A DNA stretch of 64,000 nucleotides, taken from positions 3,810,771 through 3,874,770 of the forward strand of contig NZ_KV878783.1 of assembly GCF_001890765.1 (NCBI RefSeq). Direction: 5' to 3'. Shown here piece after piece: positions 1 through 64,000 of this stretch. How positions within the stretch are numbered: position 1 is the stretch's first letter; the number at the start of each line of letters is the position of its first letter. Origin of the DNA: Spirulina major PCC 6313. Lineage in GTDB: Bacteria > Cyanobacteriota > Cyanobacteriia > Cyanobacteriales > Spirulinaceae. The position numbers and the translations under genes are program-made. The notes under the pieces were generated by a model that saw only the letters and a program-made list of their open reading frames with translations, was not told where the DNA came from and did no database searches.

Positions 1-179
1 ATTACCCCATCCCCTGCCACCTCCAACCCGCTTACCATCCCCTCGGCTACCAAGCCGGAAACTTCCCCCACGCCGAACACCTCGCCCAATCCATCCTCTC
101 CCTACCCATGTATCCCGGCCTCACTCCTGCTCAAATCCAAACCGTGATCACGGCCATTCAAACAGCCGTCACCGCTTGA
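1..179 (+). CDS. DegT/DnrJ/EryC1/StrS-type sugar aminotransferase, C-terminal end (partial)
   Basis: Only the last 58 codons are inside the window. The frame starts at base 3 and stops with TGA at 177-179. The peptide contains the stretch HLQPAY, then GYQAGNFPHAEHLA and LSLPMYPGLT, which is the typical C-terminal signature of PLP-dependent DegT/DnrJ/EryC1/StrS aminotransferases. These enzymes put an amino group on nucleotide-linked keto-sugars for surface polysaccharide. The cyanoexosortase gene begins 66 bp downstream on the same strand, which fits a cell-surface or exopolysaccharide locus, although co-transcription is inferred. The catalytic lysine lies outside the window. The family call is firm; the sugar substrate is unknown. 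Confidence 0.85.
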   Translation, partial: YPIPCHLQPAYHPLGYQAGNFPHAEHLAQSILSLPMYPGLTPAQIQTVITAIQTAVTA

Positions 180-245
180 TCGCAGCCCAGCCCGCCACGA
201 GTCTCCCGTGCCCCACCTCTTGATTCTGTCCCTCCATTTGACCCT

Positions 246-1193
246 ATGACTGACACCCTCACCCCCAACCCCCATCGCCTCCAGCGCCATTGGTTTTATG
301 GTCTCCTCTTGGCGTTGCTCGCCGCCCTCTATACGCCGCTGCTGTGGCATTGGATCGATGGCTGGCTCAACAAAAGCATCAGCATCGAGCATGAATATTT
401 CAGCCATGCCTTAATCGGCTTACCCTATGCCGCTTATCTCACCTGGGACTATCGGAAAAAATGGCACGCGCTGCCCGCCGTGACCCACCCGGCTGGGTTG
501 GGCCTGTTGGGGTTGGGGGCGTTGCTCTATCTGTTCGGTACAGGGGAAATGATTGGCTGGTCATTGCCCATCGTGTTAACCGGCCTGTGTTTAAGTTTGA
601 AAGGCGTGCCGGGTCTGAAATTGCAAGCCTTTCCGCTCCTCTTCGTTTGGTTCGCCACCCCCAATGCGATTCCCTATCTCCTCTCGTCCTCGACACTCCC
701 TCTCCAAACCCTGATCGCGGGAACGGCTGGGTTTATTTTGCAAGTGTTGGGGGTTCCGGATGTGTCGGTGTCAGGGATTTACATCACCGTGCAAGATCAT
801 TTGGTGGAAGTGGCTCCCTATTGCGCCGGTTTAAAAATGCTGTTTACGAGTCTCTATATTGGCGGGATTTTGTTGCATTGGACGGGAACCTGGCGATCGC
901 GCCCCAAAGTTCTCAGTTTCTTCGCCGGAACCATTGTGATCAGCGTCCTGATTAATATTTTGCGCAACACCATCCTCACCTACCTCTACGGCATGGGCCA
1001 TTACAACGCCTTCGACTGGACACACGAAGGCCTCGGTGGTGACTTAATCTCTCTGGTCATGCTGCTTTTGGTGATCGTGTGGCTCGATGGCATTGAACGG
1101 ATCACGAACTATTATCAGCAGGGCAATGGGGGCGGCATCATTAACTACGGGGGCCTGTTGCCGGGTCAATCCGATCGATCGGGACGGTCCTAA
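246..1193 (+). CDS. Cyanoexosortase B, integral-membrane transpeptidase-like protease
   Basis: A 315-residue polytopic membrane protein. Exosortases recognise C-terminal PEP-CTERM sorting signals, cleave them and are thought to transfer the protein to the cell surface. The three expected active-site residues are visible: Cys193 in VAPYCAGLK, Arg240 in NILRN and His260 in DWTHEGLGG. Many hydrophobic segments lie from residue 17 onward. The B-type assignment rests mainly on the next gene, which overlaps by one base (TAATG) and matches the protein that accompanies cyanoexosortase B. No PEP-CTERM substrate was seen in this window, so the substrates must be encoded elsewhere. The name crtB used for this family clashes with phytoene synthase, so no symbol is given. 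Confidence 0.9.
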   Translation: MTDTLTPNPHRLQRHWFYGLLLALLAALYTPLLWHWIDGWLNKSISIEHEYFSHALIGLPYAAYLTWDYRKKWHALPAVTHPAGLGLLGLGALLYLFGTGEMIGWSLPIVLTGLCLSLKGVPGLKLQAFPLLFVWFATPNAIPYLLSSSTLPLQTLIAGTAGFILQVLGVPDVSVSGIYITVQDHLVEVAPYCAGLKMLFTSLYIGGILLHWTGTWRSRPKVLSFFAGTIVISVLINILRNTILTYLYGMGHYNAFDWTHEGLGGDLISLVMLLLVIVWLDGIERITNYYQQGNGGGIINYGGLLPGQSDRSGRS

Positions 1194-1918
1194 TGGCAAA
1201 ACTCAAGCCCGTGAAACAATCCCCCCAGTCCCCCCCTCGATCCCGTGGGGTGATTACTGGGGTATTGCTGGTGATGTTCCTGGCTGGGTTCATCCTCAGC
1301 AGCACCGGCCAACGGTTCTGGCAGGAACTCCCACCCGTGCCCAATCTGGGAGCGTTGCGAGAACTCCGCAATACTGGCCTTGCGGTATCAGGGTGGACGA
1401 GTCCGGATCAAGCGAAGCTGCGGGTGGGCAGCCATGATTGGTCTGTGCAAACCCTCGAAGTGCCTGGGCAGCGGGTGGGGCTGTTAATGTTGTTTCCCCA
1501 AACGGGGCCGAAGGAAACGCCGGGGGTGGAATGGTCGGATGTGGATGGGTTTTATCAGTGGCAACCGGACAAGGTGCGATCGCTCACCTTCCACACCGAA
1601 GACCCCGCCGCCACCGTCCATGCCCGCATCTTCATCGCCCGCGACTCCGAAAAGACTCGCATTGTCTCCTCACGGCAAACCGTAGCTGTCGCCCAATGGT
1701 ATGCCTTTGCCGACGGGGGGCATTTTTCCACAGCCCAGTGGTTTTGGCGCGATCAATGGGCCCAGTTACGGCATCAGCGCGTGCCCTGGATCGCCGTCAG
1801 CCTCCGCCTTCCCGTTGATCCGAGTAGCACCCTTGAAGATGTCACGCCCCAGGTAACTGAACTCTCTCAAGCAATTCAAACCAGCCTGATGACCCTGATG
1901 AACCAACCGACGGGTTAA
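1193..1918 (+). CDS. Cyanoexosortase B system-associated protein
   Basis: A 241-residue protein translated directly from the overlapping stop/start TAATG of the exosortase gene, so the two are translationally coupled. The N-terminus is basic and is followed by one hydrophobic segment at about residues 18-36 (GVITGVLLVMFLAGFIL), leaving a soluble domain outside the membrane. The soluble part resembles the EpsI-like partner domains found beside exosortases, with a predicted role in handling exosortase substrates or exopolysaccharide at the membrane. This role is inferred from gene context; no catalytic motif is evident. A strong hairpin terminator 57 bp downstream ends the unit. Confidence 0.82.
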   Translation: MAKLKPVKQSPQSPPRSRGVITGVLLVMFLAGFILSSTGQRFWQELPPVPNLGALRELRNTGLAVSGWTSPDQAKLRVGSHDWSVQTLEVPGQRVGLLMLFPQTGPKETPGVEWSDVDGFYQWQPDKVRSLTFHTEDPAATVHARIFIARDSEKTRIVSSRQTVAVAQWYAFADGGHFSTAQWFWRDQWAQLRHQRVPWIAVSLRLPVDPSSTLEDVTPQVTELSQAIQTSLMTLMNQPTG

Positions 1919-1974
1919 ATCGGGGCCAGGGATGATGCGAGGCCCCGCCTTAACCCACCTGGGGGATTAGACAC

Positions 1975-2008
1975 AAAAAAGAGACGTGGGGAAATACGTC
2001 TCTTTTTT
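1975..2008. terminator. Bidirectional rho-independent terminator
   Basis: A perfect 7-bp stem, GAGACGT (1981-1987) with ACGTCTC (1996-2002), encloses an 8-nt loop and is extended by A6 on the left and T6 on the right. Because both flanks are homopolymers, it can end transcription from the exosortase pair (plus strand) and from the EF-G-like gene (minus strand, ending at 2172). Confidence 0.9.
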
Positions 2009-2171
2009 ACATTCTCGTAATGAATAAGATTCATTAAGGGAAGGAATTGCTTTAACCCTAACAAGTCTTACAGCTCGTTGCCAACCTTTCGTGAGATTTT
2101 CAGTATTTTTGCGCCTAGGGTTTGCACGGAAGCCGAGAAATCACGGATGGATTTCCCGGCTGAGGTGAGGA

Positions 2172-4190
2172 TTAGGCCTCGTTTGCCTTGGCGAGGACGG
2201 CATCGCGTACTTTATCGGGGACTTCTTGGAGATGATCCGGTTCCCAATGGAAAAAGCCCACGCCGAGGGTGAGCGATCGCAACTCCACAATAAAGTCCTG
2301 CATCTCCGCCTGGGGTAGGTATGCCGTCACATTGTCCCAATTTTGCCAGCCGTCGAGGGCTTCATAGCCGAGGATCTGGCCCCGTCGCCCACTCACCAAC
2401 TGCAACACCTTCGCGGTGAACCCATTGGGAGCCGCCACCTGAATCGTCAGCACTGGCTCCAACAGCACCGGGCTACAGTTTGGCATTCCCTCCGTCATCG
2501 CAATCCGCGCCGCCTGCCGGAACGCCTGCTCTGAACTGTCCACACTGTGGTACGACCCATTACTCAAATTCACCGCCACATCCACCACGGGGAAACCCAA
2601 CGGCCCTTGGTTCAGGTACTCCCGTACCCCCACTTCCACCCCCGGAATATACTGTTTCGGCACAACGCCCCCCACAATCGAATCCGTAAATTGGAAGCCT
2701 GCGCCCCGTTGCTGGGGTTGAATGTCGAGGAACACATCCCCAAACGCGCCATGGCCGCCGCTTTGGTGCTTGTAGCGACCGTGGCTGGTGGTGGCTTTGC
2801 GGATCGTTTCTTTGTAGGGGATTTGGGGGAGTTGGGTGGTCATCGGCAGGTTGAACTGACGTTTGAGGCGATCGAGGGCTACCTGAAGATGAATTTCACC
2901 TTGACCCCAGAGGATGATTTCGCGGGTATCACCGTGCTGTTCCCAATGGAGGGAGGGGTCAATTTCGATCAATTTATTGAGCGCACCGCTGAGTTTTACC
3001 TCATCTTTGCGGTGTTCGGGCATGATCGCGAGGGCATAGACCGGGGCGATCGCTGTCGCCGTCGGTAACGCTTGCGCCGCACCACTGCTTAACGTGTCGC
3101 CGGTTTGGGCCGTTTCCAACCGCCCCAACGCCACCAATTCCCCCACATGGGCCGCATTCACCGGGTTTTGCTGACTGCCCATCAGGTGATAGATGCCGCC
3201 GACGCGCTCACCATTCAGGGTCATGCCGTCGGTGATCGTCCCCTGCCAAATCCGCACCAGGGAGAGTTTGCCGCTGTTGCCGTAGTAGGTTTTCAGGACT
3301 TGGGCGATCGCCTCCCCATCCCCCGTCGTTTCCAAGCCGCGCCGCTGGGCCGTCACCGTCGGATCAGGGGTTTCCCGCACCAGGGCATCCAACAAGGGCC
3401 GCACCCCATAGTCCTGTTCCGCAATCCCTAAAAACACCGGCACAATCAAATCCGCACTCAAATCTTGCTTCAGATCTCGCAAAATTTCATCCTTCGAGGG
3501 CGGGATATCTTCGAGCAATTCTTCGAGGAGATGATCGTCAAATTCCGACAGGGTTTCGAGCATTTCCTCACGAGCCGCCCGCTCTTCGGCTTGCAGTTCC
3601 GCCGGCAGTGGAACCGGATCAGCCGCCTGCCCCAGATGGTAGTGATAGGCCTGTTCGTCGATCAGGTCAATATAGCCGATTAAATCCAGGTTCTTCCGAA
3701 TTGGGTATTGTTGCGGCACCAGGGGCCGACTGGAGACCGACTTCAACGCCTGGAACAGATCCATCACACTATCCCGGCAGCGATCGAGCTTATTAATAAA
3801 CACCAGATGGGGAATTTCCCAATCATCTAAAAATTTGAACAGTGGCGCAAGGGTGAGCACCTTGGCCACATCCGCTTCACAGACCACGATCGCAGACCCT
3901 GCCCCCACCAGCGCATTGTAGGTATCTTGGGCAAATTCAATCGAGCCTGGACAGTCTAAAAAATTCAATTCCGTCTCGCCGTCGGTGGTCCTCGCCACCG
4001 ATACCTCAACGCTCATGCTCCGGGCTTGGGCTTCGGGGGTGCTGTCGCTAATGGTGTTGCCGTCTTTAATGCTACCTTTGCGGGCGATCGCACCACTGAC
4101 CGCCAAAATACTTTCAAGTAATGTCGTTTTACCACTGGAATAGGGGCCAACAATGGCCACATTACGCATCCGGTCAAGATTTCTAGTCAT
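2172..4190 (-). CDS. Elongation factor G-like translational GTPase
   Basis: A 672-residue EF-G-like protein with a GTPase domain (P-loop GPYSSGKTT, guanine motif NKLD), followed by EF-G-type domains II to V that include the RGAGFQF and VDVAVNL regions. Canonical EF-G has DTPGHVDF at the G3 motif; here it reads DCPGSIEF, so the catalytic histidine position is Ser. EF-G-like paralogs of this sort occur widely in bacteria and their role is not settled; this is not the housekeeping fusA of the str operon. The ATG at 4190 was chosen because the alignable protein begins there; an upstream in-frame extension to 4250 adds 20 Ser/Thr-rich residues with no family similarity. The gene stands alone. Confidence 0.85.
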   Translation of the reverse strand: MTRNLDRMRNVAIVGPYSSGKTTLLESILAVSGAIARKGSIKDGNTISDSTPEAQARSMSVEVSVARTTDGETELNFLDCPGSIEFAQDTYNALVGAGSAIVVCEADVAKVLTLAPLFKFLDDWEIPHLVFINKLDRCRDSVMDLFQALKSVSSRPLVPQQYPIRKNLDLIGYIDLIDEQAYHYHLGQAADPVPLPAELQAEERAAREEMLETLSEFDDHLLEELLEDIPPSKDEILRDLKQDLSADLIVPVFLGIAEQDYGVRPLLDALVRETPDPTVTAQRRGLETTGDGEAIAQVLKTYYGNSGKLSLVRIWQGTITDGMTLNGERVGGIYHLMGSQQNPVNAAHVGELVALGRLETAQTGDTLSSGAAQALPTATAIAPVYALAIMPEHRKDEVKLSGALNKLIEIDPSLHWEQHGDTREIILWGQGEIHLQVALDRLKRQFNLPMTTQLPQIPYKETIRKATTSHGRYKHQSGGHGAFGDVFLDIQPQQRGAGFQFTDSIVGGVVPKQYIPGVEVGVREYLNQGPLGFPVVDVAVNLSNGSYHSVDSSEQAFRQAARIAMTEGMPNCSPVLLEPVLTIQVAAPNGFTAKVLQLVSGRRGQILGYEALDGWQNWDNVTAYLPQAEMQDFIVELRSLTLGVGFFHWEPDHLQEVPDKVRDAVLAKANEA

Positions 4191-4348
4191 AGGAATACCC
4201 TTGGATGAAACGAGGGTTGAGGATGAATTAGACCACTGAGAATCAACCATTTATCTCCCCAGAACACCGTTCCTAGAGAGTGAATCACCCAGTCTGCAAA
4301 CCCTAAAAACACTGATGACGAGGCTTAATCCATGACGGTGATTATCTT

Positions 4349-4438
4349 TAGCAACCTCAACAGCTTTATGGGCAGGCAAGGGGCTTAACTTCCCTGGTTG
4401 ATGAAGTCCAAGACTGAGAAGTGATTGAGGATTGCTAT
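4349..4438. repeat. Dispersed ~90-bp inverted-repeat element, copy 1
   Basis: This copy has the core GCAAGGGGCTTAA and ends in GGATTGCTAT. Its left end (TTAGCAACCTCAA) and right end read as imperfect inverted repeats. Related copies are at 29890-29980, 49782-49816 (partial) and 52037-52129. The 4191-4746 interval holds no convincing gene; a 73-codon open frame at 4251-4472 runs through this repeat and was not accepted. Confidence 0.6.
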
Positions 4439-4746
4439 GGATTAGTGAGGGAGTGATTGCAATGGAATTCAACCCCAGGATGGATATGCAAACTTAAACA
4501 GTTGCATACTTTGAGCCTATCGTGTTTGAGTTAAGAATTACCATTTTAATCCCATCTTTGAAGGTAAAGTTTAGGTTCGTTCATGTCCTGTTACGGGTTA
4601 ATTGAATTTTGGTCAAAAAATGTAACGAAACCACGATACTAATCCCTCACTGTGCAATCTCGATTGGCGCTCTTGCTCCTGCGATTGATGGGGATTTTTA
4701 GATTGGCCGGGCGAGGATGTCAACGGCAACGGATCGGGCCTGCGGT

Positions 4747-6006
4747 TTAAGCCCGGTGCGATCGCTCACGAAAAAAGTAACCGAGGAGGTAAAGGGAGCC
4801 GCAGAACACCAACCGCGAACCGGAGGATTGACCGGCGGCAGTGAGGGCGGGGAATAGATCCCCGTGACAATGGCAGGCGGCGAGGTTGGGGCAAACATCA
4901 AGAGCAAGGGTTTGGAGAGTGTCCGGGGAGGCGGTGAGGTGGTCGGGAACGGGCACAAGGTGGAGACTGTCGCCCTCCCGCAGCAGGGCCGTTAAGATGT
5001 CGCGATGGTCTTTGGTGGCGAGCATTCCCATCACCCAGGTGGTGGGTTGGGGTGGGGTGAGGCCGTCGAGATAGGTGCGCAGGGCTTCAGCGGCGGCGGT
5101 GTTGTGCGCTCCGTCTAAGAGGATGTCGCGGCCCTGCCAGTGATCCCACTGTAAGCGGCCCGGCCATTGGGCTGATCCCATGCCTTGGATCAGGGCGGCA
5201 TCGGGAATGTTCCAGCCTTGCGATCGCAACTCCTGCACCGCCGCCACCGCCAAGGCTGAATTTTGTAACTGCACATCCCCCACGAGGGAAACGGGGTAAT
5301 CAATCCCCTGCCACGTTGCCCAACCGGGCTGCGCAGCCCAGTGGGCCGGCTTGACCCACTGGGTCGGACAGGCTAAGGCTTCGGCCCGTGCCGCGATCAC
5401 GCGATGGGCTTCGGGGGGGAACTGTCCCAACACCGCTGGCCGTCCAGGTTTGAGAATCCCGGCCTTTTCGCGGGCGATATCGGCCAAGGTGGGACCGAGG
5501 CGTTGCCAATGTTCGCGGGTGAGGGAGGTAATGACGCTGACCAGGGGGCGATCGCACACATTCGTCGCATCCAAGCGCCCCCCCAATCCCACCTCCATCA
5601 CCGCCACATCCACCCGCTGCTCCGCAAAATAGAGCCAGGCCGCCGCCGTCACAATTTCAAACACCGTCGGCGGTTCGGCATCGGGATCAATGGCCGCCAT
5701 CACCCGTCCTAGGATGGCATCAAGCGCCTCAAGGGTAATGAGTTCTCCCTGACACCAAAACCGCTCCGGCCAATCCACCAAATGAGGGGAGGTGTAGCGA
5801 CCGACGCGATCGCCCGCCGCCGTGAGCACCGCTGCTAAATAGGCACAGACGGAGCCTTTGCCATTGGTGCCGCCGACGTGAATGATCGGCAGGGTGAGGT
5901 GTGGATCGCCCAGGCGATGGAGTAGGTGCTGGATGCGGTCAAGACCGAGATTCACCCCAAAGGTTTGATAGGGGCGGAGGCGGTCGGTGATCGGGGAGTG
6001 CAGCAT
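4747..6006 (-). CDS. folC: Bifunctional folylpolyglutamate synthase / dihydrofolate synthase
   Basis: A 419-residue cytosolic ligase of the Mur ligase superfamily. It adds glutamate to dihydropteroate or to folates, using ATP, in tetrahydrofolate biosynthesis and retention. The ATP-binding loop GGTNGKGSV is at residues 45-53, the SPHL motif follows soon after, and the family motif MEVGLGGRLDATNV and the later LDGAHN motif are both present. The length is normal for the family. The ATG at 6006 gives the expected N-terminus (PYQTFGVNLGLDRI). The gene is monocistronic as far as can be seen, with the divergent regulator gene starting at 6212. Confidence 0.95.
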   Translation of the reverse strand: MLHSPITDRLRPYQTFGVNLGLDRIQHLLHRLGDPHLTLPIIHVGGTNGKGSVCAYLAAVLTAAGDRVGRYTSPHLVDWPERFWCQGELITLEALDAILGRVMAAIDPDAEPPTVFEIVTAAAWLYFAEQRVDVAVMEVGLGGRLDATNVCDRPLVSVITSLTREHWQRLGPTLADIAREKAGILKPGRPAVLGQFPPEAHRVIAARAEALACPTQWVKPAHWAAQPGWATWQGIDYPVSLVGDVQLQNSALAVAAVQELRSQGWNIPDAALIQGMGSAQWPGRLQWDHWQGRDILLDGAHNTAAAEALRTYLDGLTPPQPTTWVMGMLATKDHRDILTALLREGDSLHLVPVPDHLTASPDTLQTLALDVCPNLAACHCHGDLFPALTAAGQSSGSRLVFCGSLYLLGYFFRERSHRA

Positions 6007-6211
6007 GGGAAAAGATTTAGAGGAATAAAAATTTTGGTAAATGCCGTGGAAAGACGAGGGACTCCTTAGCCGCGATTCAATAAGATGTTAGGTAACAGGC
6101 CGTTAATACCGACTGAAAATTGTAATTGATTCAGGGATTAACGGGATCGGTTAGGGTGCGTTGCTCTGACTCCTTGCTCTCTCCTCTAACTATATTTTGC
6201 TACCTGCGCCT

Positions 6212-8167
6212 ATGCCCTCCTCTCAGCCATTGATCTGGGGTGAACTCACCCTCAATCGCGAGACGCAAAGGGTCACCTATCACGGCCGATCGATCACCTT
6301 GACCCCGACGGAAAGCCGTTTGCTGGAGTTGTTTTTACAGCAGCCGAGTCAAGTGCAGTCCTATCGAGCGATCGCGAAACATCTGTGGTCGTTGGATGAC
6401 TTTGCCGCCGATGCCCCCATTGCCATGCAGCTCAAACAACTGCACCATCGCCTCGCGATCATTAGTGTGCCCGAAGTGATCAGCGCGGTCTATGGCATTG
6501 GGTATCGTCTGGAGGATCTGCCCACCCATGGGAAGGGGGGAGAACCTTCACCGATGCTCGAACTGCTCTGGCGCAACCATGCCCCCCAAATTCACGATCG
6601 CCTCGCGCAACTCGAAACCGCCAGCACCGCCCTAGCCCAACAGCAGTTAACCCCAACCCAGGCCGCCGCCGCCCAAGCCCTCGCCCATCAATTAGCCGGC
6701 TCCTTGGGGGTGTTTGGCCTGCAACAGGCCTATGGATGGGCCCAACAGCTTGAACGCCACTGGCAGGACTGGCAACAGACTCAGCAGACATCCCCCGATG
6801 CGATCGCTCAACTCCTGAAGCAATTACAAACCACCGTCGGCACGCTCTCCCATACCTACGGTGTCGAGGTGGAACCGCTGGCCCCATCCCCCACCGCCGC
6901 CGCCAAACCCCCCAACCATGGCACAGTGCTCCTCGTAGATAGTGACGGGCTGCTCACAACCCGGCTCCAAGCGCAGGCCAAGCAGTGGCACTTTCAGCTT
7001 TATAGTGCTCCGGATTCCGAGGCGGCGGAGGTGATGCTTCAACGCCATGAGCCGGATATTGTGTTGCTGGATTTGGCCATTTCCGGGGAGCCGAACGGGG
7101 GATTTACACTGCTGAAATCGTTGCAAAAACGCTATCCCCGTCTGCCGATCGTGGTGTTTAGTGCGGAGGATGATTTAACGGTGCGGGCGGCAGTGGCGGC
7201 CTATCCTCCGGAGGTGATGACCGCGAGCCATTCTGTGTTTTTGTCGAAATCTGCCACGCCGGCGGAGGTGTTTGATGCGATCGCGACGATCCTCCAACCG
7301 AAGCAGATTCCCCAATCTCAAATCCTGATGGTGGATGATGATCCATTAATCCTCGACCATTTGCAATTGTTGTTTAGTCAATGGGGATTCACCGCCACCC
7401 CCCTCCATGATTCGCGCCATTTCTGGAAGACCCTGGAGGCCACTAACCCCGATTTGCTGATTTTGGATCTGCAAATGCCCCATTTTGATGGAATTCAACT
7501 CTGTAAAGTGGTGCGCCAAGATCCCCACTGGCAGGGGTTGCCGATCCTGTTTCTCAGCAGTGCGTGCGATCGCGACACGATCCGCCAAATTTATCAAAGC
7601 GGAGCCGATGACTACATTGCCAAACCCGTCCATGACGCAGAACTCTCGACCCGTGTTTTCAACCGCCTTGAGCGGATTCAACTGTTGCGCAGTTGTGATG
7701 AAACCGACTTCCTCACCGGCTTAATGAATCGTCGCTGGGCCTCCCAAGCCATGCAACGTTATTTCCGCCTCGCCCAACGCTATCAACATCCCCTCTCCGT
7801 GGCCTTGGTGAACATTAACGGTTTCCAACAGATTAACAATCGCTATGGTCAACGCATTAGCGATCGCCTCCTGCATCAATTGGGCGAACTCCTGCAACAA
7901 AACTTTGAGCCGGAGGATGTGATCTCCCGTTGGGGTGGCGATGAATTTATGGTGGGATTGTACGGACTGACTAAATCCCAAGCCTTGGTGAAAATGAATT
8001 ATCTCCTCGCAGCGGTGCGTCAAACTCCCTTCTTGGGGTTCGATAAGGTGGAAATTTATCTGACGCTCCGGGTCGGCATTGCCACCTATCCCGATGACGG
8101 AGAGGATGTGCCGAGTCTGTATCAACAGGCAGATTTGGCCCTCTATCGGCAGCGGGTCGAGGCGTAA
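6212..8167 (+). CDS. Multidomain response regulator: winged helix - Hpt - REC - REC - degenerate GGDEF
   Basis: A 651-residue signalling protein. Residues about 1-100 form an OmpR-type winged-helix DNA-binding domain (LTPTESRLLELF, YGIGYRL). An Hpt-like helical domain follows, with candidate phospho-His159 in AHQLAGSLG. Two receivers have phospho-Asp287 (VLLDLAI) and Asp419 (LILDLQMP), each with its conserved Lys. A C-terminal GGDEF domain carries RWGGDEF at 574-579. The metal-binding part of that domain reads VNINGFQQINN instead of the usual D-x-D-x-F-K-x-x-N-D, so cyclase activity is doubtful. An in-frame TTG at 6197 is less likely than the ATG at 6212. The OmpR-type regulator starts 25 bp downstream, suggesting one operon. 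Confidence 0.88.
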   Translation: MPSSQPLIWGELTLNRETQRVTYHGRSITLTPTESRLLELFLQQPSQVQSYRAIAKHLWSLDDFAADAPIAMQLKQLHHRLAIISVPEVISAVYGIGYRLEDLPTHGKGGEPSPMLELLWRNHAPQIHDRLAQLETASTALAQQQLTPTQAAAAQALAHQLAGSLGVFGLQQAYGWAQQLERHWQDWQQTQQTSPDAIAQLLKQLQTTVGTLSHTYGVEVEPLAPSPTAAAKPPNHGTVLLVDSDGLLTTRLQAQAKQWHFQLYSAPDSEAAEVMLQRHEPDIVLLDLAISGEPNGGFTLLKSLQKRYPRLPIVVFSAEDDLTVRAAVAAYPPEVMTASHSVFLSKSATPAEVFDAIATILQPKQIPQSQILMVDDDPLILDHLQLLFSQWGFTATPLHDSRHFWKTLEATNPDLLILDLQMPHFDGIQLCKVVRQDPHWQGLPILFLSSACDRDTIRQIYQSGADDYIAKPVHDAELSTRVFNRLERIQLLRSCDETDFLTGLMNRRWASQAMQRYFRLAQRYQHPLSVALVNINGFQQINNRYGQRISDRLLHQLGELLQQNFEPEDVISRWGGDEFMVGLYGLTKSQALVKMNYLLAAVRQTPFLGFDKVEIYLTLRVGIATYPDDGEDVPSLYQQADLALYRQRVEA

Positions 8168-8192
8168 GACAAGATTAAAACAAGATCACGGC

Positions 8193-8870
8193 ATGAAAAT
8201 TCTAATCGTCGAGGATGATGCACGGATTCACCAAGCCCTGCGAGAGGCCCTAGAGGATCAGCGTTATGTGGTGGAGGTGGCTGAAGATGGGGAATTGGGC
8301 TGGGACTATCTGCTGACGGGGGTGTTTGATGTGGTGGTGTTGGATGTGATGCTGCCGAAGTTGGATGGGGTGAGCCTCTGTCGGCGGCTGCGCGATCGCG
8401 GCGATCGCACTCCGGTGTTGATGTTGACGGCACGGGATACGAGTCGGGACAAGGTAATGAGCTTGGATGGGGGAGCCGATGACTATGTGGTGAAGCCCTT
8501 TGATTTGGCGGAACTGTTGGCGCGGATTCGGGCTTTGGTACGGCGAGGCGCGATCGCCCACACGCCGATCCTCACCTGGGAACACCTCCACCTCGATCCC
8601 CGCACCTGTGAAGTCCGCTACGCTCAAAAACACCTCACTCTCACCCCCAAGGAATACGGCTTGCTGGAACTATTCCTGCGCCACGGCAGCCAGGTGTTGA
8701 GTCGGGCGATGATTCTCGATCATCTCTGGGCGTTTGAAGATATGCCCGGCGAAGAAACGGTTAAAGTACATTTGCGGAGTGTGCGCCAAAAATTAAAGCA
8801 GGCGGGTGCTCCGAGTCAACTGATTGAAACGATTTATGGTTTGGGCTATCGACTTAATCCGAATCTCTGA
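8193..8870 (+). CDS. OmpR/PhoB-family response regulator
   Basis: A 225-residue two-domain transcription regulator. The receiver has the acidic pair in VEDDARI, phospho-Asp in VVLDVMLP and the Lys in YVVKPFD. The C-terminal winged helix has LTPKEYGLLELF, the VKVHLRSVRQKL recognition region and the terminal GLGYRL strand. Phosphorylation is expected from the sensor kinase encoded next, whose reading frame overlaps this one. The ATG at 8193 was chosen because it gives the standard N-terminus MKILIVEDD; the frame is open further upstream into the preceding gene without meaning. The regulon cannot be read from the sequence. Confidence 0.93.
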   Translation: MKILIVEDDARIHQALREALEDQRYVVEVAEDGELGWDYLLTGVFDVVVLDVMLPKLDGVSLCRRLRDRGDRTPVLMLTARDTSRDKVMSLDGGADDYVVKPFDLAELLARIRALVRRGAIAHTPILTWEHLHLDPRTCEVRYAQKHLTLTPKEYGLLELFLRHGSQVLSRAMILDHLWAFEDMPGEETVKVHLRSVRQKLKQAGAPSQLIETIYGLGYRLNPNL

Positions 8871-10290
8871 AGCTCCGCTGCGGCAATGGCGCGATCGCTT
8901 TTTTATCTCCTACGTGGCGATTTTGGCGACCTTGTTGGGGATTTTTTCCACGGCGATCTATCACGTGGTGGCCCGCGATCGCAACCATCAACTCAACACC
9001 CACCTCACCCAACTGGCCGAAACCGCCGCCCACACCCTCGACATCGTCAAACATGAATACGCAGAACTCGCCCACGCCGATCAAGACGACGAAGACGATG
9101 ATGATGAAGACGACGAAGACGACGACGATGATTATGCCACCTACGCCGCCACCCTCCCACGCCATGCCGACGGCAGCCTTCGCCCCATCTCCCTCAACCG
9201 GTTAATGGGCAAATACGAAGCCGCCTCCATCCTTGACCTCCCCCAACTCAACCGTCCCCAAAATCTTCAGGGCGTGGAATGGTACGACGAACACCGCCGC
9301 CTCATGGTGCGCGAAGGGAGCCTGTTTCCAGCGCAGCCCTTCCCCCACCCGCGCCAAATTTCCGGGTCATTCACGCAAACGGGACAACTGCGCACAGTCA
9401 TTTTGCCCGTCTACCGCAATGGGGCCAAGCAGCCCGGTGCGCCCCTAGTGGGGTATATCCGGGCGAGTGAATCCACCGCCGCCTTGACTGCGGAACTGGA
9501 TCGCTTGCGGTGGGGCTTGGGGTTGGGGGCGGTGTTGATGACGGGGCTGGCGGCGGTGAGTGGGATTTGGTTGACGCGCCAAGCCCTGCGCCCTGTGGTG
9601 CAAAGCCTGACCCGGTTGCAGCAGTTCACTGCCGATGCGTCCCATGAGTTGCGCAATCCCTTAACGGCGATTCGGGCTTCGGTGGCGGTGATGCAGTCCC
9701 ACCGGGAACGGGTCGATCGCGCTGATTGGGGCAAGTTAGACGCGATCGCCACCGCATCGGCCCAGATGAGCCACTTGGTCGATGACTTGCTCCTGTTGGC
9801 ACGGATGGATCAACAGTGGACGGAAGCCCCCTCCTGGCGGCGGGTGGCGGTGGATGAAATTCTCGAAGATCTGGTGGAGTTTTGGAGCGATCGCGCCGCC
9901 CAAGCCCAGATCACCCTCACTGCCCACCTCCAGCCCAACATCCTGATGCAGGGCAACCCCGACCAACTCCATCGTCTCTTCAACAACCTGATCACCAACG
10001 CCCTCACCTACAGCCCCGCCGGCAGCCGCGTCACCGTCACCCTCACCCACGACTCCCTAAATGCGATCGCCATGATCCAAGACACTGGCATCGGCATCGC
10101 CCCCCAGCATCTCCCCTACATTTTCGATCGGTTTTGGCGGGCTGACCCCTCCCGCACTCCCCAGGATGGCGGCAGTGGTTTAGGACTAGCGATCGTTCAG
10201 GGCATCGTCCATCAACATCGCGGCAAAATCACCGTCCAAAGCACCCCCCAGCAGGGTAGTTGTTTTCGCGTCGAACTACCCCTGGGGTAG
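8836..10290 (+). CDS. Membrane sensor histidine kinase with an acidic extracytoplasmic run
   Basis: A 484-residue partner of the preceding OmpR-type regulator; the frames overlap by 35 bp. TM1 is at about residues 22-45 and TM2 at about 226-246, flanking a periplasmic sensor region. That region contains an 18-residue run of Asp/Glu with a single Gln at about residues 82-99, encoded by repeated GAY/GAR codons (about 9080-9130). Cytoplasmic domains are HisKA with phospho-His270 in SHELRNPLTAI, then HATPase_c with the N box (NNLITNALTY), G1 (DTGIGI) and G2 (GSGLGLAI). The acidic stretch suggests a cation ligand, but this is inference. A TTG at 8824 is an alternative start. Confidence 0.9.
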   Translation: MVWAIDLIRISEAPLRQWRDRFFISYVAILATLLGIFSTAIYHVVARDRNHQLNTHLTQLAETAAHTLDIVKHEYAELAHADQDDEDDDDEDDEDDDDDYATYAATLPRHADGSLRPISLNRLMGKYEAASILDLPQLNRPQNLQGVEWYDEHRRLMVREGSLFPAQPFPHPRQISGSFTQTGQLRTVILPVYRNGAKQPGAPLVGYIRASESTAALTAELDRLRWGLGLGAVLMTGLAAVSGIWLTRQALRPVVQSLTRLQQFTADASHELRNPLTAIRASVAVMQSHRERVDRADWGKLDAIATASAQMSHLVDDLLLLARMDQQWTEAPSWRRVAVDEILEDLVEFWSDRAAQAQITLTAHLQPNILMQGNPDQLHRLFNNLITNALTYSPAGSRVTVTLTHDSLNAIAMIQDTGIGIAPQHLPYIFDRFWRADPSRTPQDGGSGLGLAIVQGIVHQHRGKITVQSTPQQGSCFRVELPLG

Positions 10291-10291
10291 T

Positions 10292-11296
10292 CTATGCGAT
10301 CGCCAACACCACCTTGCCCGTCGTCGATCCCGTTTCAATTGCCCGGTGCGCCGCTGCCGCCGCCGCGAGGGGAAAATGCTGCGCCACATGAATGCTTAAT
10401 TGACCTTGATCAAACCATTGCCCACATTGCCGCAAAATCTCGCCGTGATACCGTTGGCCCGCCTCATCTCCGGACAACATCGGCGTTAACATCAATTCAA
10501 GACTGATCCGATGGTTGCGTTTGCGGGCTTCCTTGAAGCTGCCCTGATGGTGATCCGGCTCCAAAATGGTCACCAGATCACCATAGGTGCGCACCGCCGG
10601 AACCGTTTCAAAAAACGTCGCACCGCCCACCGTGTCAAAGGCCACATCGACCCCGGTTCCCTCAGTCCAAGCCAGCACCGCCGCTGTGACATCGGTTTGG
10701 GTATAGAGAATCGGCTCATCAGCCCCCAACTGCCGCACCAGCCGCGCCTTGTCCAGAGTGCTCACCGTCGTACAAACCCGCGCCCCCCGTAACTTCGCCA
10801 ACTGAATCGCCACATGGCCTACGCCCCCGGCTCCAGCGTGAATGAGCACCGTTTGATTGGCGGTGAGGCGGGCGCGATCGTAGAGGGCTTCCCAGGCGGT
10901 GATCAACACCAAGGGAGCCGCCGCCGCCTCTAAAAAACTCAACCGCTTCGGCTTCGGGGCCGCAAAATGTTCCGGAATCACCGCATATTCGGCATAGTTG
11001 CCCGTTCCGGATACCCCCAAACCGCCGCAGCAGTAATACACTGCATCCCCCGGCTTAAACTGGCTCACGGCACTGCCCACCGCCTCCACAACCCCCGCCC
11101 CATCGCAGCCTAAAATCGCGGGCATCTGTTCCGGGTAGAATGTGCCGCGCTGTCGCAGCTTGGTGTCAATGGGATTCACCCCCGCCCCGTGGAGTTTGAT
11201 CAGGAGGTGATGGGGTTGGGTGATTTCGGGCGTGGGAACCCGGTGGAGTTGCAACACGTCGGGTTGTCCAGGTTGGGAAAATGTAACCGCTTGCAT
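10292..11296 (-). CDS. Quinone oxidoreductase-like medium-chain dehydrogenase/reductase
   Basis: A 334-residue cytosolic oxidoreductase of the MDR superfamily (QOR/zeta-crystallin branch). The N-terminal GroES-like domain contains the GVNPIDTKLR and GCDGAGVVEAVG motifs. The Rossmann domain has the NADPH loop AGAGGVGHVAIQLAK. The zinc-binding residues of classical alcohol dehydrogenases are not evident, which favours a zinc-free quinone or enone reductase. The gene is convergent with the sensor kinase gene and one base separates the two stop codons. The substrate is unknown. Confidence 0.88.
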   Translation of the reverse strand: MQAVTFSQPGQPDVLQLHRVPTPEITQPHHLLIKLHGAGVNPIDTKLRQRGTFYPEQMPAILGCDGAGVVEAVGSAVSQFKPGDAVYYCCGGLGVSGTGNYAEYAVIPEHFAAPKPKRLSFLEAAAAPLVLITAWEALYDRARLTANQTVLIHAGAGGVGHVAIQLAKLRGARVCTTVSTLDKARLVRQLGADEPILYTQTDVTAAVLAWTEGTGVDVAFDTVGGATFFETVPAVRTYGDLVTILEPDHHQGSFKEARKRNHRISLELMLTPMLSGDEAGQRYHGEILRQCGQWFDQGQLSIHVAQHFPLAAAAAAHRAIETGSTTGKVVLAIA

Positions 11297-11348
11297 GGTG
11301 TGTATTCTTGGGTGCGATAAGACGGGAGGGGGTGCGATCGCCCAAAAT

Positions 11349-13553
11349 TCACGATCGCAATGTCGCTTCAGCGTTGAGTATTTCTATGGCTGGAGTGATT
11401 GTAAAGTAAAACGTCGCCCCTTCTCCCACCACCCCCTTAGCCCAAATTTTACCGCCGTGGCGTTCGAGGATGCGTTGCACAATGGTTAAGCCAATCCCCG
11501 TACCCTCAAATTCACTTTGGGAATGCAGCCGCGCAAAGGTATGAAACAGCTTATCCGCATAGGACATATCAAAGCCAGCACCATCATCTTGGACAAAAAA
11601 GATGGGAACCTGCGCTGAGATTTGACGTTGGCTATAGATATCCGGGTCACGGCATTGGCCAAATTGAATTTGAGACTGCGATCGCTTACTGGTATATTTC
11701 CACGCATTATTAAATAAATTTTCTAAAGCAATCCGTAAAAGCGATTCATTCCCCTGCACGGTTAAATTCGGTTCCAGAATAAACGTCACCTGCCGATCTG
11801 GTGCATTCATTGTTAGCTCTGCGGAAATTTGTTGCGCCAGGGTGCTTAAATCCACCGTGGCTAGGGTTAATTCCATCCGAGTTGAACGGGAAAGTTGCAA
11901 AAGATCATGAATTAGTTGCCGCATTCGACCACAAGAATTCTGAATTTGAACGAGATAGTCTTGGCCTTCCTCATTTAAAACATCACCATATTCTTCCCGC
12001 AACATTTGATTAAAAAATTCAATGTGAGAAATAGGCGTTCGTAAATCATGGGACACAGTGCGAGAAAAAGATTCAAGTTCGTCATTAACATTTTCGAGTT
12101 CAATGGTGCGCTGCTGGAGAGAAACATTTAACGCCTTGATCTGTGCTTCTGCCTTTTTTTGCTTGGTGACATCGCGCCCCACACAAACAAAGTCTTGGGT
12201 ATCATCTTCCGTTTCAATCACACCGCAGGAAAAAGAGACATACAGCACCTGTCCATTCCGTTGCCGACAGATCACCTCTGCTTGAAACTTTAACTGTCCT
12301 TGGGCTAAATTACCGAGAAAGTTTTGATCATCGACGAGCTTACTAATGGGTTGATTAATTAACTCATAGTCCTCATAGCCAAAGAGTTTTTGTGTGGCGG
12401 CATTAATCGTTTTGATCACTCCTGATTTTGTGGTGACGACTAAGGCATCAGCCATGGAGTTGATGATTTGAGTGATGTAGTTTTTGGCGGTTGCTAATTT
12501 TTTGAGGAGGAGTTGAGCTTCATTCGCACTTTGAATCAGGCGTTGTTGAAAGAGCATCCGCTCCGTAGCGTTATTTAATAAAATAATTAGCTTGGCAGGA
12601 TAGCCGATGGTGCGCTTGTGGGGATAGACACTGATATAAAGGTCAAAATAAAGGGGAAACTCGGTCTCTGAAAAACGAGCAATGCCTGAAATTTCATACC
12701 CTTCATGGCGATAGTTCAAGATCTCCGCGAGGATGAGTTCTAAGCCTGCAACTTCTGGAAAACTATCCCGAATATCAATACCTTCTTGAATGGTGGTGTC
12801 GTCTTCGGCATAGCGCTGTACACCGTTGGAATATTCCTGGATGGTGAAGGTGTGGTCTAGGATCACGTAGTCTTGATGGGTGATCGGGGGTTGCAGGAGG
12901 GGGTTTTGGAGATGGCTTTGGGTATCAATGAGCACATCACTGAGCATTTGTTGCATCATGTTGGCTCGATCAATAATTTGATTGAGATAAGCGGTGGTGC
13001 TTGGTTCGAGGGGAACGTGACGGGGTTCAGCGAGGAGAGTATTAAGCTGTTTGCGAATCTGGATTAAGGTTTGGCGGAGGTGATGACTGGCTAGATAGGG
13101 AAATTGACTGAGGGCGGTGCTTTTGAGGTTAACGTTGGAGTTTGAGGGGCCGGGGCGATTTCCCAGTTTGGCGAGGGGATTGGCGGTTGTGGTGAGGGGG
13201 CGGCGTTGGAGATTGTGTTCGATGACTTTGAGGCGCAGCTTTTGTTCTGTGGGGGGGGCAGTGCGGAGGAGATAGTCGTTGACACCGCAGTTGAGGAGAG
13301 TTTGGAGGTGTTGGGCGTTGATGTGATCGAGGACGGCGATCAGGGTGGTGTAGGGGTGGGTTTGACGAATTTTGCGGCAGAGGTTGGCGGCTTGATCGCT
13401 CAACTCGTCTGCCTGGAGGAGAATGAGGGGATAAAATGGAGGGGCTGGCGGCGGACAACCGTGGGATTGAACGGTGATGTGATGCCGATTGGATCGCATT
13501 AATTCGATGAGCGATCGCATGGCAGCATCGTCTCCAATCACTAACACCTGCAT
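11349..13553 (-). CDS. PAS-domain histidine kinase with a degenerate N-terminal receiver
   Basis: A 734-residue soluble kinase. Residues 1-110 have a receiver fold, but the phospho-acceptor region reads ILLQADELSD with Gln at the expected Asp, and the Lys position reads LLRT, so it is probably a pseudo-receiver. A roughly 150-residue input module follows, shared with the cyclases at 54863-56602 and 52795-54855, then a PAS domain ending VCVGRDVT. HisKA has His502 in SHDLRTPIS and HATPase_c has NLFNNAWKY and GTGIGLTI. There is no attached output domain, so a separate regulator is needed. The ATG at 13553 was chosen over an upstream TTG because GAGGA lies about 7 nt before it. Confidence 0.88.
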   Translation of the reverse strand: MQVLVIGDDAAMRSLIELMRSNRHHITVQSHGCPPPAPPFYPLILLQADELSDQAANLCRKIRQTHPYTTLIAVLDHINAQHLQTLLNCGVNDYLLRTAPPTEQKLRLKVIEHNLQRRPLTTTANPLAKLGNRPGPSNSNVNLKSTALSQFPYLASHHLRQTLIQIRKQLNTLLAEPRHVPLEPSTTAYLNQIIDRANMMQQMLSDVLIDTQSHLQNPLLQPPITHQDYVILDHTFTIQEYSNGVQRYAEDDTTIQEGIDIRDSFPEVAGLELILAEILNYRHEGYEISGIARFSETEFPLYFDLYISVYPHKRTIGYPAKLIILLNNATERMLFQQRLIQSANEAQLLLKKLATAKNYITQIINSMADALVVTTKSGVIKTINAATQKLFGYEDYELINQPISKLVDDQNFLGNLAQGQLKFQAEVICRQRNGQVLYVSFSCGVIETEDDTQDFVCVGRDVTKQKKAEAQIKALNVSLQQRTIELENVNDELESFSRTVSHDLRTPISHIEFFNQMLREEYGDVLNEEGQDYLVQIQNSCGRMRQLIHDLLQLSRSTRMELTLATVDLSTLAQQISAELTMNAPDRQVTFILEPNLTVQGNESLLRIALENLFNNAWKYTSKRSQSQIQFGQCRDPDIYSQRQISAQVPIFFVQDDGAGFDMSYADKLFHTFARLHSQSEFEGTGIGLTIVQRILERHGGKIWAKGVVGEGATFYFTITPAIEILNAEATLRS

Positions 13554-13732
13554 AGCTTTTTCCTCGTGTGACAACCCAATTTGTAAATATGCAGTAACCC
13601 TGATGCGATGCGCCTACCTTCTATCATAGAAAGCATCGAGTCTGAACGAATACTACAGAGTGACGTAAATCCCTGTGACGTTGCAAAACTCAATAAAAAT
13701 CCTATGCGTTCCGGAATCAATCGCACCCCCTT

Positions 13733-15214
13733 ATGATCGTGCTGACGGATGATTTGTTGTTGAACTACACCCGCTGTACTCGTCGGGCTTACCTGACGGT
13801 TTATGGCGATCGCAGTCAGCGCACCGCCGATAAAGAATTTGTCCTCAAACTGCGCCGCGAACATCAGCGCCTCGTACAAGACCACCTCACTGGACAAACC
13901 GTGGTCACACCGGACTACGCACCGGGGGATTGGCAAGCGGGTGCGGAGCAGACGGAACTCCTTATGGCCCAAGGGGTTGAACAGATTCACCGAGGTATTT
14001 TGTATTGGGATGCTCCCCTGAGCACCTTAGATAGCTTAACAACGACACCGCAAGCGATTACAGCAGTGGGACGGCCGACTCTCTTGGTGAAGCAGACAGG
14101 CTCTTCTCGCTTTGGGGACTGGTGCTATCGCCCGGTCAATATCAAGTTAGGGAAACGTCCTAAGTCTGAATACAAAATTGTCGCTGCCTTTCAGGCCATT
14201 TTGCTGGCCCATGTGCAAATCATGCCCCCTACTCTGGCGCAATTAATCTTGCGTGATGGTGGAACCTATTGGGTGGATTTGGCCCAGTGGGAAGGGAAAG
14301 TGTGGGAGGTGATCTTGGATTGCCTGACCATGCTGGGGGCGGAGGAGATTCCGGAGGTGTTTATTTCGCGGCAGCGGTGCAGTTTGTGCCCGTGGTATGA
14401 CCATTGCCATCAGGAGGCGGCAGCGTCTCAACATCTTTCGTTAGTGCCTGGGGTCACCCCCTCGCGCTACAGTGCATTGCAGGCCGTGGGCATTACAGAG
14501 TTGGCGCAATTGGCCCAACTTGATCCCCAATGTTTGCAGCCTGAGGTGGATCGGCCGATCGCCGCTCAAATGCAACAGCAGGCGTTAGCGTTGGTGGACG
14601 ATCGCGCCCTACCTACCCCAGAAGCGATGGTGCGATCGCAAACCTTCCCCCCCCTCGCCCCGATTGAACTCTATTTCGACCTCGAAGCCGAACCCGATCG
14701 CAACGTGGATTTTCTCTTCGGCGTGCTCTGTGTCAACCATGTTAAACAAACCGAAACATTTCACGGCTTTTTTGCGGAAAAACCCGAAAATGAACCCCTA
14801 ATTTGGCAGCAATTTCTCGCCCTCCTCCATCGGTATCCCACTGCCCCCATCGTGCATTTTTCTGCCTACGAAGTAGAAACGATTAAACGGTTAACAAAAC
14901 GTTATCGGATGTCACAGCATCCCCTCAAAACCCTTTTACCCCGTTTCATTGACGTGCATGATTGGCTGCTGAAATTAGCCGTGCTCCCCGTCGAAAGTTA
15001 TTCCCTCAAATCCGTTGCCAAGTGGCTTGGATTCACCTGGCGGGATGAAGGACTCAGCGGGGATCAAACGGTTTGCCTATATGAAAAATGGCTAGAAGCA
15101 GGGGATCAAGACGCTTTAGCAACCATTATTCGCTATAACGAAGACGATTGCCGCGCCACCCATAAATTACGACTGTGGCTGACAGAATGGCAGCGATCGC
15201 TACACAATCTTTGA
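13733..15214 (+). CDS. TM0106-type RecB-like nuclease with C-terminal RNase H-like domain
   Basis: A 493-residue protein. The N-terminal half resembles RecB/Cas4-type nucleases: an early Cys15 (YTRC) and a later cluster CSLCPWYDHC give the four-cysteine arrangement that holds an iron-sulfur cluster in such enzymes, and PVNIKLGK fits the nuclease core. The C-terminal half looks like an RNase H-fold exonuclease domain of the YprB type (LYFDLEAEPD, then NEDDCRATHKL near the end). Together these match the TM0106-family putative nuclease. The biological role is uncertain; DNA or RNA processing is inferred from the domains. No cas genes or CRISPR array accompany it. IS66 begins 64 bp downstream. 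Confidence 0.85.
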   Translation: MIVLTDDLLLNYTRCTRRAYLTVYGDRSQRTADKEFVLKLRREHQRLVQDHLTGQTVVTPDYAPGDWQAGAEQTELLMAQGVEQIHRGILYWDAPLSTLDSLTTTPQAITAVGRPTLLVKQTGSSRFGDWCYRPVNIKLGKRPKSEYKIVAAFQAILLAHVQIMPPTLAQLILRDGGTYWVDLAQWEGKVWEVILDCLTMLGAEEIPEVFISRQRCSLCPWYDHCHQEAAASQHLSLVPGVTPSRYSALQAVGITELAQLAQLDPQCLQPEVDRPIAAQMQQQALALVDDRALPTPEAMVRSQTFPPLAPIELYFDLEAEPDRNVDFLFGVLCVNHVKQTETFHGFFAEKPENEPLIWQQFLALLHRYPTAPIVHFSAYEVETIKRLTKRYRMSQHPLKTLLPRFIDVHDWLLKLAVLPVESYSLKSVAKWLGFTWRDEGLSGDQTVCLYEKWLEAGDQDALATIIRYNEDDCRATHKLRLWLTEWQRSLHNL

Positions 15215-15302
15215 AGGAATTAAGCCCCTCAAGGGTTGATTTTGCGCCTCAGGTTGTCCGCTTTGATTAAAGTTATGCGTAAGGATTCAGGTGGGGGGGG
15301 GG

Positions 15303-15330
15303 TTGACAAATCAGAAAAAACAGCTAGGTT
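15303..15330 (+). promoter_or_regulatory. Candidate promoter of the IS66 transposase
   Basis: TTGACA at 15303-15308 matches the -35 consensus fully. After 16 bp comes TAGGTT (15325-15330), a weak -10. Start of transcription would then fall at or next to the transposase ATG at 15337, implying a leaderless or nearly leaderless message. No Shine-Dalgarno sequence precedes the ATG, which agrees with this. Confidence 0.4.
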
Positions 15331-15336
15331 AGCACA

Positions 15337-16788
15337 ATGAAGCCCATCGAGATTCCCCCAGCCGTCGAACGAGAGCAACTGAGACAAGCATCATCAGAGG
15401 TGCTGGTGGAACTGGTGTTGCGGCAACAAGAGATTATTCAGCAACTAGTCTGGGAAATAGAGCGGCTCAAGAACAACGCCAACAGCGATAGCGAGAGTTC
15501 ATCGAAACCCCCATCAAGCGACATCCACAAACGCTCAGAACACCAACCCCCAGAAAAAGAGCCACCAAGCCAAGGAAAGCGTAAACCCGGTGGGCAACCC
15601 GGTCATCAGGGAAAAACTCGCAAAGGGTTTGGCAGAATAGACCGCTACGAAATGGTGCGAGCGCAAGTGTGTGGGTACTGTGGGAGCCAAGAGTTGAGCC
15701 TAGTCCCCCGAAAAACGCGCCGCCATGAAGTAGCCGAGTTAATCCAACCCGCCATAGAAGTAGTGGAGTATGAGCAGCAGTGCTGCTGTTGTAGCCGATG
15801 CGGACAGGAAACATGGGGAGAGTTACCGCCGCCAGTGCTGGGAGGTCAAAGCTTAGGAGCCGGACTGCAATCCCTGTTGGTGTGGTTGGGGAACTACGCT
15901 CACATGAGCTATGAAAAGCAGCAGGAATTCCTAGAGGAACTGGGGAATATCACCGTGGGAGTAGGGACATTACAAGCGACCAATGAAAGGGCATCCCAAA
16001 GCGTTAAGCCGACAGTAGAGGAACTGGGAAACTGGGTGAAACACCAAGACTACGCCCAAGTGGATGAAACACCATGGCTAGTCAAGGGAGTGAAAGAGTG
16101 GATGTGGGTAGTGTGCGGGGTGGGTTTTTGCCTCTTCCACGCCGCTGATACTCGTTCAAGGGCGGAATTAGAGACCCTATTAGGTCGAAGCTTTGATGGT
16201 GTACTCGTCTCTGATGACTTCAGTGTGTACAACGGTTATGAGGTGAAAGCCCAGCAGAAGTGCTTGGCTCATCTAAGGCGGCACTTCAAGAAAGTCTGCA
16301 AGCTCAGGCATGGAAAAAATCCAGAGTTGGCGAAGGCATTCCTGGATTTGATTGACACAGCCTTTGAGCAGCATCGTCAGTGGCGTGAAACCGAGGATGG
16401 GGCTGCCTATCATCAATGGGCGGCGGGCTTTATCTATGAGGTGAAGGCGGCTGTGGAGCATTGGCTCCCCCTGGCTGGGCATGAGGCGGGCTTGTTATTG
16501 CGCTCTCTACGCGATAAGGCAAATCAGTGGTGGTATTTCCTGTCCCATCCAGAAATTCCCCCGGATAATAATCGTGCGGAACGCTCGTTGCGGTTGGCTG
16601 TAACCAAGCGTAAGGTTTGTGGTGGCTCGCGTTCGATGGCAGGTTTTGCCCAGACGGCAAGGTTACTGAGTGTGATTCAGACTTGTCGGACTCAAGGGCG
16701 TTCGGTGTTGAGTTTCTTGAAACAAGCTTTGATGGCGACGGCTTCTCCTGAGCAAGTCTCCATGCCTTCCCTCATCCCTGCTACCTGA
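15337..16788 (+). CDS. IS66-family transposase
   Basis: A 483-residue DDE transposase that appears full-length. It has the N-terminal leucine-rich helix, the Ser/Pro-rich linker with GGQPGHQGKTR, and a zinc-binding region with CGYCG and CSRCG. The catalytic core shows Asp in QVDETPW, Asp in LVSDDFSVY and Glu in PDNNRAERSLR, the usual IS66 triad. The C-terminal helical tail (QTARLLSVIQTCRTQG) is present. The accessory proteins TnpA and TnpB of classical IS66 are absent, as in many single-gene relatives. The stop codon TGA (16786-16788) lies inside the right inverted repeat. Nothing suggests inactivation. Confidence 0.95.
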   Translation: MKPIEIPPAVEREQLRQASSEVLVELVLRQQEIIQQLVWEIERLKNNANSDSESSSKPPSSDIHKRSEHQPPEKEPPSQGKRKPGGQPGHQGKTRKGFGRIDRYEMVRAQVCGYCGSQELSLVPRKTRRHEVAELIQPAIEVVEYEQQCCCCSRCGQETWGELPPPVLGGQSLGAGLQSLLVWLGNYAHMSYEKQQEFLEELGNITVGVGTLQATNERASQSVKPTVEELGNWVKHQDYAQVDETPWLVKGVKEWMWVVCGVGFCLFHAADTRSRAELETLLGRSFDGVLVSDDFSVYNGYEVKAQQKCLAHLRRHFKKVCKLRHGKNPELAKAFLDLIDTAFEQHRQWRETEDGAAYHQWAAGFIYEVKAAVEHWLPLAGHEAGLLLRSLRDKANQWWYFLSHPEIPPDNNRAERSLRLAVTKRKVCGGSRSMAGFAQTARLLSVIQTCRTQGRSVLSFLKQALMATASPEQVSMPSLIPAT

Positions 16789-16871
16789 ATCCTTACGTCA
16801 AGACGGATTAATAGGTAGTGCATTAGATTATTGTGGGGAAGGAGAGGATATCCTGCCAACTCCAGCGATGG

Positions 16872-17291
16872 TCAGTCAATCCTGCTCGTTGTGCCGCCGT
16901 GCTCTTGTAGCGACTGTGCTGCCAGATCCAGTTGAAATAACTCACCACTAAACGCACCGTCACCTTTGTCTGCTGCCACAGTTTGCCAAACTTGTTCTGT
17001 CGTCGATGCCACCCTACCCGTCTGCTGCCTGATAATTCCATTGGTACGCTCCAACCGTTGCGTTTGGTCTTTGCCAATGTAGTGCTCAATTTCCAGCGGC
17101 AGTACCCGCTCATATCCTCCCCAGTTGTCACTATTCCATTGCTGGCAATGGGTCTTTCCCTCCGTGCTCACCACCAGTTCTTCAATCAGTTCATCGGTGT
17201 GTTTCCCCACTCGTGCTGTCAAGATTAACCCGCTCGAATCTGCCAAACTCATCGCAATCCAGCAATCGCCTACTTCAACTTCTTCGGGCAA
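16872..17291 (-). CDS. insB: IS1 transposase, catalytic part (InsB-type frame)
   Basis: This open frame encodes the larger part of the IS1 DDE domain: Asp in NSDNWGGYERV and Glu in RLERTNGIIRQQTGR. It has no credible start of its own (the first Met-equivalent codon is TTG at 17291) and is expected to be made only as a fusion with the upstream zinc-finger frame. The frames meet at an A9 run on the coding strand (complement of 17302-17310). Dropping one A from that run would join them exactly; a -1 shift would instead run into a stop. The InsAB fusion would carry the full DDE triad. Confidence 0.85.
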   Translation of the reverse strand: MPEEVEVGDCWIAMSLADSSGLILTARVGKHTDELIEELVVSTEGKTHCQQWNSDNWGGYERVLPLEIEHYIGKDQTQRLERTNGIIRQQTGRVASTTEQVWQTVAADKGDGAFSGELFQLDLAAQSLQEHGGTTSRID

Positions 17292-17652
17292 GCATTGTTT
17301 GTTTTTTTTTCACGAATGACCACATCTCATCAGCACTCACGTCCTCCGTTTCCACGCCCTGCACTTGGTCGTTATGAACCAGCAAAGCTTTAGCACTGGC
17401 GGCACGAATAATACTGACCACGGTGTTATAGGCTAATCCGCTGATGCGGCTGACTCCTCGCAAGCTAGTGCCTTCACTGTGGGCTTGAAGTACTTGCTCA
17501 ATCTGCTCCGGAGTAACATGGCGATAGTAGTAGAGGGTGTCAAAACTCTCGGCAAAGGTTTGCTGGCAGTGAGGGCAGAAGTAGCGTTGATGACCATTGG
17601 GCATTTTGCCGTGTTTGTGGGTTTTGGGATGACCGCAGAGCCGACATTCCAT
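17275..17652 (-). CDS. insA: IS1 InsA-type zinc-finger protein / N-terminal part of transposase
   Basis: 125 residues starting at an ATG at 17652. The N-terminal zinc ribbon is CRLCGH...CPHCQ, followed by a helix-turn-helix (TSLRGVSRISGLAYNTV) that binds the element ends. It also contains the first catalytic Asp of the family (SADEMW, Asp108) just before the A9 slippery run. InsA alone would act as a DNA-binding repressor; the fused InsAB protein would be the transposase. The overlap with the downstream frame is 17 bp. Confidence 0.9.
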   Translation of the reverse strand: MECRLCGHPKTHKHGKMPNGHQRYFCPHCQQTFAESFDTLYYYRHVTPEQIEQVLQAHSEGTSLRGVSRISGLAYNTVVSIIRAASAKALLVHNDQVQGVETEDVSADEMWSFVKKKQTMLARRS

Positions 17653-17820
17653 AGTTTTAGTGCAGTGGTAACGATTCCTCTACTTTACCAAACCCACATC
17701 ATTTTGACGCACTACCGATTAATAGTGAACATCGTCTAGTTTACAAAATCGCAGAAGATACCCTCATTATCGTGTCTTGTCGCCTCCATTATCAATAACC
17801 TCAAAATAGAACTGAAATGA

Positions 17821-17915
17821 TATAGCAATTTCTAGAGCCATGCGGTACAGAGATCCCCCTCAATCCCCCTTAAAAAGGGGGAAGTAAGATTCTCATGAGT
17901 CGCGAAAACGCTATA
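17821..17915 (-). repeat. 95-bp MITE-like element, copy 1
   Basis: It has inverted ends (TATAGCAATTT at 17821, AAAACGCTATA ending at 17915) and an internal hairpin built from CCCCCTTAAAAAGGGGG. It aligns over its whole length, in opposite orientation, with the 95-bp element at 29980-30074. Its last 21 bases form the first seven codons of the small gene at 17895. Confidence 0.8.
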
Positions 17916-18038
17916 GAAAATCTCCCACCCACCCAAACCCCATCTGCCCGTGAACTAGCCGGTGATTTAGTTGGTTGCTTAGAAAGTCCCGAAGACCTCT
18001 CCAATAATCCAGATTATTTTCAAGGATTTGGTGAATGA
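17895..18038 (+). CDS. Small antitoxin-like protein, N-terminus supplied by a repeat
   Basis: A 47-residue frame, ATG at 17895. Residues from about 18 onward (SARELAGDLVGCLESPEDLSNNP) resemble the C-terminal part of short cyanobacterial antitoxin-type proteins that usually precede a PIN-domain toxin. The first seven codons lie inside the 95-bp repeat, so the original start was probably replaced or truncated. The stop codon overlaps the next start (ATGA), so translation would be coupled to the HicB-like gene. No toxin gene follows. Expression is unproven and it may be a remnant. Confidence 0.5.
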   Translation: MSRENAIENLPPTQTPSARELAGDLVGCLESPEDLSNNPDYFQGFGE

Positions 18039-18241
18039 ACTACACCCTTACAATTCAATGGTCAACAGATGATCAGTGCTTTGTTGTTTTTCTGCCTGAC
18101 TTTGCCGATACCGTCCTGCAACCCGTCACCCACGGCGAAACCTACGAAACCGCCCTCAAAAACGCCCACGAAGTTATTCAGCTCCTGATCGAAACTGCCC
18201 AAACCGAAGGAACATCCTTACCCCACCCCCAAACCGCTTAA
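18035..18241 (+). CDS. HicB-family antitoxin, orphan
   Basis: A 68-residue protein with the partial RNase H-like HicB fold: YTLTIQWSTDDQCFVVFLPDF, then GETYETALKNAHEVIQLLIE. HicB normally neutralises the HicA mRNA interferase encoded next to it, but no HicA reading frame is present on either side. The gene overlaps the small frame upstream by four bases and is followed 16 bp later by a VapB-like antitoxin gene. Lone HicB-like proteins are common in cyanobacteria and may act as regulators. The call is firm by similarity; function without a toxin is unknown. Confidence 0.8.
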   Translation: MNYTLTIQWSTDDQCFVVFLPDFADTVLQPVTHGETYETALKNAHEVIQLLIETAQTEGTSLPHPQTA

Positions 18242-18257
18242 CTTAAATCACGCCCCC

Positions 18258-18479
18258 ATGCAAAACACCCCTAACATTGACGAAACAATCCTCGCTGAAG
18301 CCCTCGCCCTCAGCAACAACCAAACCCCCGAAGATGTGCTTAAAACCGCCCTCCAAGAATACATTCAACGCCGCCGCCAACTTCAAATCATCGAACTTTT
18401 CAACACCATCGACTACGATCCAGACTATGACTATAAACAGCAGCGTCATGTTTGCTTTGAAACAAGGTTTAACGCCTAG
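18258..18479 (+). CDS. VapB-type antitoxin, orphan
   Basis: 73 residues. The N-terminal half matches ribbon-helix-helix VapB antitoxins (IDETILAEALAL, EDVLKTALQEYIQRRRQ), and the tail (IDYDPDYDYKQQR) is the usual toxin-binding end. The last ten residues after KQQR look like a read-on into unrelated DNA. VapB should be followed by a VapC PIN-domain RNase, but the next gene is on the other strand and no PIN motif is present. It is therefore an orphan, probably left when the toxin gene was deleted. Confidence 0.75.
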   Translation: MQNTPNIDETILAEALALSNNQTPEDVLKTALQEYIQRRRQLQIIELFNTIDYDPDYDYKQQRHVCFETRFNA

Positions 18480-18531
18480 CGGTAGAGCTACAATTCATCT
18501 GCTAATAATTCTGGATCAAAGAGCTTGCGCG

Positions 18532-19089
18532 TTAACTGAGGGCGGCTTCGGATTGTTCGAGGATGCTTTGCCATTCTTGGATGAGGCGGGGGGGAATTTT
18601 GAGGATGAAGAGGCTTTGGGATTGGGTGGGGACGGAGAGGAGACAGGGGATGGCGGGGTCGAGGTCGGGGATGATGCTGGTGATGTCGTATTGGGCGACG
18701 TTGTCGGGAATTTCGCTCGGATCGCGCTTAATTTTGGTGGAGACGTTGGGGAGTTGGAAGCGTTTGCCGAGGGAGGTTTCGAGGATGAGGGGTTGCTCGT
18801 GGTCGAGGGGAGTAAGGTCAGGAAAGCCAACGATCCTCAGGAGAACGGGATCGCGGTGGTCGCCGTAGGTGTGGGTGAAGGCGATCGCTTGCCAGGTTTG
18901 CCGATTGAGGTCGCGGATGCTGGCTTTGGAGCGATAGAGCATCCGACCGGGGGCATCGATGTGGGTATACAGATCCGCCTGGGCGGGGGCGCTGAACCCG
19001 AAGCTGATGCAACAGAGGAGGAGCGCGATCGCTGACCCACGACGCAGCAGGCGAAATAAAGCATTGAGGTGAGACGTGAGGTTAACCAT
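18532..19089 (-). CDS. Exported DUF3122 protein
   Basis: A 185-residue protein with a classical Sec signal peptide: basic start, hydrophobic core around residues 18-32 (GSAIALLLCCISFGFS) and a probable cleavage site near APAQA-D. The mature part matches the cyanobacterial DUF3122 family, with an unknown role in the periplasm or thylakoid lumen. It lies 70 bp downstream of the haem protein gene on the same strand and may be co-transcribed with it. No catalytic residues are recognisable. Confidence 0.8.
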   Translation of the reverse strand: MVNLTSHLNALFRLLRRGSAIALLLCCISFGFSAPAQADLYTHIDAPGRMLYRSKASIRDLNRQTWQAIAFTHTYGDHRDPVLLRIVGFPDLTPLDHEQPLILETSLGKRFQLPNVSTKIKRDPSEIPDNVAQYDITSIIPDLDPAIPCLLSVPTQSQSLFILKIPPRLIQEWQSILEQSEAALS

Positions 19090-19159
19090 GATTCAGAGAA
19101 AAAATGTAGAACTGGGGCGATCGCGCCCCAAAGGTCAGGATTTTAGTTGAGTTGGGGGA

Positions 19160-19756
19160 TTAATTGGACATCTTAGCCAATGCTGCCTGGGCTTCGGGGA
19201 CGAAGACTGCATACATGCCGCGCAGATCACCGGCTTGGAAATCGTAGGCGAGGTCTTGGGGATAGTTGTTCTTGACGAAATCCGGGCGGCTGGCTTTCGC
19301 GCCGTGGCAGGCGAGACAGGTGGCTTCAACGTTGATGCGGCGATAGTAGCGGGTTCCGGGTTCGCCGTTGATGGTTTCGGTTTGGACGAAGCTGATCAAG
19401 TCGGGGTGGGTCTCGAAGGTGGTCAGGGCGGCGCGGGCGGTGTCGGTGTCGGGGGCGTGGGCGGGGTTACGGTAGCGGCTGGCGATTTGCTTGACCTGCC
19501 AGGGGTGGGTTTCGTTGAGTTGCTTGGCTCGCATCCCGACGGGTTTGCAGACTTCTTTGAAGGTTTCGACGGTGGGGGGTTCGGTGCGGTCTTCGAGGGT
19601 GGAGGCGAGTTGCGATCGCATTTGGTCTAACTGTTCAATTTCCTGGACGACCTGGCCGAGTTCGGCGGGGGCAGGGGTTGCCCAAGCGGGGGCGGTGAAT
19701 CCTAGGCTGAGGAGGAGGATGAGGCTAAAGCGCAGGAAAATGCGTTGAATAATCAT
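19160..19756 (-). CDS. Tll0287-like exported c-type haem protein
   Basis: A 198-residue protein with a Sec signal peptide (hydrophobic core about residues 8-22, cleavage near APAWA). The mature domain carries one covalent haem-binding motif, CLACH at residues 147-151, in the C-terminal part, and an isolated Cys70 (EVCKPVG). The Tll0287 family is a cyanobacterial haem protein with a PAS-like fold in which a cysteine can be the sixth iron ligand; Cys70 is the candidate here. A redox or gas-sensing role is suspected but unproven. The same-strand neighbour downstream is the DUF3122 gene. Confidence 0.85.
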   Translation of the reverse strand: MIIQRIFLRFSLILLLSLGFTAPAWATPAPAELGQVVQEIEQLDQMRSQLASTLEDRTEPPTVETFKEVCKPVGMRAKQLNETHPWQVKQIASRYRNPAHAPDTDTARAALTTFETHPDLISFVQTETINGEPGTRYYRRINVEATCLACHGAKASRPDFVKNNYPQDLAYDFQAGDLRGMYAVFVPEAQAALAKMSN

Positions 19757-19937
19757 GAGAAGTACGCTGATGTTTCAGTTTATTAATTATATAGCTAATC
19801 AAGAATATAAATGATATACAGTTCACATTAATTAAAAACAACCCCGTTAAAATTAAGTGAGGAATCGTTATTGATCGCGCCGCATCCCTAGGCATCGGGG
19901 CGCGATCGCGCCCCTTCTTCTGTCTTGCTGACTTGCT

Positions 19938-21296
19938 ATGACCCTCACCCCTGGTCTGAACGCCCTAAAACAAAAGGATTATCCAAGGGCGATCGCGCTC
20001 TTGACCCACTATTGCGATCGTCACCCCGACCCCCAGGCCGTGGACTACTACAAAGCCCAAATCGGTCTGTGCCAAGCCTATCGCGCCACGGGCAAGATTC
20101 AACCGGCCCTAGACTGCTGCACCCGACTGCAAGCCAGCCCCTATCCGAAGGTGCAACAGTGGGCGGCTCAACAACGCCAAAGCCTGCACCGCCCCAAGCC
20201 GGAACAGGCCCTGCTCACCACCTTGCAGCAGGCCATGGATCAAGGGGATTACACCACGGTGATCACCCGTTTGGCCAAGACGCATTTTCCCCCCTCCTCC
20301 ACGGCGACGAAACTAAAGTGCTTGCTGATCGAAGCCTATGAACAGAACGGCCAGCGGGAAGACGCGATCGCCCACAGCCAAGCCCTGCTCACCGACCCCG
20401 ATCCGAAGCTGCAAAATTGGGCGCAACAGACCCTAGACCGTCTCGCGGCAGCGTCAGCAGCTCAAGCCTCACGTCCGCATCAGGGATGGCGGTGGCTGGG
20501 TTGGGTGGCGGTTTTGGGTGTGGTGGTGGGAGGGGTGGTGGGAGGGGTGGGGCGGTGGTTGCCCATGGAAAGGCAGGTTTCAGGATGGTCTGCGGATGTT
20601 GCGTCTTCACCCACGCCGATGACAGTGGAGCTGCCGACGCAATCGGATTGGCAACTGAGTCAATCGGCCCAGCGGTATACGTTGGCGTTTTCTCCGGCGG
20701 TGCGCAGCGAAATCATCCGCCAAAGCCAACAGGGACGCAATGCCAACGCGCCCCAGGTCAACGAGGAGAATACCTATTACGAAATTTACGGGCAGACGGC
20801 GGCGGATCTGCTACAGGAAATTCCGCTGCGGAGTCCACGCATGGATCACTACAGCGGCAAAACAGCGATCGCAACGGCAGCCCTGAAACCCAGTTGGAAA
20901 TACGAATTTGTGCGGGTGGGGGCGGATTTTTGTGCGATCGCCACGGTGGAAACGATCGCGGATGTGGTCTATACCTTCCCGAAATGGGTGGACTATGACC
21001 AAGCCGATCGCCGCTTGCAACAACGCTGGGATATCTTTTTAAACGCCGTCACGCGCCATGAGCATCGACATCGCGATATTTTAATCGAAGCCTTGGTGCA
21101 AGCAGAACCCGCGATCTTAGCCCTCGAACCCCAGCCCACTTGTGAGCAAGCCGTGACCCAAGCCAACGCCGTGATGCATAACTTAATTAACCAATCCAAC
21201 GAAAAACAGCACCACTTTGATGCCACGGATGATCACCCGGATTATTATGCGTTGCGGAGTCTAATGGTGGAAGAATGGCGCGATCGCCTGCCTTAA
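19938..21296 (+). CDS. TPR-like membrane protein with a DUF922-type HExxH domain
   Basis: 452 residues. Residues 1-165 contain TPR-like helical pairs (ALKQKDYPRAIALL, AYEQNGQREDAIAHSQ). One membrane helix follows at about 184-212 (a Gly/Val-rich stretch). The C-terminal 200 residues match DUF922, a putative zinc-protease family: the segment RHEHRHRD gives HExxH with His374, Glu375 and His378. The orientation would place TPRs inside and the protease domain outside the cytoplasm. Substrate and role are unknown. The gene stands apart from its neighbours. Confidence 0.75.
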   Translation: MTLTPGLNALKQKDYPRAIALLTHYCDRHPDPQAVDYYKAQIGLCQAYRATGKIQPALDCCTRLQASPYPKVQQWAAQQRQSLHRPKPEQALLTTLQQAMDQGDYTTVITRLAKTHFPPSSTATKLKCLLIEAYEQNGQREDAIAHSQALLTDPDPKLQNWAQQTLDRLAAASAAQASRPHQGWRWLGWVAVLGVVVGGVVGGVGRWLPMERQVSGWSADVASSPTPMTVELPTQSDWQLSQSAQRYTLAFSPAVRSEIIRQSQQGRNANAPQVNEENTYYEIYGQTAADLLQEIPLRSPRMDHYSGKTAIATAALKPSWKYEFVRVGADFCAIATVETIADVVYTFPKWVDYDQADRRLQQRWDIFLNAVTRHEHRHRDILIEALVQAEPAILALEPQPTCEQAVTQANAVMHNLINQSNEKQHHFDATDDHPDYYALRSLMVEEWRDRLP

Positions 21297-21473
21297 CCCA
21301 TTGATTAACCAAGATTCTAGGCCATACAAAAAATGGGAAGGACGATTCCCAAGCCCAGGGGGAGAATTTCAGGACGATCGCTGCCCCGCTGGAAGCAGAA
21401 ATCGTTAAGATGGTGTCTAAGCAGGCATTGCCTGTGGTGAACCATCCACCCTTTTTCGTCTTCGGTATTTGCT

Positions 21474-21827
21474 ATGACTGCAACTCAAACCCCTCAAAAA
21501 GGTATTCTGCTCTCCGAAACTGCCCTCGAACATCTGCAACAATTGCGATCGCAGCAAGGTCGCGATCTGTGCCTGCGGGTCGGTGTGCGTAATGGTGGCT
21601 GTTCGGGAATGTCCTACGCGATGGATTTTGAGACGGCTGAGAATATTCGCGAGGATGATGAAGTCTATAACTACAACGGCTTCCGCATTATCTGTGATCC
21701 CAAAAGTCTGCTGTATATCTACGGAATGCAGTTGGATTACAGCAATGCCCTCATCGGCGGCGGCTTCCAGTTTACGAACCCCAACGCCAACCAAACCTGC
21801 GGCTGTGGCAAGTCTTTCGGGGTGTAG
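21474..21827 (+). CDS. IscA/SufA/HesB-type iron-sulfur cluster assembly protein
   Basis: A 117-residue A-type carrier. The three conserved cysteines are present: one in GGCSGMSY and two in the C-terminal CGCGKSF. Such proteins accept Fe or Fe-S clusters and pass them to apo-enzymes. The length and the [11 protein letters not shown] motif fit the cyanobacterial SufA/IscA group. No other suf or isc gene is nearby, and a TPR protein gene follows after 73 bp. Which of the A-type paralogs it is cannot be decided here. Confidence 0.93.
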
Positions 21828-21900
21828 GCCGTAACCCACAGAACGGTGTACACTAAGCGATCGCGCTGATGTGCGAAGACGTTGCCTAACGATTGGAACT

Positions 21901-22320
21901 ATGCCAGATTCTGTAACCTCACTCTATGACAGTGGCCTAGAACGCTACCAAGCGGGGGAAGGCCCGGAAACGCTAATCCCGGTGTTTCGTGAAATTTGCG
22001 ATCGCAGTCGCAAAAATCCCGCCGCTTGGTCAAGCTTGGCTTGGCTGTATCTCCTGTCCAACAAGGGCGAACAGGCCCTCAGCGCGGCCCAAAAAGGGAT
22101 TAAGCTTGACCCCAACGCCCCCCAAGCCCGGATCAATCTCGCCCTAGCGATGTTGGAAACTGGCAAAACGGGGGTGCGAGATCATGTGGAGGCCGCCAAA
22201 GACATGATGGCCGCTAGCTCCGAAATCCGCCAAGATATCATCGACAATATTGAAGATGGCTTGGGCCGTAAGCCTGATTGGAAAGCGTTGCAACGTCTGA
22301 AAAAATGGCTAACGGAGTAA
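21901..22320 (+). CDS. Short TPR protein
   Basis: A 139-residue soluble protein composed mainly of TPR-like helices (NPAAWSSLAWLYLLSNKGEQALSAA is the first clear unit, followed by NAPQARINLALAMLETGK). The ATG at 21901 was chosen because it gives the family-like start MPDSVTSLYDSG; an upstream in-frame ATG at 21871 has no support. It probably mediates protein interactions. It lies between the IscA-type gene and the M48 peptidase gene, on the same strand. A specific function is not known. Confidence 0.75.
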   Translation: MPDSVTSLYDSGLERYQAGEGPETLIPVFREICDRSRKNPAAWSSLAWLYLLSNKGEQALSAAQKGIKLDPNAPQARINLALAMLETGKTGVRDHVEAAKDMMAASSEIRQDIIDNIEDGLGRKPDWKALQRLKKWLTE

Positions 22321-22368
22321 GGTTTAAGGTTTTGCGATCGCGCCTCTGTTCCCTTCTGACACATTAAA

Positions 22369-23241
22369 ATGGCTCCGAAGCAATCGCTCATTGGGCTAAA
22401 AGCCAGCCAATTCCGCCACCCCCTCGACCAAGATGCCACCCAGTCACTTCAACAAGTGCCGGGCTTGGATATTGCCATTCGGGCGATGTTGGGGCCGGTG
22501 GTGGAAGAATTCATGTTCATCAACAATGTAGCCGCCAGTGTGCAAGTCGGGCCGCAGCAATTGCCGCAGCTTCATGATCTTCTCCTCGAAGCCTGCGAAA
22601 TCCTCGATGTGGAGTCGCCCCAACTCTATGTCAAGCAGCACCCCACCCCCAACGCCTACACCCTGGCGATGCGGGGCAAGCGGCCCTTTATTGTGATTCA
22701 TACGGCGTTAATTGACCTGTTGACCTGGGAAGAGGTGCAGGCGGTGATTGCCCATGAGTTGGGGCATTTGAAATGTGAGCATGGGGTCTATATGACCTTG
22801 GCGAATGTGATGGTGCTGGCGGCTTCGATCGTGCCGACGTGGGGAGCGTTGTTGACCCAGGCATTGCAGGATCGGATGTTGGAATGGTCGCGCTGTGCGG
22901 AGTTGAGTTGCGATCGCGCTGCCCTTCTCGCCTGCCAAAACCCCGATGTGGTGATGTCGGTGTTGATGAAGTTGGCGGGCGGTTCACCGCGTCTAGCTCC
23001 GATGTTGAACCTGGATGCTTTCGTTGCCCAAGCACGGGACTATGATGCGATCGCCACCCACGAAATCGGCCACCTGCTGCGATCAGCCCAAGTCCAGCAG
23101 CTAACCCACCCCTTCCCCGTACTCCGCGCCCGCGAAGTTCAACGCTGGGCCAAATCTTCTGATTATCAGGCCTTGCTGGAATCGAATCGAGGGGGCTATA
23201 ATGGCAAAGCATCAAATACGGGTGAGTGGCGGAATTGGTAG
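22369..23241 (+). CDS. M48-family metallopeptidase
   Basis: A 290-residue zinc peptidase. The HELGH motif is at residues 129-133 and the downstream third-ligand helix contains CAELSCDRAALL. There is only one weak hydrophobic stretch (MVLAASIVPTWGALL), so it is less membrane-embedded than HtpX. The coding frame does not stop before the next gene: it runs 22 bases into tRNA-Leu and uses a TAG (23239-23241) in the tRNA D arm. The final ~19 residues (after YQALLE) therefore look like a non-family extension caused by loss of the original stop. Confidence 0.9.
   Translation: MAPKQSLIGLKASQFRHPLDQDATQSLQQVPGLDIAIRAMLGPVVEEFMFINNVAASVQVGPQQLPQLHDLLLEACEILDVESPQLYVKQHPTPNAYTLAMRGKRPFIVIHTALIDLLTWEEVQAVIAHELGHLKCEHGVYMTLANVMVLAASIVPTWGALLTQALQDRMLEWSRCAELSCDRAALLACQNPDVVMSVLMKLAGGSPRLAPMLNLDAFVAQARDYDAIATHEIGHLLRSAQVQQLTHPFPVLRAREVQRWAKSSDYQALLESNRGGYNGKASNTGEWRNW
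23173..23202 (+). promoter_or_regulatory. Candidate tRNA-Leu promoter inside the M48 gene
   Basis: A perfect -10 box TATAAT lies at 23197-23202, 17 bp before the mature tRNA 5' end. A weak -35 (TTGCTG, 23173-23178) is 18 bp upstream of it. The promoter lies within the last codons of the peptidase gene. Confidence 0.6.
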
Positions 23242-23301
23242 ACGCACCACACTCAAAATGTGGCGGCTTCGGTCGTGAGAGTTCGAGTCTCTCCTTACCC
23301 A
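23220..23301 (+). tRNA. tRNA-Leu (anticodon CAA)
   Basis: An 82-nt tRNA with the long variable arm of class II tRNAs. The acceptor stem pairs GGGTGAG (23220-23226) with CTTACCC, with A23301 as discriminator base. The anticodon stem CCACA/TGTGG holds the loop CTCAAAA, giving anticodon CAA, which reads the leucine codon TTG. The T arm shows GTTCGAGTC. The 3' CCA is not encoded. A strong terminator follows 6 bp later. Confidence 0.95.
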
Positions 23302-23307
23302 TGACAA

Positions 23308-23345
23308 ACGCGACTTAAGATCAATAACCTTAAGTCGCGTTTTTT
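23308..23345 (+). terminator. Rho-independent terminator of tRNA-Leu
   Basis: A 12-bp perfect stem, ACGCGACTTAAG (23308-23319) with CTTAAGTCGCGT (23329-23340), encloses a 9-nt loop and is followed by a T tract to 23345. It would end both the tRNA transcript and any read-through from the peptidase gene. Confidence 0.93.
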
Positions 23346-23350
23346 GCAAT

Positions 23351-23656
23351 CCTGAAATTCTCTGGCGTGCGAGCTTCTCGCACGCTACCCTGATCAGGGG
23401 AGGCGGACGATACCACATAATCCGCGATAGCAGGAGTGAGCCAGAGGCTCACACTACTACCTGAAATCCTCTGTAGTTCGAGCTTCTCGCTCGCTGCTCT
23501 AGATTTGGCCGCAGTGAGCCAGAGGCTCACACTACTACTACCTAAAATCCTCTGTAGTTCGAGCTTCTCGCTCGCTGCTCTAGATTTGGCCGCAGTGAGC
23601 CAGAGGCTCACACTACTACTACCTGAAATCCTCTGTAGTTCGAGCTTCTCGCTCGC
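23351..23656. repeat. 81-bp tandem repeats with internal hairpins
   Basis: Two nearly identical 81-bp units (23460-23540 and 23541-23621) are followed by a partial third (23622-23656). A diverged, longer relative starts at 23351. Each unit contains the palindrome GTGAGCC-AGA-GGCTCAC. The diverged copy has a stronger hairpin, GCGTGCGAG-CTT-CTCGCACGC, at 23365-23385. Open frames on both strands through this array are by-products of a period divisible by three. No gene is called between 23302 and 24051. Confidence 0.9.
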
Positions 23657-23750
23657 TGCCCTGAATCCTGCCCTGAATCCTGCCCTGAATCCTGCCCTGA
23701 ATCCTGCCCTGAATCCTGCTCCGATCCTGCCCTGAATCCTGCTCTGATCC
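23657..23750. repeat. 12-bp tandem repeat TGCCCTGAATCC
   Basis: Five exact 12-bp units (23657-23716) are followed by an 11-bp variant, another exact unit and a final 11-bp variant. The array continues directly out of the third 81-bp unit, as if it replaced the unit's second half. Copy number is likely to vary between strains. Confidence 0.92.
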
Positions 23751-24051
23751 TCAATAGCCCACAGGGAGAGGGACGTTGAGACCCTTGAGCACTACTGGAT
23801 AAATTTTTACCCTTCAATAGCCCCTTGTTGGCAAAAATCTAGGCTTTACAATTAATGAAGGAGGGCAACATCAGCAAATTCGTCGCGATCGCCCTACCCC
23901 GTTCAAGGTAATGTCTGCGGCGAAGCGATTGCGGCCATCAAAAATCTTGAAGTTTATTTCCTCTGTTTAGGGCATATTAGGTTCCCAGGCTCAAGACGGT
24001 TAAGATCAAAGAATAAAAAGTAGTTATTCATACAGATTTTTGAATGTCATT

Positions 24052-27000
24052 ATGTATAAAAGTGCCCTCCCGATCGCGCCCGTGGATCTGCAAGCCGCCA
24101 TTATTCGTGACCCCTTAACCGTGACCTGCGACACCCCCTTAATGGAGGCGATCGCAACCATGAACCAATCCCACAACTACTGTGCCCACGATCTCGCCGC
24201 ACGGGAAGCCGCTTGGCGACAGGAGGCGCGATCGAGTTGTGTGTTGGTGTTAGCAAACGAGCGCGTTGTGGGAATTTTCACCGAGCGGGATGTGGTGCGT
24301 CACTGTGCAGCGCAACAGGACTTGACCCATTGGACGATCGCCCAAGGGATGCAGTCGCCGGTCATGACCTTACCAGAGACGGAATTCACCGATGTGTTAG
24401 TGGCCATCAATCGGTTGCAACAGCATCACATCCGCCATTTACCCCTCGTGGATGCCGCCGGTCGCCTCTCCGGACTCCTCACCCATGAGAGTCTGCGGCA
24501 CACCACCCGCCCCGTGGACTTGTTACGCTTACGGCAGGTGCATGAGGTGATGAGTCCGGCGGTGATTACCGCTGCGCCGGGGGTGTCGATGTTGACGATC
24601 GCGCAAATCTTGGCGCAGCATCGGGTGAGTTGTGTGGTGATCGTGGCCACCCAAGGGGAGGGAGACGCAGCGATCCAGCGCCCGGTGGGGATGATCACGG
24701 AGCGGGATGTGGTGCGGTTTCGCAGCCTTGAGGTAGATTTGGCCCATTGCACCGCTGCCACGCTGATGAGCCAGCCTGTGATTGAAGTGCAGACCGAGGA
24801 TAGTCTGTGGCATGTGCAGACGGTGATGGAAGAGCATCAGGTGCGGCGGGTGGTGGTGACGGACGATCGCGGTGAGTTGCAGGGTATTGTCACCCAGAGC
24901 AGTTTATTAAATGTCCTGAACCCCATTGAACTGTTCCATTTGGCCGAGATGCTCGAAGCCAAGGTCAAGCGCCTCGAAGCCGAAAAAATGACGTTGTTAG
25001 AACAGCGGGCCAGCACCCTAGAGCAACAAGTGCAGGCCCGCACCGCAGAACTCAGCCACAAAGCTGAACAGGATCGGATTCTCAATGCGATCGCCCTCCA
25101 GATTCGCTCCTCGTTGGATTTACAAACCATCCTCGACACAGCAGCGGCCCAGATTCATCAGCTTTTGCAGTGCGATCGCGTCACGATGTGGCAAATGGAT
25201 GACCAATACCATACCCGCGTTGTGGCCGAAGCCACCGATTCCCCCGACTGGCTTGTGGGGGCAGATATTTTCGATGAATGTTTTGTCGAATCCCTCACCG
25301 AATCCTATCGCGAGGGCAAGATTCACATTGTGCCCGATATTGAAACCGCCGAGATAGCCCCATGTCACCGAGACTTGTTGCGGCGCATCTATACCCGCGC
25401 CAAAGTGATGGTGCCGCTGTTGTGTAATGACCAATTGTGGGGTTTTTTGAATGTGACAGAGCGGGACTTTCCCCGCCAGTGGCAACCCGCCGAAGTGGAA
25501 CTTCTGCAAGCCCTCTCGGTGCATTTAGCGATCGCCATTCAACAGGCCACCACCCATGCACAGTTACACCAAGAATTACACGATCGGCAACAGGTCGAAC
25601 AACGCTTAAACGACGCGCAAAAACTCGCCAAAGTGGGCAGTTGGGAATACGATGTGCAGGTGGGTAACCTGTCGTGGACGGCAGAAGTGGCACGGATTTT
25701 TGAGCGCGATCCCCAGGATTTTAATTCAGCCCAGGGTGTGTTTTTTGAGGCAGTCCACCCGGACGATCGCGCCCTAGTTTGGCAAGCCTACGACTATCAT
25801 TTACGCGAGCAACACCCCTACGATATTGTCCATCGTCTTTGGATGCCCGATGGACGGGTGAAATATGTTCACGAACAATGTGAAACGGATTATGCCGAGG
25901 ATGGGACACCCTTGCGATCGCGGGGCATGGTGCAGGATATCACCGACCGTAAAGAAGTCGAAATCGCCCTCGCCACCCTCAACACCGAACTCGAAACCCG
26001 CGTCCAAGAACGCACCCAACAACTCCGCGAACAAGATCTTCAACTCCAAGAATTTTTAGAAAATGCCAATGATTTAATTCAAAGTGTGCGCTTGGCGGAT
26101 AGTCATTTTGAATTTGTCAATCAAACCTGGCTCAATACCTTAGGCTATACCGCCGCAGAAGTGGAAAACCTGACTATTTTTGATGTGCTCCATCCGGATC
26201 ATCATGACTCTTGCCGGGCGATGCTCACTGAAATTCAAGCGGGCGATCGCTGCTCCCTTGACCGGATGGAATTACTCTTTCTCACAAAAAATCGCCGAAA
26301 AATCGTTGTCGAAGGAAGTATTAACTGTCGCTATGAAGGTGAATATCCGGTGGCTGCCCGTGCCATTTTTCGCGACATTACCCAACAGAAAAACATCCTC
26401 GAAGCCCTCCGAGACAGTCAAAAACGGTATCAACGCCTCGTGGATGATATTGGCAGTAAATTTCTTATTTTCAGCCATACCGGAAAATTAGGGCGCTTGA
26501 CCTATGTCAGCAGCGGTTGCGAAGCGATTTTTGGCCAAGATCGGGCGGATTTACTGGGTCAACCCTGGTTAGAAGCGGTGCAATGGCTCCCAGAGAGCCA
26601 CGCCCAGAGCCACGCCATCCTCAACGATTTTTTCCAACATCCGCAACAGTCCCAACCCCAACAATGTGAACTGCAATTTCGCCACCCTGACGGCCAGATC
26701 CGGACGATCGCGCTCCACCAACATCCGGTGCGGGATGAGGCCGGGACATTAATCGCCGTCGAAGGGATTGCCGAAAATATTACCGCCCAAAAAGCCGCCG
26801 CCATTCACCTCCAAAACCTCAACTATCGTCTCCAGATTGCGCTACGGTCTGTGGCGATGGGGATTTGGGATTGGAATATCCAAAAGCAGAACCTCACCTG
26901 GGACGATCGCATGTTTGAAATCTACGGCATTCAGGCAGACGACTTTACAGGACAGGTGGACTACTGGCACGACATCCTGCATCCGGACGATCGCGAGGCC

Positions 27001-29706
27001 ACCCTGGCGAAAATTCAACAGGCATTAACAGGGGTGTGCGAATTTGTCGATCAATTTCGGATTGTGCAGCCGACGGGCGAGGTGCGCTGGATCGATGCCC
27101 ATTCGCTGATTCAACGCGATGCCCAGGGGAAGGTTACCCACATGGTCGGGACGAATCTTGATGTGACTGAGCAGATTACGGCGGAGCAGGAACGCCAAAC
27201 CCTCTTACAAGAATTGACGAATTTTAAATCTGCCATTGATCAAGCGGCGATCGTGGTGATTACAGATACCAACGGGACGATCCTCTATGCCAATGATCGG
27301 TTTTGTGAGCGATCGGGCTACACCCAGGCGGAGGTGATTGGGCAAACTCATCGTTTGGTGAAGTCGGGCTACCATCCGCCGGAATTTTTTGGGGAACTGT
27401 GGGAGACAATCTGCCAGGGGCGAGTGTGGCGGGGGGAGGTGTGCAATCGTACCAAGGCGGGGGAACAATATTGGATGGATACAACGGTTGTGCCGTTTTT
27501 GGATGATCAGGGCGCTCCGGTACAGTATCTGGCGATTCGGTTTGACATTACGGCGCGAAAAGCGGCGGAAGTGGAGATTCAGCTGCAATTGGCGGCGATC
27601 GAGGCGGCGATCGATGGGATTGGTGTGCTGCAAGGGGATATCTACATCGCGGCGAATGATGCCCATCTAACGCTGTTTGGGTTAACGGAATCGTCGGATC
27701 TGATCGGGAAACCCTGGCAGATGTTGTACGACCCGGAAGAGATCCGACGGTTTCAGCGGGAGGTGTTTCCGGCGCTGAGACGCGATCGCGCCTGGAAGGG
27801 GGAAGCGATCGCGAAACGCACAGATGGGTCTACCTTTGTCGAAGAATTATCCCTCACCCTAACGGCAGAAAACTTGCTGATCTGTGTCTGTCGAGATGTG
27901 ACGGAGCGCAAACAGGCCGAGCGCATTGTCCGCCAGCAAGCCCAAAAGGATCATCTCTTAGCCAGCATTACCCAACAGATGCGATCGTCCTTGAGTCTGG
28001 CGGATGTGCTCAATACGACGGTGCAGGAGGTGCATCAAGTGTTGCAATGTAGCCGGGTGCTGGTCTATCGGGTGTTTCCCTGGGGAAATGGAGCCGTGAT
28101 CGCAGAATCCGCCCTGCCCGGTTGGTCGCGCTTGCTGGATCGGGAGTTTCCGGAGGAGGTCTTTCCGAAGGAAAACTACGATCGCTATGTGCAGGGGCGG
28201 GTGTTTGCCCTCGAAGATCGCGACGCTCAACCCCAACAGGTCTTACCCTGTTTGGTGGAATTCCTCACGGAAATTCAGGTGCGGGCGAAGTTGGTGGTTC
28301 CCATCGTGCAACAGGACAGCCTGTGGGGGTTGATCATTGCCCATCAATGCGATCGCCCCCGCGTTTGGCAAACCTGGGAAATTGACCTCCTGCGCAAAAT
28401 CGGCGATCAATTAGCGATCGCCATTCAACAGGCGGATCTGTTTGAACAGGTGCAAGCGGAACTCCTCGAACGCCAACAGGCCGAACAAAAACTCACCGAA
28501 CGCAACCAAGAACTCGCCCTCTCCAACCAAAAACTCGAACGGGCCACCCGCCTCAAAGATGAATTTCTTGCCAATATGAGCCACGAACTACGCACCCCCT
28601 TAAATGCCATTTTAGGCATGACCGAAGGCCTCCACGATCAGGTGTTCGGTGCGATCGCCCCCGCCCAAACCAAAGCCTTACACACCATTGAACAAAGTGG
28701 CACCCATTTACTCTCCTTAATCAACGATATTCTCGACCTCTCTAAAATTGAAGCCGGGCAAGTTCAACTCGATTGCAGTCCCACCGCGATCGCGCCCCTC
28801 TGCCGTCAAAGCTTGAGCTTCATCAAGCAACAAGCCTATAAAAAGAAAATCACCCTCAAAACCCACATTCCAACACATCTTCCACACATCACCCTCGATG
28901 AACGCCGAATTCGTCAAGTCTTGATTAACTTGCTCAATAATGCCGTGAAATTCACCCCCGACGGCGGCAGAATCACCCTCACCGCAACCATTGTGACCGT
29001 CACGGATCATCATCATGAATCGATGATTAAATTAGCCATTCAAGATACCGGCATTGGCATTGCAAAGGATGATTTATCCCGTCTATTTCAACCCTTTATC
29101 CAAATTGATAGCGCCCTCAATCGCCAATATAGCGGCACGGGTTTAGGCTTGGCCCTCGTGCGTCGGATTGTGGAATTACACGGGGGCTATGTGGAAGTGG
29201 TTAGTGAAGTGAATCAAGGCAGTTGTTTTATGATTTATCTGCCGGGTTTAGTCGCCGGAACGGAGGAAACCCTGGCGCAACTGAACTCGTTCGCCCCAGG
29301 GCACACCGACTCTCCAACCCATCCCCATCAACCGGTTGTGACCCCGCTGATTCTATTGGCGGAAGATAATGAGGCGAACGTTTTGACTCTATCGGGATAT
29401 TTAGAAGCGAAGGGCTATCAGCTTATTTTTGCGAAGACTGGAACCGAAGCGATCGCGATCGCCCAAGCCGAACAGCCCGACATTATTTTGATGGATATTC
29501 AAATGCCGGGCATGGATGGCTTAGAGGCGATCCATGCGATTCGGCAGGATGCAACAATTGCGACGATTCCGATTATTGCCCTCACCGCTTTGGCCATGAC
29601 GGGCGATCGCGATCGTTGCCTCGCCGCCGGAGCCAATGCATATCTCAGTAAGCCTGTAAAATTACGCAATCTCATCACAATGATCCAGGATTTACTAAAA
29701 TCTTGA
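24052..29706 (+). CDS. Giant hybrid histidine kinase: CBS x4 - GAF - multiple PAS - GAF - HisKA - HATPase - REC
   Basis: 1884 residues with no membrane segment, so a soluble sensor. Residues about 10-300 hold four CBS motifs (two Bateman pairs, each with GxxTERDVVR-type strands), which typically bind adenine nucleotides. A coiled coil leads to a GAF domain (about 345-505), then some six PAS/PAC units (VQDITDRK, FRDITQQK, ENITAQK, LDVTEQ, FDITARK and RDVTERK ends), and a second GAF (about 1320-1475). HisKA has His1511 in SHELRTPLNAI, HATPase_c has GTGLGLALV, and the C-terminal receiver has Asp1815 in LMDIQMP. The ATG at 24052 is preferred to TTG at 24040. The output is phosphotransfer; the partner is unknown. 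Confidence 0.92.
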   Translation: MYKSALPIAPVDLQAAIIRDPLTVTCDTPLMEAIATMNQSHNYCAHDLAAREAAWRQEARSSCVLVLANERVVGIFTERDVVRHCAAQQDLTHWTIAQGMQSPVMTLPETEFTDVLVAINRLQQHHIRHLPLVDAAGRLSGLLTHESLRHTTRPVDLLRLRQVHEVMSPAVITAAPGVSMLTIAQILAQHRVSCVVIVATQGEGDAAIQRPVGMITERDVVRFRSLEVDLAHCTAATLMSQPVIEVQTEDSLWHVQTVMEEHQVRRVVVTDDRGELQGIVTQSSLLNVLNPIELFHLAEMLEAKVKRLEAEKMTLLEQRASTLEQQVQARTAELSHKAEQDRILNAIALQIRSSLDLQTILDTAAAQIHQLLQCDRVTMWQMDDQYHTRVVAEATDSPDWLVGADIFDECFVESLTESYREGKIHIVPDIETAEIAPCHRDLLRRIYTRAKVMVPLLCNDQLWGFLNVTERDFPRQWQPAEVELLQALSVHLAIAIQQATTHAQLHQELHDRQQVEQRLNDAQKLAKVGSWEYDVQVGNLSWTAEVARIFERDPQDFNSAQGVFFEAVHPDDRALVWQAYDYHLREQHPYDIVHRLWMPDGRVKYVHEQCETDYAEDGTPLRSRGMVQDITDRKEVEIALATLNTELETRVQERTQQLREQDLQLQEFLENANDLIQSVRLADSHFEFVNQTWLNTLGYTAAEVENLTIFDVLHPDHHDSCRAMLTEIQAGDRCSLDRMELLFLTKNRRKIVVEGSINCRYEGEYPVAARAIFRDITQQKNILEALRDSQKRYQRLVDDIGSKFLIFSHTGKLGRLTYVSSGCEAIFGQDRADLLGQPWLEAVQWLPESHAQSHAILNDFFQHPQQSQPQQCELQFRHPDGQIRTIALHQHPVRDEAGTLIAVEGIAENITAQKAAAIHLQNLNYRLQIALRSVAMGIWDWNIQKQNLTWDDRMFEIYGIQADDFTGQVDYWHDILHPDDREATLAKIQQALTGVCEFVDQFRIVQPTGEVRWIDAHSLIQRDAQGKVTHMVGTNLDVTEQITAEQERQTLLQELTNFKSAIDQAAIVVITDTNGTILYANDRFCERSGYTQAEVIGQTHRLVKSGYHPPEFFGELWETICQGRVWRGEVCNRTKAGEQYWMDTTVVPFLDDQGAPVQYLAIRFDITARKAAEVEIQLQLAAIEAAIDGIGVLQGDIYIAANDAHLTLFGLTESSDLIGKPWQMLYDPEEIRRFQREVFPALRRDRAWKGEAIAKRTDGSTFVEELSLTLTAENLLICVCRDVTERKQAERIVRQQAQKDHLLASITQQMRSSLSLADVLNTTVQEVHQVLQCSRVLVYRVFPWGNGAVIAESALPGWSRLLDREFPEEVFPKENYDRYVQGRVFALEDRDAQPQQVLPCLVEFLTEIQVRAKLVVPIVQQDSLWGLIIAHQCDRPRVWQTWEIDLLRKIGDQLAIAIQQADLFEQVQAELLERQQAEQKLTERNQELALSNQKLERATRLKDEFLANMSHELRTPLNAILGMTEGLHDQVFGAIAPAQTKALHTIEQSGTHLLSLINDILDLSKIEAGQVQLDCSPTAIAPLCRQSLSFIKQQAYKKKITLKTHIPTHLPHITLDERRIRQVLINLLNNAVKFTPDGGRITLTATIVTVTDHHHESMIKLAIQDTGIGIAKDDLSRLFQPFIQIDSALNRQYSGTGLGLALVRRIVELHGGYVEVVSEVNQGSCFMIYLPGLVAGTEETLAQLNSFAPGHTDSPTHPHQPVVTPLILLAEDNEANVLTLSGYLEAKGYQLIFAKTGTEAIAIAQAEQPDIILMDIQMPGMDGLEAIHAIRQDATIATIPIIALTALAMTGDRDRCLAAGANAYLSKPVKLRNLITMIQDLLKS

Positions 29707-29889
29707 TTTTTTGTTGTAACATAGATGAAAAATAAGCAGCCTAAAGCAGTGAATACACAAAAAGCCATAATCAATGTTTCTAAAATCACGTTTGATTGTT
29801 CTTTTCTGTGAACGTCCGCCGTCTTTATCCTGAGCTATTGACGATCTCTTAACATCGTCATTCTGCATCTCAGTTTGTAGTGATAGTCC

Positions 29890-29980
29890 ATAGCAATTCT
29901 ATTGAATTCATGAACAAGCAAGGGGCTCAAGCCCTTTGTTGATGAGAAGATAAGATCTCCGATTGATTTAGGATCGCTAT
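29890..29980. repeat. Dispersed ~90-bp inverted-repeat element, copy 2
   Basis: 91 bp with ends ATAGCAATTCTA and TAGGATCGCTAT in inverted orientation and a core AAGCAAGGGGCTCAAGCCC. It abuts the 95-bp element that starts at 29980, and the two share the TATA at the junction. The whole 29707-30419 interval is non-coding and made up mainly of such elements. Confidence 0.75.
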
Positions 29981-30074
29981 ATAGCGGATTGCGAAAAGAT
30001 GAGAACGCGACTTCCCCCTTTAAAAGGGGGATTGAGGGGGATCTTTGTACCGCAATTTTATGAAAACCGCTATA
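29980..30074 (+). repeat. 95-bp MITE-like element, copy 2
   Basis: Ends TATAGCGGATT and AAAACCGCTATA are inverted repeats, and an internal hairpin CCCCCTTTAAAAGGGGG is present. The element has exactly the same length as the inverted copy at 17821-17915 and aligns with it throughout. It carries no coding capacity. A third short repeat cluster follows at 30110-30180 (CCCTCCTTGG units). Confidence 0.8.
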
Positions 30075-30232
30075 GATACATCTCACGCTTGCAAGTGTTT
30101 CAGATCACCCACCATTCCCCCTCCTTGGCGGTAATCTTTAAGTATTTTCCCTCCTTGGAGGGGTGCGCGGCAGTGCGGGGCGGATTCAAGGTTGCTTAAC
30201 TGAGATCCACCCCATAGTTTTAGAGGCTGTTT

Positions 30233-30331
30233 GAAAAGTTAAACTCAGATCTAAATCATAAGCCTCGCTCAATGGGAACAAGAGGCTTAAGCCCCTTGCC
30301 TCTCTATTCAAGATACTTATTAAACACCCTC
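30233..30331. repeat. 99-bp MITE with TTA target duplication
   Basis: Terminal inverted repeats GAGGCTGTTTGAAAAG (30233) and, on the other strand at 30331, GAGGGTGTTTAATAAG match at 13 of 16 positions. The element is flanked by TTA on both sides (30230-30232 and 30332-30334), a 3-bp duplication of the type made by some IS5-family transposases. No transposase is encoded here. Confidence 0.75.
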
Positions 30332-30369
30332 TTAGCATCATATTAATATTAATATTAATTGATTGAGTG

Positions 30370-30411
30370 TAGTAATACATTGGTAGCAATACACTGGTAG
30401 CAATACATTAA
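30370..30411. repeat. Three direct 14-bp repeats upstream of a kinase gene
   Basis: TAGTAATACATTGG, TAGCAATACACTGG and TAGCAATACATTAA lie head to tail and end 9 bp before the ATG at 30420. They could be regulator-binding sites or chance duplications. An AT-rich ATTAAT run (30340-30360) precedes them. Confidence 0.7.
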
Positions 30412-30419
30412 TAAACAGA

Positions 30420-32477
30420 ATGGAGAAAGCACCTATTCCCCTGAATGAAACTGCGCGTCTGGCAGCCCTACGACGATATCGGATTCTCGATACATTGCCC
30501 GAAGTAGAATATGATGACATCACCCGTTTAGCCAGCGTTTTATGTGGTTCTTCTACGGTGCTGATTTCCTTGGTCGATTTCAATCGGCAATGGTTCAAAT
30601 CACGGGTGGGTTTGGATGTGACCGAAACAGCACGTGATATTTCGTTTTGTGGTCATGTGGTGGCTAGTGGCACGATGCTGATCATCCCCGATGCCACCGA
30701 AGACATCCGCTTTTGTGATAATCCCCTGGTCACCCAGGCTCCCCATATTCGGTTTTATGCGGGTGCTCCGCTGCGTACTAGAGAGGGGCTGATCTTGGGA
30801 ACCCTCTGCCTGATTGACTATGCCCCCAAAACCCTAAGCTCAGAACAGATCGAACATCTTCAATCCCTCAGTCGTCTTGCGATGCGACAGCTTGATCTCC
30901 GGTTGGCGGCAAAATGTTCAGAGCGTTTGGCGGCGGTTGTCACCTCTTCCAATGATGCGATCATCACCCAGGCCCTTGATGGCACGATTGACACCTGGAA
31001 TCCCCAAGCGGAACACCTTTTCGGCTACTCGGAACAGGAGATGATCAATCAATCCTTGGGGATTGTGTTGGGGCCGCAGGGGTGGGGGGTGGAACCCACG
31101 TTGGTCAATGCCGTTCTTCGGGGCGAAGCATTACAGCGGTTAGAAACGACGTTTTATCATCGGGATGGTGAGGCGATCGCGGTATCGGTGACGCTCTCGC
31201 CCCTGCGCAATTCCAATCAGCACATCATCGGCACAGCAATGATTGTGCGGGATATTCGCAAGCCCAAACTTGCAGAACAACAACTGCAAGCGATGCACGC
31301 CAAACTGCTGCGAAGCACGGGGCTGAGAAATGAGGTGCTGACCAATATCAGTCATGAATTGCGCACATCGATGAGTGCCATTCTTGGTATGACGCAGGGA
31401 TTACAAGATCAGGTTTTTGGCCCGATCAACACGATCCAGAGCCGAGCCTTGGAGGCGATCGCCCAGGGTAGTCAGCATCTGCTCTCCCTGATTGAAGACA
31501 TTCCGAATCTGGCCAATATTGAATCTGGGCAGATGGAGATCACCGTCGCTCCGACAGCGATCGCATCCCTCTGTCGTCAGAGCATGACCATCGTTCAACA
31601 ACAGGCCTACGCCAAGGAACTTCAGCTTGATCTACAACTGTCACCCAACCTGCCCCCCGTCCTGCTCGATGAACGACGCATCCGGCAAGTCTTGATCAAC
31701 CTCCTCACCAATGCGGTGAAGTTTACACCCCCCGCCGGAACCATCACCCTCACCGTCCACGAACTCCGCCCCCTGACCCCCGCCCCCGCTCAACCTGATG
31801 GCCCGGATCATTGCCTCCAAATCACCGTCAGTGACACCGGCATCGGCATTGCACCGGAACACCGCGACACCATTTTGCAACCCTTCACCCAACTAAACCC
31901 AAAACGACAACAGACGGGCCTAGGACTGGGGTTGTCGATTGTGCGCGGGATTGTGGAGTCCCACGGGGGAGACCTTCAGATCGCCAGCGAATTGGGCCAG
32001 GGGAGTGCGTTCACCCTGACGCTGCCGGTACGATTAGCCACCCCTACCCCCACGCCTCCCCCCTCGATGATCGAGACGCTCCTCGCCGCTGCGACGAACA
32101 AAGCCCCGCTCATTCTCTTGGTAGAAGACAATGAAGCCGACATTATGACCCTGTTGGGCTATTTGCAGGCGAAGGGCTATCAGTTGCGGGTGGCCAAAAC
32201 GGGACTCGAAGCGATCGCGATTACCCAAGCCGAACCGCCCGATATTATTTTGATGGATATTCAACTCCCGGAGATGGATGGCTTGGCAGCGATGCAGCAG
32301 ATTCGCCAAAATCCCACCCTGGCGAATGTGCCAATCATTGCGTTGACGGCCTTGGCGATGGCGGGCGATCGCGATCGCTGCCTCGCCGCCGGAGCCAACG
32401 CCTACCTGAGTAAACCCGTACGCCTCCGCCATCTGATCGCCACCATTGAGGGTCTCCTCGCGGTGGCATTGTCCTGA
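30420..32477 (+). CDS. GAF-PAS hybrid histidine kinase with receiver
   Basis: A 685-residue soluble kinase. An N-terminal GAF domain (about 20-165, containing ISFCGHVV) is followed by a PAS domain (about 175-290, ending MIVRDIRK), HisKA, HATPase_c (NLLTNAVKF, DTGIGI, GLGLGLSI) and a receiver with Asp613 in LMDIQLP. Kinase and receiver domains are clearly paralogous to those of the 1884-residue protein upstream. The H box reads SHELRTSMSAI (His312), so the conserved Pro after HELRT is Ser, and the end of the dimerisation helix has DIPNLANIESGQ for the usual DILDLSKIEAGQ. These changes may alter phosphatase or kinase activity. Confidence 0.9.
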   Translation: MEKAPIPLNETARLAALRRYRILDTLPEVEYDDITRLASVLCGSSTVLISLVDFNRQWFKSRVGLDVTETARDISFCGHVVASGTMLIIPDATEDIRFCDNPLVTQAPHIRFYAGAPLRTREGLILGTLCLIDYAPKTLSSEQIEHLQSLSRLAMRQLDLRLAAKCSERLAAVVTSSNDAIITQALDGTIDTWNPQAEHLFGYSEQEMINQSLGIVLGPQGWGVEPTLVNAVLRGEALQRLETTFYHRDGEAIAVSVTLSPLRNSNQHIIGTAMIVRDIRKPKLAEQQLQAMHAKLLRSTGLRNEVLTNISHELRTSMSAILGMTQGLQDQVFGPINTIQSRALEAIAQGSQHLLSLIEDIPNLANIESGQMEITVAPTAIASLCRQSMTIVQQQAYAKELQLDLQLSPNLPPVLLDERRIRQVLINLLTNAVKFTPPAGTITLTVHELRPLTPAPAQPDGPDHCLQITVSDTGIGIAPEHRDTILQPFTQLNPKRQQTGLGLGLSIVRGIVESHGGDLQIASELGQGSAFTLTLPVRLATPTPTPPPSMIETLLAAATNKAPLILLVEDNEADIMTLLGYLQAKGYQLRVAKTGLEAIAITQAEPPDIILMDIQLPEMDGLAAMQQIRQNPTLANVPIIALTALAMAGDRDRCLAAGANAYLSKPVRLRHLIATIEGLLAVALS

Positions 32478-32621
32478 GGGTTTGGATCGCGCTGTGATGG
32501 TCGGAAGGGGTTGCCTGGCCTGCGATCGCGCCCCATTCATCCTGATCAGAGTCTACAAAGCTTGATAAGTTAAGAAAGGGTGTAATCACAAAACCATCCA
32601 CCATTCGAGACTTAGCAGGCA

Positions 32622-33773
32622 ATGCACAACACCACGATCCTCATTGTTGATGATGAACCCGATAACTTTGATGTCATTGAAGCCCTCCTCGAACATCAAG
32701 AGTATCAACTTCATTACGCCCCCAATGGTCAAGCCGCCATTAATGCGTTACCGATCTTAAATCCGGGCCTCATTTTATTAGATGTGATGATGCCAGAACT
32801 AGATGGCATCGAAGTCTGTCGCCGGATCAAAAGTATGGCCCGCTGGTCAAATATTCCGATTATGATGGTAACAGCGTTAGACAGTAAAAAAGACTTGGCG
32901 CAATGTTTAGATGCGGGGGCTGATGACTTCATTAGTAAACCCGTGAATGCCCTCGAACTCCGTGCTAGGGTGCAATCACTGCTCAGAATCAAAGCCCAAT
33001 ACGACCAAATTCAAGAATTTTCCCAAGTTCAAGAACAAACCATTCAACTCCTCAAAAAAACCCTCCATGAATTGCGCGGTAACTTAGCCCGCAGCCTCTC
33101 CCACGAACTCAATACCCCCCTCAACGGTATTCTCGGAACCCTCGATCTACTCCGCTACGACCTTGCCAATATGGAACCGAGTGAGATTGAAGAACTCCTC
33201 GGTTGGATTCATGAATCGGCCTGTCGTCTTGAACATCTAACGAATAAATTTCTCGTTTACCTTGAATTAGAACTGGCATCTACCTATCAAAAACCCTTGT
33301 CGCTGGATGATTCTGGTTTTAACTTGGCTTTGCTGAGGGGTCATATCCAAGACCGCGTGCGCCGGGCCGATCGCACTGCGGATTTAACCCTGGTTTGTCC
33401 TGAACAAGATATTTCCTTTTCAGAACGTTATTTTATGATTCTCTTAACAGAATTAGTCGATAATGCCTGTAAATTTTCCGAACACGGCCAGCCCATTCAG
33501 ATCACCATTGATCCCCAACCCGATGCTGTCACCCTCACGGTTCAGGATGCGGGGCGCGGCATGACCCCCGAACAACTGCAACGGATCGACGCTTTGGTAC
33601 AGTTTGACCGTCAACATTATGAGCAGCAAGGGGTTGGCCTGGGGCTACGCATTATCCAAAAAATTGCGGAGTTGGGCAACGCTCCCCTGCGAATCACCAG
33701 CGATCTCCACAAAGGCACACAGATTCAGATCACTTTTCCCACCTTGGCGGCTGAGTCTGTGGCCATACCCTAA
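32622..33773 (+). CDS. Receiver - histidine kinase hybrid
   Basis: A 383-residue protein with an N-terminal receiver (VDDEPDN, phospho-Asp54 in LLDVMMPE, Lys in FISKPVN), a short coiled coil, HisKA with His161 in SHELNTPLNGIL, and HATPase_c (VDNACKF, DAGRGM, GVGLGLRI). This REC-first arrangement is common in cyanobacteria: the receiver accepts phosphate and controls the attached kinase. It begins 144 bp after the GAF-PAS kinase gene on the same strand, making three kinases in a row that could form one relay. No membrane segments. Confidence 0.92.
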   Translation: MHNTTILIVDDEPDNFDVIEALLEHQEYQLHYAPNGQAAINALPILNPGLILLDVMMPELDGIEVCRRIKSMARWSNIPIMMVTALDSKKDLAQCLDAGADDFISKPVNALELRARVQSLLRIKAQYDQIQEFSQVQEQTIQLLKKTLHELRGNLARSLSHELNTPLNGILGTLDLLRYDLANMEPSEIEELLGWIHESACRLEHLTNKFLVYLELELASTYQKPLSLDDSGFNLALLRGHIQDRVRRADRTADLTLVCPEQDISFSERYFMILLTELVDNACKFSEHGQPIQITIDPQPDAVTLTVQDAGRGMTPEQLQRIDALVQFDRQHYEQQGVGLGLRIIQKIAELGNAPLRITSDLHKGTQIQITFPTLAAESVAIP

Positions 33774-33842
33774 GGGTTGAGGCGGGTTAGGATGTCTTTA
33801 CGGGGGCGATCGCGCCCCCTTCCCCTTGTCCTTTCCTTGCCC

Positions 33843-35447
33843 ATGTCCCCCTTCGATCAAGAACGTCTCCTCTTCACGCCCCAACCCCCCGATGATGATG
33901 CGATCGCGCTGATCTTCGCCTTCCCCAATGACTACACGATTGGGATCACCAGCCTCGGCTATCAGTTGGTGTGGGCCAGTTTTGCGCTGCGATCGGATGT
34001 GGATGTGCGGCGGTATTTTTTGGATGTGCAGGAGCCGTTACCCTCGGCGGTGGAACTGTTGGGGTTTTCTCTGTCCTGGGAGTTGGACTACGGCAATATT
34101 TTGACGATGTTGGAACGGTTGGGGATTCCCCTCCATGCTGAGGCGCGGGACAATTCCCATCCCCTCGTGTTTGGTGGGGGGCCGGTGTTGACGGCCAACC
34201 CGGAACCCTTTGCGGCGTTTTTTGATGTGATTTTGCTCGGCGATGGGGAGGCGGTGCTTGATCCCTTCATCGCTGCCTATCAGGCGGTGCGGGGGTGCGA
34301 TCGCGCCACCCAACTGCGCCACCTCGCCCAAGTGCCCGGCCTCTATATCCCCAGCCTCTACCACGTCACCTACAGCGACCCCGACGGGCCGATCGTTGCG
34401 ATCGCCCCCATTGATCCCGATATTCCTGCCGTTGTTACCAAACAAACCTACCGCAGTAACACCCTTTCCGCCTCCACCGTCGTCACCGAAAACGCCGCCT
34501 GGGAAAATATCTATATGGTGGAAGTGGTGCGCAGTTGCCCGGAAATGTGCCGCTTTTGCCTGGCGAGTTACCTCACCTTGCCGTTTCGGACGGCGGATCT
34601 CACCGGGTCGCTGATTCCCGCCATTGAGCAGGGGTTGCAGGTGACGCGCCGCCTCGGTCTGTTGGGGGCATCGGTGACACAACACCCGGAATTTAGCACC
34701 CTCTTGGACTACCTCAGTCGCCCGGCCTATGCCGATGTGCGGTTAAGTATTGCCTCGGTGCGGACGAACACGGTAACGGAACAGTTGGCGCAGACCTTGG
34801 CGGCCCGGGATACCCGCTCAATTACGATCGCGGTCGAAAGTGGTTCCGAACGGCTGCGGGAGATTATCAATAAAAAACTCACCAACTCAGAAATCCAACA
34901 GGCCGCCGCCAATGCTGCCGCTGGGGGACTGAAGGCGATCAAGTTCTACGGGATGGTGGGGCTACCGGGGGAAACGGCGGCGGATGTGGAGGCGACGATC
35001 GCCATGGCCCAGGCCTTGAAAAAGACTGCCCCGCGCCTGCGGTTCACCCTCGGCTGTAGCACCTTTGTCCCCAAAGCCCACACGCCCTTTCAATGGTACG
35101 GGGTGAATCCGGACAGCCAAAAACGCTTAAAGGGGTTGCAAAAGGGGTTGCGATCGCAGGGCTTCGATTTTCGGCCCGAAAGTTATAACTGGTCGGTGAT
35201 TCAAGCCCTCTTAGCGCGGGGCGATCGCCGCCTCACACCCTTATTGGAACTAACCCGCGATTATGGCGATTCTGTGGGAAGCTATAAACGGGCCTTTAAA
35301 ACCCTACGCGGCACATTGCCCCCCCTGACGGATACGGTGCATGACACCTGGGAGCGCGATCGTATCCTCCCCTGGCACCACCTCCACGGCCCTCTCCCCC
35401 TCGACACCCTTAAAAAACACTGCGCTGCCGCCGAATCTCTCTTCTGA
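33843..35447 (+). CDS. Radical SAM protein with N-terminal B12-binding-like domain
   Basis: A 534-residue protein. The N-terminal part has a cobalamin-binding-like Rossmann arrangement (FGGGPVLTANPEPFAAF, LLGDGE). The radical SAM domain carries the cluster motif CPEMCRFC (Cys-x3-Cys-x2-Cys), followed by the SAM-binding region (AVESGSERLR, GLPGET). Enzymes of this kind cleave SAM to a 5'-deoxyadenosyl radical; the substrate here is unknown. The ATG at 33843 was chosen because the family-like sequence starts there; the frame is open upstream to 33777 without similarity. ntcA follows on the same strand. Confidence 0.88.
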   Translation: MSPFDQERLLFTPQPPDDDAIALIFAFPNDYTIGITSLGYQLVWASFALRSDVDVRRYFLDVQEPLPSAVELLGFSLSWELDYGNILTMLERLGIPLHAEARDNSHPLVFGGGPVLTANPEPFAAFFDVILLGDGEAVLDPFIAAYQAVRGCDRATQLRHLAQVPGLYIPSLYHVTYSDPDGPIVAIAPIDPDIPAVVTKQTYRSNTLSASTVVTENAAWENIYMVEVVRSCPEMCRFCLASYLTLPFRTADLTGSLIPAIEQGLQVTRRLGLLGASVTQHPEFSTLLDYLSRPAYADVRLSIASVRTNTVTEQLAQTLAARDTRSITIAVESGSERLREIINKKLTNSEIQQAAANAAAGGLKAIKFYGMVGLPGETAADVEATIAMAQALKKTAPRLRFTLGCSTFVPKAHTPFQWYGVNPDSQKRLKGLQKGLRSQGFDFRPESYNWSVIQALLARGDRRLTPLLELTRDYGDSVGSYKRAFKTLRGTLPPLTDTVHDTWERDRILPWHHLHGPLPLDTLKKHCAAAESLF

Positions 35448-35599
35448 AAACCGACCGCATTGGCGAACGAATGGCGACATGCTAGGTTGAAAGCATCTAT
35501 ACTAAAGTCTGAAAAAATTTAGTGATCCAAGATGTGACGGGAATCAAGACAGTCCCTCCCACAATTTGTCATCGCTCATCATCAACTAATTAAGTGGTA

Positions 35600-36277
35600 A
35601 TGGAACTTTCTTTTCCGCAAGAAAAATCGTTAATTTCCGTGTTTCGTCAAGTAGGCGGGGGAGTATTTCCGCCTGTGGTAGAGAGCTTTGAGCGCGGGAA
35701 AACGATCTTTTTTCCGGGCGATCCGGCTGAACGGGTCTATTTCCTCCTCAAAGGAGCGGTCAAACTCTCGCGGGTGTATGAAGCGGGCGAAGAAATTACC
35801 GTCGCGCTCCTGCGAGAAAATAGCGTCTTTGGTGTGTTGTCGCTCATCACTGGGCAACATTCGGATCGGTTCTACCATTCCGTCGCGTTTACTCCCGTCG
35901 AATTACTTTCCGCACCCATTGATCAGGTGCAAAAATCCCTCAAGGAAAACCCTGAACTCTCGATGCTGATGTTGCAGGGCCTCTCGTCGCGCATTCTCCA
36001 AACGGAGATGATGATTGAAACCCTCGCCCATCGGGATATGGGGTCGCGGCTCGTTAGCTTTTTGCTGATTCTCTGCCGGGATTTTGGTGTACCCACCCCC
36101 GAAGGGATTCGGATTGATCTCAAGCTCTCCCATCAAGCGATCGCAGAAGCCATTGGCTCAACGCGGGTGACAGTGACGCGGCTGTTGGGGGATTTACGCC
36201 AAGAGGATATGATTTCGATCCACAAAAAGAAAATTACGGTGCATAATCCAGTGGCTCTCAGTCAACAATTCACCTAA
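35600..36277 (+). CDS. ntcA: Global nitrogen regulator NtcA
   Basis: A 225-residue CRP-family transcription factor. NtcA controls nitrogen assimilation genes in cyanobacteria in response to 2-oxoglutarate and PipX, binding GTAN8TAC sites. The effector-binding beta barrel has the signature [20 protein letters not shown], and the dimer helix and the C-terminal HTH ([19 protein letters not shown]) are nearly invariant for this protein. The ATG at 35600 gives MELSFPQ; a GTG at 35594 is less likely. No canonical GTAN8TAC was found in 35448-35599, so direct autoregulation from this interval is not evident. Confidence 0.97.
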
Positions 36278-36369
36278 TCCGGCGATCGCAATCCCTGAAA
36301 ATCCGCTAAAACGATGATTGTTTGGTAGGGTATCAGTGCATCCTATCCCTGTTGTGAATCGCATTCAGA

Positions 36370-37767
36370 ATGACCAGTGCTTACGTCCTTATTGTCGCCA
36401 TTTTGCTGTTGGGAGGGGTTCTGGCAGTATTGGGCGATCGTATCGGTACGAAAGTTGGTAAAGCTCGCCTGCGTCTGTTTAAGCTCCGCCCTCGCAATAC
36501 AGCCACGGTCATCACCGTGATCACCGGGGTTTCCATTTCAGCCCTGAGCCTGATTATCCTGTTTGTCCTCAGCGAATCGTTGCGGGATGGCGTGTTTCGC
36601 CTCGACGCAATCCGGCGGCAACTGCGGATTGCCCAAAGTAACCTCAATGGCCTTAGTGCGGAACGGGCTAGTATTACCGATGAACTGGAAAATGCAAAGC
36701 GAGAACGGAATCGCACCGAACGCAGTTTCCGTGAGGTGCAGCGTCGCTATGCGAGTATGAGGGCCCAGGCGAAACGCCTGAGTACGGAAGTGGAGATTCT
36801 GCGGACCCAACGAGAACGCCTCCTCGGTCAGATTCCCCGCCTCCAGCAACAGGTGCGCGATCGCGACGATCGCATCGCCAGCCAAGACCAAGTCCTGCGC
36901 CAACGGGCGATTCAGTTTCGCGCCCTCCAAGCTCAACAGAGCCGCCTCCAGTCCGAAATTAGCCGCCGCGACGGGATGATTCAGGATCTTGATAGTGAAA
37001 TTGCCCAACGGGATCAGGTGGTGAGCGATCGCGAAGCCACCCTCGACGACCTGACCCGACAACTCAACTTTCTCCGCGAAGAAGTCGCCACCCTAGAACA
37101 GTTCTACCAAGACTACCAAGCCCTGCGCCAGGGCAATGTTGCCCTCGTGCGGGGTGAAGTCCTCAGCTATGCGGTGCTGCGCATTGTAGACCCCAATAGT
37201 GCCTATCTCGCCATCGATCAACTCCTCAGCCAAGCGAATCGGCGGGCGATCGAAGCGACCCGCCCGTTTAATAGCGACACGGTGAGCGATCGCGTCGTCC
37301 AGATCAGCCAAGCCCAAGTCAACCAACTCGCTGCCCAAATCCAAGACGGACAAGACTATGTGGTGCGCATCCTCTCAGCGGGCAATTTTGTCGAACAAGA
37401 AGAAGCCGTCCTCGTCTTTGCCGATGCCGTCCCCAATCAACAAATTTTTGTCGCTAAACAGGTGATCGCCACCGTCTCCGTCGATTCGGATGAGATGACC
37501 ACCCCCCAAGTCCGCGCCCGACTCGATACCCTCCTCGCTGCTGCCCAATTCCGGGCGAGGCGTTCGGGGGTGATTGGCGATATTCAAATTGGTGACGGCT
37601 CTGTGCGCACCTTTGCCAGCTTCGTCGAATGGCTCGAAAATACGCGCCAACCCTTTGAACAGATTCAAGCTGTGGTCAGCACAGACACCTACACCGCCGG
37701 GCCGTTGAGCATTGATCTCTTGGTCTTCCGGAATGGGGAATTGGTGTTTCGGACTGCCCCATCTTAG
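36370..37767 (+). CDS. DUF3084 membrane / coiled-coil protein
   Basis: A 465-residue cyanobacterial protein. Two membrane helices (about residues 4-22 and 45-68) bracket a short basic loop. A long coiled coil rich in Arg, Gln and Glu follows (about 75-260, for example LQQQVRDRDDRIASQDQVL), then a mixed alpha/beta C-terminal domain. The family is DUF3084, without an assigned biochemical role; a structural or envelope function is plausible. Its stop overlaps the stop of the convergent DUF4347 gene (TTAG at 37764-37767). Confidence 0.85.
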   Translation: MTSAYVLIVAILLLGGVLAVLGDRIGTKVGKARLRLFKLRPRNTATVITVITGVSISALSLIILFVLSESLRDGVFRLDAIRRQLRIAQSNLNGLSAERASITDELENAKRERNRTERSFREVQRRYASMRAQAKRLSTEVEILRTQRERLLGQIPRLQQQVRDRDDRIASQDQVLRQRAIQFRALQAQQSRLQSEISRRDGMIQDLDSEIAQRDQVVSDREATLDDLTRQLNFLREEVATLEQFYQDYQALRQGNVALVRGEVLSYAVLRIVDPNSAYLAIDQLLSQANRRAIEATRPFNSDTVSDRVVQISQAQVNQLAAQIQDGQDYVVRILSAGNFVEQEEAVLVFADAVPNQQIFVAKQVIATVSVDSDEMTTPQVRARLDTLLAAAQFRARRSGVIGDIQIGDGSVRTFASFVEWLENTRQPFEQIQAVVSTDTYTAGPLSIDLLVFRNGELVFRTAPS

Positions 37768-40670
37768 ACGATATCCACTTGGAAAATCAGGTCGTTAAAG
37801 TCGCGATCGCCGCCCCCAACCAGATCCTCAAACCCAAAGGTATTATTCCCCAGCAAGATTACATGATCCGCCCCATCCGCATTCGCTGACGCATAACTAA
37901 AGTAGGCTTGACCCCCACTTCCGGACAGGAAGGCATCCACACTCGAATCCACAATAATAAACGGCGCATACAATGCCCCACCGGTTAAATTGCCGCTTGC
38001 GATCGCCGTCGCCCCATTGCCCACCGCCAAATTAATCCCCGACACCCGATTCTCAATCGCCGCCCGCGCATAGCCCGCCGCCCCCGGCAACAAACCATTC
38101 ACCGCCCCCGACGCATCATCAATCCGATACAGCCCCACCGTATTATTAAACGTCGCCTCCCGGAACAAATTAAACGTCGCCGTGCGATTGCCCCCAACAC
38201 TTAAGAGATCAATCACCTCTAACCCATTCGCCTGTGTAGTTCCTACCCCACGCGGAATCAATTCATTAACCTGTTCAATCTGAAGCTGCAAGTCAAAATC
38301 GTTAAAAACACCGTCACTGTTGCTATCAAAGGTTAGGTTAAAGACACTGTTACTCCTAGAAACCTGAGTCGCATAACTTGCACCATTCACTTCAATCATG
38401 AATTGCTCACCGCCGACAAAGCTCGCATTATTCACATTGTCTAAGATAAATGTCTGCAAGCCTGCACTAAAGCCATTGGGTAATTCACCTTGCGTCAGCA
38501 CCGAAAACAGTTGACTATCCACATTTCCGGCAGCATCTAAATAGGTGATTTTAAGATCATTAATTAAGCTGCCTGCTGGTGCCTTCGCAACCGTCAGTTT
38601 AACGTTATTTCCATCCCCAGCACCGGTTGTAAAGACCTTGTTTGTCGAATCAAAACTCAAGAATGACTCAACCACAGGGCCTTCAACCACTTGCGTAATC
38701 AAGGTGAAATTAAAAATCCCATCCGATGTTCCTGATTCCAGGCCATTTACGTTTGCTGGATCATTGACTGTAAACGTAATATCGGTAGAGTAGGATTTCC
38801 CCACATCAGCCGCTGTAGCACTTCCACTCAGTAAAACACTGTAGTCTTCAAATCCTCCATTCGCTACCGTGTTAGTGCCGGGGAGCGGGTCTAAAAACGC
38901 GGGAGTGTCAAGGGTAAATATGAAGTCAGTGTTGTTAGACGAGGTGGGAAGTGTTGTCAGGTCAAGGTCATTTTGTCCACCATTACGAATCCGAAACGCG
39001 AAGGGAAGTAGCGTTGCACCGGCTTCTACCGTAATCGTAATCGTGTCACCATCATTAATCCGTGTTGAGCTACTGTTATCGGTGCGATTGACTAACACCG
39101 TAGGATTAACCGGATTTTCGGGAATGCCAGGAATGTTAGAACCAGAAGTTGCCGTCGCTGTTGCGGGAATATCATTTCCCACCAAATTGGCTCCGGAGGG
39201 AATTGCCGGTGCAACTCCAATCCCACTCGCATGAAATGAGGATTGAATATCTTGACCATTACCGGCGTTATCTTTGATCGTCGAGTTAACAATTTTAGTA
39301 ATGGTGATGGGAACGTTAGTATCCCCAAAGGCAATCCCTGCCCCAAAATTGGCGCTATTATTGCCTGTAATTGACACCTGCTCCAGGGAGAGTGATCCCC
39401 CATCAGCGACCTGAATTCCGCCGCCACTGCCTGTCGTTGCGGTGTTACCAGTAACCGTTACGTTCGTTAATGTTAATGAAGCGGCCTGGCCTCCACTACT
39501 GGCGCTGGAATCGCTGGCAATCCCTGCTCCCCCGTCATCAAGGCCATCATTCCCTGACCCTGATCCTGTGACGGTGTTATTCGTGACTTCACTATCTTCA
39601 ATAGTAAGAATTGCGCCGTTTTGATTAGTGCTGGCGTTGAGGATGCCACCCCCATCATCATCGGCGGTATTGCCTTGAATAGAGGAGTTTTTGATGAGAA
39701 CATTCCCACCAACATTGAGAATGCCAGCCCCATCATCACTCAAACCAAAATTGGCATCATATACGGCACGTCCCCCCGAAACAATCACATTTTCAAGGGT
39801 TAAGGTCGGAGTGGAACTGGATCGCACGACAGCATCGTCATAAACGGTAAAAATCCGAAAATTGGTGCTGCCGGTACGTTGAATCTTGCTGCGGCTACTG
39901 CCGGTGCCAGTGCCTCTAATGATTAACCCACCACCAGCATCTGTGATCAGAGGTAAGCCGGTGGGGCCAAAACCAAAGCCATTGAAATCGGTGAAGGCAG
40001 CGCTGGTGAGGTCAAAGGTGCTACCGGCGGTCAACTCGATGGTGTCGAGGATGCCTAGGGTGCTGTTTGCGGTGTTGATCGCGGCGATCAGTTGGGCGGC
40101 GTTGGAGGCGGTGTAGGTGGCGAGCAGGGCGGGATAGGTGGTTTGGGTGGCGGGGGCGATCGCGATCGCAGATTGAATGGGGGCGGTTTGGGTGGAGAGG
40201 TTCCAAGTCCCGCCGAGATGAGATGAACCGGTGTAGGTGGGGTTGGCGGCTGCGATCGCACCTGTCACCATCCCTAACGCATCCACAAACTTTTGCCCAA
40301 TCGCGCCGTACCCCACTTGGCAGCCGTAGAGGAGCAATTCAAAGCGATCCGAAAATGCCCCGCGCCAAGTGGCCAGCGCATCGCGATAGGTAGGGAGACT
40401 GTCACGATCGAGGCGGGTTGAGCCGAGGTAGAGGCGGCCCGGTGCGCCGTGGCTGATCAGGTGGAGACTGCGGAACCCGGAATGGGTGTGGAGATAGTCT
40501 GTGATTTGGGCGATGCCGTCGCGATCGCGATCGAGGGTGAGGAGGGTTGCACCGGGCAGCAGCCCGGCTTCGAGGTGCGAGCGATGGGGAACAGCCGCAT
40601 CTAAGATCACGAGCATCCCTTGACCCGTGCGGTTGCTCAAACTCCGGTTAATTAAGGTTGCGGTGTTCAT
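37764..40670 (-). CDS. Large DUF4347 / beta-helix / DUF4114 surface protein
   Basis: 968 residues without a Sec signal. The N-terminal about 165 residues are a DUF4347 domain (LVILDAAVPH, LHLISHGAPGRLYLG, LLLYGCQVG), usual in large cyanobacterial adhesins. A Thr/Ser/Gly/Asn-rich parallel beta-helix follows (repeated GAGI and GGGI units such as DDGGGILNAS, about 200-490), then beta-sandwich-like repeats. The C-terminus is a DUF4114 domain ending DRDFNDLIFQ. Such proteins are typically secreted by type I export and bind calcium; that route is inferred. Composition suggests a cell-surface or matrix protein. No secretion genes are adjacent. Confidence 0.82.
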   Translation of the reverse strand: MNTATLINRSLSNRTGQGMLVILDAAVPHRSHLEAGLLPGATLLTLDRDRDGIAQITDYLHTHSGFRSLHLISHGAPGRLYLGSTRLDRDSLPTYRDALATWRGAFSDRFELLLYGCQVGYGAIGQKFVDALGMVTGAIAAANPTYTGSSHLGGTWNLSTQTAPIQSAIAIAPATQTTYPALLATYTASNAAQLIAAINTANSTLGILDTIELTAGSTFDLTSAAFTDFNGFGFGPTGLPLITDAGGGLIIRGTGTGSSRSKIQRTGSTNFRIFTVYDDAVVRSSSTPTLTLENVIVSGGRAVYDANFGLSDDGAGILNVGGNVLIKNSSIQGNTADDDGGGILNASTNQNGAILTIEDSEVTNNTVTGSGSGNDGLDDGGAGIASDSSASSGGQAASLTLTNVTVTGNTATTGSGGGIQVADGGSLSLEQVSITGNNSANFGAGIAFGDTNVPITITKIVNSTIKDNAGNGQDIQSSFHASGIGVAPAIPSGANLVGNDIPATATATSGSNIPGIPENPVNPTVLVNRTDNSSSTRINDGDTITITVEAGATLLPFAFRIRNGGQNDLDLTTLPTSSNNTDFIFTLDTPAFLDPLPGTNTVANGGFEDYSVLLSGSATAADVGKSYSTDITFTVNDPANVNGLESGTSDGIFNFTLITQVVEGPVVESFLSFDSTNKVFTTGAGDGNNVKLTVAKAPAGSLINDLKITYLDAAGNVDSQLFSVLTQGELPNGFSAGLQTFILDNVNNASFVGGEQFMIEVNGASYATQVSRSNSVFNLTFDSNSDGVFNDFDLQLQIEQVNELIPRGVGTTQANGLEVIDLLSVGGNRTATFNLFREATFNNTVGLYRIDDASGAVNGLLPGAAGYARAAIENRVSGINLAVGNGATAIASGNLTGGALYAPFIIVDSSVDAFLSGSGGQAYFSYASANADGADHVILLGNNTFGFEDLVGGGDRDFNDLIFQVDIV

Positions 40671-40817
40671 GCATTCTCTCCGTCACGCTTCGCTTGGGTT
40701 AGCCAAAATACAACACTACTATAATCAGTCTGCCCAGCGTTCGGGAGGTACATAACAATATTTGTTTTTTTGAAGGGGATTTTCAGCATATTGGCGGACA
40801 GAGTCAACGGACAGGGA

Positions 40818-43037
40818 TTAGATGAGTTGGATCGGGGCGGTGAGTTCAGCGCGGGGCACGACTTGCGCGATCGCACCCGCATCATCATACCCAGCATGAC
40901 GTAGGGCCGCGAGACAGTCCGAAGCGCGATCGCGAGGGATCGCCACCAACAAGCCCCCCGCCGTTTGGGGATCAAAGAGGAGGGGATAAATCGGAGCCGT
41001 CGGTGATCCGGCAATCTGAGCAGCCACCGCGAGGTTTTGACCCTGGAGCGAACTGGTCAGACCTTGGTTGATCGTCTGTTGTGCCCCCTCTAGGCAGGGA
41101 ATTGCCGCCCCATTCAGCATCACGCCGAGGTCACTGTGCTCTAGCATTTCTAGTAGATGCCCCACCAAGCCGAAGCCGCTGATATCCGTGCAGGCTGTCG
41201 CTCCCCATTGGCGCACAATCGGCACAGCGGCCTGATTGGATTGGGTCATCGCGTCCACCATGGCAGCGATCCAGCGGCCGGGTGTTCGGCCCCGTTCACA
41301 CCCCGCAAACAGGGTTCCCGTGCCGATCGCTTTCGTCAGAATCAACACATCTCCATCTTGCAGTCCCTGTTTGCGGAGAGCGGTATTGGGGGCGATGTAG
41401 CCTTGGCTGGTGAGACTGAGGGTGAGGCGATCGCCCTCCGTCGTATGTCCCCCCACCAAGGTCGCCCCGGTGGGTTTGAGGGCCGCTACGACTCCGGCTA
41501 GAACTTGATAGAGGGTTTCCGTCGTCACCACAGCCACTCCGTACGGGATCGTCACCCCGGCCAGCACTGTTTGCGGCGTGGCTCCCATCGCCCACAGATC
41601 ACTGAGGCAATGGTTCACCATAATTTTGCCGAATTGGTAGGGGTCAGCGATCGGGCTGGTGAAGTGGTCGAGGGTTTGGACGAGGTGGGCTTTGGGGGGG
41701 AGGCGGCTAATGGCGGCATCATCGGGGCTGTGGAGGCCCACGAGTACCGCTGGATGGGGCGGGATCTTGAGGCGTTGCAGTGCGGTTTGTAGCACCGTTG
41801 CGCCCACTTTGGAGCCGCAGCCGGAGCAGTACATGGTGGGGTGTTGTGGGGGGAGCGGTAGGGCGGTTTTCGGGGGGGACAGCATCGGGGGCAGGTCGCG
41901 GAATTGAGCCATGAAGGCGCGATCGATGCGGTCTTTCCAACGCCAGAGCCAGGGCGATCGCCCACTGAGCGGCCCCCAAGACGCGATCGCCTGCCGATCT
42001 CCCGTGCCAATCAGGGCGAGATAGGTTTTTTGGGGGTTGTAGGGCTTGAGGGGTTCCCCTTGGAGGGCGCGGCGTAAATTTTGCACCAAGGGCAACCCCT
42101 GACGGACGGCGAACACCCCGGCTTTGGGGCGGGGATGGCGGGCGATCGCAGCAATGTCTCCGGCGGCGAACACCTGGGGATGGGAGAGGCTTTGCAAGGT
42201 GTCGTAAACGAGGATAAAGCCGCGCTCATCGGTGTGCAGTCCCGACGCGCTGATCCAATCCGGGGGGGCGGCTTGGGTGACCCAGATGGTGCGATCGCAG
42301 TCCACCGTTAACCCCGATGCACAGCGCACCCGCTGCCGCTCCACCTCCACCACCGTTTCACCACAATGCACCTGAATCCGTCGCTCTTTTAGCACCTGGG
42401 TCACCTGTTGCGCGACGCGGGAATGATGGCCGGTCATGATGCGATCGCCCCGATGGATCACCGTAATCTGAAACTGGGTGGTGGGGAGAATGTGCCGCAA
42501 CCGCGCATCCACATTAATCGCCAATTCCACCCCACCCGCACCGCCCCCCACGATCACCAGTTGCCACTGTTTTTCCGGTTGGCGGCGGATTGCGTCAAGG
42601 AGGGCGTGCCAGGCAGTGAGGAATCGGGGGACAGGTTTGGCGGGGATGGCGTGGTCGGCTGCACCGGGAACGGTAGCGGTTTGGGGGGTGCTGCCAATGT
42701 CAATGGAGAGCAGATCAAACCGGACAGGGGGACGGTCTGCACAGAGGATCTGGTGATGCGCTAGATCCAGCCCGATCGCTCGCCCGTGATAAAACCGCGC
42801 TCCGGCCCGCTGGGCGAGGCTGTAGAGGTCAATATGGGCGGTGTCATGGTCGTAGAAGCCAGCAACATGACCCGGCAGCATCCCGGAATAGGGGGTATCG
42901 ATGCAGTCGGAAATCAGGGTGATTTGCAGGCCCGCGATCGCATTCATCGCCAGGTATTTGAGGGCGATCGCGTGACTATGGCCCCCACCGAGGAACACCA
43001 AATCTTTCACGATCGGATACTGAGCAATTTGCAGCAT
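40818..43037 (-). CDS. selD: Selenide, water dikinase fused to an NDH-2-like flavoprotein
   Basis: A 739-residue fusion. The N-terminal ~370 residues form an FAD/NAD-dependent oxidoreductase like NADH dehydrogenase 2 (LGGGHSH, VIVGGGAGGVELA, VFAAGDIAAI). The C-terminal part is selenophosphate synthetase SelD, which makes selenophosphate from selenide and ATP for 2-selenouridine or selenocysteine. The active-site motif is SGCGSK, with catalytic Cys407 rather than selenocysteine and Lys410. This fusion is known from cyanobacteria and some other bacteria and may supply reduced selenium locally. The ATG at 43037 is preferred to TTG at 43064. No selenouridine synthase gene is nearby. Confidence 0.92.
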   Translation of the reverse strand: MLQIAQYPIVKDLVFLGGGHSHAIALKYLAMNAIAGLQITLISDCIDTPYSGMLPGHVAGFYDHDTAHIDLYSLAQRAGARFYHGRAIGLDLAHHQILCADRPPVRFDLLSIDIGSTPQTATVPGAADHAIPAKPVPRFLTAWHALLDAIRRQPEKQWQLVIVGGGAGGVELAINVDARLRHILPTTQFQITVIHRGDRIMTGHHSRVAQQVTQVLKERRIQVHCGETVVEVERQRVRCASGLTVDCDRTIWVTQAAPPDWISASGLHTDERGFILVYDTLQSLSHPQVFAAGDIAAIARHPRPKAGVFAVRQGLPLVQNLRRALQGEPLKPYNPQKTYLALIGTGDRQAIASWGPLSGRSPWLWRWKDRIDRAFMAQFRDLPPMLSPPKTALPLPPQHPTMYCSGCGSKVGATVLQTALQRLKIPPHPAVLVGLHSPDDAAISRLPPKAHLVQTLDHFTSPIADPYQFGKIMVNHCLSDLWAMGATPQTVLAGVTIPYGVAVVTTETLYQVLAGVVAALKPTGATLVGGHTTEGDRLTLSLTSQGYIAPNTALRKQGLQDGDVLILTKAIGTGTLFAGCERGRTPGRWIAAMVDAMTQSNQAAVPIVRQWGATACTDISGFGLVGHLLEMLEHSDLGVMLNGAAIPCLEGAQQTINQGLTSSLQGQNLAVAAQIAGSPTAPIYPLLFDPQTAGGLLVAIPRDRASDCLAALRHAGYDDAGAIAQVVPRAELTAPIQLI

Positions 43038-43149
43038 GGGGGAACGTTCCAGGGACAAGGGCAATCATCACAGCCAGGGAGAGTCTCCCCAACCCGACGC
43101 TTTCCAATTCTAAAATGGCCCCATGCACTTATTTTGTTTGCGACTGAGC

Positions 43150-44292
43150 ATGAAATCAATTCTCCTCACTCTTGGTACGGCAGCCTGTTTGTTAATCGGT
43201 TCTGAGGCGATCGCGAAACGGTCACCCCAACCCAGCCCCACGGTGAACGCCGCCGCCACTCTCCCCACTGCCCCAATCCAGATCGCCCACTACGACCCGA
43301 TGATGCTCGAAGCCCTCAACGAGGCGATTCGCAGCAGCCCGAACAATGCCCGCGCTTACCAGAGTCGCGGCATGATCTGGATTCACATGGAAGACTACGC
43401 CCAAGCGATCGCCGATTTCGCGGCAGTGCTGCGAATTGAACCGGAAAATGCCACGGCCTATCTGTATCGGGGCACGTCGCATTTTTGGTTACGGCAGTAT
43501 GAACCGGCGTTAGCGGATTTTGATCGCGCCTTGAGCCTTGCTCCCGATGTGGCAGTGGCGTATTTTAATCGGGGCTATGTACGACGGGCGACGGGAGATT
43601 TCAGCGGCGCGATCGCTGATTTTGAACGGGGGTTACAGCTAGCCCTGGCGGATCAGGATTTTGAGGCGGTGCAGTCGGCGCGACAAATTTTAACGGATTT
43701 GGAGCAGTTGCCGAATTTAACCCAAGCTGACCTGTTGCAACGGGGCACGACGAAGCAGGCCGCGGGGGATTTTTTGGGGGCGATCGCGGACTTTAACGAA
43801 GTCCTGCGCCAAGATCCCCAACAACTCCGCGCCTACCATCAGCGGGGTATGGCCTGGATTGCTCTGGGGAATGTGGAGGTGGCGATGGAGAGTTTTAACG
43901 AGGCGTTGCAGCGTGATCCCGATAATGCGATCGCCTATCAAGAACGGGGCAAAGCCTACCTCGAACAAGCCCAATTCACCAAAGCCGTCACCGACTTAAA
44001 CCGAGCGATCCAACTTGATCCCACCCTCACCGATGCCTACTATCACCGGGGCTTAACCTACACCGAACTAGAACGCTACCGGGATGCCCTCACGGATTTT
44101 TCCGTTGCCATTACCCAAGATGACCAATTTGCCCGTGCCTACGGGGGGCGGGGCTTGGCCTATTACCATCTCGGCGAACAACAAAAGGCGATCGCTGATC
44201 TCCAAACCGCGATCGACCTCTTCACCGCCACGGGTGATCTGGTCAGCCTTCAACAAACCCTTGGCCTGTTGGAAGTGGTGCGATCGGATTAA
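43150..44292 (+). CDS. Exported TPR-repeat protein
   Basis: 380 residues. The ATG at 43150 yields a Sec signal peptide (KSILLTLGTAACLLIG, cleavage near SEAIA). The mature protein is a run of about seven 34-residue TPR units, most with the consensus A-YxxRGxxxxxxxxxxxAxxDFxxAxxxxP (for example AYLYRGTSHFWLRQYEPAL). It is expected in the periplasm or lumen as a scaffold for protein interactions. The gene is convergent with the GT-C-like gene; only 46 bp separate them. An upstream ATG at 43123 would spoil the signal peptide. Confidence 0.85.
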   Translation: MKSILLTLGTAACLLIGSEAIAKRSPQPSPTVNAAATLPTAPIQIAHYDPMMLEALNEAIRSSPNNARAYQSRGMIWIHMEDYAQAIADFAAVLRIEPENATAYLYRGTSHFWLRQYEPALADFDRALSLAPDVAVAYFNRGYVRRATGDFSGAIADFERGLQLALADQDFEAVQSARQILTDLEQLPNLTQADLLQRGTTKQAAGDFLGAIADFNEVLRQDPQQLRAYHQRGMAWIALGNVEVAMESFNEALQRDPDNAIAYQERGKAYLEQAQFTKAVTDLNRAIQLDPTLTDAYYHRGLTYTELERYRDALTDFSVAITQDDQFARAYGGRGLAYYHLGEQQKAIADLQTAIDLFTATGDLVSLQQTLGLLEVVRSD

Positions 44293-44338
44293 TCTTCAGG
44301 GCGAGATCCGAACGTTGCGATCGCCCAGTGTTGCCAGA

Positions 44339-45898
44339 TCACCCAGTCCGCCCAGGGCCGAGGCGAGTGGCGGCACGGGCGAGCTTGACGCGGTAGAGGA
44401 AATAATGTTCATCCCAAATTAAACCGTGGTGAAATTCGGAGAGGGGCGCGATCGCTAACTGCGGACGGGTGGCCGCTAGGGGGGCATTGAGAACGAGGAG
44501 TAATTCGGGTTTACCAGCCTTGAGCAGTTGGGTAACGTGATCCAAAATGAGATCAGGGGTTGCCTCGGTACGTTGAGAATTAAAAAGGGTAAAACTGCCC
44601 AATTCGCCGCGTTCGGGATAGTACATTTTCCGGTTTAAATAGCCGCAAATGGGGGCCATATTCGCGTCACGACTGCCCACCATAAACAGCGTATTAAGAT
44701 TTTCCTGTTGGATGTAGGTTGTGGTGGCTTTGCTGGCGGAGAAGGGGGTGATGTAGTCGCGGGTGTAGGCGATCAGTCCTGCCACCAATTGGGCGGTGAG
44801 GATGACGGTGAAAACGGGTTTTTGAAGGGATTTAACCCGTTCATAAAGGGTTGTGAGGGGAACGTTAAACGGCAGTTTTGCTAAGGGTCTGGGGGTGCAG
44901 TCAGCAGCAATCCAAAGAGCGGCGATTAACACTAAATATAAACTGCCGTAATGGCGGAGGGAACCGAGGAATTTCACATAGGTGAACGTGACGATTTCCA
45001 AGGAGGCGAAGAGGTAGAAAAAGAGGGCAACGGGACGTTTGAGGAGGGCGATCGCAAAAAAGCCCAATAGCCCTAGGGAAATAATTCCAAACAAAACCCC
45101 GTCCAACACCTTAGGATCGTCCGGAATCAGCACCACAATATAGGCACTCCAAATCCGGGAGAGCGATCGCCCCAAGTGATGCCAATCCCATTGAAAAAAC
45201 CAGCGGCTCAATCCCCCTTGGAGGGCACTGTCCGCTGGCGGAATCAGCACATAGGCGGCACTGGCGAGACCGAGGATTGCGATCGCCCCACTGCCCACGA
45301 GATTCCCGATGCGGCTCTGGGCGCGAATCTTAGGATCACTCAGCCATTCCACCGCCAAGGTCACCAACAGGGCAAAACCGATAAAAAACGCATAGGCGTT
45401 GCCATTGGCCATCAACGCAATAAACAGCCCCACCCAGGCATAGGTGCGGCGGCGCGTCGGCCAGGCCACACAAAAACTGAACAGAAAGAGCATCCCGATC
45501 GCATAGTTGCGACTGATCAGCAAATATTCATAAAACGGATAATAACCAAACATCAGCAGCAGCTTTTGCCAGGGCGCAAAGGGAGCCGCCCGCCACAGCA
45601 ACACCATCGACCCAATCCCCAAAGCGAGATGATAAAGCTGCATCACCACGGGGTTATCCGTGAATTGGTTCAACACCGCCAAACTCAAATACCAGAGCAG
45701 CGGATGTCCCTCATATTTCACGTTGGCTAAAAAATCCGCCAGTGACCCACTATCCCGCACAATCAACCACACATTCAGTTCATCGCGCCACATTGCATGG
45801 TTCAAAATGCCCACCAGTCCCAGGGCCACGAACAGCATCAGGGCGATAAACTGCGATCGCTTCGGGTCGCTCACAACGGATTTCCACAGCGTTAGCAT
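44339..45898 (-). CDS. GT-C-fold-like polytopic membrane protein, putative glycosyltransferase
   Basis: 519 residues with about eleven membrane helices. After the first helix comes the sequence MWRDELNVWLIVR, which places an Asp-Glu pair in the first periplasmic loop, as in GT-C glycosyltransferases of the PMT/GT39 type, and EGHPLLWYLSL follows. The C-terminal ~130 residues are soluble. Such enzymes move a sugar from a lipid-phosphate donor to protein or lipid. Donor and acceptor are unknown; the enzyme assignment is inferred from topology and the Asp-Glu motif. It is monocistronic. Confidence 0.7.
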   Translation of the reverse strand: MLTLWKSVVSDPKRSQFIALMLFVALGLVGILNHAMWRDELNVWLIVRDSGSLADFLANVKYEGHPLLWYLSLAVLNQFTDNPVVMQLYHLALGIGSMVLLWRAAPFAPWQKLLLMFGYYPFYEYLLISRNYAIGMLFLFSFCVAWPTRRRTYAWVGLFIALMANGNAYAFFIGFALLVTLAVEWLSDPKIRAQSRIGNLVGSGAIAILGLASAAYVLIPPADSALQGGLSRWFFQWDWHHLGRSLSRIWSAYIVVLIPDDPKVLDGVLFGIISLGLLGFFAIALLKRPVALFFYLFASLEIVTFTYVKFLGSLRHYGSLYLVLIAALWIAADCTPRPLAKLPFNVPLTTLYERVKSLQKPVFTVILTAQLVAGLIAYTRDYITPFSASKATTTYIQQENLNTLFMVGSRDANMAPICGYLNRKMYYPERGELGSFTLFNSQRTEATPDLILDHVTQLLKAGKPELLLVLNAPLAATRPQLAIAPLSEFHHGLIWDEHYFLYRVKLARAATRLGPGRTG

Positions 45899-46076
45899 TA
45901 CGAATTAGGTCACGTCACGACAGGCAGGCAATGATTCTAGCAGGGAACCTTCCCGTTTGGCGCTGGCCATAGTCAACGGGGATGCAGTGTTACACTACAT
46001 CCCCGTCGCGTAATGGTTGATTGGGAGTGGGTCGCGCTCAGGTTCTAGGCGAGTCTCTCCCACAAACAGGGGGCGC

Positions 46077-46646
46077 TTACCACAAGCCAGGAATGGGAGC
46101 CGCAGCCGGAGCCGGAGCGGGGCTGGTGGGGGGCAACGGTGTCACGGTGGTAGAGGAGCGATCGTTTAAGGATTCTTCCAACTGGGCCCACAACGCAGCG
46201 GTACGCTCTTCGAGGGGGGGTAGCATTTCGGGGGCATCGGTGTAGAACACCCCATAGTGGCGCGGATTGCCACAGGTGGGGTCAACATTGTTCATACATT
46301 GCATGCTGGTGAGGTCGTCCTTCATGTAGTCCGGCATCGGAATCATGTGATCTTCAGGGACTTCATACATTTCGCCGCCGCAATCCATGCTGGGGTTGTT
46401 GTTGCAGATAAACCCGCTGCGGGTCAACCCATCCTCTTCCAGGTCATAGAGTAAATTGAGCGCGGACAAGGGATCATAGTAGCTGGGATCGGTGCTGATG
46501 CCGTCCCCGTGATTGTCGGCCAACTCATACACTGCACCGGTCATGGTGTCGGTGCTCACCTGAGCAGCGGCAGAGGGTGCGATCGCTGCCATCCCAGCAC
46601 TAGCAAGACCCAAGGTTAAAAAGAGAGACTGTAAACGCATTGCCAT
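46077..46646 (-). CDS. Small exported protein with paired Cys-x7-Cys motifs
   Basis: 189 residues, not assigned to a family. The ATG at 46646 was chosen because GAGGAG lies just upstream, and it gives a Sec signal peptide (LFLTLGLASAGMAAIAP, cleavage near AAAQ). The mature part contains two similar cysteine pairs, CNNNPSMDC and CMNNVDPTC, each Cys-x7-Cys, that could form disulfides or bind a metal. The tail is rich in Pro and Ala and ends APIPGLW. The protein is acidic. The gene is divergent from the ABC-transporter operon with a 321-bp gap in which no conserved signal was recognised. Confidence 0.7.
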   Translation of the reverse strand: MAMRLQSLFLTLGLASAGMAAIAPSAAAQVSTDTMTGAVYELADNHGDGISTDPSYYDPLSALNLLYDLEEDGLTRSGFICNNNPSMDCGGEMYEVPEDHMIPMPDYMKDDLTSMQCMNNVDPTCGNPRHYGVFYTDAPEMLPPLEERTAALWAQLEESLNDRSSTTVTPLPPTSPAPAPAAAPIPGLW

Positions 46647-46967
46647 ATACTCCTCAAAATGTTCATCAGTAGGCAAGTCGTACTCATTCTAACCGTAACC
46701 ACCAAATATCTCGCTCTCCTCCATGAATCGTTAAGAATTTTGGCGGATACTCTGTGGGCCGAATCACCCACACCAGACCCGCTCGGCTGAAGATGTTCCC
46801 CACACCCCGCCTCATTTCCCCCTCCATCAAAGCAACCATTAAAATAGTCTAGAACCAACAACGCCGCTCTGGGATCAAGCATCTCACCACAGTTTCAGTC
46901 TGTTACTTCGTTTTGGTCACTGTATATTATTTCGATATTGTTTCGTTCTTGCTCCCCAATTCGCCCT

Positions 46968-47999
46968 ATGAGTAGCCTCAAACGCCGTCAGTTTCTTCAA
47001 TATAGCTCCCTGGTGATCGCCTCCGGTATGATGACATCCTGTGGCCAATCCCCCGACCCCGCGGCTTCCGATGCCCCGGCCACCAAAACCCTCGATCAAG
47101 TCACCTACGGTACGAATTGGTACGCCCAAGCCGAACATGGGGGATTTTATCAAGCCGTGGCCACGGGCATTTACGAAGAACACGGCCTTGATGTCACGAT
47201 CCAGATGGGTGGCCCCCAAACCAACGGTACGCAGTTGCTGATGTCCGGAACCCTGGACTTTTTCATGGGCTATGCCACGGATGTGATCAAAGGCGTAGAA
47301 GAAGGGATTCCGAAAATCACCGTCGCCGCCATGTTCCAAAAAGACCCCCAAGTCCTGATCGCCCATCCCGATCAGGGGATTGAGTCCCTGGCCGATTTGC
47401 AGGGGCGACCGATCTATGTGTCGGCGGCGGCGAATAATACCTATTGGCCCTTTTTGAAGTCTAAATATGGGTTTACCGATGACCAAAAACGCCCCTATAA
47501 CTTCACCGTTGGCCCCTTTTTAGCGGATAAAAATGTGGCACAGCAGGGCTATTTATCCTCAGAACCCCTCAAAATTGAGCAAGAAGGAGGTTTTGAGCCG
47601 GTGGTGTTGCTCTTGGCGGATTCGGGCTATAACCCCTATGCCACCACGATTGAAACCCGGCGCGAGATTGTCGAGAGTAATCCGGATCTGGTGCAGCGGT
47701 TTGTGGATGCCTCGATTAAAGGCTGGTATAGCTATCTGGAGAATCCAGAACCGGGAAATGCACTGATTCAGGAAGCGAATCCGGAGATGTCGAGTGAACA
47801 GATTGCCTACGGGATTGCCAAGCTGAAAGAGCATGGTATTTTGCTGTCGGGGGATGCTCTTGAACAAGGTATTGGCGTGATGACCGCCGAACGCTGGCAG
47901 AACTTTTTTGAGTTCATGGTCGAGGCGGGGGTGTTTAAAGCCGATACGGACTATACCCAGGCGTTTACCTTGGATTTCATTGGTAAACCGTTGGGTTAG
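46968..47999 (+). CDS. NMT1/THI5-like ABC transporter substrate-binding lipoprotein
   Basis: A 343-residue periplasmic binding protein. The N-terminus has a twin-arginine-like start (LKRRQFLQ), a hydrophobic core and a lipobox-like MTSC, so it is probably an exported lipoprotein. The NMT1/THI5 fold is indicated by YGTNWYAQAEHGGFYQAV and the later GTLDFFMGYATDVIKG. The permease and ATPase genes follow at 48095 and 48874. Homologues bind nitrate, sulfonates, thiamine precursors or riboflavin; the AEHGGFYQA signature resembles the pyrimidine/flavin-precursor group, but the ligand is not decided. No TPP or FMN riboswitch was seen upstream. Confidence 0.88.
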   Translation: MSSLKRRQFLQYSSLVIASGMMTSCGQSPDPAASDAPATKTLDQVTYGTNWYAQAEHGGFYQAVATGIYEEHGLDVTIQMGGPQTNGTQLLMSGTLDFFMGYATDVIKGVEEGIPKITVAAMFQKDPQVLIAHPDQGIESLADLQGRPIYVSAAANNTYWPFLKSKYGFTDDQKRPYNFTVGPFLADKNVAQQGYLSSEPLKIEQEGGFEPVVLLLADSGYNPYATTIETRREIVESNPDLVQRFVDASIKGWYSYLENPEPGNALIQEANPEMSSEQIAYGIAKLKEHGILLSGDALEQGIGVMTAERWQNFFEFMVEAGVFKADTDYTQAFTLDFIGKPLG

Positions 48000-48094
48000 A
48001 TGAAGCGATCGCCCTCAATCATTGGAGGCGTTTGGGGTTGGATTTCTGTGTTTTTTGAACGAGATAATTTTGAACTCAATAATGTAGTGATGTG

Positions 48095-48871
48095 ATGATT
48101 TCAACAACGTCCAACAGGGTGCTGGCATTGCAGCAGGTCGGGAAGGTGTACCGCAATGGCACGATCGCCCTTCAAGATGCGAATTTAGCGATCGCCCCTG
48201 GTGAATTTGTCAGCCTTGTGGGCGCGTCGGGCTGCGGCAAGAGTACGATTTTGCGATTGATTGCCGGATTGGGCCAACCCTCGACGGGTAACATTCACTG
48301 GGATCGGCCCGAACAAGCCCAGGATTTAGCCTTTGTCTTTCAGGATGCGGCGCTGATGCCTTGGGCGACGGTGCTCGACAATGTGCGCCTGCCCTTGACC
48401 CTGAACAAAACCAAACCGAACCAAGCCCGCGCCACCGCCCAGGATGTGATTAATCTCGTGGGGTTGGCGGGGTTTGAGTCGGCCTATCCACGGGAATTAT
48501 CGGGGGGGATGCGGATGCGGGTGTCAATTGCGCGATCGCTCGTCACAACGCCCCAAGTCCTGCTCATGGATGAACCCTTCGGGGCCCTTGATGAGATGAC
48601 CCGCAGCAAGCTCAACAGCGATCTGCTTCATCTTTGGCAACAAAAACGCTGGACAGTGGTGTTTGTCACCCACAATATTTACGAAGCGGTGTATCTCTCG
48701 CAGCGGGTGGTGGTGATGGCTCCCCGTCCCGGTCGCATCCATGCCGAAATCCCCATCGATGCCCCCTACCCCCGCGATGAAGACTTTCGCACCTCCCCGG
48801 AATACATCAACCATTGCCGCGCCGTAGCGGCCCAACTACACACCGCGATGCAGGATGCCGAGATTCTCTAA
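48095..48871 (+). CDS. ABC transporter ATP-binding protein (SsuB/TauB/NrtD type)
   Basis: A 258-residue ATPase. Walker A is GASGCGKST, the Q loop FVFQDAALMPW, the signature LSGGM, Walker B VLLMDEP, with the D loop and His switch (VTHN) present. The MPWATVLDNV segment is typical of the nitrate/sulfonate/taurine importer class. It energises import by the neighbouring permease. It lies 95 bp after the binding-protein gene and 2 bp before the permease gene, so the three form one operon. The ATG at 48095 is chosen over GTG at 48092. Confidence 0.95.
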   Translation: MISTTSNRVLALQQVGKVYRNGTIALQDANLAIAPGEFVSLVGASGCGKSTILRLIAGLGQPSTGNIHWDRPEQAQDLAFVFQDAALMPWATVLDNVRLPLTLNKTKPNQARATAQDVINLVGLAGFESAYPRELSGGMRMRVSIARSLVTTPQVLLMDEPFGALDEMTRSKLNSDLLHLWQQKRWTVVFVTHNIYEAVYLSQRVVVMAPRPGRIHAEIPIDAPYPRDEDFRTSPEYINHCRAVAAQLHTAMQDAEIL

Positions 48872-48873
48872 CC

Positions 48874-49746
48874 ATGCCCACTTCTCAAAAAACAGCCCCC
48901 CGCCCCACGCCCACCCCGGCCCCCCGATTGATGCAGACTTCAGACCCGACCGCATGGCAACGGCTGCGATCGCCCGAAGTCCTCGCGCCAATCGTCGTCG
49001 GGATCTGCATTCTCGTCGCCTGGGAACTCTTCGTCCGCATCACCGGCCTGCCCCCCTACCTCCTGCCCGGCCCCCTCTTGGTACTGCAAACCCTAGGGGA
49101 AGAATGGAGCACACTCCTGCCCTCCCTGCTGATTACCTTACAAATTACGATCTGTGCATTCCTAGCGGCGGTCGTGTCGGGTTTGTTCATCGCGGTGGTG
49201 TTTTCCCAAAGTAAATGGATTGAACGCAGCTTTTTCCCCTACGCCGTCATTTTACAAACGACCCCGATCGCTGCGATCGCCCCCCTAATCATCATGTGGA
49301 TGCGCAATAACACCTTCGGCGCATTAGTCGTCTGCGCCTGGATTGTCGCCTTCTTCCCCATCGTCTCCAACACCACCCTCGGCCTCAACAGCGTCGATCA
49401 CAACCTCGCCAACCTCTTCAAACTCTACAACGCCTCCCGCTGGCAAACCCTCTGGTATCTCCGCCTCCCCAGCGCCCTCCCCTACTTCCTCGGCGGCCTC
49501 AAAATCAGCGGCGGCCTCTCCCTGATCGGTGCAGTGGTGGCCGAATTTGTCGCCGGAACCGGCGGCGCAAAAGCGGGCCTCGCCTATCAAATCCTCATGT
49601 CCAGCTACAACCTCCAAATCCCCCGCATGTTCGCCGCCCTCTTATTAATCACCCTCGCCGGTGTCGGCATCTTCGTCCTCTTAACAATCCTCTCCAACGC
49701 CCTCCTCAAACACTGGCACGAAAGCGCAATTAAGATCGAAAACTAA
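48874..49746 (+). CDS. ABC transporter permease (SsuC/TauC/NrtB type)
   Basis: 290 residues with six membrane helices after a Pro-rich N-terminal tail. The EAA loop, which docks on the ATPase, is visible around LFKLYNASRWQTLWYLRLPSALP in altered form. The ATG at 48874 lies 2 bp after the ATPase stop, so translation is probably coupled. Together with the upstream genes it makes a complete type I importer. No further gene of the operon follows; the next element downstream is a TnpB transposon on the other strand. Confidence 0.93.
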   Translation: MPTSQKTAPRPTPTPAPRLMQTSDPTAWQRLRSPEVLAPIVVGICILVAWELFVRITGLPPYLLPGPLLVLQTLGEEWSTLLPSLLITLQITICAFLAAVVSGLFIAVVFSQSKWIERSFFPYAVILQTTPIAAIAPLIIMWMRNNTFGALVVCAWIVAFFPIVSNTTLGLNSVDHNLANLFKLYNASRWQTLWYLRLPSALPYFLGGLKISGGLSLIGAVVAEFVAGTGGAKAGLAYQILMSSYNLQIPRMFAALLLITLAGVGIFVLLTILSNALLKHWHESAIKIEN

Positions 49747-49781
49747 CCCTGCAACAACCATTTCATCTTCTTATACTGGCG

Positions 49782-49816
49782 ATAGCAATCCCATTGGATT
49801 CATAAACAGGCAAGGG
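49782..49816. repeat. Dispersed ~90-bp element, truncated copy
   Basis: The sequence ATAGCAATCCCATTGGATTC, followed by a CATAAACAGGCAAGGG segment, matches the left half of the element at 29890-29980. The right half is missing. It lies in the 206-bp gap between the permease gene and tnpB, near the right end of the TnpB element. Confidence 0.6.
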
Positions 49817-49920
49817 CATCACCCGGCGTAGGGCATGGGGATACCGATGGGAGCGATCGCGCCCCCACCGGCCAACGTTACGCCAAACTCTCCGGATCAA
49901 CCCCCAATGCTCTTGACTTA

Positions 49921-51160
49921 CTCCCCCGTTTAGAAAACGGGGGATTCTGGGATCAAACAGCAATAGCAGGCAACGCCTGTCTGACATCACCTAACCCAAT
50001 GGCTGAAGCCCCAGCCACTTTAATATTCATCGCCGCATTCTCATCCCGGTCATTCTCTGCCGAGCAACTGGGACACCGCCAATGGCGAGTCTCTAAATCC
50101 AGATGCTCCAAAATATGACCACAACTTGAAACAGTCTTGCTCGAAGGGAACCAGCGGTCAACATAGATCACCCGCTTCCCCTTCTTCGTCGCCACCCACT
50201 CCAGGATTTGCAGAAACTCCCGAAACGCCAAATCACTCACCTTACGCCCCCAAAGCCCCTGCATCGCCTTGAGGTTCAAGGTTTCAAAACACAGCACATC
50301 AAACTGATTCGTCAGTTGATGGGCTAACTTCCAAAACCAGTCCCGCCGTCGATGGGCAATATCTTCATGCTTGCGGGCTAAGTTTAATCGGGCACGTTCT
50401 CGATGGGCTGAACCCTTTTGCTTACGGGACAACTCTCGACTCGCTTTGCGAACCGAGTTAAGTGACTGCTTGAAGAACAAGGGGGCATCAATCTTGAATC
50501 CCTCAGAACAGGTCAGAAACGTCTTAAGTCCAAAATCAAAACCAGCAATGTTACCTGTCTCGGTTTTGACTTGGGGTTCTGACAGGGTATCTACCGTGAC
50601 AATCATGAACAGTTCTCCCAAGGGAGTTCGTTTAATCGTCACGGTCTTGACCTTGCCCTCAATGGGGCGAGAGTTCCAATATTGATAGACTTTGTTCCCA
50701 ATCCTGACCCGGTTGCCACCGAGGAATTTGTACCCAGCTTGCTTGAGGGTGAAGGATTTGTATTTTCGGGTTTTCTTGAAGTTGGGCGGTCGAACGCTTC
50801 TATCTTTGTGTTTGAAGAACAGTTGATAGGCTTTCTCAATTCGTTGGCAGATATCCTGTACGGCTTGAGAACCCACCTGCAACCACCAGGGGTTCCGTTT
50901 CCGAAGCTTGGCGATGTGTTTTTGCAGTCGGGCGCAGTTCAAGTGCTTGCCCCACATTCGGTAGTACCGTTTGTGGAGGGCAACACAATGGTTGTAGATA
51001 CGCCCTGCGGCATTGATTGTCCGCTTGAGGTATCTATTCCGCTTATGCTGGTAGAGCTTGAACTTGAGCGTTTTCATGGTTGCTATGATACCTCGGTATC
51101 ACGGCTGAATAAATTCAGCCCTTCGCTTATATCCCCCGTTTGGAAAACGGGGGCTTTACG
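49921..51160 (-). mobile_element. TnpB-only IS200/IS605-type element (edges approximate)
   Basis: Hairpins with the same 9-bp stem (CCCCCGTTT/AAACGGGGG) flank the tnpB gene at 49923-49943 and 51133-51153, as expected for the subterminal palindromes of IS605-group elements. Two more palindromes precede tnpB: TGATACC-TC-GGTATCA (51086-51101) and GGCTGAAT-AA-ATTCAGCC (51103-51120). No tnpA (Y1 transposase) is present, so movement would need one in trans. The exact tips were not determined. The left end lies within about 10 bp of the stop codon of the Uma2 gene. Confidence 0.75.
49953..51077 (-). CDS. tnpB: TnpB-family RNA-guided nuclease, incomplete zinc finger
   Basis: 374 residues. TnpB proteins are RNA-guided DNA nucleases that cut the empty site and help the transposon persist. 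The RuvC-like triad is complete: Asp181 in GFDFGLK, Glu265 in CFETLNL and Asp345 in NDRDENAAMN. The zinc finger is not: the family has Cys-x2-Cys...Cys-x2-Cys, but here the first position is Val316 (KTVSSCGH), leaving Cys319, Cys335 and Cys338. The start ATG (51077) gives the usual MKTLKFKLY. The guide RNA would overlap the 3' end of the gene and the right-end hairpin. Confidence 0.9.
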   Translation of the reverse strand: MKTLKFKLYQHKRNRYLKRTINAAGRIYNHCVALHKRYYRMWGKHLNCARLQKHIAKLRKRNPWWLQVGSQAVQDICQRIEKAYQLFFKHKDRSVRPPNFKKTRKYKSFTLKQAGYKFLGGNRVRIGNKVYQYWNSRPIEGKVKTVTIKRTPLGELFMIVTVDTLSEPQVKTETGNIAGFDFGLKTFLTCSEGFKIDAPLFFKQSLNSVRKASRELSRKQKGSAHRERARLNLARKHEDIAHRRRDWFWKLAHQLTNQFDVLCFETLNLKAMQGLWGRKVSDLAFREFLQILEWVATKKGKRVIYVDRWFPSSKTVSSCGHILEHLDLETRHWRCPSCSAENDRDENAAMNIKVAGASAIGLGDVRQALPAIAV

Positions 51161-51162
51161 CT

Positions 51163-51915
51163 TTACATTCGTAACTTCGCCATCAGTTGCTCATTCTTTT
51201 GGCGCTCTTGTTCAGCCTTAGCCTCTGCCTGTTCAGCCTTAGCCTCTGCTTGTTTCGCCTTAGCCTCTGCTTGTTTCGCCTGTTCCTCACCATGGAGCAG
51301 CAGGTTACCCGTGGCATCCCACCAGCGCAACCAGGGCAAATCCATATTTTGGTAAATGCCCGGCCAAATGCCCAATTCCACCTCCAATTCTTCAATGGGA
51401 AAACGTCCGCTTGGATTGGCTGGCATCAGGCGGTAGCGATTAGATACCAATTGATACACCTCGACCTGAGCCTTTTTGACTTCATAGATCGCGTAATAGG
51501 CCGGGCGAATTGCGGTTTCATAGACCCAAAATTTCCCCGTCCAAGGTGTCTTGTCCCGCTCCTCTGCTCCCGTCCCGGACACAAACTCAATCACAATCAC
51601 CGGCGGCATAATCTCTTGCCACAGCACATAGGAACGACGGGCTTGGCCGTCTAAGGTTGGCGGGACATTCGCCACATAAAACCAGTCGGGGGCTTCGGCT
51701 CCCCGCTGGGGTGGGTCTGTGATTCGCCAATAAATGCCGCTGTCTTGACCGATGCAATAGTGACCATCGGGATGGACGCGATCGAGGACAGGACGAATCG
51801 ATTCCGTTAACAAGATACTTTGGGGATGTTCCTGAAAATTCTTCACGAATGTACCGTCCTCACAGGGCAGTTGCGTGTGATCGGGCAAAGGGGTAAAGGA
51901 TTCGCTAAAAACCAT
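51163..51915 (-). CDS. Uma2-family (DUF820) protein with C-terminal coiled coil
   Basis: 250 residues. The N-terminal ~200 residues match the Uma2/DUF820 family, a restriction-endonuclease-like fold greatly expanded in cyanobacteria (YYAIYEVKKAQVEVYQL, and APDWFYV and VIEFVSG as candidate PD-(D/E)xK strands). The tail is a highly charged helix made of a repeated 7-residue unit close to AKQAEAK, encoded by 21-bp tandem repeats around 51200-51290. Function is unknown; many copies are thought to derive from mobile DNA. The stop codon lies against the left end of the TnpB element. Confidence 0.82.
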   Translation of the reverse strand: MVFSESFTPLPDHTQLPCEDGTFVKNFQEHPQSILLTESIRPVLDRVHPDGHYCIGQDSGIYWRITDPPQRGAEAPDWFYVANVPPTLDGQARRSYVLWQEIMPPVIVIEFVSGTGAEERDKTPWTGKFWVYETAIRPAYYAIYEVKKAQVEVYQLVSNRYRLMPANPSGRFPIEELEVELGIWPGIYQNMDLPWLRWWDATGNLLLHGEEQAKQAEAKAKQAEAKAEQAEAKAEQERQKNEQLMAKLRM

Positions 51916-52036
51916 GATCTAACCTGGATTGCGTGGTTCTATCGTAGCGCGGTATTTCTGGCCAAATTGGGATCGCCATGATCTTGGTCGTGATTGTTAG
52001 GACAGTTGGACAAGGCTGAACATTTGTGCTGAATTT

Positions 52037-52129
52037 ATAGCAGAGGTCAACGTGCTTAGGGCCTCCAAACTCTCTCGAAACAAGGGGCTTAAGCTCCTTG
52101 CCTGTGCTCACGAATCTGGCTAGGGCTAT
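52037..52129. repeat. Dispersed ~90-bp inverted-repeat element, copy 4
   Basis: The left end ATAGCAGAGG and right end TAGGGCTAT are short inverted repeats, and the centre is the palindrome AAGGGGCTTAAGCTCCTT. It belongs to the same family as 4349-4438 and 29890-29980. It lies between the Uma2 gene and the membrane protein gene at 52197. Confidence 0.6.
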
Positions 52130-52196
52130 CATTGCAAACAGTGAAGGCGGCCGGGGGTGAACTCGGCCGCCTTGATGTTTGAAAGGGGATTGCGGG

Positions 52197-52709
52197 TTAG
52201 GTGTGGTGCATCATTTCGCGGTAACACCAGCGGACGAGGCTGAACCCGGCGATGAATTTGATCACTTCTAAACCCCAGTAGCTGAGTTGCATGGTGAGCA
52301 TCGAGCCGGAGAAGGGGTTGGCGGTGGGGGCGAGCCAATCGAGGTGGATGCCGACGCTGCTAAGGAGGGGGGTGAGACCGTAGGTGTAGAGGAGGGCGAT
52401 CGCAAACAACACCCCTGCCGTCACCACAAATAACCGTTCTTGATGCTGGGTGAGGCTATGGCTTGACCAGAGAGCTAGGCAAGCAGTGAAGACACAGGCT
52501 GCGCAAATCAGTTCCAGATGATTGAAGGCTTCAAAGAGAACATACCCCGCACTGGCGAAATCGCTTTGCATCATCATGCCAGAGACATAAAGACTAGGAA
52601 TGACAACACCATCGAGGAGTAAGCTGCCGCTCAACCAAAAGCCGAGGGTAAATAAAATGAGGGCGGGCCAATTCAGGCGAGAAAGAGAAGGAATAAGACC
52701 TGAGCGCAT
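52197..52709 (-). CDS. Four-helix membrane protein, DUF4149-like
   Basis: 170 residues with four membrane helices (about 13-35, 60-82, 92-112 and 135-157). The segments GSLLLDGVVIPSLYVSGMM and AGYVLFEAFNHLELICAA resemble DUF4149/TMEM205-type proteins, which have no established biochemical function. It is on the same strand as the adenylate cyclase operon, 85 bp downstream, and could be its last gene, but this is not certain. No catalytic motif was seen. Confidence 0.6.
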   Translation of the reverse strand: MRSGLIPSLSRLNWPALILFTLGFWLSGSLLLDGVVIPSLYVSGMMMQSDFASAGYVLFEAFNHLELICAACVFTACLALWSSHSLTQHQERLFVVTAGVLFAIALLYTYGLTPLLSSVGIHLDWLAPTANPFSGSMLTMQLSYWGLEVIKFIAGFSLVRWCYREMMHHT

Positions 52710-52794
52710 GATTAAGACCTTGAATGCATATAGGTTCAGCCTAGCTAATTTTAGGGGTCTTAAATGTCAATAATAGTTAAGGGTTGGGGGGATT

Positions 52795-54855
52795 TTAGGC
52801 GGGTTCAGAGTTTGCAGGGGGGCGGTGATCATGGAGTAAATAGGTATTCATTTGGCCTTTTCCTTTGATCGGAATCACACCCCGTGGGCTGAGAATATAT
52901 TGATTTTTGAGCCGATGATAGATGGTTTCGGTGACTTGAATGTGACCCGGTAAGCCTTGGGATTCCATGCGGCTGGCGATATTGACGGTATCGCCCCACA
53001 GATCATAACTAAATTTTGTTGTCCCGATCACTCCCGCCACTACAGACCCGGTATTCATGCCAATGCGGAGGTCAAAATGTTTCGGGGTGGTCTGGTTAAT
53101 GCGTTTAATAATTGTTTGCATTTCGAGGGCGACGGTGGCGATCACTTCCACATGATCGCCACGGGGGGTGGGGAGTCCGGCCACCATCATGTAGGCATCG
53201 CCAATGGTTTTGATTTTTTCGACACCGTATTTGGCACTCAAGGCATCAAATTCTGAAAAAATGACGTTGAGTTGTTCGACGAGTTCAATGGGGGGGAGGT
53301 TGGCGGCGAGTTGGGTAAAGCCGACGAGATCGGCAAAGAGGACGGTGACTTCTTCAAAGCTGTCGGCGATGGTGGTGATCTGGGCTTTGAGGCGTTCGGC
53401 GATCGCTTGAGGCAAAATGCTCAAGAGTAAATGTTCCGTTTTTTCCTGTTGTTGGTGCAGGGCGATTTCGGCTTCCTTGCGTTTAATGAATTGTCCGAGT
53501 TGGTTACCCGTAGCTCCCATCATTTGCAGCAAGTTGTGATCCGGGGGGAGATGTTCCCGCCGAAAAAAGGTCATCACCCCCAACATTTCACTGCCACTCT
53601 GTAGCGGAAAGGCTAAGGCGGTATTCAAGCCGGACTGCACGATGAGGGATTGCGCCCCAAAGTCTGGATCGGTTTGCAGGGTTGTGATCCATTGAGGGCG
53701 ACCGGCGGACCAGACGCGCCCGACAAACCCAATGCCTTCGGCATTGTCCACCAACACCCTGCCCTGTAAAAAGGATTGAAACGAGGTGTTCGGGCTGGAC
53801 TCTGCCCAAAAATCAACTCGCTGTAGCCGGGGGACGGGGGCAGGGCAGGGGTTCCCATCTTGATCCCAGGTGGTGTGTTCAAGGTCTTGGGCGATGGGTT
53901 TGCGTTCGTCTGTGGTGTAGGGAATCCAAAATTCCCCCACATCCCAGTTGAGGTTTTCGCCGATCGCTTGGAGAATGCGGTGGGTGGCGACTTCGAGGGA
54001 GATGGATTCGGAGAGGATACGGGCGATCGCATACTGGGCGGCGAGGCGCTGCTGGGTGCGATGGCGTTCGGTAATGTCGCGGCCAATGTAGACAATATCT
54101 TGGGTGAGGCGGTGATCCGATTCCCCTTGGGCTTCGGTTTGAATCAAGGAACAGGAAAACGCTACGTTGAGTTTAGCGCCCTGTTTGGTTTGGCATTCCA
54201 CTTCGATATTGCGCGACAGGACTCCCTCGGTTTGAATAGCGGCGGCAAGTTCGGCAAAGAGGGGATCGGCATTCAAAATTAATCGTGACAGGGGCTGATC
54301 AATCAGTTCGGCTTGGGTGTAGCCAAAGAGAATTTCGGTGGCGTGGTTAATGGTTTTAATCGTCTGATCAGGTGTGGTGACAATCAGAGCATCCGCGATC
54401 GCCGTCACGATCCGATCAATGTAGTTTTTTGAAGCCGTTAAAGCATTGAGGAGCAAGTTCGACTCATTGGTACTCTGCACTAACACCTGTTCAAGGTGCA
54501 TTTTTTCCGAGACATTCTCAATAAAAAGAATCAAATAGGGGTCAGCGGCGGCGGTGCTGGGGGTTGCCTGAACATGGAGATCTAAATAGAGATTTTGACC
54601 GTCAGCAGTGGTGCGCGTGATCCCGTTGAGGGCGAAATGGGGCATCTCGTTGACAGCGATCGCCATAAACACATCTTCGCACCCATACAGTTCCGGAAAA
54701 TGATCCCGAATATCCGTGTGCAGCAGCGGCACAGAGATATCCCGCCAATGATCTAAACTCGCCGTCGGAGAATGATTAACAATCTGCCCAGCCCCATCAA
54801 ACACGACATAGCAAATATGGGGCGGCACAATCAATGTCTGATCAAAAACATTCAT
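52795..54855 (-). CDS. Class III adenylate cyclase with N-terminal input module, PAS and GAF
   Basis: 686 residues, soluble. Residues about 1-150 are an input module shared with the diguanylate cyclase upstream and with the kinase at 11349-13553. A PAS domain follows (to VYIGRDITER, about 270), then GAF (about 290-450) and a C-terminal cyclase homology domain. That domain has both metal-binding Asp (LFADLVGFT, KTIGDAYM), the Lys that favours ATP over GTP (EKIKTIG) and the Asn/Arg transition-state residues (DTVNIASRM). The product is therefore expected to be cAMP. The ATG at 54855 lies 7 bp after the stop of the diguanylate cyclase gene. Confidence 0.9.
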   Translation of the reverse strand: MNVFDQTLIVPPHICYVVFDGAGQIVNHSPTASLDHWRDISVPLLHTDIRDHFPELYGCEDVFMAIAVNEMPHFALNGITRTTADGQNLYLDLHVQATPSTAAADPYLILFIENVSEKMHLEQVLVQSTNESNLLLNALTASKNYIDRIVTAIADALIVTTPDQTIKTINHATEILFGYTQAELIDQPLSRLILNADPLFAELAAAIQTEGVLSRNIEVECQTKQGAKLNVAFSCSLIQTEAQGESDHRLTQDIVYIGRDITERHRTQQRLAAQYAIARILSESISLEVATHRILQAIGENLNWDVGEFWIPYTTDERKPIAQDLEHTTWDQDGNPCPAPVPRLQRVDFWAESSPNTSFQSFLQGRVLVDNAEGIGFVGRVWSAGRPQWITTLQTDPDFGAQSLIVQSGLNTALAFPLQSGSEMLGVMTFFRREHLPPDHNLLQMMGATGNQLGQFIKRKEAEIALHQQQEKTEHLLLSILPQAIAERLKAQITTIADSFEEVTVLFADLVGFTQLAANLPPIELVEQLNVIFSEFDALSAKYGVEKIKTIGDAYMMVAGLPTPRGDHVEVIATVALEMQTIIKRINQTTPKHFDLRIGMNTGSVVAGVIGTTKFSYDLWGDTVNIASRMESQGLPGHIQVTETIYHRLKNQYILSPRGVIPIKGKGQMNTYLLHDHRPPANSEPA

Positions 54856-54862
54856 AGATGGG

Positions 54863-56602
54863 TTAGCAGATGGATGACCAAAGCACTGCACAGTTTCGAC
54901 CATGGGACTTGGCAGCATAGAGGGCTTGGTCAGCGTGCAAAATTAACGCTTGGGAGTCGCTGTAGGGTTTAGGCTGCTCCGTTGCCCCCCCCAGACTGAG
55001 GGTAACATGGTCTGTAATGGGAGAACGCACATGGGGAATTTGAAGATTAGAAATGGCCTGTCGAATGTTTTCCATCAGATGCATTAATCCTTCTTTCTGG
55101 GTATTCGGCAACAACACAATAAATTCTTCGCCGCCGTAACGCGCCACCACATCCGCCGGTCGTTGAACGGACTTGCGTAGCATGTGGGCAATTTTGACCA
55201 GACAGCGATCGCCCTCTGGATGACCGTAATAATCGTTATACGCCTTGAAATAGTCCACATCGGCAAAAATAATCGAGAGCGACGTAGATTCCCGGATCGC
55301 CAATTGCCATTCTCGGCGTAAATGCGCCTCAAACGCCCGCCGATTCGCCAACTGCGTCAACGCATCCGAATCCGCCTGAGCTTGCAAGGCCTCATTGGCC
55401 TGCTGCAACTGTCGATACAATTCCGCTTGATCAATGGCAATCGACACCTGATCCGCCAATTGCCGCAACAGATACAGTTCCTCTGATGTCCAGGGACTGG
55501 ACGATCGCTGGATCACCAAACTGCCCCAAAATTGAGATTGGTTAAAGAGGGTAAAAATGAGATCTTGCTCTTCCCAGGGAATTGGAGGCGCGAGGTCATC
55601 ACAATGCAGGGCTTGAAGGGTGAGATGGGAGTTGTGCCAATGGAGACGATAGCGATGGCCGATGTAATTATCCTGGCAATCGAGGCAGGCCATGTGCAAC
55701 ACTTTGCCCTGAATATGATTCTCCGCTTTCAGGATAAAGACGCGATCGCAATGGAGCAACTGCTGCACCATCTGCACCGTCGTCTGCAACACCTGATCCA
55801 ACTCCAGCGATTGGCGAATATTGCGCGTGATCTCCCCCAAGAGGCGATCGTGCTGGCTCTGACGCACCATCCGCGCCTCCGTCCGTTTCCGCAATGTCAC
55901 ATCCCGCCCAACGCAGACATATTCCGGTGCCACCGAATGACCCATCCTTAACTGTGTACAGGAAAACGCCACCATTAAACGCTCCCCCCGCCGCGTCACA
56001 CAGATCACCTCCACATCCCGCCCCAACAACCACGCCGGAAATTCACTGCGGGCCTTCTGACCCGTAATCACCCTCGGAAAATCCGCAAAAAGGATGGTCA
56101 ACGGTTGATGAAGTAATTCAGCCGCCGTCCAGCCAAACAATTCTTCGGTGGCCTTGTTCACATACTTCATCCGTCCGGCCGTATTCGTCACAATCAGCAC
56201 ATCACTGATCACCTGCATCACTTGATCAATATAGCTTTTGGCCCTCGACAACCGATAGAGAGCAAGCTCAGCCTCTTTCGCCACCTGACCAAGTTCCTGC
56301 TTCAGAATCATTTTTTCGGTGGTATCACACACCATCACCAGTAACTGGGGAATTGTGGCCTGGGGATAGGGCATCAGGGACAGGTCAAAATATCGAGAGG
56401 CTCGTTGGATACCTTCGATTTCAAAATGGGAGCATTCTCCCTGAATAATCGTGATCATCAATTCTTCTAATCCAATTAATTCGGGTAAAACATTCCGAAT
56501 ATCACCATTGAGACGGGGTTGAATCTCTTCACTGAGTAGATCGTGTAGATCGAGAGAAAGCTCTTGAATTTTCCAGTCAGCATCACAAATCAAGTAGTCC
56601 AT
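54863..56602 (-). CDS. Diguanylate cyclase with input module, PAS and GAF
   Basis: A 579-residue soluble enzyme that should make c-di-GMP from two GTP. The N-terminal ~140 residues are the shared input module (DIRNVLPELIGLEELMITII), followed by PAS (ending YVCVGRDVTLRK), GAF (about 250-395) and a GGDEF domain. That domain is intact: metal-binding FADVDYFKAYND, active site RYGGEEF, and an inhibitory I-site RPAD placed five residues before it. Start ATG at 56602. It is the middle gene of a GTPase - diguanylate cyclase - adenylate cyclase operon, 32 bp after the GTPase gene. Confidence 0.93.
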   Translation of the reverse strand: MDYLICDADWKIQELSLDLHDLLSEEIQPRLNGDIRNVLPELIGLEELMITIIQGECSHFEIEGIQRASRYFDLSLMPYPQATIPQLLVMVCDTTEKMILKQELGQVAKEAELALYRLSRAKSYIDQVMQVISDVLIVTNTAGRMKYVNKATEELFGWTAAELLHQPLTILFADFPRVITGQKARSEFPAWLLGRDVEVICVTRRGERLMVAFSCTQLRMGHSVAPEYVCVGRDVTLRKRTEARMVRQSQHDRLLGEITRNIRQSLELDQVLQTTVQMVQQLLHCDRVFILKAENHIQGKVLHMACLDCQDNYIGHRYRLHWHNSHLTLQALHCDDLAPPIPWEEQDLIFTLFNQSQFWGSLVIQRSSSPWTSEELYLLRQLADQVSIAIDQAELYRQLQQANEALQAQADSDALTQLANRRAFEAHLRREWQLAIRESTSLSIIFADVDYFKAYNDYYGHPEGDRCLVKIAHMLRKSVQRPADVVARYGGEEFIVLLPNTQKEGLMHLMENIRQAISNLQIPHVRSPITDHVTLSLGGATEQPKPYSDSQALILHADQALYAAKSHGRNCAVLWSSIC

Positions 56603-56634
56603 AAATGGAGATAGGATTGGCTAGAGAAAGAGCA

Positions 56635-57168
56635 TCATGGATCAGCTAAGATTGCAGTGGCTAATTGTTTAAAAATCACATTCACAGCTTGACCGGTTTT
56701 CGCAGAGGTGGCGTAGGTGTCAATCACACGCGGATTATGCCGTTGCAGTGCATACTTATCCAGAAGAGTTGCCAGGAGAGTGGGAGTCACCAAATCGGCT
56801 TTGTTGAGGGCAATGATGATGGTTCCTTTTGGGTTGATCTTGACGAAAAGATCGACATGGTTTTGGAGATGAACGAGGGTGTCATCGCGCTTGACATCGG
56901 CAACGATAATCGCGCCTTTGGCCCCTTGGAGATAGCTTGGGGCGATCGCTTTAAATTGGGTTTGCCCTTCAATGTCCCAAATCAAGAGTTCCACTTGACG
57001 GGCAGCATTGTCGGCAGTGGCATCTACTTCGACTAGCTTCCGCGAGAGCTTTACCCCCACGGTGGACAGATATTCATCACTAAATTGATCATCGACAAAC
57101 CGTCGAATTAGACTCGTTTTTCCAACACTAAAATCTCCGACCAAACAAATTTTTTTTGAAATCGCCAT
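56635..57168 (-). CDS. Ras/Rab-like small GTPase
   Basis: A 177-residue single-domain GTPase. All G motifs are readable: G1 GDFSVGKTS, switch I Thr (LSTVGVKL), G3 WDIEGQ, G4 NKAD and G5 TSAKTG. It belongs to the bacterial Rab/Roco-like branch of the Ras superfamily rather than to Era or Obg. No lipidation cysteine at the C-terminus, so it is probably cytosolic. It is the first gene of an apparent operon with a diguanylate cyclase and an adenylate cyclase. A GTP-dependent switch controlling one or both cyclases is the natural hypothesis. The ATG at 57168 is used. Confidence 0.9.
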   Translation of the reverse strand: MAISKKICLVGDFSVGKTSLIRRFVDDQFSDEYLSTVGVKLSRKLVEVDATADNAARQVELLIWDIEGQTQFKAIAPSYLQGAKGAIIVADVKRDDTLVHLQNHVDLFVKINPKGTIIIALNKADLVTPTLLATLLDKYALQRHNPRVIDTYATSAKTGQAVNVIFKQLATAILADP

Positions 57169-57210
57169 CAAGTTTTCTGATATTTTATGGGTTTTATGAC
57201 TGGGTATGAG

Positions 57211-57361
57211 CTAGTTGACTGAAAAAATTAGCCAGATCCCGGAAAGCCCTCACCCTAGCCCTCTCCCTAGGGGAGAGGGAACTGGAAAAATGGATGGGCT
57301 CCCCTCGCCCTCTAGGAGAGGGGTTGGGGGTGGGGGCTATCAACTTTTTTCGGTCAATCAG
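57211..57361. repeat. 151-bp MITE with 9-bp target duplication
   Basis: The ends CTAGTTGACTGAAAAAATTAG and, inverted, CTGATTGACCGAAAAAAGTTG match at 17 of 21 positions. The direct repeat GGGTATGAG flanks the element exactly (57202-57210 and 57362-57370). Inside are C/T-rich inverted blocks (CCCTCTCCCTAGGGGAGAGGG). No coding frame. It is inserted in the gap upstream of the GTPase operon. Confidence 0.85.
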
Positions 57362-57401
57362 GGGTATGAGACTGATGGTAATGGAAAATACGAGCCATTG
57401 C

Positions 57402-60400
57402 TCACGATTCTGCTTCAGGGGTGATCAGTTCAAAGCGGGCGCAACGACTTAACCAGGCGGCTTCGGTTTTGGTGACTCCGGGGGGGGCTTCGAGGGTTGT
57501 GGCTTCTTCGAGTCGATCCGAATCAATGCCTTGGGCTGCGATCGCATCTTTGACCACCGCTGCCCGCTGAAACGATAACTCCCGGTTTTGATTGCGTTCG
57601 CCACTTTCATCCACATGCCCCGTAATCCGCACCCGGAGGTCTGGATTATTGCGCAAAAATTCGCTAATCGGGACGATTTTATCCGCAATTTCTGTGGCAT
57701 TGAGGTCGGCGGAGTCCCGATCAAAATAAATCCGACCCGCTAGGGCTTGGGGTAACAGATCATCGGCATCCACTTTGGGAATACCCGGCAGGGCATTGAA
57801 GGCTTCGAGAATGTCTTGGCGATCGCCGCGATCGCGGTAACTCCCCGTCAGCACCACCCCATCCGGATGATAGGACGCTCGAATATCAACACCCGGATAG
57901 CGATTGAGCAAAGCCGTCACCGTTTGGATCATCGTCGCCACATTCACCGGATCGGGCGGTACATCCACGATCTGAATCTGATTCTCAACGGTACGATTTG
58001 GCGCGAGGTCTTGAGCGATCGCCCCCGCCCGCTCCTTAAACTGCTCCGACGGCACACGCCCGCTCAGACTCACCGCTTTCCCCTCCACATCCGACACCAG
58101 AGGCGTATAGGCCACCCCATCCAACTCCGCCGTCATCGCCGCCGTAATTTGGCTGGATAAGCGGTGATTTAAAAAGCCCCGCACTTGGAAATAAAGCCAC
58201 GGAATCACAATCAACGCTGCGATCGCCCCCACCAACACCAACAGAGTTGTGGGTGATCCTCCCGTCTGCTTTTGCACCGTCGATTGGCCCAGCTTCGCCA
58301 GCTTCGCCGACACATCCTCCGGCACCGTATCCGGATCGCCATCAAACTCCTCAATCAACGTGCCATACTGTTGCAGCAATCCCGCCAACGTCTTCCGAAT
58401 CTTCTTCACAAATGCAGGCGGCGGACTGCCCTTCACCACCACCGCCAAGTAGCAATACCCCGCCACCTCCAAAATAATCCGCGCATCCCCATACTCAATC
58501 TCACTCAATTCTGAAATCGTCCCCGTTTGCGCAATGCAATCATTCACAAAACTACGAATCGCCGTCAGCATCCCCGCCACCATATTCGATTCCAAATGGT
58601 GCTCATGCTCCGGTTGCAATTCCGCAATCACCAGCCCCGATGCCTTATGAATTAAAAAAATCGCCTGCACCGTCACCGGGATCGACTCTTTCAAAATTAA
58701 CTCCGCTTCGCTCACCCCCTGCATCCGCGCCCGGACTTTCCGGGTCAACCCATCCACACTAAACGCCGTTTCCACCTTGGCATTAATCGCATTAATTGCC
58801 TCACCCATATAACGCGCCACCGTACTCCCAATCACGGGATAGAGCGCATCAACCATCGAATCGCGTTCCAATTCAATTTGATTTTTCATCGCACGACCAA
58901 TCGTCGGGCCCAGGGATGTCGCAATGGCATCCCGTTCGAGGCGCACCTGTTCTTGAATCGCTGAGGCCACCTCCGGGCCGATCGCTTTCGCAATTCGTTT
59001 AGGATTGTGCTGGATTTGCTGCTCAATGGCCAAGGGCACAAGATCTCCCAACGCCTTCGCCATCGCATCACGATTCTCATGGGCACGCTCCGTGATCATC
59101 TCATCCAAAATCGGCGTGGCCATGGCTCGCACCATGTCCTGAGACGTACCCACCTTCATCTTGAGCAACTGCACCATCAACGGCACGAGGGGATTAATCA
59201 TGTCCGTCGGCTCGTAGACCTGTTTTTCGAGGGCCGCCACTTTGTCTTCAAGCCGGGCAAGAGCACCTTCTTCGATGGCGATCGCTTCATCCAGGGGTGG
59301 GTTTAAGGCGGCTAGTGGTGCAGGTTCATCTAGGGGTGGGTTCGATGCCGCCGCCGGAGAATCCTCTAGCGGGGGTTCGATTTCGGTGGGTTGGGGGTCG
59401 GGGGTTGCCTCTGACTCGCTAGGCGGCGGGGATTCGGAACCCACTAACCCTAACGAGGCCAGCAGTTCATCCGGATCGGGCCAGACGATGGGGTCAGCAT
59501 CAGCCTCTTGGCTTTCGGGTTCTGGCTTGGCGGTTTTGGGGGTGGGAAGAGGGTTATTGTCGAGGAGAAACTGCCGAATGTCTTTGAGGGGGTCTTGAAT
59601 GGTATCGGATGGGGCGCGAAAGAGTTCCGCGAGGGAGGCTTCTGCGGATGGTTGGGATGGGGTTGGGGAGGCTTTGGGGGAGGATTGGGGGCGACGGGGC
59701 GGTGGCGGTGGCGGTTTGCGTAAGACGCGCTTGCGGACGGGGGGGGCAGCGGCTGGGGGTGTGGTGGGGGGCGCGGGGTTCATTAACTCGCGTAATTGCT
59801 GCTCTAGTTCGGCTTCGAGAGATTGCACGCGGGAAACTGAAGCGCGATCGCGCGGCTGAGACTGGCCATTTTCTAGGGGCGGCGCATCGACTTCATTGGG
59901 CAAAATCATCGCCGCAAAGTCTTGGAGGGCGTATTCGATTTCCTCCTCAAAGCTTTTGGGCGTGGCGGGGGGGATCTCGTTGGCCTCGAATCCGTCCGCT
60001 TCCCCAGGATCTGACGGCGCGATCGCCTCTGGAGTGGGGTCAGGAGTCTCAGACGCGATCGCCTCTGGAGTGGGATCGTCAAGGTGGGCAAGATCGGGTT
60101 CGGGCGGTGCGTCCGATACCGGGCGATCGCGCTCCTCGGCGGCTGTGCTGTCCTCTAATGCGATGGGTGCGAGGGTTTCCGGTTCTGGGGGGGATTCCTG
60201 TGCTGGTTCGGGGGGAGGGGTTGAAGTCGTGCGATCGCGCTCCTCCACTGCCGTGGGTTCCGGCGGGGGGTCTGGCTCTATCACGTCCTGGACAACATCC
60301 GACAGTTCCCCAGGATGGCCATTCTCATCACCTTGCCCCTGGGCTTGATCGAACACTAGGCCGTCGATCCCCAACATGGCATTAATCTCAGCCGCCGACA

Positions 60401-61127
60401 CCGTCGGAATCCCTGTGAAATCATCCGCATCCAAGGATGCGATCGTCGTTTCCGATGACTCCATCGCCGCTGGTGGGATCAACGTATCGTAGTCCGCCGC
60501 CAACAGATCCAACTCCGTGGCATCATCATGACCTTCCTCCTGAGGCGATCGCCCGATATTGAAGGTATCCACCAACAAATCCATCACATCATTAATCTCC
60601 TGATCCGAGGCCTCCGCTGCCTCCACGGGAGACGGATCATCAGCCGGGGCAGATTCAGAGGCCGGCGTTACCACGGGGGGCGGTGGCGGGGATGCTTCGG
60701 TGTGGGGAGTGGCATCATCCTGCATTGCCACCGGTGCTGGGGACGGTTGGGCAGAGGAATCAATGGGCTGAAACTTGCTAATCCGTTGGGTTAGCGTCGC
60801 GGCGGCATTTTCGTCAATGGTTTCAACATCGTCAGGGTCACGGCCCAGCGATCGCGAATCATGGTGGGTCAGCAGTTCATCCAAATCGATCAGCAGTCCT
60901 TTAAAGAGATCCTCTGTAACCTCCAAATCATCCGATGGCGGGTCTTGGGCATCTGGGATCGGCTGGCTCACCGGCTCCACCGGGGGGCGAGCAGCCTCAG
61001 GGGACGATGGCGGCACGGACAATGGCTGCTCCGTCTCAGTGGAGTCTTCCCACGGATCAGGAATTGGAGCAAAGTCGTGAGGGGAGTGATCCGAGTTGGA
61101 ATATTGTTCAGAACTCATACCCACCAT
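57402..61127 (-). CDS. Large OmpA/BON-domain protein with acidic N-terminal region
   Basis: 1241 residues. The first ~620 residues are low-complexity, rich in Pro, Glu, Asp and Ala, and probably disordered. A coiled-coil and helical region follows (ARLEDKVAALEKQV, about 620-870). One membrane helix is at about 958-982 (LLVLVGAIAALIVIPWLYF). Outside it are a BON-type domain (about 995-1115) and a C-terminal OmpA peptidoglycan-binding domain (GRIYFDRDSADLN ... ITGHVDESG). It could link the inner membrane to peptidoglycan. The ATG at 61127 is chosen; 61118 is also possible. The TPR membrane gene at 61322 is upstream on the same strand. Confidence 0.82.
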   Translation of the reverse strand: MVGMSSEQYSNSDHSPHDFAPIPDPWEDSTETEQPLSVPPSSPEAARPPVEPVSQPIPDAQDPPSDDLEVTEDLFKGLLIDLDELLTHHDSRSLGRDPDDVETIDENAAATLTQRISKFQPIDSSAQPSPAPVAMQDDATPHTEASPPPPPVVTPASESAPADDPSPVEAAEASDQEINDVMDLLVDTFNIGRSPQEEGHDDATELDLLAADYDTLIPPAAMESSETTIASLDADDFTGIPTVSAAEINAMLGIDGLVFDQAQGQGDENGHPGELSDVVQDVIEPDPPPEPTAVEERDRTTSTPPPEPAQESPPEPETLAPIALEDSTAAEERDRPVSDAPPEPDLAHLDDPTPEAIASETPDPTPEAIAPSDPGEADGFEANEIPPATPKSFEEEIEYALQDFAAMILPNEVDAPPLENGQSQPRDRASVSRVQSLEAELEQQLRELMNPAPPTTPPAAAPPVRKRVLRKPPPPPPRRPQSSPKASPTPSQPSAEASLAELFRAPSDTIQDPLKDIRQFLLDNNPLPTPKTAKPEPESQEADADPIVWPDPDELLASLGLVGSESPPPSESEATPDPQPTEIEPPLEDSPAAASNPPLDEPAPLAALNPPLDEAIAIEEGALARLEDKVAALEKQVYEPTDMINPLVPLMVQLLKMKVGTSQDMVRAMATPILDEMITERAHENRDAMAKALGDLVPLAIEQQIQHNPKRIAKAIGPEVASAIQEQVRLERDAIATSLGPTIGRAMKNQIELERDSMVDALYPVIGSTVARYMGEAINAINAKVETAFSVDGLTRKVRARMQGVSEAELILKESIPVTVQAIFLIHKASGLVIAELQPEHEHHLESNMVAGMLTAIRSFVNDCIAQTGTISELSEIEYGDARIILEVAGYCYLAVVVKGSPPPAFVKKIRKTLAGLLQQYGTLIEEFDGDPDTVPEDVSAKLAKLGQSTVQKQTGGSPTTLLVLVGAIAALIVIPWLYFQVRGFLNHRLSSQITAAMTAELDGVAYTPLVSDVEGKAVSLSGRVPSEQFKERAGAIAQDLAPNRTVENQIQIVDVPPDPVNVATMIQTVTALLNRYPGVDIRASYHPDGVVLTGSYRDRGDRQDILEAFNALPGIPKVDADDLLPQALAGRIYFDRDSADLNATEIADKIVPISEFLRNNPDLRVRITGHVDESGERNQNRELSFQRAAVVKDAIAAQGIDSDRLEEATTLEAPPGVTKTEAAWLSRCARFELITPEAES

Positions 61128-61321
61128 AGTGTTTGGCAAAAACAATAGCGTCGTGACATCGCCAAAGGCTCAACATCATGAAGCTACGTTCATGGTAGTG
61201 GAGAAGTTTCACTAGCGACAAGCAAAATATTTAGAGGTACAGCGGCGTGAAGCTGGCATCTACGGGGATCGGGCACTGGCATTGATTCCATGGGTTGAAA
61301 CATTCAATCAACTCGCGTGGC

Positions 61322-61849
61322 TTAACTCAACCACCACACACTACCGAGGATCACCATGATCAGCACGAACGCCACCCCCACAAATTGATTGTCTTGGGTA
61401 TTGACTTGGCTGAGGTCGATCTCTTCAATGACGGGTTTTTGGGCCCGTTTGCGGTCATTCTCGGTTTTGGGGGGGACGTAGCGATCGCGCCGCTCACTAT
61501 CGGATAAATTCGCCAAATCCGGAATCTCCGTCATCCATTCTTTGGGACGTTGCAACACCGGAGCCCGCAAAATATAGAGCAAGTTTTTCGCCTGCTGTTT
61601 AATCAAGGGCGAAGGATGGAGCAGGAGCTTTTCACACCGCACGATCGCTGCTTGATTTTCCCCCATCAACTGATACGCATTCACCAGCCAGAGTTGAATC
61701 TCGCCCCCCTTCCGCGCCGTAGGATAACTTCGCGCCAAGGCCTGCTCAAACCATTCAATACTCTCGGCATACCGACCCCGCTCAAAGGCCCGTTCTCCCG
61801 CCGTCATCACCTGATCAATGGTCAATTTAGTTTGTGTGCGATCGCTCAT
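61322..61849 (-). CDS. TPR protein with C-terminal membrane anchor
   Basis: A 175-residue protein. The N-terminal half has TPR-like helices (AGERAFERGRYAESIEWFEQAL, LVNAYQLMGENQAAIVRCEKLL). A charged linker with RRDRYVPPKTENDRKR follows, and a single membrane helix at the very end (GVAFVLIMVILGSVWWL) makes it tail-anchored. Homologous arrangements occur in other cyanobacteria without known function. It lies upstream of the OmpA/BON gene on the same strand with a 194-bp gap in which no signal was recognised. The ATG at 61849 is preferred over 61855. Confidence 0.75.
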   Translation of the reverse strand: MSDRTQTKLTIDQVMTAGERAFERGRYAESIEWFEQALARSYPTARKGGEIQLWLVNAYQLMGENQAAIVRCEKLLLHPSPLIKQQAKNLLYILRAPVLQRPKEWMTEIPDLANLSDSERRDRYVPPKTENDRKRAQKPVIEEIDLSQVNTQDNQFVGVAFVLIMVILGSVWWLS

Positions 61850-61999
61850 CCTCAACCCCTCGCTTATCTCCCTGAATTGTGATGATTTCCATAATCTTGC
61901 TAGATACCATAACAGATTTGCCCGGAGGGACAGGTCGCACGGATTCTAGCCGACAATGGGTGGAAGAAGACCATAACCCCTCTGTTTTGCTGCACTTCC

Positions 62000-63403
62000 A
62001 TGGCTTACCCCGCATTGCTCACCCTCCTATCCCGCACCCTGCGCCGGATTTTGAGTGCCCTAGAACAGCGATCGCTCGCCCCCGATCACACCTATGAGCA
62101 ATGGCAATACAGCTTTTTTCGGCGGCGGCTGTTTCTGGTGTTCGCCATTTCCCTGACCATTCTGTTTTGCATGACCACGCCCCGATTGGTGCAGAACATG
62201 ATTACCAGTCAGCCCCTCCCCGGCTGGTGGTTTACGGATCTTTGGGTTGAAATCAGCTTAATTACAAACCTCATTCTGCTGCGCTTGAGCCACCAAAATT
62301 GGCAGATTAATCTCATTTTTCTGGGCTATTCTGGCTCGATTAACCTAGTGGAACAACTGGCCGAAGCGGCCATGGGGGGGCGGCAATTTGATATTTTAGA
62401 TGACTTTTTTAACTGGGTGCTGGTCTTCTTTTTGCAATCCACCTTAATTCCGGTGCGATGGCAGTTGCATGGTTTATGTCATCTCCTCACCTATGGCCTG
62501 TATTTTGCGATTAAATGTGCGTTTGCGATCGCCACCGGACGCATGGTGATGTGGTATCCGGAAGAGTGGACTTCGCCGCCGAGTTGGATTTTTACGCTGA
62601 GTATGGTGTCCTTTGTGGCGACGCTGTCGGTGTATTTATTTGAACGCACGGCCAAAGCGGAATTTGCGGCCCAAACGGAAATTCGCCGCGCTTATCAAAA
62701 ACTCACCATTGAACAGGAGCGATCGGAAGGATTACTGCGCAATATTTTGCCCGATCGCATCGCTTGCCGCCTCAAAAATGACCACCAAACGATCGCCGAT
62801 ACCTTTTCTGATACGACGGTTCTATTTGCGGATATTGTGGGGTTTACGGAGCTATCGAGTCAGATTTCCGCCCATGATCTCGTTGAACTTTTGAACAGTA
62901 TTTTTTCGCGATTTGATCAGCTTGCAGCCCACCATAATCTAGAAAAAATCAAAACCATTGGGGATGCCTATTTAGTCGTAGCCGGTTTACCCAATCCCCG
63001 CGAGGATCATAGTGACGTGATGGCAGAAATGGCCCTAGATATGCAGCGGGTTTTAGTGGAGTTGAATGGGGAAACGGGACGGGATTTAAGCCTGCGGATT
63101 GGGATTCATTCCGGGACGGTGGTGGCGGGGGTGATTGGCTTAACGAAGTTTGCCTATGATATTTGGGGGGATACGGTGAACACGGCGAGTCGGATGGAAT
63201 CCCATGGTGTGCCGGGAAAAATTCAAGTTTCGGAGGTGGTTTATCATCAGTTAGCGGCGCGTTACGATCTTGAGGCACGGGGGATGATCGCGATTAAAGG
63301 GAAAGGCGAGATGATGACGTATTTTTTACGATCGCGCCGCTACGAGTTGCCCCCCGCCGCCGCTCCCCAAATTGCCCCGCCCCAATCCCTACATCACGAT
63401 TGA
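62000..63403 (+). CDS. Membrane-anchored class III adenylate cyclase
   Basis: 467 residues. About five or six hydrophobic segments occupy residues 45-220. A short helix (EIRRAYQKLTIEQERSEGLLRNILP) then leads to the catalytic domain. All key residues are present: metal Asp in LFADIVGFT and TIGDAYLV, the adenine-selecting Lys in EKIKTIGD, and Asn/Arg in DTVNTASRMES. The product is expected to be cAMP. The catalytic domain is a clear paralog of that at 52795-54855, but the input is a membrane module rather than PAS/GAF. The stop lies 3 bp before the hydrolase start, so the two genes are likely co-transcribed. Confidence 0.92.
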   Translation: MAYPALLTLLSRTLRRILSALEQRSLAPDHTYEQWQYSFFRRRLFLVFAISLTILFCMTTPRLVQNMITSQPLPGWWFTDLWVEISLITNLILLRLSHQNWQINLIFLGYSGSINLVEQLAEAAMGGRQFDILDDFFNWVLVFFLQSTLIPVRWQLHGLCHLLTYGLYFAIKCAFAIATGRMVMWYPEEWTSPPSWIFTLSMVSFVATLSVYLFERTAKAEFAAQTEIRRAYQKLTIEQERSEGLLRNILPDRIACRLKNDHQTIADTFSDTTVLFADIVGFTELSSQISAHDLVELLNSIFSRFDQLAAHHNLEKIKTIGDAYLVVAGLPNPREDHSDVMAEMALDMQRVLVELNGETGRDLSLRIGIHSGTVVAGVIGLTKFAYDIWGDTVNTASRMESHGVPGKIQVSEVVYHQLAARYDLEARGMIAIKGKGEMMTYFLRSRRYELPPAAAPQIAPPQSLHHD

Positions 63404-63406
63404 ATC

Positions 63407-64000
63407 ATGAATTCTCTCTTGCAATTTCAACCGCCGGGCTTTGGCCCCCGCACGATCGTCACCTCCCTCGGTGCGATGACCTACTACACCCAAACCGGGG
63501 CCCCCTGGCCGCGAGACGGCCAGCGATCGCCCCTCCTGTTTCTCCATAGTTTCGGCGGGGGTGCGTCGGCCTATGAATGGTCGCAGGTATATAGCGCCCT
63601 GGCGATGGACTATGAAATCATCGCGCCGGATCTGATCGGCTGGGGGGCATCGAGTCGCCCGGAACGGTGCTACAGTCCGGCGGATTATGAGGGGATGATC
63701 CTCGCATTGATCGCGGCGGTGACGACCGAACCGATCGCGATCGCCGCCTCTTCGATCACCGGAGCTTTGGCGGTGCGGGTGGCAAATCAAGCCCCGGCAC
63801 AGGTGCGATCGCTGTTCCTTGTCTGCCCGTCGGGGTTTCGGGATTTTGCCGAGGCCAGCCCGCGCCGCCTGCCCGTGGAGGTGATCAACCTCCCCGGTCT
63901 TGACCAAGTGCTTTACACCCTCGGCGCGACGACGGAATGGGCGGTGCGCAATGCGTTGGAAAATTTTCTCTTTGCCGATCGCGATCGCATCACCCCGGAA
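63407..64000 (+). CDS. Alpha/beta hydrolase (partial, runs off the window)
   Basis: The first 198 codons of a serine hydrolase-like protein. The strand-loop LLFLHSFGGGASAYEWS carries the oxyanion-hole motif, and APDLIGWGASSRP follows as in haloalkane-dehalogenase-like and hydrolase families. The nucleophile elbow reads AASSITGALAV, so the usual Gly-x-Ser-x-Gly is A-x-S-x-T; the central Ser is still in place. The acid and His of the triad lie beyond base 64000. The ATG at 63407 is 3 bp after the cyclase stop. The substrate is unknown. Confidence 0.85.
   Translation, partial: MNSLLQFQPPGFGPRTIVTSLGAMTYYTQTGAPWPRDGQRSPLLFLHSFGGGASAYEWSQVYSALAMDYEIIAPDLIGWGASSRPERCYSPADYEGMILALIAAVTTEPIAIAASSITGALAVRVANQAPAQVRSLFLVCPSGFRDFAEASPRRLPVEVINLPGLDQVLYTLGATTEWAVRNALENFLFADRDRITPE

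What the first reader, a model, noticed from the sequence alone, without database searches (positions are those of the whole stretch)
52795..57168. Operon joining a Ras-like GTPase to a diguanylate cyclase and an adenylate cyclase
On the minus strand a small GTPase, a c-di-GMP synthase and a cAMP synthase follow each other with gaps of 32 and 7 bp. All three have intact catalytic motifs (GDFSVGKTS/DIEGQ/NKAD; RYGGEEF with I-site RPAD; two metal Asp plus Lys). Bacterial Ras-like GTPases are best known from polarity and motility control. Pairing one with both second-messenger enzymes suggests a switch that couples GTP state to cAMP and c-di-GMP levels. The coupling is inference from gene order.
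Basis: partly seen in the sequence, partly recalled or inferred. Interest (0 to 1): 0.68.

Follow-up and report, generated by a model that had tools for sequence, protein, structure and literature searches.

The report
Bacterial Ras switch with cyclase outputs
In a Spirulina-like cyanobacterium, a small Ras-type switch protein sits between a cell-wall-anchored membrane protein and two enzymes that make the signals cAMP and c-di-GMP; comparison across cyanobacteria suggests one switch that plugs into interchangeable signalling outputs through a shared docking domain.

Summary
In detail: three minus-strand genes (GTPase, GGDEF diguanylate cyclase, class III adenylate cyclase), gaps 32 and 7 bp, catalytic residues intact. 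Directly upstream lies a 1247-aa OmpA/BON membrane protein; both cyclases begin with the same PAS-fold N-terminal domain. This is a derived form of the 'Group 1 Rup' small-GTPase neighbourhood described computationally in 2014 (PMC4316618). In 112 non-redundant loci, the OmpA protein is upstream in 105 and an N-domain effector downstream in 85, carrying a histidine kinase (53), adenylate cyclase (37), GGDEF (14) or PP2C (3). GTPase-DGC-AC occurs in 8 loci, in more than one GTPase clade. In a phylum-wide sample the N-domain occurs in 15 of 16 genomes with the GTPase and 0 of 101 without. New here: the OmpA protein's 'unknown' cytoplasmic domain is predicted to be longin-like (Z 14.4 to Sec22b), a fold used by eukaryotic GTPase regulators; adenylate cyclase is a frequent output. 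Likely mechanism: the wall-anchored longin protein sets the GTPase state, and the GTPase docks on the shared N-domain to gate each enzyme. Coupling is inferred, untested. The window copy lacks the coiled-coil gene, and its DGC N-domain is highly diverged.

The parts
57402..61145 (-). OmpA/BON membrane protein, 1247 aa: long acidic/proline-rich N-terminus, helical region, longin-like domain, one TM helix, BON, OmpA
   Evidence: Pfam OmpA 1.4e-12, BON 4e-11; homologue upstream of the GTPase on the same strand in 105 of 112 loci
58266..58679 (-). longin-like domain of that protein (predicted cytoplasmic)
   Evidence: AlphaFold model; VIA-align Z 14.4 to Sec22b longin, 126 residues, 2.5 A; the 50 listed rows are longin-fold proteins by my reading of their titles
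58182..58244 (-). transmembrane helix between longin-like and BON/OmpA parts
   Evidence: hydropathy maximum, residues 968-988
57205..57345 (-). dispersed palindromic repeat inserted between OmpA gene and GTPase
   Evidence: 37 places in the genome including itself, many partial; folds at -63 kcal/mol, z -3.3; median distance of the two genes in 105 loci 9, end to start, here a 233-bp gap
56635..57168 (-). Rup-like small GTPase, 177 aa from ATG
54863..56602 (-). diguanylate cyclase: N-domain + PAS + GAF + GGEEF with I-site
56174..56602 (-). N-domain (PAS fold) of the diguanylate cyclase, strongly diverged
56603..56638 (-). in-frame ATG overlapping the GTPase stop, followed by TAG at codon 6; lines up by eye without gap with the start of the DGC of L040
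52795..54855 (-). class III adenylate cyclase: N-domain + PAS + GAF + CHD
54364..54855 (-). N-domain (PAS fold) of the adenylate cyclase
   Evidence: model pLDDT 86; PAS hits
11349..13574 (-). third N-domain protein in the window: N-domain + PAS + histidine kinase by eye, 741 aa, not next to a GTPase
   Evidence: N-domain match; ORF

Best explanation
This is a wall-to-cytoplasm G-protein relay of the Group 1 Rup kind with two second-messenger outputs. An inner-membrane protein, anchored to peptidoglycan by its periplasmic OmpA domain, carries a cytoplasmic longin-like domain that regulates the nucleotide state of the Ras-like GTPase. The GTPase docks on a PAS-fold N-terminal domain shared by its effectors, and through the following signalling helix, PAS and GAF domains gates a GGDEF diguanylate cyclase and a class III adenylate cyclase in parallel. 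SHOWN by sequence: gene order, domain content, intact catalytic motifs, shared N-domain, conservation and co-occurrence. PREDICTED: longin-like and PAS folds, membrane topology. INFERRED: peptidoglycan binding (from the OmpA family), that the longin domain acts on the GTPase, that the GTPase binds the N-domain, the sign of regulation, and the physiological signal.
For: OmpA/longin gene upstream in 105 of 112 loci, N-domain effector within 1.5 kb downstream in 85 of 112. N-domain in 15 of 16 GTPase-bearing and 0 of 101 GTPase-less genomes in a phylum sample, Fisher 5e-18; longin domain 15 of 16 versus 0 of 101. In 59 relatives 34 have both, 5 GTPase only, 3 N only, 17 neither, Fisher 7.5e-8. 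The same N-domain is fused to HK, AC, GGDEF and PP2C outputs. Longin-like fold. In G009, G021, G031 and G136 N-domain proteins encoded away from the GTPase also carry AC (three) or HK (one) outputs.
Against: No physical or biochemical evidence for any contact. Co-occurrence counts are not corrected for phylogeny. 27 of 112 loci have no N-domain effector within 1.5 kb downstream on the same strand; 3 of 59 genomes have the N-domain without the GTPase; G149 has GTPase and N-domain but no longin region at 1e-6, and G077 GTPase and longin but no N-domain. The longin model has moderate confidence (mean pLDDT 61), and no longin model appears among the 25 of 62 weak Pfam families shown. The DGC N-domain is the longest branch of 129, and its ancestral start seems lost. 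A structured repeat and one terminator-like site (57405-57390, chance-level scan) lie between the OmpA gene and the GTPase here.
Confidence: 0.6

Rival explanations
1. The effectors act on the GTPase, not the reverse: the N-domain supplies a catalytic Gln in trans (the GAP idea of PMC4316618), and the enzymes report or reset the switch.
For: Two near-invariant Gln in the N-domain (124 of 129 and 126 of 129); the G3 Gln is missing in 86 of 112 GTPases; the 2014 paper suggests provision in trans and points to the Gln of the output proteins.
Against: The window GTPase has its own G3 Gln. The two Gln lie on the helix after the PAS fold, where a coiled-coil role is as likely. Fusion to four different outputs fits an effector-docking domain better.
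Confidence: 0.15
2. Co-transcription only: the cyclases answer to ligands of their own PAS and GAF domains and do not touch the GTPase.
For: Both enzymes carry PAS and GAF domains; all coupling is inferred from sequence.
Against: N-domain presence follows the GTPase across the phylum, also where the genes lie apart; output swapping around a constant GTPase and N-domain.
Confidence: 0.15
3. Only the adenylate cyclase is still coupled here; the diguanylate cyclase is a late, decaying or retargeted member.
For: Neither same-genus genome (81 and 82% complete) shows an N-domain DGC; DGC N-domain branch 2.17 against 0.35 for the AC; in-frame TAG at codon 6 of the start that lines up with L040.
Against: GGEEF, I-site, both Gln and the PELIG.E core remain; the order recurs in 7 other loci.
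Confidence: 0.25

Closest known systems
Group 1 Rup small-GTPase neighbourhood (Wuichet and Sogaard-Andersen 2014, PMC4316618; sections 16-18 read, figures and supplement not seen)
   Same: Ras-like GTPase, TM + OmpA protein with an 'unknown' domain, output enzyme with a conserved N-terminal region containing an invariant Gln
   Different: Window GTPase keeps the G3 Gln; coiled-coil gene absent at this locus; two outputs, one an adenylate cyclase (the sections read name DGC/PDE fusions and HKs); the longin-like fold of the OmpA protein's domain is new here
MglA/MglB and actinobacterial conservons
   Same: Small GTPase with a roadblock-type partner, a fold related to longin (small GTPases bind roadblock/longin dimers in a conserved orientation: PMC10933270, passages seen)
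   Different: Longin-like rather than MglB-like nearest match; partner is membrane-anchored with an OmpA domain; no MglB-type Pfam match among the seven neighbouring proteins scanned
E. coli RdcA/RdcB-DgcE (PMC6510439, abstract and outline seen)
   Same: A GTPase directly activates a multi-PAS diguanylate cyclase
   Different: RdcA is dynamin-like, the target is a MASE1 domain; the abstract mentions no adenylate cyclase arm
Yeast Ras-adenylate cyclase (recalled, no call)
   Same: Ras-type GTPase proposed to control an adenylate cyclase
   Different: Different docking domain; unrelated pathway context

Membership tests
Group 1 Rup system | Ras-like G1-G5 motifs resembling eukaryotic Ras (Rup rather than MglA) | tested here: met
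   Eight positions checked (P-loop Lys, switch I Thr, Asp and Gly of DxxG, Asn, Lys and Asp of NKxD, Ala of SAK) are each invariant in 112 of 112; the 60 listed best PDB sequence matches are mostly Rab-type GTPases. Placement in the published tree not tested
Group 1 Rup system | G3 glutamine absent | tested here: not met
   Window has Gln; in 112 loci, window included: H 52, Q 26, S 21, N 5, E 4, R 2, K 2, so the feature varies within the clade
Group 1 Rup system | Neighbouring protein with conserved domain, TM helix and OmpA | tested here: met
   57402-61145
Group 1 Rup system | Neighbouring coiled-coil protein gene | tested here: not met
   Cluster of a ~209-aa helical, coiled-coil-like protein (by eye) in 80 of 112 loci (81 by profile), not at the window locus; present at the second copy in the same genome
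Group 1 Rup system | Output protein with N-terminal region holding an invariant Gln | tested here: met
   Both window cyclases have both conserved Gln of the N-domain; that these are the Gln of the published logo is my inference, the figure was not seen
Group 1 Rup system | Output is typically a DGC/PDE fusion or histidine kinase | tested here: inconclusive
   GGDEF without EAL, plus adenylate cyclase; 'typically' is not strict
Longin domain | Longin fold | tested here: met
   Predicted model only: Z 14.4, 126 residues, 2.5 A to Sec22b; pLDDT of the region 46-82 by blocks of ten
Longin domain | Sequence match to a longin model | tested here: inconclusive
   No longin or roadblock model among the 25 of 62 Pfam families shown for 56 members
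Class III adenylate cyclase | Two metal Asp, Lys + Asp substrate pair, Asn and Arg | tested here: met
   residue roles recalled
Diguanylate cyclase | GG(D/E)EF and I-site RxxD | tested here: met
   I-site role recalled
MglA/MglB polarity system | Adjacent MglB-type roadblock gene | tested here: inconclusive
   No such Pfam match in the seven neighbouring proteins scanned at 1e-3; MglB appears only as a weaker fold match of the longin-like domain (3t12_C, rank 37)

The most novel reading that the evidence does not exclude
Cyanobacteria carry a modular G-protein relay in which a peptidoglycan-anchored membrane receptor uses a longin-type domain (the fold of eukaryotic Rab/Rag regulators) to set a Ras-like GTPase, and the GTPase drives swappable effectors (adenylate cyclase, diguanylate cyclase, histidine kinase, PP2C) through one docking domain: a bacterial counterpart of Ras-to-adenylate-cyclase signalling, with wall state as input.
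Probability: 0.35. Interest if true: 0.85.

Novelty: new variant of a known kind. Interest (0 to 1): 0.62.

Why it matters
The 2014 survey states that no Rup GTPase had been characterised experimentally (PMC4316618), and none of the results listed by my eight literature searches is a later functional study of one. The shared N-domain and the longin-like domain turn a list of neighbours into a testable input-switch-output chain, with a defined docking domain that can be assayed with four kinds of enzyme. If true it would be a direct route from cell-wall state to cAMP and c-di-GMP in cyanobacteria, and would show longin-type GTPase control in a bacterial envelope protein.

Tried and rejected
Rejected: an MglA-type polarity module (motifs and neighbours fit Rup; no MglB-type match among the seven proteins); a recent tandem duplication of the two cyclases (their N-domains are 34% identical, and the AC one groups with AC of the same family); a GTPase-DGC-AC order unique to this strain (8 of 112 loci).

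Led nowhere: sequence searches of the longin region and the N-domain against PDB sequences gave nothing significant (best E 0.13 and 0.14); a Pfam scan of 56 OmpA-protein segments at E<=1 gave only scattered weak hits. Promoter and terminator scans were near shuffled expectation: 7 against 4.8 and 4 against 5.7. GTPase-effector complex prediction was not possible with the tools: single chains only, two jobs, both used.

Counts: 131 regions were surveyed (50, 80, the window). L089 has no stand-alone GTPase ORF (its match is a 1008-aa protein) and dropped out, leaving 130; duplicates (the same contig under a G handle and a named locus) were removed by GTPase core sequence, leaving 112. Output labels come from phmmer with one query domain each at E<=1e-5, so misses are possible. 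Alignments used part of what was at hand: A1 28 of 50 GTPases, A2 56 of 71 OmpA proteins, A3 30 of 56 N-domains, A4 40 of 56, A5 24 of 80. In the phylum and 35 of 117 genomes are listed row by row; the tool states that the others have no match. Genome tallies include the window's own genome.

Literature: the listings (10 to 20 rows each) showed no paper joining a Rup GTPase to an adenylate cyclase, and none describing a longin domain in the Rup OmpA protein. A 2023 review of cyanobacterial second messengers (PMC10117731, word search of the text only) has no occurrence of 'GTPase'. The library lacks most subscription journals, and the supplement of the 2014 paper was not readable.

Full report
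WHAT IS THERE. On the minus strand lie a Ras-like GTPase (56635-57168), a PAS-GAF-GGDEF protein (54863-56602) and a PAS-GAF class III cyclase (52795-54855), with 32 and 7 bp between them. Pfam support is strong, and the catalytic residues are present. The Lys + Asp substrate pair is that of adenylate rather than guanylate cyclases (residue roles recalled).

THE REST OF THE SYSTEM. Upstream on the same strand lies a 1247-aa protein with C-terminal BON and OmpA domains after one TM helix. Both cyclases start with the same ~160-residue domain, with a conserved PE.xG.E core and two Gln four residues apart, each kept in 124 of 129 and 126 of 129 of the aligned domains. Pfam at E<=1e-3 named neither the body of this domain nor the central part of the OmpA protein.

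CONSERVATION. Over 112 non-redundant loci the OmpA protein lies upstream on the same strand in 105, at a median distance of 9 from end to start (80 of 105 within 60); of the other 7, L083, L124 and L148 start within 1 kb of a contig end. At least one N-domain protein follows within 1.5 kb on the same strand in 85 of 112: histidine kinase at 53 loci, adenylate cyclase at 37, GGDEF at 14, PP2C at 3, EAL at none. HK with AC occurs at 14. On a GTPase tree (quick method) the AC+DGC label needs 6 changes, and strongly supported branches force at least 2, so the pairing arose or was lost more than once. On an N-domain tree of 129 rows the outputs need 22 changes against 57.5 in shuffles: outputs are inherited but repeatedly swapped. 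Neither same-genus genome (81 and 82% complete) shows a DGC: G002 has OmpA protein, GTPase, AC; in G001 the contig ends inside the effector, whose N-domain groups with that AC.

CO-OCCURRENCE. In a phylum-wide sample of 117 genomes 16 have the GTPase (1e-15); 15 of these have the longin region (1e-6) and 15 the N-domain (1e-8). None of the 101 others has either (Fisher 5e-18). The two misses are G149 (no longin region) and G077 (no N-domain). In family f8, G149 is the only genome with a match to GTPase or N-domain (a two-gene GTPase + N-DGC unit). In 59 closer relatives: both 34, GTPase only 5, N-domain only 3, neither 17 (Fisher 7.5e-8). These tests ignore phylogeny. The exceptions are G027, G050, G053, G054, G056 (GTPase only; G050 and G056 carry a divergent type) and G033, G041 (61% complete), G055 (N-domain only; the G055 gene appears split). 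In G009, G021, G031 and G136 N-domain proteins encoded away from the GTPase carry AC (three) or HK (one) outputs; in G031 the coiled-coil gene lies beside it.

STRUCTURE. The OmpA protein's cytoplasmic part (residues 641-985) was modelled from 56 sequences: mean pLDDT 61; elements 185-292 have topology b-b-a-b-b-b-a. Foldseek's best matches are adaptor sigma chains, Ykt6, Sec22b and Rag/Ragulator chains (best E 7e-5), with MglB at rank 37. Realignment gives Z 14.4 (126 residues, 2.5 A) to the Sec22b longin domain, 13.2 to Ykt6, 11.7 to a Lokiarchaeal roadblock-longin protein, and 10.7 to the GEF Mon1-Ccz1. The tool's note gives 7 to 8 as the typical best Z for models without a clear match. So the 'conserved domain of unknown function' of the 2014 paper is probably a longin-like domain, a fold family whose dimers bind small GTPases (PMC10933270, passages). 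Sequence searches did not reach this. The N-domain (30 sequences, pLDDT 86) is a PAS fold with a long C-terminal helix; the conserved Gln lie on that helix (best Z 10.7).

RELATION TO THE KNOWN. PMC4316618 (sections 16-18 read) describes Group 1 Rup GTPases next to a coiled-coil protein, an OmpA protein with an unknown domain, and an output protein whose N-terminal region has an invariant Gln, the output being typically a DGC/PDE fusion or an HK. The cyanobacterial loci here match: a ~209-aa helical protein, coiled-coil-like by eye, precedes the OmpA gene in 80 of 112. The window genome has two systems. Locus L081 is canonical (coiled-coil, OmpA protein, GTPase, N-HK). The window copy belongs to a clade of ten same-family GTPases (SH-aLRT 85); the coiled-coil gene was found at none of the ten (at L046 the contig ends just upstream of the OmpA gene, so it could not be seen). 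Their OmpA proteins are longer: 1030-1289 residues in ten, against 696-876 in the nine measurable ones of the second-system clade. A second coiled-coil homologue lies elsewhere in the genome. The published statement that Group 1 lacks the G3 Gln holds for 86 of 112 here but not for the window. Two group features are thus not met at this locus; I call it a derived variant, not a canonical member.

DETAILS OF THIS COPY. A 141-bp stretch between OmpA gene and GTPase is a dispersed repeat (37 places in the genome including itself) that folds strongly (1 of 200 shuffles as stable), so the 233-bp gap is probably an insertion that may separate transcription of the two; one terminator-like site also lies at the end of the OmpA gene (57405-57390, chance-level scan). 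The DGC reading frame continues upstream to an ATG that overlaps the GTPase stop, as in L040, but has TAG at codon 6; translation probably starts at 56602, losing 12 residues before the first strand. The DGC N-domain is the longest branch in its tree, 2.17. The DGC may therefore be less tightly coupled than the AC.

MECHANISM. I propose: wall-anchored longin protein -> GTPase state -> docking on the shared N-domain -> cAMP and c-di-GMP. The first two arrows, the direction and the sign are inference. The rival in which the effector acts as GAP through its Gln is kept open. Nothing here shows what physiology is controlled; a motility role would be extrapolation from MglA.

Noticed in passing
window 11349-13574 (-): A third N-domain protein (N-domain, PAS, histidine kinase by eye; 741 aa), not beside a GTPase; N-domain frames of similar length occur away from the GTPase in other same-family genomes.
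   Followed up: partly
window 57205-57345: Dispersed palindromic repeat with 37 places in the genome, inserted inside the otherwise tight OmpA-GTPase pair.
   Followed up: yes
window 62000-63403 (+): Another class III cyclase, with a hydrophobic N-terminal region by eye, divergently transcribed next to the system; Pfam shows only the cyclase domain.
   Followed up: no
L090 (G000:C2:1842000-1845000): Adjacent cyclase and GGDEF genes without an N-domain or GTPase hit in the fetched stretch: a second, independent AC-DGC neighbourhood in this genome.
   Followed up: no
L086, L087, L088: Divergent GTPase + longin/OmpA protein loci; in L086 and L088 followed by a ~339-aa weak cyclase match with a different N-terminal domain that (L086, by eye) ends in a similar Gln motif.
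   Followed up: partly
L182 (G149): Two-gene GTPase + N-domain-GGDEF unit in a genome where no longin region was found at 1e-6.
   Followed up: no
window 49953-51077 (-) and 15337-16788 (+): Transposase-like ORFs (TnpB-like and IS66-like by eye, recalled, not searched; ORFs).
   Followed up: no
window 52197-52709 (-): Small hydrophobic protein just downstream of the cyclases, with a homologue after the AC in L040 (7e-36) and no Pfam match.
   Followed up: no
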